From the NCBI GenBank assembly GCA_029940695.1, contig JAPYUP010000008.1, positions 1-54,755 on the forward strand: 54,755 nucleotides of DNA. Direction: 5' to 3'. The notes below the pieces were generated by a model. It was not told where the DNA came from, searched no databases, and was given only the letters and a program-made list of their open reading frames with translations. Made by a program: the position numbers and the translations under genes. Shown in pieces: positions 1 through 54,755 of this stretch. Positions within the stretch are counted from its first letter, which is position 1, and every line of letters begins with the position of its first letter. Source of the DNA: Candidatus Thalassarchaeaceae archaeon. Lineage in GTDB: Archaea; Thermoplasmatota; Poseidoniia; Poseidoniales; Thalassarchaeaceae.

Positions 1-1213
1 CGTCCACCGGATCACTCGTGTGCCAAGCGTAAAGGGTGCATAATACACCTAGGGTTCCGTTCCCTATCGAGGTAGATGAGTAGTTGTTCACTAGGGTTAG
101 GTTGGGCTCGTTTCCGTACCCGTTGTACCTGACGTCCATGTAGAAGATGGAGCGCGCTACGTCCCCTTTGACCTCGTCCGGTGGCTCCCAGGCGTCTTCA
201 GAGTAGTTGCAGCCAGTGCACTCAGAGTGCTGGGTCGTCGCGTTGTCGAAGTCCTTGTCGCTACGAGCCGAGTTGACAGTGTTGTCCGCCGGCCTCAACG
301 CGTGTAGGTCAGTACCTGCTACGTTGTTCATGGTCGTACCGAAGTCACCATGGGACTGTGGCCAGAGGTGCTCCCTGTTCCACGACTGTCCAGTACACGT
401 GTTGCCGTCGCCGCAGGTATCGTTCCCCGAGTGCGATCTCCTGGTGTAGATCAGGGTAACGTTGGACGAGTTGCTGGGCCCCTCGTCGGTTTCCCGCAGG
501 GCGTCCCAAGCCGAGCTGTAGCTGATCACGGTGTGGTTCCTTGCCCCTTCGTAGAGCTCCGAGTGTAGCGCCATCGCCTCCGCATCCAGAACGCCTGACT
601 CTCCCGAACCGACAAAGTCCGGGTCTAGGCCGTTGCAGGTTCCGTCGCCGTCCTCGTCCTCGGGGGTGTCTGAGCCGTCATTCGGGTCGTTTCCACACGC
701 GGTCTCGTCAGCGTTGGTCCAACCATCGCCGTCCGAGTCCTCCTGAAGGATGAGGCTCATTGTGCCCCATCCATCCCCTGTGTTGAGGCCGTTCCCGTTT
801 ACAAAATTCACAGCGAGAGTGAAGGTCACATTGCCAGTCCCATTGGAGGGAGCAGTCCAATCAACAGTCCAACTCCTAGAGTTCGAGTTTGAGTGAGTCA
901 CCTGCCCAATTAGAATCTGGGCATTTGTCCCTGGGTTGGAGAATGTCCCGAAATTGGATGCTAGATTGAATCCCCCCTCGCTACCAGTGGGGCCACCCGA
1001 TCCACCAATTGTCAGGTTGTAGGTTTGGTTGCCTACGTAGCCGGAGTCAAGTCCACTGAGGGATGGTGTGACCTCTCCGCTGCCTCCAGAGTGACAGGTG
1101 CAACCGCTGCTCGATCTTCCAGTAATACCACCGCTATAACCGAAGGATGACTGAGGGATTACACCGAGAAGAACGGCGACCAATATTATCGAAATGAGAC
1201 GCCTTCGGTTCAT
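1..1213 (-). CDS. Secreted endonuclease I (EndA/Bsn type) with N-terminal CxCH domain, partial
   Basis: The 5' part of a gene (404 codons) running off the left edge; translated by hand from the ATG at 1213. Residues 1-25 are a signal peptide (MNRRR, then a hydrophobic stretch ending near FG). A C-T-C-H motif follows at about 38-41 and opens a Gly/Ser-rich beta domain resembling the 'choice-of-anchor V' family. An acidic stretch with DSDGDGWTNADE and DEDGDG looks like thrombospondin-type-3 calcium loops. The catalytic part has the His-Me finger signature WNREHLWPQS (about 278-287, candidate general base H282), then DLHALRPAD and NSARSDKDFDN, then EPPDEVKGDVARSIFYMDVRY, all typical of endonuclease I. 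Such enzymes cut DNA and RNA outside the cell with a divalent metal. The likely job is degradation of environmental nucleic acid. The C-terminus is not visible. Confidence 0.9.
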   Translation of the reverse strand, partial: MNRRRLISIILVAVLLGVIPQSSFGYSGGITGRSSSGCTCHSGGSGEVTPSLSGLDSGYVGNQTYNLTIGGSGGPTGSEGGFNLASNFGTFSNPGTNAQILIGQVTHSNSNSRSWTVDWTAPSNGTGNVTFTLAVNFVNGNGLNTGDGWGTMSLILQEDSDGDGWTNADETACGNDPNDGSDTPEDEDGDGTCNGLDPDFVGSGESGVLDAEAMALHSELYEGARNHTVISYSSAWDALRETDEGPSNSSNVTLIYTRRSHSGNDTCGDGNTCTGQSWNREHLWPQSHGDFGTTMNNVAGTDLHALRPADNTVNSARSDKDFDNATTQHSECTGCNYSEDAWEPPDEVKGDVARSIFYMDVRYNGYGNEPNLTLVNNYSSTSIGNGTLGVLCTLYAWHTSDPVD

Positions 1214-1314
1214 GTTCCTTGACCAGCGACTACCGTTATTATCTCACCTCATCCCTTTCGTTTCCCAATTACCCCCCCCCAACGCTCATGTGCTGCCTAA
1301 TTTTCTCTGTCGAT

Positions 1315-2595
1315 ATGAGTCACAGGCAAGCAGCAGATAGCGTCATCGGGGCAGTTGAGGCTTCAGGAAGGCACTACCGAGACAGCCTTCCGATGATTGC
1401 CAGCGAGAACATACTGAGCCCACTGGTTAGGAGGGCTTGCAACTCCGATCTCCATGGCCGCTACGCGGAGGGATTGCCACGCAGGAGGTACTACCAGGGT
1501 TGCGAAGACTTTGACACGATAGAGGAGATTGGTATCTCCAGCGCCAAGAGGGTCTTCAACTGCAATTTCGCCAACATCCAGTCCACCTCTGGCACTAACT
1601 CGAACATGGGGGTTCTGAAGGCGCTGGCCAAGCCAGGCGACACCATCACCGCGGTCTCCACCGCCGATGGAGGACACATCTCGCACGCTCGTATGGGTGC
1701 GGTGGGTCTGCGCGGCCTCAATCTGATTACATACCCATGGGACTTGGGCAGGATGGAGCCAGACATCGATGCTGCTGCTGCCCTGATTAGGGAGTCCGAA
1801 CCCACCATCGCTCTCTTTGGACAGTCTGTGTTCCTATTTCCAACTCCTCTGGCTGAGCTCTCCGACGCCGCCCACGAGGTCGGGGCTAGGGTCATGTTCG
1901 ACGCCGCCCACGTACTGGGCCTCGTGGCCGGGGGACAGTTCCAGGACCCTCTGCACGAGGGTGCTGACGTGATGACTGGCAGCAGCCACAAGACGTTCCC
2001 CGGACCCCAGGGGGGCTTCGTGCTTTCTGATTCAGATGACGAGAAGTTTCAGAGGAGGCTGAATAGCGGGATTTTTCCGGGCGTCTGCTCATCCTACCAC
2101 CTCCATCACGTAGCCGGCAAGGTGGTCGCTCTGTCAGAGTTCGAGGCTTTTGGCGAGGAGTATGCATCCGACACAGTGTCTAATGCCAAGGCATTGGGGG
2201 AAGCACTAGCATCGGAGGGATTCGACGTCCTTGCTGAGGAGAGAGGATACACAGCCAGTCACCAAGTAGTCACTCGGCACGGTGAGGTAGATTCGGGCGC
2301 CGGAAGAGATGCGGCGGCAACCCTCGAGCAGGCCGGAATCATCACCAACATGAACATGCTACCGGGCGACACCAAGGCCTTAGCGCCAAGCGGGCTCAGG
2401 CTCGGGACCCCGGAGTTGACTCGAGTCGGGATGGGCACAGATGAAATGCAGGACGTCGCCCGGTTCTTCGCTAGGTCTCTGCTAGAGGGAGAGGACCCCA
2501 AGGCTGTCAAGCACGACGTCACCGAATTCAAGGGTGATTACCGGACGGTTCGATACTGCTTTGAGCCCGGTCCTGCCTATCCGGGACTCGATTAG
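1315..2595 (+). CDS. glyA: Serine hydroxymethyltransferase
   Basis: PLP enzyme interconverting serine and glycine while loading one-carbon units onto a pterin. The start MSHRQAADSV gives 426 residues, the usual length; the frame is open farther upstream but that extension is not family-like. Recognisable blocks are MIASENILSP near residue 23, the substrate/PLP region around GRYAEGLPRRRYY, and SSHKTFPGPQGG with the PLP-binding lysine at about residue 226. It is transcribed away from the nuclease gene, with about 100 bases between the two starts. The lipoprotein gene follows 42 bases downstream on the same strand but has no obvious functional link. Confidence 0.96.
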   Translation: MSHRQAADSVIGAVEASGRHYRDSLPMIASENILSPLVRRACNSDLHGRYAEGLPRRRYYQGCEDFDTIEEIGISSAKRVFNCNFANIQSTSGTNSNMGVLKALAKPGDTITAVSTADGGHISHARMGAVGLRGLNLITYPWDLGRMEPDIDAAAALIRESEPTIALFGQSVFLFPTPLAELSDAAHEVGARVMFDAAHVLGLVAGGQFQDPLHEGADVMTGSSHKTFPGPQGGFVLSDSDDEKFQRRLNSGIFPGVCSSYHLHHVAGKVVALSEFEAFGEEYASDTVSNAKALGEALASEGFDVLAEERGYTASHQVVTRHGEVDSGAGRDAAATLEQAGIITNMNMLPGDTKALAPSGLRLGTPELTRVGMGTDEMQDVARFFARSLLEGEDPKAVKHDVTEFKGDYRTVRYCFEPGPAYPGLD

Positions 2596-2637
2596 CGCCT
2601 CCGCAACATATTCAATCAGAACCGGCCAGTCGGGAAT

Positions 2638-5600
2638 GTGTACAGGGGTGTCAGTTCAGCCGTCGTGATGACTCTGCTCCTGCTCCTGCCTGGGTGCACC
2701 GGGTTACTCGACGATGAAGTCGAGACTGTACCCGCGGTGGTCACATGCGAGGACGACCCGAGCCAGCCCGGCTGCTTTGAGGAAGTGATTACTGAGGATG
2801 ACTGCTCATCGACAGAGGTGTTCGCCGGCGAGTACTGCAGGCTTATGCTAAGGCCTGAGATGCTCGATTTCGGTGAGCCCTCGATTACCTTGGTTGTTGG
2901 AAGCCAGATGCAGGCACTGACACCCAGCTTCTACGGCGATGCCCCTGAGGAGTGGCTAGTCAACCCGAGCCTTCCCGCAGGAATCTCCCTAGACCCAGAA
3001 TCAGGGGTCATTTCCGGCACCCCCATTGCCGAGTCACAGGGTATGACTCACACGATTATATCGACCAACGCAGCAGGCTCCGCCTCAGACACCATACAAA
3101 TCACAGTCCTTCCCATCGCACCTCAATCGATTTCATACCCTTCTGAAGCAATCCACTGCACCATGGAACAGGAATGCACACTGCAAGCTCCCGAAATCAC
3201 CGGGGGGACTCCAGTTGACTGGGTCATCGAACCGCCTTTGCCAGAGGGGCTGGCCATTGAGGAATCAGGTTCGATTACGGGCGCTCCAATGTCGATCGGC
3301 GACTCGAACCACACCATCACTGCGTCCAACGCCGGTGGCAGCGCATTCGACACGCTACGCATCATCACACTCCACCAGCCGCCCAAAGCCATCGACTACG
3401 GCGCGCAGTCATTCATCCTCACATACGGTGAACAGACCTCTATCACCCCGAGCACCTCGGGCGGCGAAGCGACATCTTGGTCAATCGACCCAGATCCACC
3501 TCTCGGAATGGAGTTCATGCAGGACGGGGCCATCGTGGGAGCTCCACTGGTTATTCAGGACCCACAGAGCTACTCAATCACAGTCATGAACACCGGCGGC
3601 TCTGTGACGACTACCATCACTATCGAAGTCTGGGACATTCCCGTCTGGGAGCTATCTTACTCGCCCTCCAACTTCGACCTCACTCAGGGGGACAGCATCG
3701 GGACCATCTCCCCTCAGTGGAGCGGAGGCACCCCCGCCTCGTGGGAAGTCGAACCGCCTCTGCCCTCCGGGTTCCACTTCGAAGCATCCAACGGGATTGT
3801 TAGCGGAACTGCGCTTAACCTACAAGAATGGAGCAGTCACACTATCTGGGCCAACAACACGGGAGGCAGCGACTCGATGCAAATTAGATTCAGGGTCATC
3901 AGCCAGCCGCCCACCGACATATCTCGGCCGAGCTTCGAGTTCACACTCGAGGCCAACGAGAGCGTACTCATCCCTGTCATTAACGTCGGTCCAGCAATAG
4001 ACACTTGGGAGGTCAGCCCGCCCCTGCCGTCCGGGCTCGCCCTCCTGTCAAACGGGACCATAGAGGGCACGCCGGACAAACGGACTGACTGGGTGCAGTA
4101 CACAATTTGGGCCAACAACACCGGTGGCTCGGACGGACAAAGCCTCTGGATAGCCGTCCACGACCTATCTGCAGACCAGTCCGACCTGCTTCGCGGCATG
4201 GGCAACACGAACTGGGGGGGCTGGCCATCACCAATCCTGCCAATAGGAGAGTGGGCTTTTCCGGTAGGATTCACACAATCGGGATACGGCTCCACCATCC
4301 CCGTCATCTCGGCCAGCCACGTCGGCCGGGGTAAGATGCTGGGCTACGGTCACGAGAGTTGGGTCGACGGCGCGGGACCTAAGGAGACTGCCTTCTCGCT
4401 CCAAGCGGTCGAGTGGGTCTGCGGCGAGAACGCCGACGTCGGGCTGGCCTACGGGGCTGGTTACGATGGCTTCGAGGACGAATTGGAGGGCGAGGGCCAC
4501 ACTGTCCACATCTCCGTCACACCTGACAATCTGTCAGGCATCGATTGCCTGCTCGACGAGTTCTGGAACGGTCACGACGATACGGACAATCAGAAACTCG
4601 TCGACTTCATGCTCGTCGGAGGCGGCCTGATAATGGGGGGCCATGCTTGGTACTGGTCCTACTCCAACAGCGATGTTTCCCACAACTACCCAGGCAACAA
4701 GATCGCCAAGACCACGGGGCTGTTCGTCTCAGATGGATGGGGGTACAACAACGTCGATTTCAGAGTCATTCCGCACGAGCTGACCCGCCCGCAGGCAGCC
4801 ATCGAGGCGATTCGCGCTGACCGCATTGTCAACCAGACTCTGTCCGCAGACGACGCGGCGATAGCCGACGCAACCCTCTCGATTTGCACTGGCGTGGTCG
4901 CTCTGGACTTCCACGGCTTTTGGAGCCCTCTGCGCGAGGTCGTCAACCAGACTGGCTGGACGATTATCGAGTATGGGACACTGTGGGAGAACGTCGGCTA
5001 CGACTTGGGCGAGGACCCCATCGCTGACACCCTGCTAAGGGTCGAGGCCGCCCTGACTCAGGGCCTCCCCGCCAATGAGCTACCAGCACACCCCAGCCAC
5101 GCGGAGTTCCCCGGCGAGGTACCGGCGAACGCCACTAGAGTCACACGCGACGTGACCATCGATGGCAACCAAAGCGGACTGCCAGGAAACTTCGGCTACT
5201 CCAGCGCCAGTGCCCACCTGCGCATGACGACCGGCCTGTACGCAGCCCCAGGCGAGGTTGTCACCGTGACGCTGCCCTCCGCAATCGTCGACACAGGAAC
5301 CTATGTGCTAGTCGGTGCCCACAGTGACAGCCTGTGGGACAAGAGCCAGTTGCACAGGCACCCGCAGATAGTCCGATGGTGGTACGTCGACAGCGTCACC
5401 ATGGAGGTCGGCAACTCCTTCGGCGGACCGATTTACATCGCCATCCAAGCCGACTCGACGCTCGGCAACTTCGATGTGACCATCTCGAACGCGATTAAGG
5501 CGCCGCGGTACATCCACGGCCAGACCGACGTCTACCAGTGGCAGCAGCAATATCGAAACGATCCTGCCCCCTGGGCCGAGATCGGCAGTGGCCAGTTCAT

Positions 5601-6630
5601 CCTGACTGTGCCGAGCCACGAGATCAGGGACCTCGACAATCCCGAGGAGCTGATGGACTGGTGGGACGAGGCTCTGGGGATGGAGCACGCGATCTACGGC
5701 TACCTGCCCTGGCCAAGGGTAGAGAGGGCAGTATTCGACGCTCAGATCTCCGCAGGCTGGATGCACTCCGGCTACCCGTTCATGGCGCACGACCTGAGTG
5801 TCGCAGGAGTGGTCAACGTCTCATACATGAGCGAGAACGGAGATTGGGGGATGTTCCACGAGCTCGGTCACAACCACCAGTGGATGCCTTCCACCCTGCC
5901 CGGGACCACGGAGACCGGCTGCAACTTCGCCAGCGTCTATCTGATGGAGGAGCTCGTCGACCCGCCCAGCCTACGCCCGGCGAACCCCTCGAGGTCGTAT
6001 TTTGAGGATGGTTCCAACATCAGCAATTGGTCGGTCTGGACCGCCCTCGACACTTTTCTTATCGTGAAGGAGGAATGGGGCTGGGGGCCGATTACAGAGG
6101 CACTGATCGTCTACTACACTCTCCCGGCATCAGAGGTCCCGAGCACTGATGACGAGAAATTCAACGCGTGGGTCATACACTTGTCGAACGCCACAGGATA
6201 CAACCTCGCCCCGTACCACGCAGCGTGGGGGTTCCCCTTGAATCAGGATACCTACGACGCACTGGCTCACCTCCCCGTCTGGGTAGACGACCCACTTCGC
6301 GGCGACTTCTTCGTTTACGATGCAGTCTTGCGAAACTTGCAGGCATCCAACGTAACCGCCAACTCAACCGTCGTTTCGTGGGAGACTTACGACAATGGTA
6401 CCAACACGACTCTGACCCTGCATTATGGAACCTCGGACGGCGGCACCCAATCGTCATCATGGGCCAATAGTGTGAATCTCGGACCCTCTGAGGTAGGCAA
6501 TGAATCTCAGGAATTGACTGGGCTGGAATGCTGTGGGACTACGTACTATGCACGCATCGAGGCCACCCATGGGGAAGGCGAAACTTGGTTCGGCCCAATC
6601 TCTTGGGTGACCGATTACTTACCCGACTGA
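2638..6630 (+). CDS. Lipoprotein with Ig-like (He_PIG) repeats, TCAF-like region and M60-type metallopeptidase domain
   Basis: 1330 residues from a GTG start. The N-terminus is a lipoprotein signal with a clear lipobox (LLLPGC, cysteine near residue 20), so it should be tethered outside the membrane. Residues ~80-510 hold five Ig-like repeats of putative He_PIG type, each with a 'PLPSGL...G.I.GTP' core and ending near N(N/A)xGGS. Residues ~518-800 resemble the region that precedes the peptidase in TCAF/FAM115-like proteins. The peptidase domain carries HELGHNHQ at about 1074-1081 (HExxH zinc motif), the M60/enhancin signature. An FN3-like domain ends the protein. M60 enzymes typically attack glycosylated proteins such as mucins, so action on glycoproteins of marine particles is inferred. 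The last 16 bases overlap the convergent acyltransferase gene. Confidence 0.85.
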   Translation: MYRGVSSAVVMTLLLLLPGCTGLLDDEVETVPAVVTCEDDPSQPGCFEEVITEDDCSSTEVFAGEYCRLMLRPEMLDFGEPSITLVVGSQMQALTPSFYGDAPEEWLVNPSLPAGISLDPESGVISGTPIAESQGMTHTIISTNAAGSASDTIQITVLPIAPQSISYPSEAIHCTMEQECTLQAPEITGGTPVDWVIEPPLPEGLAIEESGSITGAPMSIGDSNHTITASNAGGSAFDTLRIITLHQPPKAIDYGAQSFILTYGEQTSITPSTSGGEATSWSIDPDPPLGMEFMQDGAIVGAPLVIQDPQSYSITVMNTGGSVTTTITIEVWDIPVWELSYSPSNFDLTQGDSIGTISPQWSGGTPASWEVEPPLPSGFHFEASNGIVSGTALNLQEWSSHTIWANNTGGSDSMQIRFRVISQPPTDISRPSFEFTLEANESVLIPVINVGPAIDTWEVSPPLPSGLALLSNGTIEGTPDKRTDWVQYTIWANNTGGSDGQSLWIAVHDLSADQSDLLRGMGNTNWGGWPSPILPIGEWAFPVGFTQSGYGSTIPVISASHVGRGKMLGYGHESWVDGAGPKETAFSLQAVEWVCGENADVGLAYGAGYDGFEDELEGEGHTVHISVTPDNLSGIDCLLDEFWNGHDDTDNQKLVDFMLVGGGLIMGGHAWYWSYSNSDVSHNYPGNKIAKTTGLFVSDGWGYNNVDFRVIPHELTRPQAAIEAIRADRIVNQTLSADDAAIADATLSICTGVVALDFHGFWSPLREVVNQTGWTIIEYGTLWENVGYDLGEDPIADTLLRVEAALTQGLPANELPAHPSHAEFPGEVPANATRVTRDVTIDGNQSGLPGNFGYSSASAHLRMTTGLYAAPGEVVTVTLPSAIVDTGTYVLVGAHSDSLWDKSQLHRHPQIVRWWYVDSVTMEVGNSFGGPIYIAIQADSTLGNFDVTISNAIKAPRYIHGQTDVYQWQQQYRNDPAPWAEIGSGQFILTVPSHEIRDLDNPEELMDWWDEALGMEHAIYGYLPWPRVERAVFDAQISAGWMHSGYPFMAHDLSVAGVVNVSYMSENGDWGMFHELGHNHQWMPSTLPGTTETGCNFASVYLMEELVDPPSLRPANPSRSYFEDGSNISNWSVWTALDTFLIVKEEWGWGPITEALIVYYTLPASEVPSTDDEKFNAWVIHLSNATGYNLAPYHAAWGFPLNQDTYDALAHLPVWVDDPLRGDFFVYDAVLRNLQASNVTANSTVVSWETYDNGTNTTLTLHYGTSDGGTQSSSWANSVNLGPSEVGNESQELTGLECCGTTYYARIEATHGEGETWFGPISWVTDYLPD

Positions 6631-7691
6631 CTGAAGCGCCTCAATAGGCTCTCGAAGGAGATGTCGGGAATGTACTTCTCGTGCGCTACCGCTAGTGGAA
6701 TCCAAGCCAGGGTGTGCCCGATGGTGACCGCGAAGGCGGGAACAACTGCCAGCCTCGCCCCATCGAGCATCATTGCAGCGGCACCTAAGACTGCAAAGTG
6801 GGCGACGTAAATAGTGAGCGAGAGCCGACCTGCCGGCTCCAAGGCGGCCAACCGATTTCCAAGCGAGGGCCCCCCGCCGGAAGCCTCGTCTCCCTCCAGC
6901 AGCCTCATTGTCAGCATTACCATCGTCCCCGAGACCACGAGGAATGGCATGCTCGCTGGGAAGAAAGTCAGGACCGCCTCCCCGGAGGTCAGAGCCCAGT
7001 CGATTTCCTCGACCACGGCTACCATCACGGTCAGTGATGTGGCTAGCAGTCCAATGGCGATGTTTCGCTCCCTGATTTTGGGTTGTCCCCCGAGATCGTG
7101 GATTATCGTGCCCAGCAGAACGTAGAACATCCACGGGACCACAGGGTAGGTGCCGTTCCAGAGTAGCCTCGCTACCCACTCTGTGGAATTCCCGGCATCG
7201 ACCCTCTCAAACCATCCCAACTCAGGACCCGCCGCACCCCCCAGTAGCAGCGGAGAGACTACCATCACTAGCAACAGAGCCGACCTAGAACCGATGCTCA
7301 GACGCACGAGGAGCGGCGCTAGGATTGCAGCGATTGCCAGAAGGGTCAGCACGCCCGGGGTGTGCCACTCGAACCTGCCCCCTCGCTCGACGTTGAGAAG
7401 CACATTCACTAGGAGCTGGCACAGAGTCAGGACAGCCACTCTGGGCAGCAGCCATCCCGCCCAGTCCGCCGACGAGTACCCCTCCTTGGTGCGACGATGT
7501 GCGCTGTGGTACATCCCCCAACCCGAAATTGTCACGAACATCGGAGCGGCCATGCCTCCGAAGGCGGCAGCGACGAAAGCCGCGGGATGGCCTACAGTGA
7601 TGCCCTCGGGAGGCGCGATTGCTGCAGTATGGACCTCGACCATGCACAGCACGGCAACTGCCCTCATCCTGTCGATGTGGCGCAATCTCAC
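6615..7691 (-). CDS. Multi-pass membrane acyltransferase-like protein
   Basis: 358 residues from a GTG start. The opening (RHIDRMRAVAVLCMVEVHT) matches the 'D..R..AI..V..VHT' start of acyltransferase-3 and heparan-glucosaminide acetyltransferase-like (DUF1624/DUF418) families. About ten hydrophobic segments follow, including GMAAPMFVTISGWGMY in the second. Members of these families move acyl groups across or at the membrane onto sugars or other surface molecules; the substrate here cannot be told. The 3' end overlaps the convergent lipoprotein gene by 16 bases. The family call rests mainly on the N-terminal motif and topology. Confidence 0.55.
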   Translation of the reverse strand: MRLRHIDRMRAVAVLCMVEVHTAAIAPPEGITVGHPAAFVAAAFGGMAAPMFVTISGWGMYHSAHRRTKEGYSSADWAGWLLPRVAVLTLCQLLVNVLLNVERGGRFEWHTPGVLTLLAIAAILAPLLVRLSIGSRSALLLVMVVSPLLLGGAAGPELGWFERVDAGNSTEWVARLLWNGTYPVVPWMFYVLLGTIIHDLGGQPKIRERNIAIGLLATSLTVMVAVVEEIDWALTSGEAVLTFFPASMPFLVVSGTMVMLTMRLLEGDEASGGGPSLGNRLAALEPAGRLSLTIYVAHFAVLGAAAMMLDGARLAVVPAFAVTIGHTLAWIPLAVAHEKYIPDISFESLLRRFSQSGK

Positions 7692-7829
7692 CGGCTCACT
7701 CCCTCCTAGCTCCCTTACTTGTTCACCACAGGCGAGTAAACTCCCGCCCAGCCCAGGACGATTCTTGGGAGGTCACGGACCTCTGTCCGGATGCCTAGGT
7801 TCAATACTTCGGCAAAATCGCCACCGCGC

Positions 7830-10643
7830 CTACTCGTCCTCGTCGGCACTAGGTAGGGGTTGATCCTCACTTCGCATCTCTCGGCCCCCATATGCAATCA
7901 ATCCGATTGCGGCGACGTAGAGCAACGCGATCACGTAGGTCAGGTAAGACAGGGGAGGCCCCGCATCACCTCCGAAATTGGTCCAACCCATTGGGCCCAT
8001 GTTGTCGGTTACGCTGCCTCTGAATGATGCAGCGGTTTCGTCATCTAGTTCGGAGAACGAGCGAATCTCAAACACTGGATGCGTGTCAATCGAATCTTCG
8101 CTGAAGTCCGGGTTCGTACTTCCAGGGCCTCGCAGGTCATAGTGGAAGGCAGCGAGGACATCACCATACATCACTGCGCCAGAGACCTTCTCGACACGCA
8201 TCGTTATGTCCGCGGCAAAATAAACCGGTAGTGCACCTGGCAGGACGTCGATATATGTTCGAGAGCCAATTAGCTTGGCCTGAATCTGGTGCTCCGCGGG
8301 ATCTAGGACCAGATGGTGCTCGACCATGTCTATGCCCTTGAACGTGACATCCCCGACGACAGTAGACTCAGCGATTGCATAGCCCACCGCGTTCAGCCTG
8401 AACGGGGAGCTTGCGTCATTGACCAACGGAGCCGACTTGCCGCCAATGGTACCGGCAACCACCGTGTTCGGGTTGCCTACGTGGTCGGAGAGCAGGCCGT
8501 AGGTAGCTTCCTCGTTGTAAGGGGCTCGCCACGGCAGGTGCTCCGTCATGCCATAGGTCTCGTTGGCATCGCACTCGACATTGTACTCGGCATTGCCGTC
8601 GGAATCCAACTTGAAGTCACACAGGCCGTCGCCATCAGAGTTGATGTAGCCCTGTGAAACGCTCTGGCCGATGGTGTCGCCCTTGGTGCTCATGACGTAG
8701 ACAGAGAAATCCCCCGTGCTGACAGAATCGGAGCCGAAATACGTCTCATTCGTCTCAAGGCTAACCCAGCCTACGGCCATGTTAGAGATGTCTCCGTAGA
8801 CGACATCTGCAACGATAGGATCCCTCCATCCATAGAGCCAGTTGCTCACCGACTGCGTGGTGTATGCCGAACCCCCGTACTGGAAGCCCAGCAGGGCGCC
8901 GATAACCTGCTCGAACATGAAGTCCTTAACCCAGCTACGCAGAGCTGCTGCCTCTGACTCGGAGATGTCATAGGCAGCTGCAACAAATGCATCGTTCCAT
9001 GGCACCACTTCTCCTCCTGTCTCAAAGGCCGTCCGATCCTCGTTCATCGGCATTGTCGTACCCGTGAGTTCGTTGTACATGAAGACGGGAGCGAAGTCGC
9101 CGGTGAGGGCCCAGTCCGAGGTGTAGAGGATTTCGCGCGTCTTCTCGACGCTGAGGTCGATCGATCCTTCGTAGTCCGCACGGTTCAGGCCTATCACCAG
9201 GTATCCCCCTGCGATTGGCTCCACACCTCCGAAGGAGGTCTCCCACCATAGCTGCGCGTTAATCGTTCCAGAACCACCGACCAGAATCATCGGGAATTCG
9301 GCGGGCGTCCCGAGCATGCCAATCCACGCCCCGGCCCAGTCGGACAGACCCAGCAGCTGAGTCAGTCCGATGCTGTATGATACCATTGTGCCGAATGCGT
9401 CGGACTGCGCGCCTAGCAGGAACAGGGCCACCCCGTCAAGGGGAATCCCATTGAAGTCCACAGTGGTTAGCAGTCCTGCCCCTAGGCCAGTATCGGGATC
9501 GATTCCGAACATCAGGTACTCTAGGGCCTCTGGGTTCGCAATGTCGACTCCGCTGAGCTCGTTAAGGCGCTGCCTGAGGTCATCGGCGGTACTCAGGTCA
9601 GCACCGCCTCCGTGCTCGAGGAACTTGGAGCCTGCCAGGGCGTACACTGCCCAGTCCATGTTAGTAAGCGTAGCAGCTTTAGTGTCCCAATTGTCAGCGC
9701 TGCTGTATCCGAGCAGGGTCGCTCTAGTCGCTGTGGTGGCCTCGCTAGGCTCCCCCATCCCGACAATCAGCATCGGCCCGATGTCACAGGTCAGGGCAAT
9801 GCAGATGCCGGTCGACGGGTCGACTGCATCGAACATTATGCTCCGGGCAGAAGTCGAGAAGTCAGGGCTCGCATCGCTCGCGCCGCTCTGAGCGAGCCAG
9901 TTATCGTAGGCCCCGTCCAGAACAGCTGCCGGTGCCATCGAATCAGCAACCTCCGCCGATAGGTTCAGTCCTGCCTGCATCTGAGCTGACGCACCTGTTA
10001 CCATCCCCGCTATGTCATGGGCAGCCCATATGCTGGGCGCCTTGTTCTGCAGCTCGTTCTCCATCATCTTGTTCGCGAATCCGGCCTTGGCGAAGATCTC
10101 GCCGTAGGTTATACCCGTAGCGAGGCCCGCTATCCTCTGGGTGTTCCACAGGATGTTCACGTTCGTGACTTCGGTATCGCCAGAGACGGAGACCACCTCC
10201 GTCCCGTTCTCGTCCGTCCACGTGCAGTTCTCGCACCACTCGAAACTGTCATATTCTGAGTAGGTGATCGTGCTAGCAGTCTCGTCGAATTCAAGAACCT
10301 CTCTAGTGGTCGTGACCTCGTAGACGAATGGCCCCATCTTCTCAAAGGCCTGAGATGGGTCCTCGGAGGACAGCGCTGACTGGTCCGTAATCGAGTAAGC
10401 GAAGTAGACCCTTTCACTCGTCGAAACCGACCAGTTGCTCGGATACTCGTTTCCATCTTCGTCTTCCCAGTATGCATCGAAGTCCACCCGCTCGTCCGTA
10501 GAGCCAGTGACCTGCTCCTCCACCGCCTCTTCGATCAGTCCGTCGACGAAGCCTGTCACGGCGAGTCCTATGTTCACTAGCAGGAGCAGAGCCCCGATTC
10601 CTATCGCAATGGTCGGTTTGTTGTCCATGGTTAACACACTCAC
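7830..10643 (-). CDS. CD36/LIMP-2 (class B scavenger receptor) family homologue with large internal insertion
   Basis: 937 residues. It has CD36 topology: one membrane helix near each end (about 10-31 and 898-920), a large extracytoplasmic domain and a short acidic tail. CD36-like blocks occur in order: MGPFVYEV at 103-110 followed by a 'tITYSEYDSFEW' strand; NWLYGWRDP with GWRDP at 605-609, like LLWGYRDP of animal CD36; SPFRLNAVGYAIAES followed by a VTFKGI strand near 745-775; and ADITMRVEKVSGAVMYGD near the end. Between the first and second blocks lie about 370 residues absent from animal CD36. Animal members bind lipids and lipoproteins; lipid uptake or sensing here is only inference. The start is GTG at 10643, with an in-frame ATG at 10628 as alternative. 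No obvious operon partner. Confidence 0.8.
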   Translation of the reverse strand: MSVLTMDNKPTIAIGIGALLLLVNIGLAVTGFVDGLIEEAVEEQVTGSTDERVDFDAYWEDEDGNEYPSNWSVSTSERVYFAYSITDQSALSSEDPSQAFEKMGPFVYEVTTTREVLEFDETASTITYSEYDSFEWCENCTWTDENGTEVVSVSGDTEVTNVNILWNTQRIAGLATGITYGEIFAKAGFANKMMENELQNKAPSIWAAHDIAGMVTGASAQMQAGLNLSAEVADSMAPAAVLDGAYDNWLAQSGASDASPDFSTSARSIMFDAVDPSTGICIALTCDIGPMLIVGMGEPSEATTATRATLLGYSSADNWDTKAATLTNMDWAVYALAGSKFLEHGGGADLSTADDLRQRLNELSGVDIANPEALEYLMFGIDPDTGLGAGLLTTVDFNGIPLDGVALFLLGAQSDAFGTMVSYSIGLTQLLGLSDWAGAWIGMLGTPAEFPMILVGGSGTINAQLWWETSFGGVEPIAGGYLVIGLNRADYEGSIDLSVEKTREILYTSDWALTGDFAPVFMYNELTGTTMPMNEDRTAFETGGEVVPWNDAFVAAAYDISESEAAALRSWVKDFMFEQVIGALLGFQYGGSAYTTQSVSNWLYGWRDPIVADVVYGDISNMAVGWVSLETNETYFGSDSVSTGDFSVYVMSTKGDTIGQSVSQGYINSDGDGLCDFKLDSDGNAEYNVECDANETYGMTEHLPWRAPYNEEATYGLLSDHVGNPNTVVAGTIGGKSAPLVNDASSPFRLNAVGYAIAESTVVGDVTFKGIDMVEHHLVLDPAEHQIQAKLIGSRTYIDVLPGALPVYFAADITMRVEKVSGAVMYGDVLAAFHYDLRGPGSTNPDFSEDSIDTHPVFEIRSFSELDDETAASFRGSVTDNMGPMGWTNFGGDAGPPLSYLTYVIALLYVAAIGLIAYGGREMRSEDQPLPSADEDE

Positions 10644-10647
10644 CTTT

Positions 10648-10686
10648 CCACGAGCGGGTGCTTGACATTAAGCGTTACACTCGTGG
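10648..10686. repeat. Inverted repeat upstream of the CD36-like gene
   Basis: CCACGAG (10648-10654) and CTCGTGG (10680-10686) form a perfect 7-base inverted repeat separated by 25 bases, starting 5 bases upstream of the GTG start. It could be an operator or a 5'-UTR stem; function is not shown. Confidence 0.35.
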
Positions 10687-10802
10687 GAATTACCCTTTCA
10701 CCTCATATTCGGACCACATCTTGAAGGTGACAATGCTCCCAGTGCTGGAATCTCTATGGATTTCGACAAGGTTCATGTCACCGTGCACATGGGGGGACAC
10801 AC

Positions 10803-10879
10803 GGACCCGTAGCTCAGTTGGTTAGAGCGCTCGGCTCATAACCGAGTGGTCATCGGTTCAAATCCGGTCGGGTCCACCA
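10803..10879 (+). tRNA. tRNA with CAT anticodon (elongator Met or Ile2)
   Basis: Complete cloverleaf: acceptor GGACCCG/CGGGTCC, D-arm GCTC...GAGC, anticodon stem CTCGG/CCGAG with loop CTCATAA, T-arm ATCGG-TTCAAAT-CCGGT, discriminator A and an encoded CCA. The anticodon is CAT. It lacks the three G:C pairs of an initiator anticodon stem, so it is elongator Met, or Ile2 read after agmatidine modification of C34. The G1-C72 and A73 acceptor end leaves Ile2 quite possible. Confidence 0.95.
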
Positions 10880-10960
10880 CGGCTCCCTACTCTCATTTCG
10901 ACGCGCCCCGCGTCCGACCCGGGCGAAGCCTCAAATACGTTCTTAGTGGGGCATTTTGCG

Positions 10961-11896
10961 ATGAGCGCGTCCTTCAGAGTCCCTCTGATGATCATGACCG
11001 TCTACTTCCTGAGCCTTTGGAGCGGAGTGGCGGCAGTTCAGGCCCAGACCTCTCCAGACGTCTCATTGACGTGTGATCAGCCACAACCGATAGACGTCTA
11101 TCCCGGCGCCACCCGGACCACCATCATCTACTGCACCCTCTCCAACCCCACCACTTTCTCCGAGAAGGTCGAGTTGACCTATCAGTCGGGCGTGATTGCG
11201 GTGGCAGGGCCCGGCTCGGCTACAGTCCCTCCTGGGGACACCTCCTTCCAGGTCTCCGCGCGTGCTGACCTGAGGATGCCCGAGGGGCAGCAGGTAGTCA
11301 CGATTACAGCCGTTGTCACCCAGTGGGGTGGTGGGCCAGTCACCGGGGTGACGCAGCCGACCGAGTCGAAGGTGATGACCGTCTTCAAGCAGTTCAGCAG
11401 GCTCAGGGTTGGCTCTGATATCGCGTTCCTGCAATTGCGCCCCAAAGTCGACTACACCCTAATCTTCGATGTCTACAACGACGGCAACGCCCGTGACAAG
11501 TTCAACGTCGAGATTTCGAACTATGACGAACTTAACGACGAAGGCTTCCAGTTGAGTCTGCCCTTGGTCTCACAGGAGATCGACTCTCTAGCACCTCCGG
11601 AGAAGTTTCGCGTCCAGATGAGGACACCGAAGAACCAAGGCTGGACTGACAAGTACTTCTCGCTGCAGTTCAAGGCGACATCGGAGTACTCGGTGCGTAC
11701 GGAAGGCATCCCCAACTACCAGATTCAGGTCATGACTCTCTACATCCGCGGAATCTACCTCCCTGGATTCGAGCTGGTTGGCACGATGATGATGGCGGCC
11801 TTGGCTGGTGCGGCAGTGGGGAGAGGCGCCCGGTATGGCGCCCCCTTGGTCGACCACGAGGGCAATATCGAGCCCCTAGGCGCCCGTTTGTTATAG
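10961..11896 (+). CDS. Secreted, C-terminally membrane-anchored beta-domain protein
   Basis: 311 residues from ATG 10961; an in-frame GTG lies at 10946. A signal peptide (about 1-28, ending VQAQ) is followed by beta-rich regions with the character of NEW3/CARDB-like Ig domains: 'VTLxNPTxFSEKVELTYQSG' and 'FDVYNDGNARDKFNVEISNYDE'. One hydrophobic segment near 265-285 (LVGTMMMAALAGAAVG) and a short tail follow. The topology suggests an extracellular domain held by a C-terminal anchor. No enzyme motif is seen. It starts about 80 bases after the tRNA gene. Confidence 0.65.
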   Translation: MSASFRVPLMIMTVYFLSLWSGVAAVQAQTSPDVSLTCDQPQPIDVYPGATRTTIIYCTLSNPTTFSEKVELTYQSGVIAVAGPGSATVPPGDTSFQVSARADLRMPEGQQVVTITAVVTQWGGGPVTGVTQPTESKVMTVFKQFSRLRVGSDIAFLQLRPKVDYTLIFDVYNDGNARDKFNVEISNYDELNDEGFQLSLPLVSQEIDSLAPPEKFRVQMRTPKNQGWTDKYFSLQFKATSEYSVRTEGIPNYQIQVMTLYIRGIYLPGFELVGTMMMAALAGAAVGRGARYGAPLVDHEGNIEPLGARLL

Positions 11897-12010
11897 CGAA
11901 CCCGGCAGTCTCGCGCATACCAGCAGGCAACGGATTGATAACCGCCAGTCGTGACGTTCTGCTGGTAACTGGGTGGTTTGGTGAGTAACGGTGGGCTCCT
12001 CGAGAAGGCG

Positions 12011-13186
12011 ATGGCGCAACAGCCGGATCAGGAAGTCTCTGAAGTCATTGAAGCAGAGATCACCCCACCCTACTTATCTCCGGCGATCTCCTCTAGTGAG
12101 GCCAGAAACCCGCTATTCGTTGGAATTGGACTTGGAGTTCTGGGCTTATTGCTGTCTTGGATTTTTGCCTTGCCGAACATCCAGAGCGCCTACGCCTTCA
12201 CCGGATTGATTCCAGTAGCCATCCTGGGAGGTTCGTTCTACGTAGTTTGGATTTCGATTGATAGAAAAATGGTCGGGGTGCTCGCAGTAGTTTACCTGCT
12301 GATGGCAGCCAGTCCCTTCATTGCTAGTAGTGTGTCCACCTCCTCAATTACGGTCGTCGAGAGTACCCTTTCGCCTGATTCAACAGAGATTACTCTGAAG
12401 ATTAGGCAGTCCGGGGGCTTCATGTCTTCATCAATCGACACGGCAGATGTTTCGATATCATTTGACGGGAGCGAGGTTTGGTCCAATAATGCGAACTTCA
12501 CCATAGATAGGGAGGATGGTTATGGTAAGTACGGGCAGCTCACTCTGACTGTGTCAGATTTCTATTCAGGAAACGCCGTTAGTGGCCAAGAATATGTTGT
12601 TACGGTAAACGCGGGGGGTTCTGGGGATAGCCATACGCTGGCATCCTCCCTACTGATTAGGACGGTTGACGATGCGCAAAACGAGGCCGATGGCTACATG
12701 GGAACCGGTGCTGACTGTGACAGTAATACTGAGAATTGTGTAATAGGCATCATCCTAACATCATGGATTGGATATCAGGCGGTTGGGAATAACAAGCCAG
12801 GTGGAATGCCATTTGCAGACTACAATGTAACAGCCACTTTGATGGAGGGCAGTGAAGTTGCAGTCCAGTATCCCATCATAACGGTTCAAAATGGCCAGGC
12901 ATCGTGGGATGATTCCAATGGGGATTACGGTTCTGGATCTGCTATTGTGGGGGACTTCGGGTCGGATTTGCCACTGGATGGTTCACTTTCCGCTCCAGAG
13001 TTTGATCGTATGTACATACCAACAGATGACTTCCAGTCGGCTGGAGAATACGGCTGTTACTCATTCGTAGTCGAAGTTTCCCAGTCCGCGCCTTGGACTG
13101 CCCCCTTAATCGTCACGGATACTACGTATTATGAGTATGACAAGACAGGTGACACGGAGTCTTGGAACTTGGTCAACAGCTGCTAG
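12011..13186 (+). CDS. Membrane protein with N-terminal helices and extracytoplasmic C-terminal domain, unknown function
   Basis: 391 residues from ATG 12011 (in-frame GTG 11981 and TTG 11978 possible). After a polar N-terminus come three to four hydrophobic segments (about 37-110), then a beta-rich extracellular-looking part with few cysteines (for example a CDSNTENC motif). I recognise no family. By eye its codons are AT-richer than those of its neighbours, which could mean more recent arrival or relaxed codon use. It converges on the ABC transporter ATPase gene, with the two stops abutting at 13186/13187. Confidence 0.6.
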   Translation: MAQQPDQEVSEVIEAEITPPYLSPAISSSEARNPLFVGIGLGVLGLLLSWIFALPNIQSAYAFTGLIPVAILGGSFYVVWISIDRKMVGVLAVVYLLMAASPFIASSVSTSSITVVESTLSPDSTEITLKIRQSGGFMSSSIDTADVSISFDGSEVWSNNANFTIDREDGYGKYGQLTLTVSDFYSGNAVSGQEYVVTVNAGGSGDSHTLASSLLIRTVDDAQNEADGYMGTGADCDSNTENCVIGIILTSWIGYQAVGNNKPGGMPFADYNVTATLMEGSEVAVQYPIITVQNGQASWDDSNGDYGSGSAIVGDFGSDLPLDGSLSAPEFDRMYIPTDDFQSAGEYGCYSFVVEVSQSAPWTAPLIVTDTTYYEYDKTGDTESWNLVNSC

Positions 13187-13924
13187 TCAGTCGTTGATGC
13201 TCGAGAGGAACCTCCGCATCCTCTCGGTCTTCGGATCGTCGATTATCGAAGACGGGCCTTCCTCAGCGACCACGCCCTCGTCCAAGTAGATTACACGGTC
13301 CGCCACGTCTCTGGCGAAGCTTATCTCGTGCGTCACCACCACCATCGTCATCCCTTCGTCTGCAAGCCCTCGGATGGTCTCCAGGACCGAGCCGATTAGT
13401 TCGGGGTCCAGAGCGCTAGTCGGCTCGTCGAACAGCATCACCTCCGGCTTCATCGCCAACGCGCGTGCTATGGCGACCCTCTGCTTCTGACCGCCTGACA
13501 GGTTGCCCGGGTAAGCGTCTATCCTGTCGAGCATGTCCACTCTATCAAGCACATTCTTGGCCTCTTCGTTGGCCTCCTCTCTGCTCATCCTCCTAACGTG
13601 TATCAGGCCCAGGGTGATGTTGTCGAGCACCTTGAGGTGTGCGAACAGCTCGAAAGACTGGAACACCATCCCGATCCTGGATCTCACTTCATTGATTCCC
13701 GCCGCCGGGGTGTTGATCTGCTCGCCCTTCAGGCGAACGACTCCCTTCGTGGGCTCTATGAGGCGGTTGATGCAGCGCAGCACGGTGGACTTGCCGCTCC
13801 CCGAGGAGCCGATGATGGCCACCGACTCGCCCTCCATGACATCGAATGAGATGCCGCGGACAGCGTGGACCCCGCCGGCGTAGGTCTTCTCCATGTCCTT
13901 GACGCTGAGGATTGCCTCGGGCAT
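13187..13924 (-). CDS. Polar amino-acid ABC transporter, ATP-binding subunit (GlnQ/HisP-like)
   Basis: 245 residues, the standard size. Walker A GSSGSGKST at about 39-47, Q-loop GMVFQSFELFAHLKVLDNI, signature LSGGQKQRVAIARAL, Walker B MLFDEPTSALDPE and switch histidine VVTHE are all intact. The Q-loop and signature region are typical of the polar amino-acid uptake subfamily. It directly follows the fused permease gene with no spacer (permease stop 13925-13927, ATG ending at 13924), so the two are co-transcribed and should form one importer. The exact amino acid cannot be told. Confidence 0.93.
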   Translation of the reverse strand: MPEAILSVKDMEKTYAGGVHAVRGISFDVMEGESVAIIGSSGSGKSTVLRCINRLIEPTKGVVRLKGEQINTPAAGINEVRSRIGMVFQSFELFAHLKVLDNITLGLIHVRRMSREEANEEAKNVLDRVDMLDRIDAYPGNLSGGQKQRVAIARALAMKPEVMLFDEPTSALDPELIGSVLETIRGLADEGMTMVVVTHEISFARDVADRVIYLDEGVVAEEGPSSIIDDPKTERMRRFLSSIND

Positions 13925-16447
13925 TCATGCACCCCCTGTGATCCCAAGCCCGGGTATCCTAGTCTTGTTCTCCAGATGTCTGAGAATTAGTGCCAGAGTC
14001 CATGTGACGATGAAGTAGGAGATCATGACCATGCCCCATGTCCAGAAGATTTGGAAGGTCACGGCAATAATCAGCTTGCCCTGTCTAGTCAGCTCTGCAT
14101 ATCCGATGACCATCGCCAGCGAGGAGTTGAGGACTAGGTTGACCATCTCGTTGCCCAATGGCGGGATGCATATCCTGATTGCCTGTGGCATGATGACGAG
14201 TTTCATCGTCTGCATGTAGTTCAGCCCGATGCTCCTTCCTGCTTCCATCTGCCCAGAGGGTATGGCAGCGATGGCCCCCCTGATGGTCTCGCACTGGTAT
14301 GCCCCTGAGTTCAGGCCCAGTGCGAATATTGCACTGATGTATGCTCTGTCAGCGAGTATCCCGTCCCTAATGAAGCTAGAGATTGGGTCGTCCTGGCCCT
14401 CAAGGATTAGCAGTCCGGGCTCCTGGATTAACTTGCCCAGTTGGAGGCCGAAGTGAATGAACATGAACTGGACAATCAGAGGGGTGTTGCGGAAGAAGTC
14501 AGTGTAGAGTGTGGCTATTGAGTTAAGCGGCCTTACTCCCCATGGATTCAGAGAAACTGTCCGACTCTTCGTTATGGTGGAGACGAATACCGCAGTTCCC
14601 ACTAGTGCGAATAGGACCCACTCCTCACTGTCACCTATTCCTGGAATGACCCCAAACCCGTTTTCTCGGAGAGAAATTAACAGGACCAGAAAATAAAGCA
14701 AAGAAAAGGAGACCGGTCTCAACTTGCCAATATTCTGAATCACTATGTAACCGACAATCATGCCTTCCATGGTCAGCAATATTAGGGGAAATAGGATATT
14801 TTCTCCTGACAGCGGGTACCCTCCTGCAACGAAAATGAGTGTCACCACGACGAGAGGGATGATTGGCAGCGGCACCCTCTTGGCGGAGAATTCGCCGTTG
14901 AAGGACAGGAATGTCAGCCCCAACAGCACCAATGCCGTCCCCAGCAGGATGCATGCAAAGGCACCGGAGTCACCTACGGGCACGTAGATGCGTTCCCAAC
15001 CATCCAGATTGAGAGCCCCGATGTCATCGATTACGGTGTAAAAGGCCCAAACGCCAACTGAAAACATAGTCAGTCCGAACATTTTGATGGCGGGGGTGTT
15101 GATGGGTCTCGTAGCTGAAATTTCAGCGGACTTGGTACGCAACGAAGCGATATTCGTGGACAATCGTCCGATTGAAAGTACGTTGGCCAATATCGCAAAT
15201 GGCATGACCAACTGGTACCGGTTAGACTGTGCAACGTTCTTCAGAGTGGTCGGGGAGGTCTTCAACATCGAGAGTAGTACCCCAATGGTGAATCCCATCG
15301 CAATTCCGAACAGTACGATCTTGATGGTGGCCAACAGTCCGTCTATCAGCATCCCCTTGGAGTAGTCGACGAACTGTCCGAAGTCGCCGAAGTCGATTAT
15401 TTGGAATCCAACTGCCTCTTCTTCGCCGGAGTTTTCGGTCCACAATACCGACCCCCCGTCAGCAACAGCAATCCCCTTGAAATTGTCAATCATTGCCACG
15501 CCGTTGAAATTGGTATCGTTTGCAATTGGGAGCATCTGATTGCTGACTATGTTCCCGCCGTCCTTGCTCAGAGACAGATACCCATTTGGCCCGGTGAAGA
15601 GGATCTTGTAGGTCGAGAGAACCTTCATGGAGTTCAACTCCACCCCTAGGGAAGTGCTTCTTCCGTGCGACTCGATTTCAACTAGGTTCCAGACGAAGCC
15701 TACTATGACGCTGCCCTCCCTAGATGACCTCAGGATGTGCCCCTCGTCAGTAATGGCGTAAGCGCGAATGGCGCTGAAGTAGTCGATAGAGACTATGCTC
15801 TTCGAACTTACTTGGCCTGGTGCGTCCCTGTAGTCCCACACCACTCCCCCGTCCGTGGATGCGAGGATCGTTCCGCTGTCCCCAGAGATGAGGCCGTTTT
15901 CCGAATCCAGAAAGGAGACACTGAGAAGATCGTGCTCCACTCCGATGGAACGGTCCTGCCAGGCGTTGCCATCGTACTGCCAGATTGCACCAGCAGGACC
16001 CACAGCGACTAGCGACCCGTTACTTGTCAGAGCGATGCCCGAGACGTCCATCTGCACTGGGATAGAGACGTCTTCCCAGGCCCCGCCCCCTTCCTTCATC
16101 AGCAGGACCGTACCGCCCCCCCCTGCCACTGCGAGGGCCCCGAAGGCAGAGTCCGAGGCGATTAGGTCCGAGCTGGTCGGCGAGTCGAAGGACTGCCAAG
16201 TCAGCCCCTCATCGCCGCTGCTCAGCATCGTGCCGTTGGTGCCGAAGGCCCAGAGCATGTCCACGTGGGCCTCTGCAGTCAGCAGATCCGATTCCGTGCC
16301 ACTTTCTATCTCTGCCCACCCGCTCTTGAGCGACTGCGCAGCCGCGCTGCTTGTGGCTAGTATGAGTGCAAGGAGAGTCAGAGATACGACCCACCCGACT
16401 CGCCTGGGAACAGCACGATCCCGCTCCTGATGGGTCCTAGCCGACAT
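13925..16447 (-). CDS. Amino-acid ABC transporter permease fused to N-terminal Ycf48/BNR-like beta-propeller
   Basis: 840 residues. Signal peptide or first helix at about 17-37 (ending AAAQ). Residues ~40-345 form repeated 'GTxLxSxDxGxxW' units of the Ycf48/BNR beta-propeller type and should lie outside the membrane. The permease starts near 355 (GMLIDGLLATIKIVLFGIA, the usual polar amino-acid permease opening). About 230 residues of extra hydrophobic helices then interrupt it, and it resumes at FFRNTPLIVQFMF. The EAA loop (GQMEAGRSIGLNYMQ...IMPQAIR) is intact near 731-760 and should dock to the ATPase. No separate solute-binding protein gene lies nearby, so the propeller may stand in for it or may be a sensor; both are inference. 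Confidence 0.88.
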   Translation of the reverse strand: MSARTHQERDRAVPRRVGWVVSLTLLALILATSSAAAQSLKSGWAEIESGTESDLLTAEAHVDMLWAFGTNGTMLSSGDEGLTWQSFDSPTSSDLIASDSAFGALAVAGGGGTVLLMKEGGGAWEDVSIPVQMDVSGIALTSNGSLVAVGPAGAIWQYDGNAWQDRSIGVEHDLLSVSFLDSENGLISGDSGTILASTDGGVVWDYRDAPGQVSSKSIVSIDYFSAIRAYAITDEGHILRSSREGSVIVGFVWNLVEIESHGRSTSLGVELNSMKVLSTYKILFTGPNGYLSLSKDGGNIVSNQMLPIANDTNFNGVAMIDNFKGIAVADGGSVLWTENSGEEEAVGFQIIDFGDFGQFVDYSKGMLIDGLLATIKIVLFGIAMGFTIGVLLSMLKTSPTTLKNVAQSNRYQLVMPFAILANVLSIGRLSTNIASLRTKSAEISATRPINTPAIKMFGLTMFSVGVWAFYTVIDDIGALNLDGWERIYVPVGDSGAFACILLGTALVLLGLTFLSFNGEFSAKRVPLPIIPLVVVTLIFVAGGYPLSGENILFPLILLTMEGMIVGYIVIQNIGKLRPVSFSLLYFLVLLISLRENGFGVIPGIGDSEEWVLFALVGTAVFVSTITKSRTVSLNPWGVRPLNSIATLYTDFFRNTPLIVQFMFIHFGLQLGKLIQEPGLLILEGQDDPISSFIRDGILADRAYISAIFALGLNSGAYQCETIRGAIAAIPSGQMEAGRSIGLNYMQTMKLVIMPQAIRICIPPLGNEMVNLVLNSSLAMVIGYAELTRQGKLIIAVTFQIFWTWGMVMISYFIVTWTLALILRHLENKTRIPGLGITGGA

Positions 16448-16473
16448 TTCCCTCCGCTAGTCGTTGGTCTCTG

Positions 16474-16483
16474 AGGATATAGT
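16474..16483 (+). promoter_or_regulatory. Candidate TATA box for purC
   Basis: GGATATAGTC lies about 50 bases upstream of the purC start in the 80-base divergent gap with the permease gene. Assigned by eye only. Confidence 0.3.
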
Positions 16484-16530
16484 CTAGACGACCTCCAATC
16501 GCAATCGAAATCTCTGGTTCGCCATTGGGA

Positions 16531-17475
16531 ATGTTCATCATGGAACTCTCACCGATGCGCAGCATGGGCGAGATGCTCTACCGTGGTAAGGTCAAGCAGG
16601 TCTGGAGCACTGACGACCCCGATGTCATCGAATTCAGGTACACTGACCAGATTTCGGTCTTCGACCAGGTGATACCCAGCCTGATTCCGAGGAAGGGCGA
16701 GTCACTCAATAGGGCGTCATGCCACTGGTTCGGACTGGTCGAGCAAGAGGGAATATGCCAGACTCATGTTATCGAGATGAGCGCCCCAGATAGGATTCTG
16801 GCTAGGAGGTTCGATGTCATCAAGGAGCCCGGCGTCATTCCGAAGGACGCGCAGAACTTCTTCGTCCCCCTCGAGGTGATTTGCAGGCACTATCTGGCTG
16901 GCACGGCGTGGCGACGCTACCAACGTGGAGAGGTGTCCGCCGAGGAATTAGGATTTGAGGCAGGAACAGAACTCTCCGCAGGTGTCAAGCTACCGGAACC
17001 CTTCCTCGAGGTTTCCACCAAGTTCGAGGTGTTCGATCGCAACCTCGATCGAGCAGAGGCGCTAGAGATCTCCAACTTGGAGTCCGAGGAGCTTGATGCT
17101 ATTCTCGGCATTGTGCTGGAGGTGGATGGAGTGATTGAGCGAGAGACCTCCAAACGGGGCCTCATTCACGTAGACGGGAAGAAGGAGTTCGCATTGGGCC
17201 CGGGCAGGGTCCCGATACTGATTGACTCCTTCGGAACCCTCGACGAGGACCGGTGGTGGGATGCCGAGTCCTACGCCAACGGCGAGATCGTCCAACTCTC
17301 GAAGGAGTCGGTGAGACAGCACTACATCGAGATCGGCCACCACGCAGATCTCTACGAGGCCAGGCAGTCCGGGGCCCCCGAACCCCCAATCCCCGCCCTT
17401 CCCATGGAGATCATATCGAGCACTGCCGAGCTCTACGCCTCCATGTTCGAGCGCCTGACTGGAGAGGCACTCTGA
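16531..17475 (+). CDS. purC: SAICAR synthetase (phosphoribosylaminoimidazole-succinocarboxamide synthase)
   Basis: Purine biosynthesis step joining aspartate to CAIR with ATP. About 314 residues from ATG 16531 (TTG 16525 and ATG 16540 also in frame). Typical features are YRGKVKQVW near the N-terminus, DQISVFDQVIP, LARRFDVIKEPG, 'ICRHYLAGTAWRRYQRGE' and the late GPGRVPILIDSFGTLDEDRWW. The length is that of the longer PurC forms. It heads a tight operon: the class IV aminotransferase starts 9 bases after its stop. Confidence 0.95.
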   Translation: MFIMELSPMRSMGEMLYRGKVKQVWSTDDPDVIEFRYTDQISVFDQVIPSLIPRKGESLNRASCHWFGLVEQEGICQTHVIEMSAPDRILARRFDVIKEPGVIPKDAQNFFVPLEVICRHYLAGTAWRRYQRGEVSAEELGFEAGTELSAGVKLPEPFLEVSTKFEVFDRNLDRAEALEISNLESEELDAILGIVLEVDGVIERETSKRGLIHVDGKKEFALGPGRVPILIDSFGTLDEDRWWDAESYANGEIVQLSKESVRQHYIEIGHHADLYEARQSGAPEPPIPALPMEIISSTAELYASMFERLTGEAL

Positions 17476-17484
17476 GGGACTGTA

Positions 17485-18393
17485 ATGGGCACGCACGAGT
17501 ACGAGGACGACCCGAGGAACGACGACGTCCTCATATCGATTAACGGCGAACTGTTTCCCAGAGGCGATGCCAAGGTCTCAGTATTCGACTCGGGCTTCCT
17601 GCTCGGCGACGGGGTCTGGGAGTCCTTCAGGCTCCATAACGGAACGTTGGCGTTCCTGGACGAACACTTGAACAGGTTGTTCCACGGCGCAGACGTACTC
17701 TCCATGGATCCGGGCAGGTCCAAGGAGGAGATAGCTGATGAGATCCTGAGAGTCGTGCAGGCCAATGGCATGCATGACGAGGTCCATTTGCGACTAATCC
17801 TCTCGAGGGGATTGAAGCCAACCCCATACCAAGCACCTTGGGCAATATCTAGCCCCCCTACTATGGTGATTATCCCCGAATACAAGAAGTCCAACCCGCT
17901 ACGTGCCGTAGACGGAATCAGCCTCGTGACCGTCGATATCAGGAGGGGCGGTCCGGAGGTCCAAGATCCTCGGATTAATAGCCTGTCTAAGCACAATTGC
18001 ATCGCCGCATGCATAGATGCAGCCTCGAAGGGCGGAGACGAGGGCTTAATGCTAGACCCACACGGATTCGTCTCGACCTGCAACTCGACTCACTTTTTCT
18101 TGGTCAAGGACGGCGAGGTGTGGACCTCGACCGGGGAGTTCTGCTTGGATGGGATAACCCGCAGGAAGGTCCTCGGACTATGCCGGGCCAACGAAATCCC
18201 CTCCTTTGAGTGCAACTTCGGTATCGCAGACGTCCGTTCTGCGGACGAAGCATTCGTCACGGGGACCTTCGCCGGTCTGACCCCTGTGGTGTCATTCGAT
18301 GGTGGACCTATGAGTGGTGGCAGGAGGGGGCCTTTGTGCGAGCGCCTGCAGGGTTTGTACATCGATCTAGTCGAGGAGGAATGCGATGGCTGA
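17485..18393 (+). CDS. Class IV PLP aminotransferase (D-amino acid/branched-chain aminotransferase-like)
   Basis: 302 residues. Fold type IV features: VFDSGFLLGDGVWESFR near the N-terminus, then DPRINSLSKHNCIAAC, with the expected PLP lysine inside SLSKHNC at about residue 169, and GFVSTCNSTHFFLVKDGEVWTST, the PLP-phosphate block. The lysine sits in the SKxNCI context of one aminotransferase subgroup, not in the K-S-L-N context of classical D-alanine aminotransferase, so the substrate should not be assumed. It overlaps the sulfotransferase-like gene by 8 bases (stop at 18391-18393, next ATG at 18386), implying coupled translation. Confidence 0.87.
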   Translation: MGTHEYEDDPRNDDVLISINGELFPRGDAKVSVFDSGFLLGDGVWESFRLHNGTLAFLDEHLNRLFHGADVLSMDPGRSKEEIADEILRVVQANGMHDEVHLRLILSRGLKPTPYQAPWAISSPPTMVIIPEYKKSNPLRAVDGISLVTVDIRRGGPEVQDPRINSLSKHNCIAACIDAASKGGDEGLMLDPHGFVSTCNSTHFFLVKDGEVWTSTGEFCLDGITRRKVLGLCRANEIPSFECNFGIADVRSADEAFVTGTFAGLTPVVSFDGGPMSGGRRGPLCERLQGLYIDLVEEECDG

Positions 18394-19120
18394 GAGAACG
18401 AGGGTCGCAATGTGGTCTGGGCCTCGAAACATATCCACGGCGATGATGTACTCATTTGACAACAGGCCAGACTGCTTTGCCACAGACGAGCCGCTATATG
18501 CGAATTATCTTCTCTCCACCAAGACAGCTCACCCCGATGCTGACGAGGTCGTCGATAATCACGAGACCAATCTGGAATCCATAATCAGCCACCTGACTGG
18601 CCCCATCCCTGATGACTTGCCGGTTTGGTACCAAAAGCACATGTCCCATCACGTAGCGGAGGACGCGAACCTCGATTGGCTGGACGGCCTGACGAATTGT
18701 TTCCTCATTCGCGATCCTAGGGAGGTGCTGCTATCGCTCTCGAACATTACTGACGTCGTCAACCTGTGGTCCATGGGGCTACCTCAGCAAGTGCGGATTC
18801 TGAGTCATGTGGTTGAGACTACCGGGAAAGAGCCACCCATCATAGATGCGCGTGATGTTCTGGAGGATCCCGTAGGAATGCTGTCAGTGCTATGCGAACG
18901 CCTCGAAATTGAGTACATGGACGAGATGACCTCATGGGAGCCCGGACCGAGGGATTGCGATGGAATCTGGGCGAGGCATTGGTATGACTCGGTATGGAAA
19001 TCCGCTGGGTTCTCCCCTTACACACCCCGGGAAGGCCAGTTTAGCCCAGAGCACGACAGCGTACTCAAAGAGGCAATACCTCTGTACAATGAGTTGTGGA
19101 GCAGGAGGCTTGGGGCTTAG
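18386..19120 (+). CDS. Sulfotransferase-like P-loop protein
   Basis: 244 residues. WSGPRNISTAMMYSFDNRPD near the N-terminus resembles the 5'-phosphosulfate loop of sulfotransferases, and FLIRDPREVLLSL near 110 resembles the 3'-phosphate site (RDPR). The protein is shorter than most PAPS sulfotransferases and true sulfate transfer is unproven. The overlap with the aminotransferase gene suggests the two act on the same small molecule. The 3' end meets the convergent 214-residue gene with a 4-base overlap. Confidence 0.7.
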   Translation: MAERTRVAMWSGPRNISTAMMYSFDNRPDCFATDEPLYANYLLSTKTAHPDADEVVDNHETNLESIISHLTGPIPDDLPVWYQKHMSHHVAEDANLDWLDGLTNCFLIRDPREVLLSLSNITDVVNLWSMGLPQQVRILSHVVETTGKEPPIIDARDVLEDPVGMLSVLCERLEIEYMDEMTSWEPGPRDCDGIWARHWYDSVWKSAGFSPYTPREGQFSPEHDSVLKEAIPLYNELWSRRLGA

Positions 19121-19761
19121 GAGTGCCGACGCATCAGCAATCCACACCCTCTCCTCTCGGCTGACCTCAGAATCACAAGCAAGTGCCTGAAGGCGTCTTG
19201 GACTCCTCCATCGTGCGGCTCTTCGGAAGCCACTGACCAAGCGCCGCGCCCGACCTCCTTCTTGAGTTCGAGGACCTCGCCGAGACTAATCCACCCGAGT
19301 AGCTCTATCCCTCCTGCCCCGTTGCTGAATCCTGATTCACCTAGGGACGACTCACACAGTCCCCGGCCCAGTTTCTCCAGCAGCCGATGCAAACCGCGTG
19401 AACCATCCCCCTCCTTCGTGTGTGCGAATAGGTACTCTATCGCATTCCCGTCCTCGCTGGGGAACCTCCCAAGTCGCTCCCGCGAATGCCCCGAATCGAG
19501 CGGCTTCGGTGCCCGTCCCCCCTCCTGCCAATTCATCAGGGACAGCATGAGCATGGTGGCCGGGTCCACGGGGGACTCAACTCCCCCAATTAGAGCGGGA
19601 AGCCCCGGAATACTTCCTACTAAGCCAATCAAATCCTTATGATCCCCGCTCATTGAGGATTTTATCGCTGGAATGAGATTTAGTGGGTCACCCATCAGGG
19701 GGTCGAAAGTATAGAAGGGAGGCGGTGGAACGTACTTGCCCAAGGACGCTCCCCCAATCAT
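19117..19761 (-). CDS. Hypothetical protein co-encoded with giant surface protein
   Basis: 214 residues; no family recognised. The N-terminal third is Gly/Pro-rich and hydrophobic in patches (KYVPPPPFYTFDPLMGDPLNLIP, then LIGLVGSIPGLPALIGG); the rest is polar with Arg and Glu clusters and looks soluble. There is no signal peptide or clear membrane helix. The ATG overlaps the stop codon of the 1905-residue surface-protein gene by 4 bases, so it is translated from the same message and may help fold, export or anchor that protein; that role is inference only. Confidence 0.6.
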   Translation of the reverse strand: MIGGASLGKYVPPPPFYTFDPLMGDPLNLIPAIKSSMSGDHKDLIGLVGSIPGLPALIGGVESPVDPATMLMLSLMNWQEGGRAPKPLDSGHSRERLGRFPSEDGNAIEYLFAHTKEGDGSRGLHRLLEKLGRGLCESSLGESGFSNGAGGIELLGWISLGEVLELKKEVGRGAWSVASEEPHDGGVQDAFRHLLVILRSAERRGCGLLMRRHS

Positions 19762-22700
19762 TCCCTGTTGAGAATCCTTCTCAGCCTCATCTCAAACTCG
19801 TCGATTTCCTCTTCCCCCGAGTCCTGATTCAGTCCTACGTCCTCTTCGGAATCAGGGGGTTTGCCCCCGGCTTCTTCCTCAGTACCTCCTTCGCTGGTGC
19901 CCTCCAACGTGTCCGGGAGCTCATCGTGCGTCTGAGCCACCTTCTCTTCCATCGCGGCCCGAGCGATGGCCATGAGCCTCTCGCGTTCTCTGTAGTTGCT
20001 GACCATCCAAGCGAGTCCGGCGTAGACTCCAATCATTAGGAGGGCAGCTAGGGCCCCGGTCTCCATGTCGTCGAAACCCTGATCGATGACGGATGCGCCA
20101 CTGAGCACTATCCTAGCCTCGTCATCCCCGGGGTCCGAGTCAATGTCCCATGGGAACGCGCAGGTGATCCTTACGACAGCCTCGGTTCCATCGGTCACGT
20201 CCGGTCTGTCTATGCTGGGAGTGGGGACGTATACTTGTGACATGTCAATCACGTGTTCTGAGTATTGGCCGCCAGCACTGAGGGAAATGGTGCAGTCAGC
20301 GCCGGTCAGTAGGTTCTCGTTCACACGCTTGGTGAGGACCTTGATTTTCTGATTGGTGCCCTGCCCCTCCAACTCCAAGCCTACCAAGCCTACGTTCCAA
20401 TCGCTCCTCCTGATGTCGAAGGTCTTGTGGGCGCTGCTCACTTCCCTGCCCTTGACATCAAGCAGCCTGATGGTCAGGGTTCTCTTTCCGGGAACTGGCT
20501 GCCAGTCTTCCGCACTCAGATTGATCGACCCCATTGAGTCGTTCGCCCCGAGGGAGCCCGAGAACGAGTTCAACACCGATCCCTCGTCGTCAATCAAGAG
20601 TACCGCGAAACCGAATTGCTCGCTACCGTTTCCAATTGAGCATGTGGGGACGACGTTGGGCATGTTCCCATCAATTGAGCAAAGCACGGGCCTCTCATTT
20701 GTCTCAAAGGCATCCAACACGTAAGGCAGGGTCGTGACTTGGTCGACGGTAATCTCGCCCTGACCACTTGATTCGACGGGAAGCAGCCATCCCATCTGAC
20801 TATGACTCCATTTGAGGGATCCAGCACGTGAGTCCACCACTGAGGACGCTGAGCCCGTTCCGTGAATCTCGATGATAGCCTCGTCCCCTTCGAGGGCGGT
20901 TATGAATGGAGAACTCGCCCATGAGTGGGACGCTTGCAAGGTGTTGAGTATCTTCTCCTGTTGGTTGCCTGCTGGATCCTGAGCGAGGACCCTAATCGTC
21001 TTCACATCGCCCCCCCAGTCTTCCGAAGGGATGACTTCGATTGGAATGCCCCTGACTTCTCCGACACCGAGAACTACCTCAGTGCCGCCTGCAACGGCCC
21101 AATTGTCAGGCAGGCTCAGCACTTGCAGCGAGATCGTTGTAGGCGCGTTTCCGAGGTTCTGCACCGTCACTCCTGGGTGCCCTCCAAGATCTGAGATGAC
21201 CCAGGGTCCATCTCCATCCATGGTGAAGTCGTGGGTGATGGCTACTCTCAGGGGAAGCGTGATTTCGGCGAGGCCGCGGGCATCCCCCTCTCTGACCCTG
21301 ACGTGGAGCTCAACTGACCTGCCGTGCATGGCTGAATCAGGTGGTGTGATGGTCAGTGGCAGGGGGCTTGTCCCCCCAGGCGATATGGTCGGTAGATCTC
21401 CTAGCGCCTCGATATCCCATCCGTTCTCTCCTGTCACGTACACAGAAGCGAAGGGTTGGCTCGGTGAGTTGCCCATTTGCACCAGAGTCAACTCGATTTG
21501 AGATCCCTCCGGATCGATCTCGAGGTCAGCGTTGTTGGCGACCACACCCCATCTGGGGACGTGAGTAGCTTCCAATGAGAAGGAGAATTCCATGACTACC
21601 TCGTCGCGCGCGCTCGCCGTCACCGTAACCGACATGACAGACCCATTCCATGCGTCGGCGGATACAGAAGCTGTGACATTCAGATCAGCCGACTGGTTGA
21701 CGCCCACGTCAACCACGGAACCACCAGAGGCGAGCCACCCCTGTGAGTCGTCACCGGGCGACCTGAAAATCTCTATTTGGACATCAAGGTCAAGGTCGTC
21801 CACCATGTTGCCGGTGTTTGTCGCATTGATTGGAATCGTGATGGCCTGTCCCGGTGGCACCATGAAAGTCACTTCGTCCGTGGGTTTCTCATCAATCGTG
21901 GCAATGATGTCCCAGCGATGGTCTTGCCTGACCTCAAACTCCACTACCTCGGAATCAGTGACGCTTTCATTTCCCGTAGAGGTCATCGTGAACCTAACGC
22001 CGATAGGAACTCTGGCCGGGGTGGCGCCGGGGAAAGTGATGCTGAGGGGTACGGTCTGGAGACTGCCGGCACCTAGGGATGTCGGATTGCTGGAGAATGA
22101 AACCTCCACTCCAGGATCGGAGGTGATGTTACTGTCAAGCAGGATGGAATATGAGAGGGCGTACGAATCCTGGCCATTTCCAAGATTCTCCAGTCTGAGT
22201 ATCGCCAAGGCAGGCTCATCGACGCCGACGACGAACGGCCGCGTAATCGGCGAGGTAACCAAAAGGCCGGCTCGGTGGATTTGCATGACCTCGAGCGAGA
22301 GTCTCAATGGGAATGCGGCGCCCGAAGAGGCTATGTCTTTGAATGTGTGGAAGGCGGGGGGGACATTCGCAGGCAAGTCCAGTGATATCGAGCCCGAAAC
22401 CCTAGTTCCGGGATTCCCTGAGAGGGTGACGGCATCTCCAGCAATGGACAGTTGCCCGACGCCTTCCCAAGACCAGCCGATGATTCCCATTCCAGCTTCG
22501 GAAAGAGACCAAGTCAGGTTGCCAGATTCTGTGGGTAGGTCGGCAGTGACGTTCCAAACGAGTCCGTCAGCGGGGGCCGACCTCTGATGTGAGGGATTGA
22601 CAACGGCTCCTGTAGCGACGAATATCAAAGATACCTCACTGCACTCCTGCTCTTCACCCGCTCCCACGCACATAGTCAGGGGGGTGCTCACGTTATCGCC

Positions 22701-25475
22701 GTGGTCGGCTTCGGAGGGGACGGGGAGCCTCGCAGTCATCTCTCTCTGCTCATCCGGACCCAGAGTTAGTGCGCTGACTTCGCTATCATCAGAGTCGTAC
22801 ATCCTCAAATCGGAGCCCCAGTCGGTACTGTCCCAAGAAATGATAATCTGGGTCTCGGCTGCGTTGCCCACATTCTCGACAATCAGCCAAGCCCGAGCAT
22901 CATCACCGATCAGCCCGTATCCAGTGCTGGCAGAAGTGCCGTCCGGACCTCTGATGGATAACCCCCTCGTCCTGTTAGCTTCCACAGGCAGGGTTGACGT
23001 TACGCTGACACTGGAATCATCGTCGAGCGAAATTGCAAGATTGAGGTGGCCTGAGTCTGATCCTAGGGTGCTTTCGGGTGCGTTGATTCTGAGCATTGGG
23101 GACCAAACTCCGCCAGCGTCGATTTCGACGCCGCTGATGCCACCAGGGGTCTCATCAATCCAACTCCAGTCAGCAGGGAGGTTGGAGTCGTCCACTGCGA
23201 GGCTCCAGACGCCCGACAGTCTCCCGGTTGACCTGATGTTCACTGAGGCGACCCCACTGCTCCCCGGGTCAACTCTCAACGGATCGGTCGGCATTTCAAA
23301 GGAGGCGTTGTAAGGGGGGACAATCGAGAGCGCCTTGGCCTGCATGTCGTTGTCGAATCTGGTCTGTGTCAGGTTCTTGTATGGGTCGAGGACCAATTCG
23401 AAGAAATGGTCTCCGAGCTCACCGCTCCACTCCACGTTGAACGACACGAACGATCCCGAGCCACTCGGGTCGACCGGTTCGAGGTTGGAGATGCCTTGCC
23501 TGGCAATCTCCATGCCGTCAGCGTAGAGAACTGCGTCCGTGACACCATCCGTGTCAGCCGTCCCAGCATTTTCTAGGAATGCTGTGATAGTGACCTCCTC
23601 GTTAGGATCAGGGGCACTAGGGTTGAACTCGATACCTCTCCCGTCCGTCAGCGGTCTCACGTCCGGTCTGGCTACCGAGATAGCCATGCTTCCGACAACT
23701 AGGTCGAGCGTCGCATCACCATCTATGTCAGCCAGTGATGGCGACGACCATGTCCTGTGATCTAGTTCCAGCTCGTCCGACCAAGCCGCGTTGACTCCTG
23801 AAGACGTACCTGAGGTCCCGTCGAAGGCCCAGAGCGAGCGTCCGAAGACTACGAGGAGTTCGGGCTCACCCTCGCCGTCGATGTTCATCCATGAGGCAGC
23901 TGCGACGGCTATCTCGTCGTTCGGCGTGCCGCTACTCTGCTCCAGATCTCTGTTCCATGCCTCATCGGGCGTACCACCCTCGACGTCATGGCAGCCGGTC
24001 TGACCATGCCGTGCCCCAGTCGTGCTCTGCCACCAGGTGACCCAACACACCCTGTCATGATCGCCATCGCCATCCGTGTCTATGGCCGTAGGCGGCGCAT
24101 CTGCAAAACCGTTGGATGCTTCGAAGCTCCAGAGCTCGTCACCATTGTCAATCTCAATTCCCCTGAACTCAGCGCCATCCACGGTGTTCGAGCCATCAGC
24201 GTCCGTGGGTATGGTGACAATCATTTCTGGACCCGAGTCAGAATCGAGATTCGCAATCACTGGGCCGGGTAGCCTGACATGGGGTGAGTTTGTGTCTCCG
24301 TCTAGGTTGTCTAGTGAGAGTCCACCGTCCCAACTGGAGTCGCCTGACGCGGAGTCTATCTTCCATACCCACATGCCCCCGTTGTTCGCTTCGATAGTGG
24401 TGAGGAGCACGTATCCCGTGGAGTCATCGACCTGTGCGAACGCAGGGTCTGAGGGGTGGCTGCCCTTGTCCAAAGTCACCTCCCACAGGGTGCTGGGGGT
24501 GCCGTTCGCCTGAAGGGGGAAGGCCAAAACGACGGGATTCTCCGACACTTCGTCGATGGCGGCGATGACAAGTTCGGCATCCCCGTCTAAGTCCAAATCA
24601 GCGAGTAGTGGTTGGGTCGTTGGCTTATGCCCCCCGAGCAGACTGTTGGTGTAAGGTCCCTCGTTGCTGCTAATCATCAGTCCCTCGTCGCTCCACGTCC
24701 AGAGCAACTCTCCCGAGTGGCCACCTGAAGACCACCCTGTGACCGAACAGGACAGGCGAGGCGACCACGCATCGATGAAAAGGGTGCCAGCCGCATCGTA
24801 GACCACGAGGATTTCGGGCTTACCGTCGTCGTCCACATCAACGATCACCGGCGCGGCCTTGACGAGCTCTGTCGAACCGAGGTCGGCTTGCCAGGCCAGA
24901 TCTGCGTCCTCGCCCTCGATGATCCTCAACATGCTGTGCTGCGACCCTGAGATATCTGCAGTCTGAACGAGGATGGAGAACAGGGAGTTCTTGCCGCATC
25001 GCTCAAGAGCCCCTTCTTCTACAGTAATTGATTCTCCCAGGTCTGCTATCGGGGTACCAAGGGAGTCGGTGCCAATAGAGTAAGACTCGTATACCCAGTT
25101 GACGGTTGGGTCGACAATAGACATCAGGCTGGAGGCATTAGATGGTGAATCGAAGCCAGCACCCCCATTTGGGTCATGCGTGGGAGCGTCAGCAACTTTG
25201 GAACCAGTTCTCCCGAACTGCGGCCAAGGCTGCCCCCCGTCAATCCACACCTCTCCTGTTCCACCATTCGTGTGCATGGACTGAGGTTCGGCATCGCTCG
25301 GGGACAATTCGTAATCAATTTGTGGCAGCATCGGCCCCAGTGACATAACTAGTAGGAGCGTGACAATGATGATACACACCTGCTTGTCGTGAGCGCCTCC
25401 GAGCGAAGCAGCCGCTACCATCAGAATGAGAGATGCAATCCCGAGTCCACTTGAACATTCGCACCAAACGTCCAT
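19758..25475 (-). CDS. Giant surface protein with FG-GAP/VCBS-like and CARDB-like repeats and C-terminal anchor
   Basis: 1905 residues. The N-terminus has two hydrophobic stretches; an in-frame GTG at 25379 would give a cleaner single signal (CIIIVTLLLVMSLGP). The first third is an FG-GAP/integrin-alpha-like propeller with calcium loops such as DVDDDGKPE, DLDLDGDAEL, DTDGDGDHD and DIDGDATLDL. The middle is a long run of CARDB/NEW3-type Ig domains (LENAGTADTDGVTDAVLYADG, ENLGNGQDSYALSYS, NATNTGNMVDDLDLDV). One membrane helix near 1825-1845 precedes a Glu/Asp-rich cytoplasmic tail. The likely role is adhesion, substrate binding or surface layer; no catalytic motif is seen. A 4-base overlap couples it to the 214-residue gene. 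Confidence 0.8.
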   Translation of the reverse strand: MDVWCECSSGLGIASLILMVAAASLGGAHDKQVCIIIVTLLLVMSLGPMLPQIDYELSPSDAEPQSMHTNGGTGEVWIDGGQPWPQFGRTGSKVADAPTHDPNGGAGFDSPSNASSLMSIVDPTVNWVYESYSIGTDSLGTPIADLGESITVEEGALERCGKNSLFSILVQTADISGSQHSMLRIIEGEDADLAWQADLGSTELVKAAPVIVDVDDDGKPEILVVYDAAGTLFIDAWSPRLSCSVTGWSSGGHSGELLWTWSDEGLMISSNEGPYTNSLLGGHKPTTQPLLADLDLDGDAELVIAAIDEVSENPVVLAFPLQANGTPSTLWEVTLDKGSHPSDPAFAQVDDSTGYVLLTTIEANNGGMWVWKIDSASGDSSWDGGLSLDNLDGDTNSPHVRLPGPVIANLDSDSGPEMIVTIPTDADGSNTVDGAEFRGIEIDNGDELWSFEASNGFADAPPTAIDTDGDGDHDRVCWVTWWQSTTGARHGQTGCHDVEGGTPDEAWNRDLEQSSGTPNDEIAVAAASWMNIDGEGEPELLVVFGRSLWAFDGTSGTSSGVNAAWSDELELDHRTWSSPSLADIDGDATLDLVVGSMAISVARPDVRPLTDGRGIEFNPSAPDPNEEVTITAFLENAGTADTDGVTDAVLYADGMEIARQGISNLEPVDPSGSGSFVSFNVEWSGELGDHFFELVLDPYKNLTQTRFDNDMQAKALSIVPPYNASFEMPTDPLRVDPGSSGVASVNIRSTGRLSGVWSLAVDDSNLPADWSWIDETPGGISGVEIDAGGVWSPMLRINAPESTLGSDSGHLNLAISLDDDSSVSVTSTLPVEANRTRGLSIRGPDGTSASTGYGLIGDDARAWLIVENVGNAAETQIIISWDSTDWGSDLRMYDSDDSEVSALTLGPDEQREMTARLPVPSEADHGDNVSTPLTMCVGAGEEQECSEVSLIFVATGAVVNPSHQRSAPADGLVWNVTADLPTESGNLTWSLSEAGMGIIGWSWEGVGQLSIAGDAVTLSGNPGTRVSGSISLDLPANVPPAFHTFKDIASSGAAFPLRLSLEVMQIHRAGLLVTSPITRPFVVGVDEPALAILRLENLGNGQDSYALSYSILLDSNITSDPGVEVSFSSNPTSLGAGSLQTVPLSITFPGATPARVPIGVRFTMTSTGNESVTDSEVVEFEVRQDHRWDIIATIDEKPTDEVTFMVPPGQAITIPINATNTGNMVDDLDLDVQIEIFRSPGDDSQGWLASGGSVVDVGVNQSADLNVTASVSADAWNGSVMSVTVTASARDEVVMEFSFSLEATHVPRWGVVANNADLEIDPEGSQIELTLVQMGNSPSQPFASVYVTGENGWDIEALGDLPTISPGGTSPLPLTITPPDSAMHGRSVELHVRVREGDARGLAEITLPLRVAITHDFTMDGDGPWVISDLGGHPGVTVQNLGNAPTTISLQVLSLPDNWAVAGGTEVVLGVGEVRGIPIEVIPSEDWGGDVKTIRVLAQDPAGNQQEKILNTLQASHSWASSPFITALEGDEAIIEIHGTGSASSVVDSRAGSLKWSHSQMGWLLPVESSGQGEITVDQVTTLPYVLDAFETNERPVLCSIDGNMPNVVPTCSIGNGSEQFGFAVLLIDDEGSVLNSFSGSLGANDSMGSINLSAEDWQPVPGKRTLTIRLLDVKGREVSSAHKTFDIRRSDWNVGLVGLELEGQGTNQKIKVLTKRVNENLLTGADCTISLSAGGQYSEHVIDMSQVYVPTPSIDRPDVTDGTEAVVRITCAFPWDIDSDPGDDEARIVLSGASVIDQGFDDMETGALAALLMIGVYAGLAWMVSNYRERERLMAIARAAMEEKVAQTHDELPDTLEGTSEGGTEEEAGGKPPDSEEDVGLNQDSGEEEIDEFEMRLRRILNRE

Positions 25476-25511
25476 TCAGACCTACGGTCTGACAGAGTAC
25501 GGAGATCGCCG

Positions 25512-25527
25512 GGACCGTTTCCGGTCC
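25512..25527. repeat. Short hairpin upstream of rpo7
   Basis: GGACCG-TTTC-CGGTCC, a 6-base-pair stem with a 4-base loop in the divergent gap between the surface-protein gene and rpo7. It could be a binding site or an RNA hairpin. Confidence 0.3.
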
Positions 25528-25530
25528 GTT

Positions 25531-25540
25531 GTTCTTATAC
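25531..25540 (+). promoter_or_regulatory. Candidate TATA box for the rpo7 operon
   Basis: GTTCTTATAC is the best TATA-like match in the divergent gap. It is 120 bases upstream of the rpo7 ATG, implying a 5' untranslated region of roughly 95 bases. By eye only. Confidence 0.35.
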
Positions 25541-25659
25541 AGGGTGGGCCGGTCGCCGGGTCGCACGGACCTCTCCTCCAGAGGCATGGCCGATGAGGGA
25601 CGGGAGACGACTCCCACCTCCGTCCGGCTTCGGGAAGGTCCGCGACGGAAGGAATTGGA

Positions 25660-26208
25660 ATGTACACCCTTGAGATAAGAGAGGAGACCATCCGCATCCC
25701 TGCAGAGTACATCAGGAGGGGCCGCAGGCTGGTAGATCACATCGATGAACTTGCTCATGACGCCTTCGAGTGCCGCTTCGATGAGACTGAGAACTTCACT
25801 CTACTGACCTTCGATCACGAGGCCGTTGGCAGAGGAAAAATCATCCACGGCGACGGCGCCATCTACCAGAACGTCCGCTTCAAAGCCCTGGTTTTCACCA
25901 TGGAAAGTAACGAGGTCGTTGACGGTGCGGTCTCTGAGGTCTCTGAGTATGGTGCCTTCGTGCGGATTGGCCCCATGGAGGCTTTGCTTCACAAGTCACA
26001 GATTTTAGATGAACCTATACAGGTCAACCTCGGTATCAAGAGGATTGAGGGTTCGCAAAGTGGGAGGGCTCTCGAAGAGGGCTCGTTCGTTCGCTCTAGG
26101 ATAGTATCCAAGTCAATCAATCACAATGACCCACGTTCCAGCAAGATTGGCCTGAACTGCAAGATGGATGGCCTAGGCTCCTTCGAGTGGATTGAGGAGA
26201 CCGATTGA
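25660..26208 (+). CDS. rpo7: DNA-directed RNA polymerase subunit Rpo7 (E')
   Basis: Archaeal RNA polymerase stalk subunit, partner of Rpo4, orthologous to eukaryotic RPB7; 182 residues, normal length. The N-terminal tip domain starts MYTLEIREETIRIP. The C-terminal S1/OB domain begins near residue 82: EVVDGAVSEVSEYGAFVRIGPMEALLHKSQI, then SIKIGLN-type ending SSKIGLNCKMDGLG. The stalk binds nascent RNA and helps open the promoter. It heads the conserved archaeal order rpo7-spt4-S24e-S27ae; Spt4 begins about 4 bases after the stop. Confidence 0.96.
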   Translation: MYTLEIREETIRIPAEYIRRGRRLVDHIDELAHDAFECRFDETENFTLLTFDHEAVGRGKIIHGDGAIYQNVRFKALVFTMESNEVVDGAVSEVSEYGAFVRIGPMEALLHKSQILDEPIQVNLGIKRIEGSQSGRALEEGSFVRSRIVSKSINHNDPRSSKIGLNCKMDGLGSFEWIEETD

Positions 26209-26212
26209 ATTG

Positions 26213-26428
26213 GTGAGGCAGCCTTTCGCTTGCGGCGAGTGCAACAGGATTCTCCCCGATCCTGACAAGAAGTCCGAACCCCCTCAGTGCGCTCACTGCC
26301 CGAACTCTCCAGTGACTACGGACTGGCAGGGACTCGTCGTGATATTGCACCCTGTGAGATCAGAGGTCGCGAAGCGGCTGAACATCGCTCACCCCGGAAG
26401 CTACGCGCTGAAGGTCAACATCAGATGA
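26213..26428 (+). CDS. spt4: Transcription elongation factor Spt4 (RpoE'')
   Basis: About 71 residues from GTG 26213; TTG at 26210 is equally close and an upstream TTG at 26192 would overlap rpo7. A zinc ribbon is formed by CGEC (7-10) and CAHC (26-29). The tail GLVVILHPVRSEVAKRLNIAHPGSYALKV is the classic Spt4 pattern. Spt4 pairs with the NGN domain of Spt5 and makes RNA polymerase processive. Fits the cluster exactly; S24e follows 9 bases after the stop. Confidence 0.95.
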   Translation: MRQPFACGECNRILPDPDKKSEPPQCAHCPNSPVTTDWQGLVVILHPVRSEVAKRLNIAHPGSYALKVNIR

Positions 26429-26437
26429 GGTGGTTGA

Positions 26438-26809
26438 ATGGAAGTCATCGAAAGGAGAGAGAATCCGATGCTCGATCGTGTCGAGTTGCGATTCCGTTGG
26501 GATCACCCCAACTCTCCCACGCCGTCACTCACCCAGATGGTGGAGGCGGCTACCAAGGCCGAACCCGGTTCTAAGAAGAATCTAGTTTTCGTCAAGAATG
26601 TCAATACTAGATTCGGTATGGCTCGTACCTCCGGCATCGCCCTTGTGTATGGCTCTGAGGAATCCGCTTCCATAGAGCAGAGTTATGTGATCGAGCGCCA
26701 CAAGTCTGCCACCAACTCCGAGCCAAAGGTTGCCGCAGAGTCACCCGAGCCCCCTGCCGCGGCTCCTGAAGAGGCCCCGGAAATAGATGGAGAAGGGGGT
26801 GGTGAGTGA
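26438..26809 (+). CDS. rps24e: Small ribosomal subunit protein eS24
   Basis: 123 residues. MEVIERRENPMLDRVELRF, then TPSLTQMVEAATKAEPGSKKNLVFVKNVNTRFG and the aromatic ALVYGSEESA block identify S24e. After about residue 90 comes an Ala/Pro/Glu-rich tail (APEEAPEIDGEGGGE) longer than in many archaea. The stop TGA (26807-26809) shares its last base with the ATG of S27ae, so translation is coupled. Confidence 0.95.
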   Translation: MEVIERRENPMLDRVELRFRWDHPNSPTPSLTQMVEAATKAEPGSKKNLVFVKNVNTRFGMARTSGIALVYGSEESASIEQSYVIERHKSATNSEPKVAAESPEPPAAAPEEAPEIDGEGGGE

Positions 26810-26985
26810 TGGGGGATGGCCCAAATCCAAACGGTAAGCACTCGAAGTACGCAGTGGAGGATGGCGAACTGGTTCGTAAGGGTGAGACTTGCCCTACTTG
26901 CGGTCCAGGTGTTTTCCTAGGAATCCACAGCGATCGGAAGGTTTGCGGGAAGTGCGGCCACGCCGTCAAAACACAAACCGACTAA
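26809..26985 (+). CDS. rps27ae: Small ribosomal subunit protein eS31 (S27ae)
   Basis: 58 residues read directly from ATG 26809 to TAA at 26983-26985. The zinc ribbon is CPTC (28-31) and CGKC (46-49), with GPGVFLGIHSDRKVCGKCG matching archaeal S27ae ('CGPGVFLA.H.DR..CGKCGY'). The final H replaces the usual aromatic residue after the last CGKCG. Its stop overlaps the convergent beta-propeller gene by 4 bases. Confidence 0.95.
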   Translation: MGDGPNPNGKHSKYAVEDGELVRKGETCPTCGPGVFLGIHSDRKVCGKCGHAVKTQTD

Positions 26986-27833
26986 GCAGAGTAATCGCTC
27001 CACTCTCCATCGTTCGTCATCACCCTTCCCTCGAGTATAGCAATCCCAATCCCCTCCCTGTATGTGGTGAAGACGCGACCCTCGGAGAGTCTCCCGTCAT
27101 GCCTCCATCCAGTCCACCTCCACTCTTCCCCCTCATATTGGGCATCGAGAACCGGACCGCCCGTTTCGAGTACTTCCGGTCTTTTGCCAATATCTTCGAG
27201 GAGTCCGATTGTGCCTCCGTGCAACATTAACAGCCAACCTCCGCCCTCCGCATAGATTGCATTCGAGACCTTGTCACCCAACTCGAGCACCCAAAAGCTC
27301 AGCAATGATCCGTCACTCGGGTCCAGAACGGCTACCCCGCCCGCCTGGGACCACACCGCTATTCCCTCTGGGCACTCAACGATGGAAACAAGCAGGTCTT
27401 GCACCCCAATGTCCAATATTTCGGGCCACACTGGATGTTGAGTCCGCCAAATCTCCTTTGCCTCCGAGTCGATCATGTAGATTCCCCCCCCTAAGGTCGA
27501 GAAGACGATGTTCCCCTCCACGCTGCCAATGGCCATTGGTTCCGCGTCCAGAATCCTGTGCCAAATCGCCCCTGCCGGTTGAATGTCACTATCTGCGAGG
27601 GAAGAAAGCCTGAGATCATCCCTGCCCGGGCCGTCAATCCAATCGCCTTGGAGTGGCAGTGCAGCCATCCTCGCCTCTCCGAACTCCCTCTCGACCCAGA
27701 AGCCGACCCACCTGTCTGCTAGGGTTACGCCATCGAGAATAGGGGCTGGAAAAGGTCTCGTGAAGGTATCTAGCGGTTCGCCCGTGGGCCCCAGTTTGGC
27801 CATCTCGCCCTGAGTACCGATGGCCACGTGCAT
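26982..27833 (-). CDS. Beta-propeller-like protein (PQQ/WD-type repeats), probably cytoplasmic
   Basis: 283 residues from ATG 27833, chosen because a strong GGGGGGAGG site lies just upstream; ATG 27887 is in frame. Repeating strands of the form 'G.IV.STLGGGIYMID.E.KEIWRT', 'GIAVWSQAGGVAVLDPSDGSLLSFW' and 'GGWLLMLHGGTIGLLED' suggest a six- or seven-blade propeller. There is no signal peptide, so it probably acts inside the cell, perhaps as a scaffold. No catalytic motif and no specific family recognised. It diverges from dtdA. Confidence 0.65.
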   Translation of the reverse strand: MHVAIGTQGEMAKLGPTGEPLDTFTRPFPAPILDGVTLADRWVGFWVEREFGEARMAALPLQGDWIDGPGRDDLRLSSLADSDIQPAGAIWHRILDAEPMAIGSVEGNIVFSTLGGGIYMIDSEAKEIWRTQHPVWPEILDIGVQDLLVSIVECPEGIAVWSQAGGVAVLDPSDGSLLSFWVLELGDKVSNAIYAEGGGWLLMLHGGTIGLLEDIGKRPEVLETGGPVLDAQYEGEEWRWTGWRHDGRLSEGRVFTTYREGIGIAILEGRVMTNDGEWSDYSA

Positions 27834-27958
27834 TTCCTCCCCCCTGTCGATTCTGCAAGGTGGGAAGCCGAGCCCCCTCTGGTCCATGCAACGAGACCGT
27901 CGCGAGGGTCTTGAAAGTGTGCTAGAGAACATTGAAGGATGCATCGCCGTCACAGTCC

Positions 27959-28894
27959 ATGGTCACGTTGTTGTTGGCATCTCGAGAGGATGTCGCTTCA
28001 ATGAGCCTTTTCGCATCAGTGAGGGCACTAGGGAGCTGGGGGGATCCCGAGCAATTGTCACATGGTACCGTTTACAGGCATGATGGCCGAACTGTCGATC
28101 TTCTCCTCATCAACGAGCTCCACATTCACGCTGATTACATCGATGCCGCCCACGAATCGGCTACTGGCTCTAAAGTGGATGAGGTACTAGTTCTCTCAAG
28201 GCACGTCTCGGCTAGCAAGATCCCAGCCCTCACCCTCCACGCCATCGGCGTCCCCGGCGAGGCTCCACACGGAGAACCGGGTCAAGCCGGGGGGATTAAG
28301 GGACGAATCGTACCCCCGTCCCCACGATTCGGGGCACTATTCAGAACCATGTCCGCCTTAGCCGTTGATAGGGGGCTGGATGACGAGTACGATTTGACTT
28401 TGGAGACAACGCACCATGGACCTACGCTCACTAAGCCAACACTCTACATCGAGATCGGCTCAACTTCTGATCAGTGGGGGGACGAGCGAGCCGCGAGAGT
28501 TTGGGCAGACGCGCTTTCAGCATGCCTTGGTCTTTCAGGGGGCAATCAAGTGGGAACTTGGCAAGGCCATGGAGACGTCATGATTGGACTCGGAGGCGGT
28601 CACTACGCCCCTAGGCATCGGGCCGTCATCTCTCAGACAGACGTGTGGGTCGGCCACCTCCTAGCGAATTACGCGCTCGCTTTCGACGAGCCGACAGTTG
28701 AAGAGGAACTTCCCGGAGGATTGTGGAAACACGCTGTCACCGTTGCAATTGAGGCCACAAGGTTTGCTTTCCCCGGTGGAAGCGTGTTCGCGCATCTGGA
28801 TCGTAAGTCGTTCAAGGGCTGGCAGCGACAATCACTCGCGTCCCTACTCTTCACTCTTGATGTCCCCATTCGTCGAGGGAAGCAGATTCCCTGA
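27959..28894 (+). CDS. dtdA: D-aminoacyl-tRNA deacylase, archaeal/plant DtdA (GEK1) type
   Basis: Hydrolyses D-amino acids wrongly attached to tRNA. About 311 residues from ATG 27959 (MVTLLLASREDVAS, the family's usual opening); a TTG at 27932 is a less likely start. Diagnostic blocks are LTLHAIGVPGEAPHGEPG followed by PPSPRFGALFR, then THHGPTLTKPTLYIEIGST and GLGGGHYAPRH, which carry the metal-binding His/Glu residues. The proline dehydrogenase gene follows 43 bases downstream. Confidence 0.94.
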   Translation: MVTLLLASREDVASMSLFASVRALGSWGDPEQLSHGTVYRHDGRTVDLLLINELHIHADYIDAAHESATGSKVDEVLVLSRHVSASKIPALTLHAIGVPGEAPHGEPGQAGGIKGRIVPPSPRFGALFRTMSALAVDRGLDDEYDLTLETTHHGPTLTKPTLYIEIGSTSDQWGDERAARVWADALSACLGLSGGNQVGTWQGHGDVMIGLGGGHYAPRHRAVISQTDVWVGHLLANYALAFDEPTVEEELPGGLWKHAVTVAIEATRFAFPGGSVFAHLDRKSFKGWQRQSLASLLFTLDVPIRRGKQIP

Positions 28895-28937
28895 ACCCCG
28901 CAATTGTCAAGTCTCTCCCCACTCTGTCAGTGTTCGG

Positions 28938-29915
28938 ATGGGACTCGTAGGCAGCTCAATCGTCAGGCTCCTCCCACTCGCACCCAAGTTCGTCGTCCGC
29001 TGGGTCGCAAACCGTTACATGGCCGGTGAAACCCTCAATCAAGCCCTAGGTGTGATGAGGAGGATTGGCTCACAGGGAGCATGCTTCACTGTCGATGTAT
29101 TAGGAGAGGAGATTAGTTCACTCGACGAGACGAGATTCTTCATTCGTGAGTACGAAGCCGTCTTGGATGCCATCGTCGAGCACGAAATAGATGCCAACAT
29201 CTCAATTAAACCCACGGCTTTCGGTCTACTGATTGACCTCAAGGCGGCACTTGACAACATCGAGAGCCTCATACGCAAGGCCTCCGAACACGAAATCTTC
29301 GTCCGCCTCGACATGGAAGACAGCAGGGTCACCCAGTCCACAATTGACGTTGCTCTCGCCATGCACTCCAAGGGTCTGACCAACGTAGGAGTAGTTCTGC
29401 AGGGGCGACTTCTCAGGACACCCTTAGACATCTCCGATATTTCCAGAGTCACAGGCCCCTCCACAGACTTTCGAATCTGCAAGGGTGCCTACTTAGATTC
29501 GGCGGATATCTCCCACACCGGATACCGGGAGATTGTCGATGCAACCAATCATGCTATCGACCTGATGCTGGATTCGGGTGCTTACACTGCCATAGCATCC
29601 CACGACACGCCGGTGATCAAGCACTCCCTAGAATCACTTGAATCGAGAGGCATGGGGCCAAGTAAGGCCGATCCGAGGCACAGTAGCGATGTGGTCCGTA
29701 ATCGAGACAAGGGGCCGGGCTACGAGTTCCAGTTCCTTCTGGGAGTCAGGGGCGACGTCAGGCGAAAGCTTTCCGATCAGGGCCACAGGACAAGAATCTA
29801 CGTTCCATATGGAACTAAGTGGTACGAGTACAGTATGCGCAGGCTTAGGGAGAATCCCGAAGTTGCAATGCACATCACCAAGGCGTTGCTGATGCCATGG
29901 ACAAACCGAAGATAG
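28938..29915 (+). CDS. Proline dehydrogenase
   Basis: Flavoenzyme oxidising proline to pyrroline-5-carboxylate. 325 residues from ATG 28938 (MGLVGSSIVRLLPL); an upstream extension would run into dtdA. A (beta/alpha)8 barrel is supported by ANISIKPTAFGLLID, FVRLDMEDSRVTQSTIDVA, VGVVLQGRLLRT, DFRICKGAYLD and GYEFQFLLGVRGDVRRKL with RIYVPYGTKWYEYSMRRL at the end, the usual FAD/proline-binding block. It is monofunctional, with no P5C dehydrogenase domain. It fits use of amino acids as carbon and energy source. Confidence 0.93.
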   Translation: MGLVGSSIVRLLPLAPKFVVRWVANRYMAGETLNQALGVMRRIGSQGACFTVDVLGEEISSLDETRFFIREYEAVLDAIVEHEIDANISIKPTAFGLLIDLKAALDNIESLIRKASEHEIFVRLDMEDSRVTQSTIDVALAMHSKGLTNVGVVLQGRLLRTPLDISDISRVTGPSTDFRICKGAYLDSADISHTGYREIVDATNHAIDLMLDSGAYTAIASHDTPVIKHSLESLESRGMGPSKADPRHSSDVVRNRDKGPGYEFQFLLGVRGDVRRKLSDQGHRTRIYVPYGTKWYEYSMRRLRENPEVAMHITKALLMPWTNRR

Positions 29916-29918
29916 CCA

Positions 29919-30530
29919 CTACTCCGGAGGCTGCAAGTAGATTCGGCGTACCTCGCCAGCTGTCCTACTCCCGGTTAGGGTTCGTCCCTTTCCAGTGTGC
30001 AGCCCCCTAATTCGCCAATTTTTCCCATCAACAGCCATAATCGAGCCACACGAGAAGACCCTGTCTGGTTCGCACTCTATTCTGGCTGATTCGCTGGTTT
30101 CCCTGTTGTTCATCGTTATCTTAACAACGGCCTTGTCCCTCCTTATCGCCCACATAGCATTAATTCCCACGGTTCCAAGGCTCGTCACTGATTTCGAATG
30201 CGAGTCATCTATCCTAGTGACGCACCAATGCATCCCATTGTGCTCGAACACTTCCCCCACGGCGATCTCCTCGTCCTCATCGACTTCGATGGCCGCCAAC
30301 ACGCTTTCATTTCCATCCGATAGCGTGGTTTTGACGTGAACAGCACGGGGGGGCCTCATCTGCAAGGTGTGGACGTGTCCACAGTCCAGACATCTGACTA
30401 AGGCATCCTCCCCTCTTCCCTTCGGGTTTCTCCTCATGACCTCGTGTTCCAACTGTTCCGAGCACTCGGGACACATCACAATCGCCTCGACTACGGAATC
30501 CTTGTCCTGCACGTCTCGGCCGGGATACAT
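29919..30530 (-). CDS. HVO_0476-type zinc-finger protein
   Basis: 203 residues from ATG 30530; an internal MCPECSE could be a later start. An N-terminal zinc ribbon (CPEC near 20 and CLDC near 47) is followed by a beta-rich domain with VGEVFEHNGMHWCVTRIDD and VAVKITMNN-type strands. This matches the HVO_0476 family, conserved in euryarchaea and of unproven function, possibly nucleic-acid binding. It converges on proline dehydrogenase with 3 bases between stops. Confidence 0.75.
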   Translation of the reverse strand: MYPGRDVQDKDSVVEAIVMCPECSEQLEHEVMRRNPKGRGEDALVRCLDCGHVHTLQMRPPRAVHVKTTLSDGNESVLAAIEVDEDEEIAVGEVFEHNGMHWCVTRIDDSHSKSVTSLGTVGINAMWAIRRDKAVVKITMNNRETSESARIECEPDRVFSCGSIMAVDGKNWRIRGLHTGKGRTLTGSRTAGEVRRIYLQPPE

Positions 30531-30626
30531 GCCTGACTTGAATCCATCCTAGAAGCGATGGTTGAAGAGCGGTGAGTATGAGAGGCGTTCGTGCTCGGGG
30601 AGAATGGAGGAATTGGACTGCCTCAG

Positions 30627-31391
30627 ATGTCCGAGCGTGAGATGCTACAGAGACTCCTGTCGGAGGATATCGAGAGGGGGCAGGACGAGCCTGCGATAGC
30701 TGCAAGCATCGGGGAGCAGATGTTGCACATGGACCTCATGCCGTTGCCAAGGTCGATGAGAGCGAGAATAAGGGATGCGTGCTCAAGGCTACCTTCGAGG
30801 AACGTGACCCTAGTTGGGGGTGGAATAGGGCACTTAGCAGCTTGGATGTTCGATTTGTGGTGCGGCCGTCCAGACGGATTGGGATTGGTGACTAGCCACA
30901 AGCCTGACACCTTCAGGATCGTTGAGCCGGGCACGCGATTCGGAGTTATCATCGATCGTTTGATCAGACGGTACGATGCATCCTCGTGGGCACAGGTCAT
31001 CGCATTGCCATGGCCAGAGGTAAGTGCTGAGACTGCCTCGTGGAAGGCGGCAAACGCGACTCTGGCCGAAGCACCCCAACAGACAATTCTTCCCATGCCA
31101 TCCGACCTCGTGGTAATCGATCTCCCAGAAGAAGAGCGGGCAGCCGCAGCTGCTTCCGCCTTCGAGATTATTGCACCTGGTGGCGTAGTACTGGTCCAGG
31201 AGCCAGAAGTTCCCACGGGTGATGTCGGCACGCCTCAGGAGGGCGATGAACCCACTCCAGCACAGTCCAAGGTCAGTTCGTTCAACAGTTGGATTGAGTT
31301 AATCAAGGATGTCAACAATAATCATGCCCTAGGCTTCTCCGAACTCACCGGAGGCATTCTCGTTGCCCTACTGAGGACCGACTCAGACTGA
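30627..31391 (+). CDS. Rossmann-fold methyltransferase-like protein
   Basis: 254 residues from ATG 30627; GTG 30591 is also in frame. NVTLVGGGIGHLAAWMFDLW is a GxGxxG nucleotide-binding opening, SDLVVIDLPEEE resembles a motif-II/III strand, and IIAPGGVVLVQEPEVP followed by ELTGGILVALLR matches the late strands of class I SAM methyltransferases. No substrate-specific motif is recognised; a degenerate dehydrogenase is the alternative. Its 3' end overlaps the subtilase gene on the other strand by 70 bases, so the last 23 codons are constrained on both strands. Confidence 0.55.
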   Translation: MSEREMLQRLLSEDIERGQDEPAIAASIGEQMLHMDLMPLPRSMRARIRDACSRLPSRNVTLVGGGIGHLAAWMFDLWCGRPDGLGLVTSHKPDTFRIVEPGTRFGVIIDRLIRRYDASSWAQVIALPWPEVSAETASWKAANATLAEAPQQTILPMPSDLVVIDLPEEERAAAAASAFEIIAPGGVVLVQEPEVPTGDVGTPQEGDEPTPAQSKVSSFNSWIELIKDVNNNHALGFSELTGGILVALLRTDSD

Positions 31392-32617
31392 ATCGATATA
31401 GTACCCGTCCGCTCCGCTCTCGCTTGCGAATGGTCACCACTAACCTCTATCTCCTGTTCTCCCATTGAGTCAATGATGAGGTCGACTCTCAAGTGACCAT
31501 AGCCATAGTGGTCGTCGTGCTCTGATTGCCCCTCCTTCATTTGTGAGTTTTCCATTATCATCGCCTTGACGTTCTGAATGGCGGCCCTACCCTGAGAGTT
31601 CTCTCTCTGCAGGTCGGGATCGTACTCCAGCATCAGAGCTAGGGCCCCGCTCATCCACGCCGTCGCAGCAGACGTTCCGCTGGACCATCCCCACCAAGCC
31701 TCGTTGCCAACCCCCGTAGCCATTAGGACTGGAACCTCATGTCCCGGGGCAACGACCTCCGGCTTCATGTCGGGATTATCCCTAGGTAAAATCGGATTCG
31801 GCCAGAGCCTGCCATTGTTGTCTCCCTTGGAACTCCCTGACCAAATCCCACCATTCCTGATGATTCCACCAACGCAGATGACGTCCTCCACGGATCCGGG
31901 CGACTCGACGTCTCCATCGTCATCCTCACCATCGTTCCCGGCTGCTGCAATCACGAAGACGCCGCTGTCGAGCGCGCCCTCCACGGACTGCTCTAAGGAA
32001 TCGGTAGTGAAGAACCCAGAACCGATTCCCTGGTCCCCCCCAAGGCTAAGTGAGATTATATCAGCACCCTCCTCGACGCACCAGTCGACCGAATCAGAGA
32101 CGTATTGATCGCTCCCAACACCCTCTTCGTCAATAGCCTTAGCAACGAGCAACTCAACCCCCCTCGCGCCACCTTCGAAACTCCCGTCGGCCACGATTAT
32201 GCCTGCCATAGCCGTGCCGTGACCTTCGTCATCATATGGTTCGGATGCTTGGTTGATGGCGTCCTTCCAGCCGAGCAGCACGATGTGATCTAAATCCGGG
32301 TGACCAAGGTCTATTCCAGAGTCGACGACGCACATGACCACCCCACTGCCATCGAGACTACCTATGTCGTTCATCCCCGTCAGCTCACGGTACTCGTTTT
32401 CCCAGGCTAGTAACGCTGCGGGGGGTCCCCCTATCGTCGCTCCATCTTGACCTGCCCAGAGGAATAGGATACCGATGGCTGATGCGAGCAGCAGAATCAG
32501 AGCAACGCTGACAACAACTACCGTTCCTATCGCGTCGTCCATTTGCGGATGAGGCTGGTCCCACTCGGAAGCGTCTCGCGCTTCATCGGCATCAGAGATG
32601 TCGGACTGTTCGCTCAT
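31322..32617 (-). CDS. Membrane-anchored subtilisin-like serine protease (S8)
   Basis: 431 residues. An acidic cytoplasmic N-terminus (about 1-28), one helix (about 31-54), then the catalytic domain outside. The triad is intact: D99 in VVDSG, H133 in EGHGTAMAG, N228 oxyanion in AAGND and S316 in SSGTSAATAWMSGA. No recognisable inhibitor propeptide is present, unlike classical secreted subtilases, so activation may differ. The C-terminal ~25 residues are coded opposite the methyltransferase-like gene. It lies 64 bases downstream of the zinc-ribbon membrane protein gene on the same strand and is probably co-transcribed. Confidence 0.9.
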   Translation of the reverse strand: MSEQSDISDADEARDASEWDQPHPQMDDAIGTVVVVSVALILLLASAIGILFLWAGQDGATIGGPPAALLAWENEYRELTGMNDIGSLDGSGVVMCVVDSGIDLGHPDLDHIVLLGWKDAINQASEPYDDEGHGTAMAGIIVADGSFEGGARGVELLVAKAIDEEGVGSDQYVSDSVDWCVEEGADIISLSLGGDQGIGSGFFTTDSLEQSVEGALDSGVFVIAAAGNDGEDDDGDVESPGSVEDVICVGGIIRNGGIWSGSSKGDNNGRLWPNPILPRDNPDMKPEVVAPGHEVPVLMATGVGNEAWWGWSSGTSAATAWMSGALALMLEYDPDLQRENSQGRAAIQNVKAMIMENSQMKEGQSEHDDHYGYGHLRVDLIIDSMGEQEIEVSGDHSQARAERTGTISIQSESVLSRATRMPPVSSEKPRA

Positions 32618-32681
32618 CTCATCCTTACTCAGAGCACCCCTCCTTGAATATCCTCGGAAAAAGCATCTAGGGTCGAGCTGC

Positions 32682-33893
32682 TCACCACGCCTCTACCCTG
32701 CCAAAGTGACTCCCTACAGGCGTGCTGGAACCACAGTTCGGACAGACGACCCTAGTCGGAATTATCGTTTCGCATTTGTCACAGTTGGCTCCTGGCTGAC
32801 CTTTGCCGAAACATTCCTCGCTTGCACATGGGACTAGAATCTCCCTCTTGGCCGACCGTTTGGCAGCCGTCTCCTGGTTGCAAACCGGGCACTTGCCCTG
32901 CTCATCGCTTATTTGCGTCACGCTCTCACCAGCCACCTCCCTGGCCCTGAACGTCTGGATCCTGTCCTCAGCACCGCCAAGCATGAATTGGGGGAACCAG
33001 AGGATGTTCAGGAAAACGACCATAGAAAGTATGCCTGTAAGGGCGTAGGTACCAACTAGTAGGTAACTGAGATCTAGATTACCGGGGTTGGGTGCGATTG
33101 CATGCGATCCGGACCAAGAGCTGATGTTCAACAGAACCATCCAAACAACCAAACCAGCACTCCAGGCCTTGAGGCTATGATCATACCAAGCCCTTTCGAA
33201 GACTCTGTGATCGGGGTGCGAGTGCCGCTCTTGGACATGTATGTCGCGGGTCTCTAAGACAGCCCGGTGGACGACAAAGACTGCTAGAAAAAGCAAGACG
33301 AGATTTACGGTGGCGACCCATGCCCACTGTATTGTTCCGGCGCCATATGGGAAGGCAGGGGACTCGGCGTGCGCCTTGAGATAGCCCACTTGCACGAACG
33401 CCACCCCAATAAGCAGGTACACCATGTTCTCCCTCATTATCGGGTACCTCAACCACAACATCACGATCATTGCTATCCAGCAGACAATTGAGAGTAGGGA
33501 GAGGATGAGGGCCATGTCTCCCATGTGCAGGAAGCCGCTGTCTTGGCCGAAGATGCCCCATCTGTTGTAGTCGCCCCCACTAGAGAGTTCTCCTATTCCG
33601 AGATCCCATGCACCTAGTAAATAGCCGAAGATTGCGATGACAAGAATCACGACCTCGTCGGGGCCCCAGTACCTGCGTGTGAGATTGGCGTGGTAAGCGC
33701 ATTCGGTAACCAGTTCGTCTAGAGCACTTAGTCTGTCATTGACATTTGAGAAGGTTTGGTTGCGTGGGAAATCACTCAGCCTAGGCATCTCGTGGGATGG
33801 TGTCGGAACACCCGACTGCCCGCCTACCTCGTCCTGCATGCCGCCTGAGGGACAAGTTCCCCGAATAAGTTCCGCGCTGACGGGATTCACCAT
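32682..33893 (-). CDS. Multi-pass membrane protein with C-terminal zinc ribbons
   Basis: 403 residues from ATG 33893; ATG 33788 (MPRLSDFPRNQ) is a possible later start. Six to seven hydrophobic segments span about 80-310. The C-terminus has CPVC at about 332-335, then an ECF..GANCDKCE and CPNCGS arrangement that looks like one or two zinc ribbons, presumably cytoplasmic. No family recognised. Placed just upstream of the membrane subtilase gene, so the two could work together, for instance in protein quality control or proteolysis at the membrane; that is inference. Confidence 0.65.
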   Translation of the reverse strand: MVNPVSAELIRGTCPSGGMQDEVGGQSGVPTPSHEMPRLSDFPRNQTFSNVNDRLSALDELVTECAYHANLTRRYWGPDEVVILVIAIFGYLLGAWDLGIGELSSGGDYNRWGIFGQDSGFLHMGDMALILSLLSIVCWIAMIVMLWLRYPIMRENMVYLLIGVAFVQVGYLKAHAESPAFPYGAGTIQWAWVATVNLVLLFLAVFVVHRAVLETRDIHVQERHSHPDHRVFERAWYDHSLKAWSAGLVVWMVLLNISSWSGSHAIAPNPGNLDLSYLLVGTYALTGILSMVVFLNILWFPQFMLGGAEDRIQTFRAREVAGESVTQISDEQGKCPVCNQETAAKRSAKREILVPCASEECFGKGQPGANCDKCETIIPTRVVCPNCGSSTPVGSHFGRVEAW

Positions 33894-33916
33894 ACGTCGT
33901 TACTCTGAGATAATGA

Positions 33917-34003
33917 TGGCGCCGAGGGCGAGATTTGAACTCGCGCGGGAAAGATCCCACGGGCTTTCCAGGCCCGCGCAATACCGGGCTATGCGACCTC
34001 GGC
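33917..34003 (-). tRNA. tRNA-Ser (GGA)
   Basis: Acceptor GCCGAGG/CCTCGGC, discriminator G and an encoded CCA. The anticodon stem CGGGC/GCCCG encloses loop CTGGAAA, giving anticodon GGA. The long variable arm (GGGA-TCTT-TCCC) confirms a class II serine tRNA. Confidence 0.96.
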
Positions 34004-34078
34004 TCAGTGTGCCCCAACCGTCTCCAGTTTTCACCATGACGTTCGCGGCATGAGAAATGGGCGGCGTACGCCCGCCAC

Positions 34079-34086
34079 GATTATAC
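34079..34086 (+). promoter_or_regulatory. TATA box for tRNA-Thr
   Basis: GATTATAC ends 26 bases before the mature 5' end of tRNA-Thr, the expected archaeal TATA distance. Confidence 0.55.
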
Positions 34087-34111
34087 CGACCACGCCGGAC
34101 GGCGCTGCGCT

Positions 34112-34183
34112 GCCACTGTGGCTTAGAGGTATAGCGTCGCCTTGGTAAGGCGAAGGTCGGGGGTTCGATTCCCCCCAGTGGCT
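34112..34183 (+). tRNA. tRNA-Thr (GGT)
   Basis: Acceptor GCCACTG/CAGTGGC with discriminator T. The anticodon stem TCGCC/GGCGA encloses loop TTGGTAA, giving anticodon GGT. CCA is not encoded (CCC follows), unlike the other tRNAs here, so it must be added by the CCA enzyme. Confidence 0.95.
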
Positions 34184-34252
34184 CCCTCGCCTTCCTTGAA
34201 TCATTGACGTCGAACAGATTCATTGATAACTTATCCAAGTATCAGTGAGTGC

Positions 34253-37200
34253 ATGTCCACTAGCCGTAGCAGACTTGCCGGAGCACTAACCCTCCTGATG
34301 ATACTAGCTCCCCTCACCAGCGCTGGCGTATCCTCTTGGTCTGGCCCCACAGTGGTCAGTAGCGATGGGGACGCTACGGTTGTCACGGGCTTCAGGCTAC
34401 CCGGGAACTCAACGGTCATGGATGGGTGGCTCCACGTCACCAACACTCCCATGGCAACCTCGACTGACTCGGGCATCGTGTGGGAGGAGGCCAATTTCGA
34501 CGCTGGCTACATGCTGGGGTCCGAGTTGAACAGCGACGGGTATCTCGTGCTTCAGGATGATGGCTCCAGATCGAACGTCAGCGACTTCGACGTCGGCGAA
34601 ATCCAAGTAAGTCTGAACTCTGCATATACATACTCCCCTGGGTGGAGACATGTGTTTTCCAAAGTAGAGGGAACGAACCTCTCCGGCTGCGGCGGAGGCG
34701 ATGGCACATACGTCGGCCACGGATTCGACGATGACTTCGACCAGGCACTAGACGAAGACGAGACTGTCGAGACCATCTACTACTGCGATACCTTCGCTAA
34801 CGGGGACTCCGTCACTGCGCTAACCATCAACAACTCAGGGGACGGTTACACTCCGGGAAATTTATCTGCCACCGGTGGCAACGGCTCCGGCTTCTCGGGG
34901 ACCTACATAATCAGCACGGGAATAGAAAGCATCACCGTCGATGATGGCGGCTCTAACTACGACACTACCGACACCGTTGTGATTCAATGCCAATCCCCCT
35001 GTGGCTCTGGCGCCACAGCCTCTATCACCTCCGTGGATGGCAACGGCACAATCCTCACGGTTTCAGTGACCGACACCGGATCGGGATACACTCCCGATAA
35101 CAACATCGCCATTGGAATTCAGTCCTCTGGGAGTAGTGCATCGCTCTCCGCGCAACTCGGGTCGACCGGCCCCATACACTCGACCGAGACAGTTGATGGG
35201 GGCAGCAACTACACGTCCACCCCTTCCATCCTCATCAGCGACTCAAATGGCTCGTGGGGCCTGATTACAGCCACCCTAGGTGCCTATTACGAGTATCAGG
35301 TAGACATCATCTCAGTTGCCGCTGGGGAGAATTGCACTGACGCTGGATTCAAAATTATGTCTGGGCTCGATGTCAACGGGGACCGGAACCTCGACACCTC
35401 TGAAATCGAGGACACCATCTACTTATGTCACCAAACGAAGATTTGGCAGGCGACTACCTTCACCGATCTCAATGGCACCATCTATGGGGATGAGCAGACG
35501 CTATCGCACGGCGTAGTGCCTACTTCTTCCTACCAAGGCATCGTCTCGGCCGGCACGCTTCCCGGCAACCCACTCCCTGCGGGAACTGCGAGTTCCTTCC
35601 TTATCCCCTCGGCCTCAGTTCCTAACGCGGAGTACATCAACGGGTATTACCTCAAGTTCCACCATTGGTACCACTTGGACAGCAACGCCTCCGGCGGGGG
35701 CGACGGGGCTTGGGTAGAGTACAGACTCGAGTCTCAAGAGGGGTGGGGCAATTGGACCTACATCGAGCCTGAAGGCGGCTATCCGAGCACCATGTCGACA
35801 GACGCTCCGACGCCCAACGGCGCCGCTGCATCCCCTGTCCCTGTCTTCGCTTCCCCGACCTACAGCGGATGGGTGGAGAGCAACTTCTCTCTCTCGTCCA
35901 TCGTAGGAATCGAGAACGCCGATAACCTGCAGTTCAGGTTTCAGATTTGGACGCACCCTAACGCCTCTAACGAGAGGCCTGGCTGGTTCCTGGACAACAT
36001 CAGGTTCAACAATGACGGAGTTTATGTTGGAGTCTGGCACCACGGGTGCTACACCTTGACGTCCCCATCATGCCAATACTCGGCTGACGCCTATGGGTCA
36101 ATGGGGCGTACCATCGACCTCAGTGGAACTAACTCCACCTCCAAAATAGAGGTTGAAATGGAGTGGGACCTCGAGGGATCGACCTATGACAACGCCTGCG
36201 TGGAGCTCTCGCTGGGCAGCGGGTGGACCGACATCTCCTCATCGACCAACAGCACGACTTCGGACTGCGCCTCTAGGTCCGGGGCAATCCCCGGAAACGG
36301 GTACGCTGATGTCGACGGACAGACCTACAACGACCAGAGCTGGGATTTCAGAACGGTCTCCCTGGACATCCCGAGCGGTTTCCAGAACCAGTCTTCCGTC
36401 GACTTTAGAATAGTAGTTGATACAAACCCCTGTTGCACGAACTACGGGGGTAGCTACCCGTCCGATAACAGGGAGGGCCTGACAGTGTCGGGAATCAGGG
36501 TCGTTGACTACTACGGAAACACGCTCTTCGTGGACGGAATCGACAATCATTCGACCATGAGCCATTCGGGACTGCCCGATGTCAACGGGAACCCGTCGGC
36601 CGACGATTGGGGCTTCTTCACCATCTTGAAAGGGCAGCAGAGCATTTCGAGGGCCTTCGAGGACGCCACCGCGAACTCACCGACCGTCAACGATGCGACC
36701 GGTTGGACGAGATCTACCTCGATGAACTCGGGCACCTGCAGTGACGACAAGTGTAAGTTCACACTAAACAAGATTTCACAGAACTCCGGGCCCCCTTCTA
36801 CGTCCTCCTTCCCATACGCCTACGGAATCGGGTTCTCAGGAAACTACGCGAACTACATCGACGAGGCCAAGCTAATCTCCCCCTGGTACGACATCCCAAT
36901 GAATGGCACGTCCTACCTAACCTTCGACCATTGGTCCTGCTCAGAGGTAAGCTGGGACGGCGGAGCTGTCTTCATCAAGGTCAACAGCGGTTCCTGGCAG
37001 CACTTCAACCCGGGAAACTGGTACACTAGCACAGCGTACACAGGAGCGGGCCACAACCTTGCTGGCATGAGTATCTTCGGGACCAACCACTGCACTGGAA
37101 CCGCTTCGAGCGGGTCTTGGACGTCGAATAGCGGCATGACCAACATGGTAGCCAGCCTAGCAAACTATAGGGGCGACAGCGTCAAATTCAAGTTTTCGTT

Positions 37201-40200
37201 CGGTTCGGACGCAATCTGGAACTTGGCCGGTTGGTTCATCGACAACGCCGGTGTGAGGATTGCGAATTACGGTGAGGTGGGTCACTGGCTAAGCCCCACA
37301 GTCTCCATCGATCTCGAGTCGAAGTTCAACCTCGGCTTCATAGATATCGACGCAGTGATTTTAGGGAACGCTTGGGTTCGTGGAACCTTAGTTGAGGCAG
37401 ACACAGGAAACGCCATTCCCGGATTCTCAAATATCTCGTTCCCAATCAGCCTTGCCGGGATCGATGCTCAGGCCTATCCTAAAATCAGGCTGAAGATTCA
37501 CATGATGACCGACGATCCCGAGGTCTCGCCAATCCTCAAGAACGTCTACATCGGCGGCGACAGGATTCTGAATGCGGGCTCGGGATACAACGGCTGGGAT
37601 TACAGTGCTGGCATCGAGGTCATCGACGATCTGCTCAACGCCACTGCAATTTCCGGCACCATCACCTCGGACTACACTCACTCCTCGCGCCCGATAAAGA
37701 GTGTGACAATCAAGGGGAACCTCTCTAGTGGAGTGGTTGTAACCATTACAGACGCGCAGGGCAACTCACTCGGTTCATCTCCTAAGGGGGGAACCGTGGA
37801 GTTCACCACCCCTCAGACGGGTTACGGAGCGTCGGTTTCTCTGCCTACCAATGGCTGGATCGATGTTCTTCGAATCTCATCCAAATTCGCTGATCCTGCT
37901 TCCAATCCCTCGATAGATGTCCTCGATGACGGGTTCTCTGAGTGGAGTTTTCCCCTCAGTGACGGCTACGGGCACTTCGGGTGGCAATCGATGTTTTCGA
38001 CTTCTGGCAATCAACATGCGAGAAGCGTGACCCTAGATCTTGATGGTTCCAACTCAGAGGTTCTCGTCGCTAGGATTCCGGATTCAGCCGCCGTAACATC
38101 GGGGCTCATCGCCATCTCTCCCGATGCAGGTGGCTTCGAGGCTCCCGTCGTTCTGTCAGTCGCCGGCTCATCAGTAACCGGGGGCAGCGGGAACTCGCCC
38201 TTCCTAAGCCAACTGAGCCAAGGCCAAATCTCAGGAATCGGTCTCATGAGCGCCTCACACACCGATTCGGACACCGGCAGACAGTGGCTAGAGGTTCCAA
38301 TCGAGGTCAGTTCAGTCTCCGCGCAGACTGTCTCTCTAACTAGCATGGGGATTGGATACCTAATCTTCGAGAACGTATCCGGATTAGGCCCCTTAATCGC
38401 CTCCTACCACGACACCCATACCAGCGATGACCCTCCCCCGGTGGAGTTGGCCATTCCCGTCAGCGTCACCTCTGACTACGGGGCCATCTCCATAGACGGC
38501 TCGGTAATCCACGATTACATGATAGTGAATCGAGACTTCTCCGTACCGAATACCCTCTACCCAGACGATGAGATGATTGAGATTGTGACCAGCCACCACC
38601 ACCTCTACGATAATGCGAACATCGCGGACATCTCCCTCACTGGGGCTGCATCGGACGGGAATTCTCTGGGCTTCCACACTCAGAATAGTGCCGATGGATT
38701 GTGGGGTGCGGGAGGCTCCGGAATCCTCTTCTCGCAGTCATCTGGCAGCGAATTGGCTCCATTGGACACGGAGATGAGCTTTGTCGAGCAAACGGTTCAC
38801 AATGATGGCTACACTGACATTGTGGTGCATTGGTTTTTCAACGTGGGATGGAACTGGGACGATGTTGACAATATCTTCTGGCAGGCCAGGGCCAACGACG
38901 AGAACGGAGAGACCCTCTGGCCCGCGACCGCCCAAAGCGGTAGGACCGGTTCAAATGCCGTCGAGAACGACCTGCAGATTGACTCTTTCACTATCAAGGA
39001 CAATCAGGGCAGACTTATCTCAAACATCTACGACACGTTGTTCTACCCATTCCCCATACTCGAAGGGGGCGATTTAAACATCAGCGGGACCGTCAGGTTC
39101 CAAGACTCCACTGACAAGCGCCCGATTGGATCTGACTACTCTACAGCCCTGAATCTTTCAGGCAGCATTTACCCATTGCAAAGTGGCGATGGCGGAACAT
39201 TCTCCGGGGTCGTGACCTCTCCTTCCGGCGTCAGCAACATGCTCCTCTCACCAATCATGATCTCAGTGGGCCCACAGGGGGCTTCCTCCGGAGCACAGGA
39301 CGTCACAGGAGTGCCTCCGCTAATTGAGGTCGTCATCGATACCAGCCCACCGATTGCTGGTCCGTTGGAGGTCAATACGCCCATCGGGCTTCAGGGTGTG
39401 GATGGGATGGTCGTTGACCCCACAGTACCATTCGCCCCGTACATCACCATCTCGGAGGACGAGGCGAGGGGTGAGTCACTGACTCTGAAGTACTGGAGAA
39501 CAGGTGTCGACGATGCTGACAGCGACGACATTCCCGACGAGGACGAGTACCAGTCACAAGACAAGACCTTGACCGCGGGCCTGACTGGCCAACAGCAAAT
39601 CCAGTTCTCAGGTATCGACGTCTCAGCCCTCAACAACGAACCCATATTCCTCTATGTCGAAGGCATGGACTGGGCCGGCTTCAGTTATCAGGAAGGCGGC
39701 ACTGGTGGGGGCCCCGGTGCCCAGAGCGCCTGGGCCACGGTCGTGGTGGCAGTCGACGAGCCCACAGAGTTCGCGGGAATTGGAATCGGAACAGGCCAAG
39801 GCACAAACTCGGCCTTCGACCTTGACAGGGCGACCCAAGACAGTGTAGACTACTACCTCGTGCCCGGGCAGACTCACACCTTCACCGTCAGGATAGACGA
39901 GCCGAACGGCTTCCACACGATCGACAACATCTCTGTGATGCTCTGCGGATACGGGGTAGATTTTGGTATGTTCACCTACGCGCCCTACTCTGCGACGCTA
40001 TGGACTCCGGAAGACAGCATGCTCCTACCCATAAGTGCGCAGACCGAGCAGGTCACGTCCTCCGTCACGGAGCTGCGACTGGGTTTCAGACTGTCGTGGG
40101 ACTTCCCTTGGCCCCCAATAGAAACATCACTCTCCCCCGAGGTCTTCAATTGTCAGCCTAGGGTGTACGTGGAGGACAACCTCGTGTCCATCGAATCAGA

Positions 40201-41518
40201 CTCCCTAGGTTCGCTCGAATGGCGCCTCGATAACCAACTCAGCGCGATTCCCGAGAGTGCCAATGACCTAACGCCCCCGCTAGTTGAGACTCTTGGCACC
40301 TCTCTCTACCTAGGGCAAGGTGATGAGTTCTCATTTACGGGTGTGATTTACCACACTGGTTCGGGCCAGAGACTGGAGGGGGTGCCCTCCGATCTTACAG
40401 TTCAGGTCACTATGGTATATGGGACAGAGAACAGGGTATCGTACGCCGAGGTTCAATCCAATGCGACCTTCACCGCAACAATGATTCTCCCAGAAAGACC
40501 CCCGTTGAATCCAACAATGACCGTCACAACTTCTCTGCTGAACACGCCTGGAGGCTCCAGCTCGGTCGATAACTCAGATGCGTCCGTGACTGTGGATACG
40601 GCCTCTCCAACCGCACTGTTCAACCTAGCAGATTACCCCGACTCTTCTCTAACTATCATTGAGACGCACGAGATTGACAGCATTCCGGTGACAGTTACGA
40701 TTGTTGAAGATATTGGGTTAATCGCCGGCCCATTGCAGGTTTCCTGGGAGTTCCGAAGGGATGGCCAGCTTATCTCAGGAACTGAGAGTACCGGGGAACT
40801 TTCATGGATTTCAAGCAACGACGGAAAGCACGTCTACCAGGGTCAACTGGACTTCTCGCCCAACGTTGAATTGCAATTTGAGAATGGTGACAAGATCGCC
40901 TTCTGGATCACCACCACGGACATGGCAGGAAACTTTGTTATCGGACTCGGGGGCCCCGACTCACCTAGGATGCCAACACTCAGAGTCGTTGAGTTCCTCG
41001 TCCAGTACACGAGGGAGGTGGTAACTCCAACTAAGACCCCGTTCGTCGGCGAGGTCCTGACGATTGTGACCTATTGGGAGAACCCGGGAAAGCTAGATGG
41101 CACCATTGAAGTGGGCCTGTACGAGCAGAAGACCGACGGAAGCTGGCAACCATCAAGGTCCACCCTGCAATACGGGGACGTCGAAATCTACCTGCCCCCT
41201 GAGAGTTCAAGCATCAAGGCACAGTTTGAGTATGAGACGTGGCAGGAGGGTCAACCCCTTCTGGTTCTCGTGGTGAATGGGGACTTCGACAATGCGAACT
41301 ATATGAACATCGAAATCACGGGAATAAGCGTCGAGAGCTCAGCCATCATAGACCAAGGGGGCAGCGAAACGGCGTGGATTATCGGGGGGCTGCTTCTCAT
41401 CATCTCCCTTATGGCCGTCGCTTTCTACGTAATCACGAATCGTGGCGAGGACTATTACTACGATGACGAAGATTGGGACTACGGCGACAAGGAAAATGAT
41501 GAAAGCGAACAGACATAG
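34253..41518 (+). CDS. Giant surface protein (2421 residues) with jelly-roll modules and C-terminal anchor
   Basis: Signal peptide from ATG 34253 (MSTSRSRLAGAL, cleavage near TSAG). Near residues 145-400 are two short Cys modules of the form 'GxD.N.D..LD..EI.DTIYLC' (DUF7151-like), split by Gly/Ser-rich repeats with DGGSNY and TDTGSGYTP. Three MAM/galactose-binding-like units follow at about 450-1030, each ending 'F.F...GWF.DN..' (PGWFLDNIRF; AGWFIDNAGV). The rest is Ig-like beta domains. A membrane helix near 2375-2397 is followed by a short Tyr/Asp-rich cytoplasmic tail. The likely role is binding of polymers or neighbouring cells; no enzyme motif. tRNA-Thr lies about 70 bases upstream. Confidence 0.8.
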   Translation: MSTSRSRLAGALTLLMILAPLTSAGVSSWSGPTVVSSDGDATVVTGFRLPGNSTVMDGWLHVTNTPMATSTDSGIVWEEANFDAGYMLGSELNSDGYLVLQDDGSRSNVSDFDVGEIQVSLNSAYTYSPGWRHVFSKVEGTNLSGCGGGDGTYVGHGFDDDFDQALDEDETVETIYYCDTFANGDSVTALTINNSGDGYTPGNLSATGGNGSGFSGTYIISTGIESITVDDGGSNYDTTDTVVIQCQSPCGSGATASITSVDGNGTILTVSVTDTGSGYTPDNNIAIGIQSSGSSASLSAQLGSTGPIHSTETVDGGSNYTSTPSILISDSNGSWGLITATLGAYYEYQVDIISVAAGENCTDAGFKIMSGLDVNGDRNLDTSEIEDTIYLCHQTKIWQATTFTDLNGTIYGDEQTLSHGVVPTSSYQGIVSAGTLPGNPLPAGTASSFLIPSASVPNAEYINGYYLKFHHWYHLDSNASGGGDGAWVEYRLESQEGWGNWTYIEPEGGYPSTMSTDAPTPNGAAASPVPVFASPTYSGWVESNFSLSSIVGIENADNLQFRFQIWTHPNASNERPGWFLDNIRFNNDGVYVGVWHHGCYTLTSPSCQYSADAYGSMGRTIDLSGTNSTSKIEVEMEWDLEGSTYDNACVELSLGSGWTDISSSTNSTTSDCASRSGAIPGNGYADVDGQTYNDQSWDFRTVSLDIPSGFQNQSSVDFRIVVDTNPCCTNYGGSYPSDNREGLTVSGIRVVDYYGNTLFVDGIDNHSTMSHSGLPDVNGNPSADDWGFFTILKGQQSISRAFEDATANSPTVNDATGWTRSTSMNSGTCSDDKCKFTLNKISQNSGPPSTSSFPYAYGIGFSGNYANYIDEAKLISPWYDIPMNGTSYLTFDHWSCSEVSWDGGAVFIKVNSGSWQHFNPGNWYTSTAYTGAGHNLAGMSIFGTNHCTGTASSGSWTSNSGMTNMVASLANYRGDSVKFKFSFGSDAIWNLAGWFIDNAGVRIANYGEVGHWLSPTVSIDLESKFNLGFIDIDAVILGNAWVRGTLVEADTGNAIPGFSNISFPISLAGIDAQAYPKIRLKIHMMTDDPEVSPILKNVYIGGDRILNAGSGYNGWDYSAGIEVIDDLLNATAISGTITSDYTHSSRPIKSVTIKGNLSSGVVVTITDAQGNSLGSSPKGGTVEFTTPQTGYGASVSLPTNGWIDVLRISSKFADPASNPSIDVLDDGFSEWSFPLSDGYGHFGWQSMFSTSGNQHARSVTLDLDGSNSEVLVARIPDSAAVTSGLIAISPDAGGFEAPVVLSVAGSSVTGGSGNSPFLSQLSQGQISGIGLMSASHTDSDTGRQWLEVPIEVSSVSAQTVSLTSMGIGYLIFENVSGLGPLIASYHDTHTSDDPPPVELAIPVSVTSDYGAISIDGSVIHDYMIVNRDFSVPNTLYPDDEMIEIVTSHHHLYDNANIADISLTGAASDGNSLGFHTQNSADGLWGAGGSGILFSQSSGSELAPLDTEMSFVEQTVHNDGYTDIVVHWFFNVGWNWDDVDNIFWQARANDENGETLWPATAQSGRTGSNAVENDLQIDSFTIKDNQGRLISNIYDTLFYPFPILEGGDLNISGTVRFQDSTDKRPIGSDYSTALNLSGSIYPLQSGDGGTFSGVVTSPSGVSNMLLSPIMISVGPQGASSGAQDVTGVPPLIEVVIDTSPPIAGPLEVNTPIGLQGVDGMVVDPTVPFAPYITISEDEARGESLTLKYWRTGVDDADSDDIPDEDEYQSQDKTLTAGLTGQQQIQFSGIDVSALNNEPIFLYVEGMDWAGFSYQEGGTGGGPGAQSAWATVVVAVDEPTEFAGIGIGTGQGTNSAFDLDRATQDSVDYYLVPGQTHTFTVRIDEPNGFHTIDNISVMLCGYGVDFGMFTYAPYSATLWTPEDSMLLPISAQTEQVTSSVTELRLGFRLSWDFPWPPIETSLSPEVFNCQPRVYVEDNLVSIESDSLGSLEWRLDNQLSAIPESANDLTPPLVETLGTSLYLGQGDEFSFTGVIYHTGSGQRLEGVPSDLTVQVTMVYGTENRVSYAEVQSNATFTATMILPERPPLNPTMTVTTSLLNTPGGSSSVDNSDASVTVDTASPTALFNLADYPDSSLTIIETHEIDSIPVTVTIVEDIGLIAGPLQVSWEFRRDGQLISGTESTGELSWISSNDGKHVYQGQLDFSPNVELQFENGDKIAFWITTTDMAGNFVIGLGGPDSPRMPTLRVVEFLVQYTREVVTPTKTPFVGEVLTIVTYWENPGKLDGTIEVGLYEQKTDGSWQPSRSTLQYGDVEIYLPPESSSIKAQFEYETWQEGQPLLVLVVNGDFDNANYMNIEITGISVESSAIIDQGGSETAWIIGGLLLIISLMAVAFYVITNRGEDYYYDDEDWDYGDKENDESEQT

Positions 41519-41582
41519 TCTGCCCGGGTCATTTTCTCAGACTAGGAGAAGCCACCTCAAGAGTTGCAGTACACCTCTCGTG

Positions 41583-41590
41583 TTTATAGG
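41583..41590 (+). promoter_or_regulatory. Candidate TATA box for the 53-residue protein
   Basis: TTTATAGG lies about 55 bases upstream of ATG 41645 in the 126-base gap after the giant surface protein, suggesting a separate transcript with a short leader. Confidence 0.45.
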
Positions 41591-41644
41591 CCATTGTCAT
41601 CGCCTAACCGGCGAGGAAGAGATTCCTCGGGGTGGGATGCGTTG

Positions 41645-41806
41645 ATGTCTGGAATTGCCGATGTAGAGGAGCTGAGAACAGAGTTAGATGAATTAAGGGT
41701 CTTGGTGAACACCCTCCTGACAATAATTATGGAGGAGGCCGACGGCGTCCAGTCCGGTGCGGCTCCGACGGTTCCTGGACACCCAAAGCGCGGCTACTCG
41801 ATGTAA
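41645..41806 (+). CDS. Small coiled-coil protein
   Basis: 53 residues from ATG 41645. Residues ~5-35 form an amphipathic heptad-like helix (VEELRTELDELRVLVNTLLTIIMEE), followed by a Pro/Gly-rich tail ending KRGYSM. A coding call is supported by the separate TATA-like box and tight packing: its stop at 41806 abuts the convergent glycosylase stop at 41807. Function unknown; a small dimerising partner is plausible. Confidence 0.55.
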   Translation: MSGIADVEELRTELDELRVLVNTLLTIIMEEADGVQSGAAPTVPGHPKRGYSM

Positions 41807-42454
41807 TCAGTACCGCACTGGCTCTGGGTCACTGCTCCTCCAGATGTACCATGTCGCTACGGTCCTGTATGGCCTCCATGACTCTGCAATCGCCATCAGT
41901 TCCGATTCAGATAGAGCATTGCCTTGGTTGTAGAGGCGCTCCATCGACCTGATGACTCCTATGTCAGTGACGGGGAATATATCGGGCCTTAGCAATGAGA
42001 AGATAAGGACCATCTCAGCCGTCCACTCACCCACTCCTCTCAGGGCCACTAGCCTACTAGTCGCCACCTCGTCACTGAGTTCACACCACACAATCTCACT
42101 ATAGCCCGACAGCCAGGCTTCTGCAATTCCCACAACGTACTCAGACTTCCTCCCTGAGAGTCCGCAGGCACGGAGATTATTGTAGGATACTCCGAGGATG
42201 TTTTCTGGCGTCACGGCTCCGAGGGAACTCTCGATTCTGCCCCAAACCGAGTCAGCGGCCTTCGACGAGATCTGCTGACCGACGATTGACCTCATGAGGG
42301 TGAGGAAGGCATCCCCTCTCGATGACAAGGGCGGGTGCTCGTGGCCATCGATAAGCCGAGACATAATCTCATCCACCTTGGAGAGGAACTCTTTCACCTC
42401 CCCCCAGTATTCGGGTTGTTGCAACTCCGCGTTCACAAATCTCGGTACCCCCAT
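41807..42454 (-). CDS. DNA-3-methyladenine glycosylase, HhH-GPD family (AlkA-like)
   Basis: Base-excision repair enzyme removing alkylated purines. 215 residues, the short bacterial/archaeal AlkA form. Conserved SIVGQQISSKAADSVW near 56-71; helix-hairpin-helix RLVALRGVGEWTAEMVLIF at about 134-152; catalytic aspartate D164 in FPVTDIGV. No Fe-S cluster cysteines follow the hairpin, which argues against an endonuclease III or MutY type. Confidence 0.92.
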   Translation of the reverse strand: MGVPRFVNAELQQPEYWGEVKEFLSKVDEIMSRLIDGHEHPPLSSRGDAFLTLMRSIVGQQISSKAADSVWGRIESSLGAVTPENILGVSYNNLRACGLSGRKSEYVVGIAEAWLSGYSEIVWCELSDEVATSRLVALRGVGEWTAEMVLIFSLLRPDIFPVTDIGVIRSMERLYNQGNALSESELMAIAESWRPYRTVATWYIWRSSDPEPVRY

Positions 42455-42500
42455 AGTTCAAGACTTCTGGCTTCGTCCCGCTGCTGTGGACCTGAAGAGT

Positions 42501-43043
42501 ATGAGCCTCGAGCAGTGGCTCTTGGCCGGCGCTGCAGTAACCACTGTCGCCTTCTTTGTTGTCGCCATCTACTCTCCCAGCACCTTCGACCCGGACCCCG
42601 ATTGGGGTGTCTCAGATGGCTGCATTGGAGGCTTGGAACATCAGGACGCTGGAATCTCGTTCCACTATCACCCCTCTCTCAAGGTAACCATGGACGGTCA
42701 GCAATTACAGATTGCATCAAACGCGGGAATAGACCAGACCGGTTGCCGCGAGGGCATGAGGTGGATTCACGTCCACGACTCATCAGAATCTGGATTCACT
42801 ACGTTGCACATCGAGACGCCCGACAGGCTCAACGTTCCACTCGGCTCGTTCTTCGAGATTTGGGAGAGGGACGGCGGCCCAGGATTGACAGACAATCGGA
42901 CCTTCGACATCAACCGCAACGGCATCTCCGACTGGGACGAGTATGAAATCACAATGCTCGTGAACGGCGATGAGAATACGAAGTACGAGTCCTTCGTCAT
43001 GGAGGACTTAGCCCAGATCGAGCTCACCTTCACTTCGAAGTAG
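42501..43043 (+). CDS. Small membrane-anchored extracytoplasmic protein
   Basis: 180 residues from ATG 42501. One N-terminal helix (WLLAGAAVTTVAFFVVAIY) is followed by an exported domain with two cysteines (SDGCIGG and QTGCREG, possibly a disulfide) and an EF-hand-like DINRNGISDWDEYE stretch near 145. No family recognised. It diverges from the glycosylase gene by 46 bases, and its stop directly abuts that of the convergent rtcB gene. Confidence 0.6.
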   Translation: MSLEQWLLAGAAVTTVAFFVVAIYSPSTFDPDPDWGVSDGCIGGLEHQDAGISFHYHPSLKVTMDGQQLQIASNAGIDQTGCREGMRWIHVHDSSESGFTTLHIETPDRLNVPLGSFFEIWERDGGPGLTDNRTFDINRNGISDWDEYEITMLVNGDENTKYESFVMEDLAQIELTFTSK

Positions 43044-44513
43044 TCATCCTTTGATTACTGCGAATGGCCTCAGTCTAGCCACAGGGCGTGCCAGCCCTGC
43101 ATCACTAGTAAGTCCGATGACCTCGTCCACGTCCTTGTAGGCCTCAGGTGCCTCCTCTGCGAGCATCCTTGGGGTCTTGGCACGGACGTGGATCCCCTCG
43201 CCCTCAAGTCTCTCGACGAGTGACTGCGCATCGACGGCCTTGCGAGCTGCGGTTCGTGACATTCGCCTACCTGCTCCGTGGCATGAGGAGGCGAATGCGT
43301 CGTTACTCCCCTTCTTGGGACCCGCGAGGACCCACGAGGCAGTGCCCATGTCACCAGGAACTAGGACAGGCTGACCGACTCCAGAGAAACGGGATGCCAA
43401 CTCGGGATGGTCCCCACCGAGAGCCCGCGTCGCCCCCTTCCTGTGTACACAGCACTTGCATGTAGAGCCGTGGACACTGTGCTCCTCGACTTTGGCTATG
43501 TTGTGACAGACGTCGTAAATGACTTCCAGATCTCCATCTGCGCCAACGACATCACTCAGGGTCTCACGCAACCTTTGGGTGAGTGCCGAGCGATTCGCGA
43601 AGGCGAAGTTTCCCGCTGCTCGCATCGCATCTAGGTACGATTCCCCCTCCCTGCTGTGTATGGGTGCCGATGCGAGTTGCCTGTCAGCGGTTTGGAAGCC
43701 CCATTCCTCGCAGAGCCAACCATTGTCCGAGCGCTCGTATCTCGACTCTATGGTCGAAACGTGCTCCGAGCAGACTTGGTGGCCGAGCCCCCTCGAGCCA
43801 GTGTGTATCATCGCTGTGACCTGACCCTCCCTCAGTCCGAAGGCCGAGGCGGCATCCGTGTCTACCACCCTGTCAACTACTTGGAGTTCAAGGAAGTGGT
43901 TCCCAGACCCTAGTGTCCCCAGTGCGGTTGAACCACGCTTCTCGGCGCGCTCCCCTACCTCGTGATTCTTGCTGTCGAGCCTGCCGTTTGATTCGATGGC
44001 CGAGAGGTCCCTCGCTTCGCCCCATCCCAGTTCTACTGCGGCTTTGGCACCCTCAGAGAGAATCGACTCCATGTTGGTGGAGTTCAAGTGAACTCCACCC
44101 TTGCGTGTGGCGCCAGCTGGAATGCTGCGTGCTAGGGAAGATGCGAGGCTTCTCCCATCTATTTCTGATGCCTCGATGTCAACAGCACAAAGACGTACCC
44201 CGCAGTTGATGTCGAAACCCACACCACCCGGAGAGATTGCCCCACCCTGATCGCCTTGTTCAATACCCGTGGCCACGACCCCTCCGATCGGGAAGCCGTA
44301 TCCAAAGTGCCAATCAGCCATGGCCCAGGCCTCGCCTACGATGCCCGGAATGGAAGCCGTGTTGACGAGTTGATTCGGTGAGCGATCATCGGAATGTCTG
44401 GCCAAGTGCTGCTCATCAGCTATCAGGATGGCATCAGTCAGCATTGAGCCATGCCGCTTAATGCGCATGCGAGCCGGACCTGCCGACTCGAGGTAGTCCC
44501 TCCATTCAGCCAT
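43044..44513 (-). CDS. rtcB: RNA-splicing ligase RtcB (tRNA ligase)
   Basis: Joins RNA 2',3'-cyclic phosphate ends to 5'-OH ends using GTP; in archaea it seals spliced tRNA exons. 489 residues, normal length, with no intein. GGVGFDINCGVRL holds the metal cysteine, GTLGSGNHFLELQ a metal histidine, and SCHGAGRRMSR the histidine that accepts GMP (about H412). Its activator archease is encoded about 9 kb away at 53094. It is divergent from alaS across about 100 bases. Confidence 0.96.
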   Translation of the reverse strand: MAEWRDYLESAGPARMRIKRHGSMLTDAILIADEQHLARHSDDRSPNQLVNTASIPGIVGEAWAMADWHFGYGFPIGGVVATGIEQGDQGGAISPGGVGFDINCGVRLCAVDIEASEIDGRSLASSLARSIPAGATRKGGVHLNSTNMESILSEGAKAAVELGWGEARDLSAIESNGRLDSKNHEVGERAEKRGSTALGTLGSGNHFLELQVVDRVVDTDAASAFGLREGQVTAMIHTGSRGLGHQVCSEHVSTIESRYERSDNGWLCEEWGFQTADRQLASAPIHSREGESYLDAMRAAGNFAFANRSALTQRLRETLSDVVGADGDLEVIYDVCHNIAKVEEHSVHGSTCKCCVHRKGATRALGGDHPELASRFSGVGQPVLVPGDMGTASWVLAGPKKGSNDAFASSCHGAGRRMSRTAARKAVDAQSLVERLEGEGIHVRAKTPRMLAEEAPEAYKDVDEVIGLTSDAGLARPVARLRPFAVIKG

Positions 44514-44580
44514 CTCAACTTCAATGGCCGACCTTCTCCTTTCAACGCACCGGGCCGCTTTCGTGCATTGACTTCAAGAC

Positions 44581-44590
44581 CGGTCGACCG
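44581..44590. promoter_or_regulatory. Perfect 10-base palindrome before alaS
   Basis: CGGTCGACCG in the rtcB/alaS divergent gap, 26 bases upstream of the alaS GTG. It is a possible operator; no regulator is known. Confidence 0.25.
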
Positions 44591-44616
44591 ATGCCGGGGG
44601 TGCAGAGGTCGTTTAC

Positions 44617-47493
44617 GTGACATTCGGCGAGATTCACATCCCCTTCTGGGGGGAGTCGGGACATGTTTGCAAGACCTGCCAGGTAACCGGGGCCCGCTTC
44701 TGGACTAGAGACGAGAATCGCTCGACGTGCGGTGACTCTACCGAGGACCCCTACACCTTCATCGGCAACCCAGTAATCGAGGGTTTCCCAATGCTGGGAA
44801 AGGCCCTAAAGGATGCCATGAGGGAAGCCTTCCTCAACTTCTTCGATAAGCACGGACACACTCGGGTGGAGCCTTACCCAATCGTTGCCAGATGGCGCGA
44901 CGATATCCACCTGACCATCGCCAGTATAGCCAACTTCCAGCCCCACGTCACCAGCGGTCAAGTGCCCCCGCCGGCAAATCCCTTGGGAATCAGCCAGCCG
45001 TGCATCAGGCTAACTGACGTAGCCGCAGTGGGTCGTTCAGGCCGGCATCTCTCGACATTCGAGATGATGGCGCACCACGCTTTCAACAGGCCAAAGGAAG
45101 ATGATGTCGTCTACTGGATCGACCAGTGCGTGCGTTATTGCGATGAGATGCTCGTCGAATCGTTCGGAATCAATCCAGCGGATCTCACTTACGTCGAGAA
45201 CCCATGGTCCGGAGGTGGCAACGCCGGACCGGCTCTGGAGGTGATTGTCGGTGGACTCGAGCTCGCCACGCTTGTCTTCATGAACCTCGAGGAATCCGAG
45301 GACGGAGACATAGAGATCAAGGGCCTGAGGTACAAGGAGATGGACCTGCAGGTCATAGACACGGGCTATGGTCTTGAGAGGTTCTGCTGGGCCGCTGCTG
45401 GCACCCCTACCATCTACGAGGCCATCTACCCAGAGTCAGTGGCCTGGCTCAAGGAGATTAGCGGCCTTGACTCGATGGACTCCTCATTGGGTGCCGATGT
45501 AGACATCGACTCTCTGCTCGGCGAACTTTCTAGGCTAGCTGGGATACTCAATATAGATGTTGGAACCGATGCCGGTGCCCTATACGAAGAACTGATATTG
45601 CGACTCTCAAAGAACGGCATAGATCTCTCTGCCGATGAGTTGAAACGAGTCACAGAACCACTCTCCTCGATTTATGCAATCCCCGATCACATGCATGCAC
45701 TTTGCAACATGCTTGGAGATGGATTGGTGCCCAGCAACTCAAAGGCCGGCTATCTCGCACGGATGCTCGCCCGTCGCGTCTGTCGGATGAAGGACAGCAT
45801 TGAGGCTCCAGTCAGCCTCGCCGAGTTGGGCTCACGCCACATCGACGCACATCTCGACATGAGCTCGTTCACGCAGACCCGCGAGGGAGTGCTCAAGATA
45901 TTGGAACTCGAGGAGGTGCGATATTACGAAATGCTGAGGAAGGGCGAGGCGGCTGTACGCACTGCCCTGCAATCTCTTCCAAAGGATGCTTCTGAGGTTC
46001 CCGATGAAACTCTGTTTCGCCTCGCCGAAGAGAGGGGCCTCAATCCCGACATGGTAGTATCGATAGCGCGCAGTCTCGGCTGGGAGGGCCTGTCAGTCCG
46101 TGTTGGGCTAGCAGCCGATATGGCCGCCCGCAATGCGCGGCTGACAAAGGCGGCGGCTAGGGAGACAACCAAGGAGAGCGTGGTCGACCTCACAGCGCTG
46201 CCTGTGACTTTGCCTGACTACTACGCCGATACCAGCGCCACCGAGTTCACTGCCGAGGTGCTGCATTGCGCCCCACTTTCAAACGATGCCGTCGAATATC
46301 TTAACCTCTCAAGTGAGGTACTTGGACCCCCTACGCACGCCGTGATTCTCAATCGGACCCTGTTCTATCCCGAGGGTGGCGGACAGCTCGGCGACCAAGG
46401 CAGGCTGACTCAGAACGGCTTGGTCGCAGTTGTGGTAGACACGCGAGTCGAAAACGGAGTAATCCTTCATCTCACTCAGTCTCCCTTGGAGGATGGCCCA
46501 GCCAGTGGAGCCGTGGATTGGGAACGCCGTAAGCAACTGATGGACCACCATACTGCTATCCATGTTGTCGGCGGCTCTGCTAGGGAAGTGCTAGGCCCTC
46601 ACGTTTGGCAGGCCGGCTCCAACAAGGGCGCTCGCTACGCTAGACTGGATATCACTCACCACTCAAGGCTCACGAGGGAGGAACTCGACACAATAGAAGA
46701 CAGGGCCAACGAAATCATCGAGTCTAACCCCACAATAGAGAAGCTGGCCATGGACAGAGCCGAAGCCGACTCGACGTTCGGTTTCACAATCTATCAGGGC
46801 GGCCCCCCCAAGCACAGCCAGATCAGAATCATCAAGATTGGTGACTATGATACCCAAGCCTGCGGGGGAACGCACCACGACGAGGCCGGCTCTGTTGGTG
46901 AGTTGCATATAGTAAAGTCGAGGCAAGTCCAAGACGGAGTGGAGCGTCTGCAAGTCGTGGCAGGTGAGACCGCACGCGAGCACGCCCGGCGGCAGGAGCG
47001 CCTACTCAACGACGCCTCGGCGATTCTAGGGGTGCCTTCTGACGATCTGCCGCGCACCGTCTCGCGCTTCTTCGATGAGTGGAAGTCGCAGCAGAAGAGA
47101 ATCGAGACACTTGAGGCCGAGATCGTAAGATTGCGAACCAGTGGTGGTGGAGATTCAGCGGACGAGAAGGACGGAGTCAGGTACGTAGTCATGGAATCGG
47201 GCGGAGACGCAAAACAGATGATGGCGATGCTTGGGGAGCTTACACGGGACTCATCCACGCCGACACTCGCAGTCCTTGGAAGCCGTGACGGTGGCGGAAC
47301 TCTACTCATCGCTTCCACTGAGGGCAGCATCGCAGCAGAGCGACACAACGCCGTGGAAATCCTCGACTCAATAGTGAGTCACATCGGGGGAGGAGGGGGG
47401 GGAGGGAGGCCCACCTTCGCACAGGGCGGCGGCTCTAACCCCGACGGTGTTCCCGCTGCTCTCGACGCAGCGCGCTTGTTGCTAGGAATCTGA
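44617..47493 (+). CDS. alaS: Alanyl-tRNA synthetase, archaeal type
   Basis: 958 residues from GTG 44617, preceded by a GAGG site. The N-terminal extension (GEIHIPFWGESGHVCKTCQVTGARFWTRDE) with two CxxC-like pairs is archaeal-specific. The catalytic core includes FLNFFDKHGHTRVEPYPIVARWRDDIHLTIASI and the LSTFEMMAHHAFN region. The editing domain has DHHTAIHVVGG (HxxxH metal site) and TQACGGTHHDEAG. The C-terminal DHHA1-like domain ends with SHIGGGGGGGRPTFAQGGG. It leads a run of same-strand genes up to archease. Confidence 0.97.
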   Translation: MTFGEIHIPFWGESGHVCKTCQVTGARFWTRDENRSTCGDSTEDPYTFIGNPVIEGFPMLGKALKDAMREAFLNFFDKHGHTRVEPYPIVARWRDDIHLTIASIANFQPHVTSGQVPPPANPLGISQPCIRLTDVAAVGRSGRHLSTFEMMAHHAFNRPKEDDVVYWIDQCVRYCDEMLVESFGINPADLTYVENPWSGGGNAGPALEVIVGGLELATLVFMNLEESEDGDIEIKGLRYKEMDLQVIDTGYGLERFCWAAAGTPTIYEAIYPESVAWLKEISGLDSMDSSLGADVDIDSLLGELSRLAGILNIDVGTDAGALYEELILRLSKNGIDLSADELKRVTEPLSSIYAIPDHMHALCNMLGDGLVPSNSKAGYLARMLARRVCRMKDSIEAPVSLAELGSRHIDAHLDMSSFTQTREGVLKILELEEVRYYEMLRKGEAAVRTALQSLPKDASEVPDETLFRLAEERGLNPDMVVSIARSLGWEGLSVRVGLAADMAARNARLTKAAARETTKESVVDLTALPVTLPDYYADTSATEFTAEVLHCAPLSNDAVEYLNLSSEVLGPPTHAVILNRTLFYPEGGGQLGDQGRLTQNGLVAVVVDTRVENGVILHLTQSPLEDGPASGAVDWERRKQLMDHHTAIHVVGGSAREVLGPHVWQAGSNKGARYARLDITHHSRLTREELDTIEDRANEIIESNPTIEKLAMDRAEADSTFGFTIYQGGPPKHSQIRIIKIGDYDTQACGGTHHDEAGSVGELHIVKSRQVQDGVERLQVVAGETAREHARRQERLLNDASAILGVPSDDLPRTVSRFFDEWKSQQKRIETLEAEIVRLRTSGGGDSADEKDGVRYVVMESGGDAKQMMAMLGELTRDSSTPTLAVLGSRDGGGTLLIASTEGSIAAERHNAVEILDSIVSHIGGGGGGGRPTFAQGGGSNPDGVPAALDAARLLLGI

Positions 47494-47542
47494 GCAATCT
47501 GCAATCCGTCGATTTGATGGCCGAACCTCATCACGCCCGTGC

Positions 47543-48745
47543 GTGGTCGAACGGATTGATGTCGCGGCTCGCGCAGCTGCAATAGAGTACGCCATCCGCG
47601 ACGTCGTGATTCCAGCAGTCGAGCTCGAGGCGCAGGGCCACGAAATAATCCGACTCAATATCGGTGATCCTCTGGCCTATGATGGTCTGCCTACTCCAGA
47701 CCACATGGTCGCCGCCTTCAAGGCTGCACTGGATCGGCAGGACAACGGCTACAGCCCTTCTTATGGAATATCTGAGCTACGTGATGCCATTGCCTCCAGC
47801 GAGCGCACGAAAGGATGGGACTGTTCTGCTGACGACGTCTATGTGACACATGGGGTGACCGAAGCTCTGCAGGTCATCTTCGCCGCCTTTTTGGAGGAGG
47901 GCGACACAGTCCTCGCACCCGGACCGCACTATCCTCCTTACATGTCCTATCCGCAGATGTTCGGGGGCACCACGGTTGAATACCGACTGAACCCGGACGA
48001 CGGCTGGCGTATCGACCTCGACGACATCCACTCAAAGATGGACGACAGCGTCCGCCTACTGGTCCTGATTAACCCCAACAACCCGACCGGCAATGTCGCC
48101 ACTCCAGGGGAGGTCGAATCACTCATCGACATTGCGGGCCAATGGCCAAAGTGCACTATCATCGCAGACGAGATTTACGACGGACTGGACTTTACTGGCC
48201 ATCAGTGCTCGGTCGCTTCACGCTCGGAGGAAGTGCCGGTAATTGCACTCAACGGGGTCTCCAAGGTCTACTTCGCACCTGGTTGGAGGGTCGGCTATAT
48301 GGCTTGGCACGACCCCCAAGGAAGACTGGAAATCGTTCGCGATGGTGTTGAGCGACTACTACGCAGCCGACTCTGTGCTTCCACGCCAGCACAGTACGGA
48401 TTCCTTGCCGGCTTGACCGACGATACGGGCTGGCTGGAAACACATCGTTCCAGAATCACTGAAAGGATGGACTACTGCTTGAGGAGAATCGAGGACATAG
48501 ACGGACTGGAGTGCGAGGCCGCGGGTGGGGCGTTCTACCTCTTCGTGAAAATCTCTGACCCAGAATTGGCTACAGACGACAAGCGCTTCGTGCTAGACCT
48601 GCTGCACCAGTACCACGTACTGCTCGTCCACGGCTCGGGCTTCTCACCGGAGTTCGGACATGGCCACTTCAGGATGGTTTGCCTGCCGCCTGTCGAGGTC
48701 CTCGCCGAGGCCTTCGACCGCATCGAGTCCTTCCTGCGGGGCTGA
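47543..48745 (+). CDS. Class I PLP aminotransferase (alanine/aspartate aminotransferase-like)
   Basis: 400 residues from GTG 47543. LNIGDPLAYDG at the start, VTHGVTEALQVIFAA for the PLP-phosphate loop, INPNNPTGN, IIADEIYDGLDF, and NGVSKVYFAPGWRVGY with the PLP lysine at about residue 241. It is closest in pattern to AlaA-type alanine transaminases of archaea. It follows alaS by about 50 bases, a possible alanine-related pairing, though it may simply share the transcript. Confidence 0.9.
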   Translation: MVERIDVAARAAAIEYAIRDVVIPAVELEAQGHEIIRLNIGDPLAYDGLPTPDHMVAAFKAALDRQDNGYSPSYGISELRDAIASSERTKGWDCSADDVYVTHGVTEALQVIFAAFLEEGDTVLAPGPHYPPYMSYPQMFGGTTVEYRLNPDDGWRIDLDDIHSKMDDSVRLLVLINPNNPTGNVATPGEVESLIDIAGQWPKCTIIADEIYDGLDFTGHQCSVASRSEEVPVIALNGVSKVYFAPGWRVGYMAWHDPQGRLEIVRDGVERLLRSRLCASTPAQYGFLAGLTDDTGWLETHRSRITERMDYCLRRIEDIDGLECEAAGGAFYLFVKISDPELATDDKRFVLDLLHQYHVLLVHGSGFSPEFGHGHFRMVCLPPVEVLAEAFDRIESFLRG

Positions 48746-48747
48746 GC

Positions 48748-49902
48748 ATGGGTCTGTTAGATTCTCTCGGGAACTTCTTCCTCAAGCACTTCTACGGAGA
48801 TTCGCTATCTCCTGAACACCAAGTGAAACTCAGATGGGTACCAATTGATGACGGTACCTACAGCGACATGGCTCGAGACTACGATCCATACAAGATTGCT
48901 TGGCGGGTCGGCGTGGGCTGGTTCGAATCATGGTTCCAGGGCCTCGAACAAAGGACTGGACAGAGTCTCGGCCGTCGCCTAGCACACGCTGCTGTCGAGT
49001 ACGAGGAACACATGATGAGTTTCGGGGGTTTCGTTGCTCCGTCTGGTCGCAAACCATCCTCTTGGTTTGACACCATCCAAGATTGGCATTCCAGGGGCCT
49101 CGGCAGCTTCGATCTCATAGATGACGACGAGAAGACGAGGATTCTAGTCGAACGTCCCGCCTCGGGCCCAATCTGCTCGGGGCTTGTCGCCGCAGCGTGG
49201 GAGAGGGCTACGGGCAAGAGGCATCGTTTCCTGTGGTCGGAGAGTGCGGGAGAGGGCTTGGTAATCACACTCACTCAGGACGACTCTCAAGTCCCCGAAC
49301 CAAAGCCCCGCAGACCGACTTGGGGGGATCAGGAGATTGGTGCGGATCTCGATAATGAGTTGGCTGAGGAGTTGTGGGTTGATCTGCGAATTAATTCCCC
49401 TGGGGATTGGTCGATAATGAACGAGCGTAGGATGTTCCTGCACCGCGACCTCATCTTGAGATTCGAGGACTACTGCCTCCCTCATCTCGACAGAATTCAT
49501 GAGGGAAGGAACGAGGACTACCGATGGGAAGGACTCGAAGACAAGCGCGCCATTTGGTGGACAGCGGCTGCAGACACTGCTCGTGAACTCTTCATCAGTT
49601 CGGGACATCATGTCCTCGTCGCACAGCCGGATGACTGGATTAGTATTGGTCGCAGACACCTCTCGACGCACGGTCTTGGATCGGTCGTGCAGTCCCGTGA
49701 GACAGATAACAATGGGGGTGTTTCTCTCGACCTTGGGTCATCCTACCACCCTGCATTGGCTTCCGGGGTGCTTCTCGGATGTTGGGAACGTGCCCACGGA
49801 CGCGAGGGGAGGATTTCCAGCGTAATTTCGGATTCTAGTACTGTGATTGAGCTTTGTCCAGCACACGATATCGCCGACACCGCATACGGACGAGCGCCAT
49901 GA
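48748..49902 (+). CDS. Tandem-duplicated domain protein, unknown function
   Basis: 384 residues from ATG 48748, two bases after the aminotransferase stop and so co-translated with it. The protein is an internal duplication: 'RGLGS...ASGPICSGLVAAAWERATGKRHRFLWSE' at ~110-160 matches 'HGLGS...HPALASGVLLGCWERAHGREGRISSVIS' at ~320-370, with spaced aromatic-rich segments before each. The fold recalls the V4R/heme-NO-binding-like small-molecule domains, but I cannot assign it. It is soluble, with no signal. Confidence 0.65.
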   Translation: MGLLDSLGNFFLKHFYGDSLSPEHQVKLRWVPIDDGTYSDMARDYDPYKIAWRVGVGWFESWFQGLEQRTGQSLGRRLAHAAVEYEEHMMSFGGFVAPSGRKPSSWFDTIQDWHSRGLGSFDLIDDDEKTRILVERPASGPICSGLVAAAWERATGKRHRFLWSESAGEGLVITLTQDDSQVPEPKPRRPTWGDQEIGADLDNELAEELWVDLRINSPGDWSIMNERRMFLHRDLILRFEDYCLPHLDRIHEGRNEDYRWEGLEDKRAIWWTAAADTARELFISSGHHVLVAQPDDWISIGRRHLSTHGLGSVVQSRETDNNGGVSLDLGSSYHPALASGVLLGCWERAHGREGRISSVISDSSTVIELCPAHDIADTAYGRAP

Positions 49903-49903
49903 A

Positions 49904-49912
49904 TCATTATAG
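49904..49912 (+). promoter_or_regulatory. Candidate TATA box for the calcium-repeat protein
   Basis: TCATTATAG lies about 50 bases upstream of ATG 49961 and would place transcription start inside or just before the hairpin at 49934-49950. Confidence 0.4.
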
Positions 49913-49933
49913 CCGAACTCAAATTCCATAGCA

Positions 49934-49950
49934 CGCCCTCTAAGAGGGCG
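49934..49950 (+). repeat. Perfect 7-base-pair hairpin in the leader of the calcium-repeat gene
   Basis: CGCCCTC-TAA-GAGGGCG, a perfect stem with a 3-base loop, ends 10 bases before ATG 49961. It may be an operator or a leader hairpin that controls initiation. Confidence 0.5.
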
Positions 49951-49960
49951 GAGCGTTTAG

Positions 49961-52900
49961 ATGGCATTGAGTCACAATCAGTATGCCGTTGTCGCAATTG
50001 TCGCGACGCTCTGTCTTGCGGGCCTCTACACCGTAGTTGGTGCTGGCCTCTCCAGTACTGATTCTGGAGGATTCGAGTCGGCGATAGGGGACATTGACCC
50101 TTCCTCGGACGGCGTTCCCAAGGAGTGTCCGCCCGACGTCCCCACAATCGGCTGCGATTGGGACGGCGACGGCATTTCAGATAGAATGGAGAGCACACTA
50201 TACGGCACTAACTGGAAGGAATATGACACCGATGGCGATGGCCTCTCTGATGGTTGGGAGATAGAGAACGGCCTTGACCCACTGGACACGGGCGAGCCCT
50301 GTATCTCCCTCGGAGTCGGCCTTACTGAGATTGAGTGCAACCCTATCCAGATTAACAACGTCGACACGGAGCAGGAGACCGGCGAGCAGAACGAAACATT
50401 CCCCAATCCTGACAACGGTCCGTTGGGTGACCCAGATAGGGACGGCCTGACTAACATCGACGAGGCGGAGCTCGGTACCAACCCCCGGCTCAGGGACACC
50501 GACGGCGACGGCCTCAATGACCGCTGGGAGTCCAGATACACCCACGAGGTCACCACACCCTCAGGCGTAGTCACTCTCCTCGACCCACTGGACGGCAACT
50601 GGAACTGCCCCCTCCTCACGCCAGAGAAGTCAGCCGAGATTGAGCAGGACATAGGAAAGAGCATGTGGGATGAGCTCGGTACACAGTTCGGACATTCTTG
50701 CGACTCCATCCTAGATCTCGAGCAGCCCGAGCCTGACACCCTGAGGAACTTCATCGAGGAGCGCTATGACACTAACCCGCTCGCCGAGGACAGCGACAAT
50801 GACCTTATTGCCGACCGCTACGAGATTGCCTACGGCCTCGTCGATCTAGGAACCCACTGCGGCGTCCCTGTTTTCGGAACCCTCACAATAATGGCCCCAT
50901 ACACAAGCCTGATGTCAGGCCCAGGGGACCTCACATGGTTCGGGCAGGATATGGACAACGACGGGCGACTCAATGGACCGGGAGATTGGGACACCGATGG
51001 CGACGGGATGCCCGACGGCTTCGAGTACTGCTACAACTCCCTGCTGAACCCCGCTAACTCTACGGATGCATACGGTGACAACGACGACGATGGACTCAGC
51101 AACGTTGAGGAATTCGAGGTCTCCTATTTCTGGGGGGCCTCCAACTTCACTAATCCTCTCGACTGGGACACTGACAACGACGGCATGCCCGACGGATGGG
51201 AGTACCAAAGTGGAATCCACCCCAATGATGGCAGCAACGCAGATGATGACCCGGATTTCGACGGCTACGACGCCGATGGGGATGGCGGGGTGAGGTACAA
51301 GGACATGATCGGAGTCACAACAATCCACACGATTAACGTCAAACCCGGTGATTACGTACAAGTCAATAGAACCATACTCTGGATTAGGACAGTAGTCGAT
51401 AGCAACTACGTCAACATCCCAGTCAAGACCGATACCGCCGGCTGGGTCTATCACATCAACGTGGAGGTTGGGGAAGAGGTCACTAGTCGTTTCCAGGATC
51501 TGGTCATAGTGGTTGAGCAGCACGAACGGTTCACCAACCTCGATGAATATAACGCTAGGGACAGGGATGGCGACGGTATCATCGACGGCCGGTCCACCGA
51601 CCCCCTCGTCGCCGACACGGATTCAGATGGGCTAATCGATGGAATAGAGGTGATTGGATGGAAGATCAGAATCGTCGACTTCGGTGTAAGGGAAGTCATC
51701 GTAAGGAGCGATCCGGGTGTCTTCGATACCGACAGGGACGGGCTTTCAGATTCGCAGGAGTACTACGAGACATTCACCAACGCCACCGACAAGGACACCG
51801 ACAACGACGGACTGGAGGATTACAGGGAGGCAGTTGACGGTCATCCATGGATCGACAACGGCACCACCGTCTACTACTTCACAAACGCCTCTGCCTTCGA
51901 CACTGACAACGATGGCCTCGAGGACGGCGAGGAAGTCGTCGATGGGGCTGACGCGTACGTCACCCATGGCAACAACCCTGACACCGATGGCGATGGCCTC
52001 AACGACGGCGGCGAGGTCCTCTACGTGCCTAGACCATGGCAGGGGGCTACTAACCCGCTCATCAACGACACCGATGGGGACGGGCAGCCTGACGGCTGGG
52101 AGATGCAAGTCATGTCGGTCCAGCAGAACACCAACAGCCACAGCCTATGGGTCATTACCACCAATTGGCTTCCTCTGGGCTGTGACTCGATGGTGGAGTG
52201 CGGGCTGGGGCCAGGGGGATGGATATGGACGAACTACGTCTCCGGCTTCTCCACCTCCGGTGACAGGAACGGCGACGGCGTACTGGATCCACAGTACTTC
52301 CTCCATGAGATGAACCTCTCTGGCTTCACTATCCCCGAGAGCGGGAGATGGGCCCTCAACCCATCTTTCGGCTCCCTGCCAGACTCGCTCTACGACATCG
52401 ACAACGATTCCCTCCAGAATTCTCTCGAGGCCCCCGACCGGTGGGATACCAATCCAGTCGACGACGACACCGACGGCGACCTATTGCCAGATGGATGGGA
52501 GGTTGAGTACTCGGAGGAGGCACTCAAGCTCGGCCTCGTCGACAACAACACTCTCGACGCGTTAGGGTCCAGAGGTCCGATGGACCCGAGGATGCCCGAC
52601 TCCGATCTCAATGGTGTCAAGGACGGCCATGAAGATCTCGACAGTGACGGACTCAACAGAACCGTGCTTCTGTACAGGTACTGCCCTGGTTGGGACAACC
52701 CACAGGACTTCGAGTGCCACATCAACCCAATTGGCTCTGGTGCGTCGTTCTACAACGACCTAGAGAACTATACCAATTTCGAGGAGTACCAGAATGGGAC
52801 CAACCCCATCATCAATGACACAGATGGAGACAAGTGGAAAGACGGCTCTGAGGTTTTTCACCAGGACCAGGACAGCGATGGCATGTGGTCAGGGTGGGAG

Positions 52901-53056
52901 TACTACTTCGACTTCGACCCGTTCGACGCATCTGACGCGTTAATCGACTCCGACGGTGACGGCTACGTCAACAAGTGCGAGAACAAGTGGAACACCAACC
53001 CGAAGGACCCAACCAGCTTCCCCTCTCAGGGGGAACTCTGCAACAACTTCGACTGA
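49961..53056 (+). CDS. Secreted thrombospondin type-3 calcium-repeat protein
   Basis: 1031 residues. A signal peptide or N-terminal anchor (about 9-30: YAVVAIVATLCLAGLYTVVGAG) precedes more than 20 calcium loops of the form DTDGDGLSDGWE, DTDNDGMPDGWE and DTDGDGLNDGGE, spread through the protein with short beta inserts, notably about 450-530 (TTIHTINVKPGDYVQV). There is no C-terminal membrane helix or sorting motif; it ends GELCNNFD. Such repeats fold only with calcium, consistent with seawater. The role is structural or adhesive; release or N-terminal anchoring is open. Archease follows 37 bases later. Confidence 0.8.
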   Translation: MALSHNQYAVVAIVATLCLAGLYTVVGAGLSSTDSGGFESAIGDIDPSSDGVPKECPPDVPTIGCDWDGDGISDRMESTLYGTNWKEYDTDGDGLSDGWEIENGLDPLDTGEPCISLGVGLTEIECNPIQINNVDTEQETGEQNETFPNPDNGPLGDPDRDGLTNIDEAELGTNPRLRDTDGDGLNDRWESRYTHEVTTPSGVVTLLDPLDGNWNCPLLTPEKSAEIEQDIGKSMWDELGTQFGHSCDSILDLEQPEPDTLRNFIEERYDTNPLAEDSDNDLIADRYEIAYGLVDLGTHCGVPVFGTLTIMAPYTSLMSGPGDLTWFGQDMDNDGRLNGPGDWDTDGDGMPDGFEYCYNSLLNPANSTDAYGDNDDDGLSNVEEFEVSYFWGASNFTNPLDWDTDNDGMPDGWEYQSGIHPNDGSNADDDPDFDGYDADGDGGVRYKDMIGVTTIHTINVKPGDYVQVNRTILWIRTVVDSNYVNIPVKTDTAGWVYHINVEVGEEVTSRFQDLVIVVEQHERFTNLDEYNARDRDGDGIIDGRSTDPLVADTDSDGLIDGIEVIGWKIRIVDFGVREVIVRSDPGVFDTDRDGLSDSQEYYETFTNATDKDTDNDGLEDYREAVDGHPWIDNGTTVYYFTNASAFDTDNDGLEDGEEVVDGADAYVTHGNNPDTDGDGLNDGGEVLYVPRPWQGATNPLINDTDGDGQPDGWEMQVMSVQQNTNSHSLWVITTNWLPLGCDSMVECGLGPGGWIWTNYVSGFSTSGDRNGDGVLDPQYFLHEMNLSGFTIPESGRWALNPSFGSLPDSLYDIDNDSLQNSLEAPDRWDTNPVDDDTDGDLLPDGWEVEYSEEALKLGLVDNNTLDALGSRGPMDPRMPDSDLNGVKDGHEDLDSDGLNRTVLLYRYCPGWDNPQDFECHINPIGSGASFYNDLENYTNFEEYQNGTNPIINDTDGDKWKDGSEVFHQDQDSDGMWSGWEYYFDFDPFDASDALIDSDGDGYVNKCENKWNTNPKDPTSFPSQGELCNNFD

Positions 53057-53093
53057 CCGTGCCCTTCATCCGCATACTTCCCGTCGAGGGGGC

Positions 53094-53570
53094 ATGTCAT
53101 GGTGGGTTCTGCCTACAACCGCTGACATCGGTCTCAGGACCTTCTCGGCAGATGCGGCCGGTGCTATGGCAGAGGCCGCACTAGGACTCCAGGCAGTCCA
53201 GACTTCCGAAGGGACTCTTGATGGCATGGCCAACCTAACTGTCTCCACCGGGGAATGGGCGGTGGATGTTCCCAATGGCGATATGGAGAGGGGACTCGTC
53301 CGCTGGCTGGAGGAGGTACTCTACAGGGGCCATGCTGAGGACCAGTGGCTGGTCGATGCGTCAATCAGCATCGAGAATGGACTCATCCGCGCTCAGGTGT
53401 CATGGGTTGATTCCCGAGAGGTCGATCTCGTCATTGAGGTCAAGGCTGTCACTTTCCACGAACTCGCGCTTCGAGAGCTGGCGCTCGGCGAGTTGGTTAT
53501 CGGTGTGGAGCCAGAGATTCCGTCCTTCGAGGGACCCGGGTGGATGGCCCAAGTAATCCTCGACATCTAG
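53094..53570 (+). CDS. Archease (RtcB activator)
   Basis: 158 residues from ATG 53094. Archease features: the TADIGLRTFSADAAGAMAEAALGL opening with a metal aspartate near 11, the central LVRWLEEVLYRGH, EVKAVTFHELALRE and the C-terminal GWMAQVILDI with a further aspartate. The usual HTAD is TTAD here, so one conserved histidine is replaced by threonine. The protein speeds GMP transfer in RtcB and broadens its nucleotide use. Its partner rtcB is in the same window but not adjacent. It converges with guaC, with 7 bases between stops. Confidence 0.9.
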   Translation: MSWWVLPTTADIGLRTFSADAAGAMAEAALGLQAVQTSEGTLDGMANLTVSTGEWAVDVPNGDMERGLVRWLEEVLYRGHAEDQWLVDASISIENGLIRAQVSWVDSREVDLVIEVKAVTFHELALRELALGELVIGVEPEIPSFEGPGWMAQVILDI

Positions 53571-53577
53571 CCCGATA

Positions 53578-54630
53578 CTAATCTTCGACGTCGAACTTCT
53601 GGTAGACCTCGTTGGTCGTCATGCTCACTCTGATGAAGGTCGTGCACTTAGGAAGGTCCTTGATTCTACGAGCTCCGACGTATGAGCAGGCCGAGCGAAT
53701 TCCCCCTAGTATGGACTGGACCGTGGTCTCCAGAGATCCTCTGTAGGGCACCCTGACCTCCTTTCCCTCGGGGGCTCTGTGCTCAGCGACCTCTCCGTAG
53801 TGGTGCTCCATGGCCTTGGTCGAGGACATGCCGTAGAACGACTTGTACGTCTTTCCATTCTTATTCTCGAATATCTCGCCACCCGATTCGTCATGCCCCG
53901 CTAGCATCCCACCCAGCATCACGAAGTCAGCCCCTGCGGCGAACGCCTTGGCGACATCACCAGGAGAGGAGCACCCCCCGTCGGACATGACGTGCCCGTT
54001 TAGCCCGTGTGCTGCGTCGGCGCACTCGGAGATTGCGGATAGTTGTGGATAGCCAACGCCTGCGATCTTTCTGGTCGTGCATACCGAACCTGGCCCGATT
54101 CCGACCTTGACTACATCAGCCCCTGCGAGGATGAGAGCCTCGGTCATCTCCCTAGTCGCGACGTTGCCGGCAATCACGATTCTATCCGGGAAGGCGTCTC
54201 GTACGCGCTTGACGAATTGCAGAAAGACCTCTCGGTAGCCGTTGGCCACGTCTATGCAGATCATCCTGACTCTATCGTTTGTCGCCATCTTCCTCTGGAG
54301 CAACTCGAAACTCTCTTCAGTGGACCCGCAGGTTACAGCAATGAATTCCGGATCCACTCCGTCTTCCCAGGCCTCTGAGAATTCCCTCGTGGAGTAGAAT
54401 TTCTGAGTGCACGTCAGCATCCCGTGTCCCTGAAGCACCTTGGAAATGGAAAACAGACCGGTGGCATCCATATTAGCGGCCACGATTGGCACTCCTGTCC
54501 AATTCTGCTCGGTGTGCCGGAAGCGAAACTCACGTTCTAGGTTTACATCGGACCTAGAGACCAGTGTACTTCGCTTGGGCCGTATCAGTACGTCGTCGAA
54601 GGTCAACTTCACATCGAGCTCAATGCGCAT
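53578..54630 (-). CDS. guaC: GMP reductase
   Basis: NADPH-dependent conversion of GMP to IMP in purine salvage. 350 residues, matching GuaC (about 347) and lacking the CBS pair of IMP dehydrogenase. [14 protein letters not shown] near the start, [17 protein letters not shown] with the catalytic cysteine at about residue 184, [13 protein letters not shown], and the late [16 protein letters not shown] flap. A GGAGGAG ribosome-binding site lies 10 bases upstream of ATG 54630. IMP dehydrogenase lacking CBS domains is the alternative, but the [12 protein letters not shown] motif favours GuaC. Confidence 0.9.
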
Positions 54631-54640
54631 TTGGTCCTTA

Positions 54641-54647
54641 CTCCTCC
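54641..54647 (-). promoter_or_regulatory. Shine-Dalgarno site of guaC
   Basis: GGAGGAG on the minus strand, 10 bases before ATG 54630; it supports that start. Confidence 0.6.
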
Positions 54648-54701
54648 AACGAACCGACGCTTAAGACTGTTATGAAGCACGATAAGAACCAATGAATCAC
54701 A

Positions 54702-54755
54702 TGGTGCTCGTGCCGGGATTTGAACCCGGGTCGACGGATCGAGAGTCCATCATGA
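54702..54755 (-). tRNA. tRNA-Glu (CTC), partial
   Basis: The 3' part of a tRNA running off the right edge: encoded CCA, discriminator A, acceptor 3' strand CACGAGC, T-arm CCGGG-TTCAAAT-CCCGG, and anticodon stem ATGGA/TCCGT with loop CTCTCGA (anticodon CTC). The D-arm and 5' end are outside the window, so an intron or 5' oddity cannot be excluded. Confidence 0.85.

Follow-up and report, generated by a model that had tools for sequence, protein, structure and literature searches.

The window analysed here, a stretch of 54,755 nucleotides from a Candidatus Thalassarchaeaceae archaeon (contig JAPYUP010000008.1), carries a gene for a two-helix surface protein of the CD36 superfamily, set among genes for a multi-pass acyltransferase, an M60/enhancin-like metalloprotease, a choice-of-anchor T family protein and a tRNA (Table 1). 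The source genome is a 1.42-Mb bin, 94% complete. Relatives of the protein bear the names Thalassarchaeum, Thalassarchaeaceae or Euryarchaeota, that is, Marine Group IIb; these names place the protein in the family Thalassarchaeaceae of Marine Group II (Ca. Poseidoniales) and agree with its description as archaeal in the first-pass annotation. No other archaea are as abundant in the surface ocean as Marine Group II.

Table 1. Genes and protein segments at the CD36-type locus, with positions in the window
Feature	Residues	Position	Strand	Basis
M60/enhancin-like (SslE-like) metalloprotease, 1330 aa		2638..6630	(+)	Pfam, NCBIfam, synteny
Multi-pass acyltransferase (Acyl_transf_3 / HGSNAT-like)		6615..7691	(-)	Pfam, synteny
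CD36-superfamily two-helix surface protein		7830..10643	(-)	ORF, Pfam CD36, relatives
C-terminal membrane helix	~896-920	7884..7958	(-)	hydropathy
C-terminal half of CD36 ectodomain	~576-895	7959..8918	(-)	LIMP-2 alignment, sequence blocks
Apical insert	~173-575	8919..10127	(-)	LIMP-2 alignment, helix prediction
N-terminal half of CD36 ectodomain	~60-172	10128..10466	(-)	Pfam, PDB profile match to LIMP-2/CD36
N-terminal membrane helix	~10-37	10533..10616	(-)	hydropathy peaks
tRNA-Met(CAT) gene, between the CD36 and choice-of-anchor T genes		10803-10879	(+)	
Choice-of-anchor T family surface protein		10946..11896	(+)	NCBIfam NF041740, synteny

The gene and its neighbourhood

Counted from the listed GTG at 10643, the open reading frame encodes 937 aa. 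The real start is probably the ATG at 10628, five codons inside, because a purine-rich stretch precedes it and relatives begin at the same place; the resulting product of about 932 aa begins MDNKPTIAIG, with GGAAAGGTG shortly upstream. Hydropathy is maximal at the two ends of the protein (residues 10-37 and 896-920), and the insert contains one weaker peak (276-298, up to 1.74). Beyond the C-terminal helix the chain ends in a short, acidic tail on the cytoplasmic side. The blocks GPFVYEV (104-110), LYGWRDP (603-609), SPFRLNAVGYAIAES (746-760), VTFKGI (766-771) and ITMRVEKVSGAVMYG (813-827) were all located; both the two-helix topology and the order of blocks claimed in the first-pass annotation thus hold. 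Six cysteines are present (137, 140, 281, 286, 675 and 691), two of them inside the insert.

The acyltransferase gene lies 138 nt downstream of the CD36-type gene on the same strand, and this partner is kept in many close relatives; at the Poseidoniaceae loci no acyltransferase neighbour was found. In animals the lysosomal membrane contains both HGSNAT and LIMP-2, itself a relative of CD36, and the echo of that pairing in an HGSNAT-like gene adjoining a CD36-type gene is probably a coincidence. The M60 metalloprotease gene also sits beside the CD36-type gene in close relatives, and the nearby position of the choice-of-anchor T gene is conserved among relatives. No fatty-acid activation or transport gene that would tie the protein to lipid import was found beside the CD36-type gene.

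CD36 membership, apical insert and predicted fold

A Pfam-A search with the window protein returned a single match, to CD36 (PF01130, residues 80-166, E=3.8e-8), scoring 32.7 bits where the curated cut-off is 26.5. In a broad alignment from Marine Group II, PF01130 matches each of the 24 members (best 1.6e-20), and every family other than CD36 matches one member at most; relatives score as high as 73.5 bits, and a few close relatives score under the cut-off. None of 14 control genomes has a PF01130 match. The CD36 homology that the first-pass annotation proposed to check with this profile is therefore borne out for the window protein and more strongly for its relatives. A profile built from the 24-member alignment, searched against 177,635 PDB sequences, retrieved only LIMP-2 and CD36 chains at E<1e-4. 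The window protein aligns with LIMP-2 in three colinear blocks (69-144 to LIMP-2 38-114, 565-658 to 132-215 and 794-820 to 382-408), of which the N-terminal one is strong and the second and third are weak taken singly. For the C-terminal half, second or third Pfam CD36 stretches are present in relatives; that half alone gave no match in the PDB. A phmmer search of the PDB with the single window sequence yielded no CD36 chain and nothing else of relevance, so the family profile was required.

It is very improbable that the CD36 matches are short convergent motifs without common descent. The modest margin of the window protein above the Pfam cut-off and the outcome of the single-sequence search would fit such a reading, but profile, Pfam and fold searches are concordant, and the C-terminal half is weakly tied to PorA/LmcA, itself a family of CD36 fold. 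Membership of the window protein in the CD36 superfamily is established. With CD36, LIMP-2 and SR-B1 (PF01130) it shares the terminal helices, colinear sequence blocks in each ectodomain half and a Pfam score above the cut-off. It differs from these eukaryotic proteins in being archaeal and in carrying an apex insert of about 400 residues unrelated to known domains, and in some of its relatives the C-terminal half is nearer to PorA. The three-disulfide pattern of metazoan CD36 members is absent, the six cysteines of the window protein being its own; that pattern is restricted to metazoan members and is not found in non-metazoan eukaryotes (PMC10715195).

The insert is best measured between conserved motifs. 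The stretch bounded by the LNI and LLWGYKD motifs is 41 residues long in LIMP-2, whereas its equivalent in the window protein, ending at GWRD, has 441 and therefore about 400 extra residues. The first-pass annotation had placed the insert correctly, before GWRDP, and its length of about 370 residues was slightly low. The insert is predicted to be mostly helical, is conserved across Marine Group II and has no relative in Pfam or the PDB. Among 28 aligned relatives its length ranges from 140 to 471 residues. In Poseidoniaceae genus g125 it measures about 250 residues, with the N-terminal part missing. The shortest form, 140 residues in genome G031, represents secondary loss or an assembly fault, since a genome of the same genus (L128) has 429.

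The usual three-helix bundle of the apex is absent from the window protein, and the helical insert stands in its place. This bundle is usual but not obligatory, varying among long-ectodomain eukaryotic members, and expansions of eukaryotic class B scavenger receptors all occur at the alpha4/alpha5 apex (PMC10715195). By alignment with LIMP-2, the archaeal insert occupies the same membrane-distal alpha4-alpha5 site. The closest counterparts in architecture are the expanded-apex SR-B proteins of oomycetes, ciliates and Dictyostelium, which share a long helical alpha4-alpha5 expansion on a CD36 barrel and an ectodomain of more than 500 aa; these are eukaryotic, their expansions are reported to have arisen independently in each lineage, and the archaeal proteins lie outside that survey (PMC10715195). 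Within the insert, the last apex segment (residues ~405-495, window 9159-9431) resembles residues 540-620 (8784-9026), the two ending in FGxxDP and LxGWxDP. The self-similarity score is 17.1, against 16.8 for the best of 150 shuffles, and an internal duplication of this segment is possible, if marginal.

AlphaFold models were made for the window protein and one relative from input alignments without Poseidoniaceae sequences, and both were compared by Foldseek with 350,542 PDB chains. In both, pLDDT is mostly below 50 in the barrel part; in the insert of the window protein it is mostly 60-96. For the window model, places 1-14 are all CD36, LIMP-2 or LmcA, and outside matches in the listed top 50 never exceed a probability of 0.13. 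For the relative's model, places 1-17 are all CD36, LIMP-2 or LmcA at a probability of 1.00, the lowest E being 1.3e-3, and place 18 drops to 0.06; a comparison with viral protein models gave nothing above 0.23 among the matches listed. TM-scores of the Foldseek matches of these low-confidence models are low (0.1-0.3), and none reaches E<=1e-3. The CD36 fold named in the first-pass annotation is thus the fold of every top match, on models whose barrel is of low confidence. A closed CD36-type barrel with a tunnel is likely in the window protein, a grade set no higher because of the pLDDT of the barrel and these TM-scores.

Distribution, descent and the link to PorA/LmcA

The family profile matches 124 of the 146 genomes of the class, and every carrier listed belongs to one of the two Marine Group II families; of the genomes tested from Marine Group II, about 90% carry the gene. 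The sister family f3, which is probably Marine Group III, gave no match to the family profile in eight listed genomes, and among 244 Thermoplasmatota genomes PF01130 has no match outside the order. No relative of the window protein was found in IMG/VR or in the plasmids searched. The family tree has deep branches that mostly agree with the split between the two Marine Group II families, and it includes paralogues. Within Marine Group II the CD36-type gene is old and spread across the order. Recent horizontal transfer was considered and rejected on the depth and course of the tree and on the local GC content, which does not set the gene apart from its surroundings.

One genome (L054) carries a head-to-head pair of divergent CD36 paralogues, at 5419-8028(-) and 8115-10667(+), 86 nt apart. 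The first groups with Poseidoniaceae, and a transfer between the two Marine Group II families is therefore probable. An apparent bacterial occurrence, on a contig labelled Gemmatimonadetes (L016, PBPC01000098.1), was rejected as a mis-binned Marine Group II contig, since it carries the same M60-acyltransferase-CD36 block (58-66% identity) and the Pfam match is found in none of 101 Gemmatimonadetes genomes.

The CD36 fold is known from bacteria through LmcA, by structural resemblance (PMC8972800). LmcA, a protein of the DUF3068/PorA family, structurally resembles CD36 and LIMP-2 (PMC8972800, PMC9678360), with DALI Z of 11-12 to LIMP-2/CD36 (PMC8972800). The PorA/DUF3068 proteins (PF11271; LmcA is NCgl2760 and PgfA is MSMEG_0317) share with the archaeal family the terminal membrane helices and a CD36-like barrel, which in the archaeal proteins is predicted; there is a weak sequence match in the archaeal C-terminal half, and LmcA is among the top Foldseek matches. 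They differ in that LmcA has no three-helix apex and that the N-terminal half of the archaeal protein matches CD36 instead of PorA. PF11271 does not match the window protein, and its best score among the relatives is 22.4 bits against a cut-off of 29.5. The PorA model matches the C-terminal half in 4 of 24 relatives, weakly (best 8.9e-4). In profile-profile comparison (hhalign), the Marine Group II CD36 core aligns in register with archaeal PorA units at E=0.0045, compared with 0.6 for the reversed control and 0.66 for the insert alone; its score of 27.4 exceeds that of the best of 60 column shuffles, 24.0.

Four Poseidoniaceae loci of genus g125 (L124:1469-3646(-), L125, L126 and L127) encode a shorter CD36 protein of about 730 aa. 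A g125 protein matches CD36 over residues 12-161 (whole protein 1.3e-16) and PorA over 562-687 (8.9e-5) in one chain. Such chains, matching CD36 in the N-terminal half and PorA in the C-terminal half, are the best link between the two families at the level of sequence.

Proteins of PorA/LmcA type also occur in other Thermoplasmatota families, f3 included (L099-L111, L113 and L114); a PDB search with one of these proteins reached LmcA at 6e-6. Unlike the Marine Group II CD36 proteins, these chains often hold two or three CD36-fold units in tandem between two membrane helices. In PMC9678360 the DUF3068 domain is described as confined to actinobacteria; the PorA matches in several Thermoplasmatota families contradict that claim. 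A tentative account of descent, which we consider possible rather than probable, takes the Marine Group II form as intermediate between the carriers of PorA/LmcA and eukaryotic CD36: the root of the family would be prokaryotic, either seeding the eukaryotes or sharing a pre-eukaryotic ancestor with them, and the apex would be an independently evolved archaeal capture device.

Function and wider meaning

The function favoured here, and held to be rather probable, is that a CD36-type barrel stands on the outside of the cell membrane with a helical apex that captures material, the barrel channel passing lipid inward for beta-oxidation. One helix at each end would hold the protein on the outward face of the cell membrane. 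The ends of the ectodomain would form the asymmetric beta-barrel of CD36, as sequence and the Foldseek matches of the weak models suggest, and between alpha4 and alpha5, as placed by alignment, the predicted helical domain of about 400 residues would replace the small three-helix bundle. Ligands of the apex could be hydrophobic compounds, proteins or particles that bear lipid; fatty acids or other lipids could then move through the hydrophobic channel to the cell membrane and supply beta-oxidation in the host. Lipid handling is proposed by homology with CD36/LIMP-2/SR-B1 and with LmcA/PgfA, and of all steps the direction of transport, taken as import, is the least certain. Genes for fatty-acid degradation occur in Marine Group II (PMC6461757), and the source genome has four acyl-CoA dehydrogenases, which makes import the first choice of function.

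The main rival, possible but clearly less probable, is that the same fold builds the envelope, moving lipids of the cell itself, or its lipid-linked glycans, to the outside as PgfA/LmcA of mycobacteria and corynebacteria do, together with the neighbouring acyltransferase. PgfA has a part in the transport of trehalose monomycolate (PMC9678360), and the PorA matches in the C-terminal half, among the relatives and in g125, point the same way, as does the place of LmcA among the top Foldseek matches. The same-strand acyltransferase kept in many relatives would suit this role, but it could accompany lipid import or outward traffic alike and was not found at the Poseidoniaceae loci. The near-universality of the gene in the order favours envelope building too, and suits an envelope housekeeping role equally well as import. 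What weighs against outward carriage is that the N-terminal half matches CD36 and not PorA, and that LmcA lacks a large outer apex, a usual feature of CD36 proteins that recognise ligands (PMC8972800).

It is improbable, though less so than convergence, that the protein is an adhesin or receptor with an apex for binding particles, cells or secreted enzymes and a barrel that is only a stalk. LIMP-2 binds glucocerebrosidase. The very large apex domain would fit this role, as would the M60 metalloprotease and choice-of-anchor surface protein in the conserved block, and particle attachment has been inferred for Marine Group II (PMC6461757). Known members, however, keep the barrel channel together with receptor function (PMC10715195), and many invariant residues of the archaeal family lie in the barrel-forming ends. 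Lipid import through a capturing apex and barrel channel remains the preferred reading.

A survey restricted to eukaryotes followed class B scavenger receptors back to the last eukaryotic common ancestor (PMC10715195). The presence of the CD36 family in nearly all sampled Marine Group II means that it is not confined to eukaryotes, contrary to what that survey implies. In the open-access literature no paper was found that connects Marine Group II, Poseidoniales or Asgard archaea with CD36, the sole co-mention of CD36 and Asgard archaea found there being in an AMPK review; Pfam already flags the Marine Group II proteins. What appears to be new is an archaeal CD36 family with an apex domain of its own; the CD36 family itself was already known.

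The natural variants of the apex, from 140 to 471 residues, offer material for asking what role it plays. At the level of sequence, the Marine Group II proteins appear to connect CD36 to PorA/LmcA, and if the account of descent given above is true, the CD36 receptor family is not a eukaryotic invention. For the organisms themselves, an archaeal CD36 provides a concrete route by which Marine Group II could acquire the lipids of particles.
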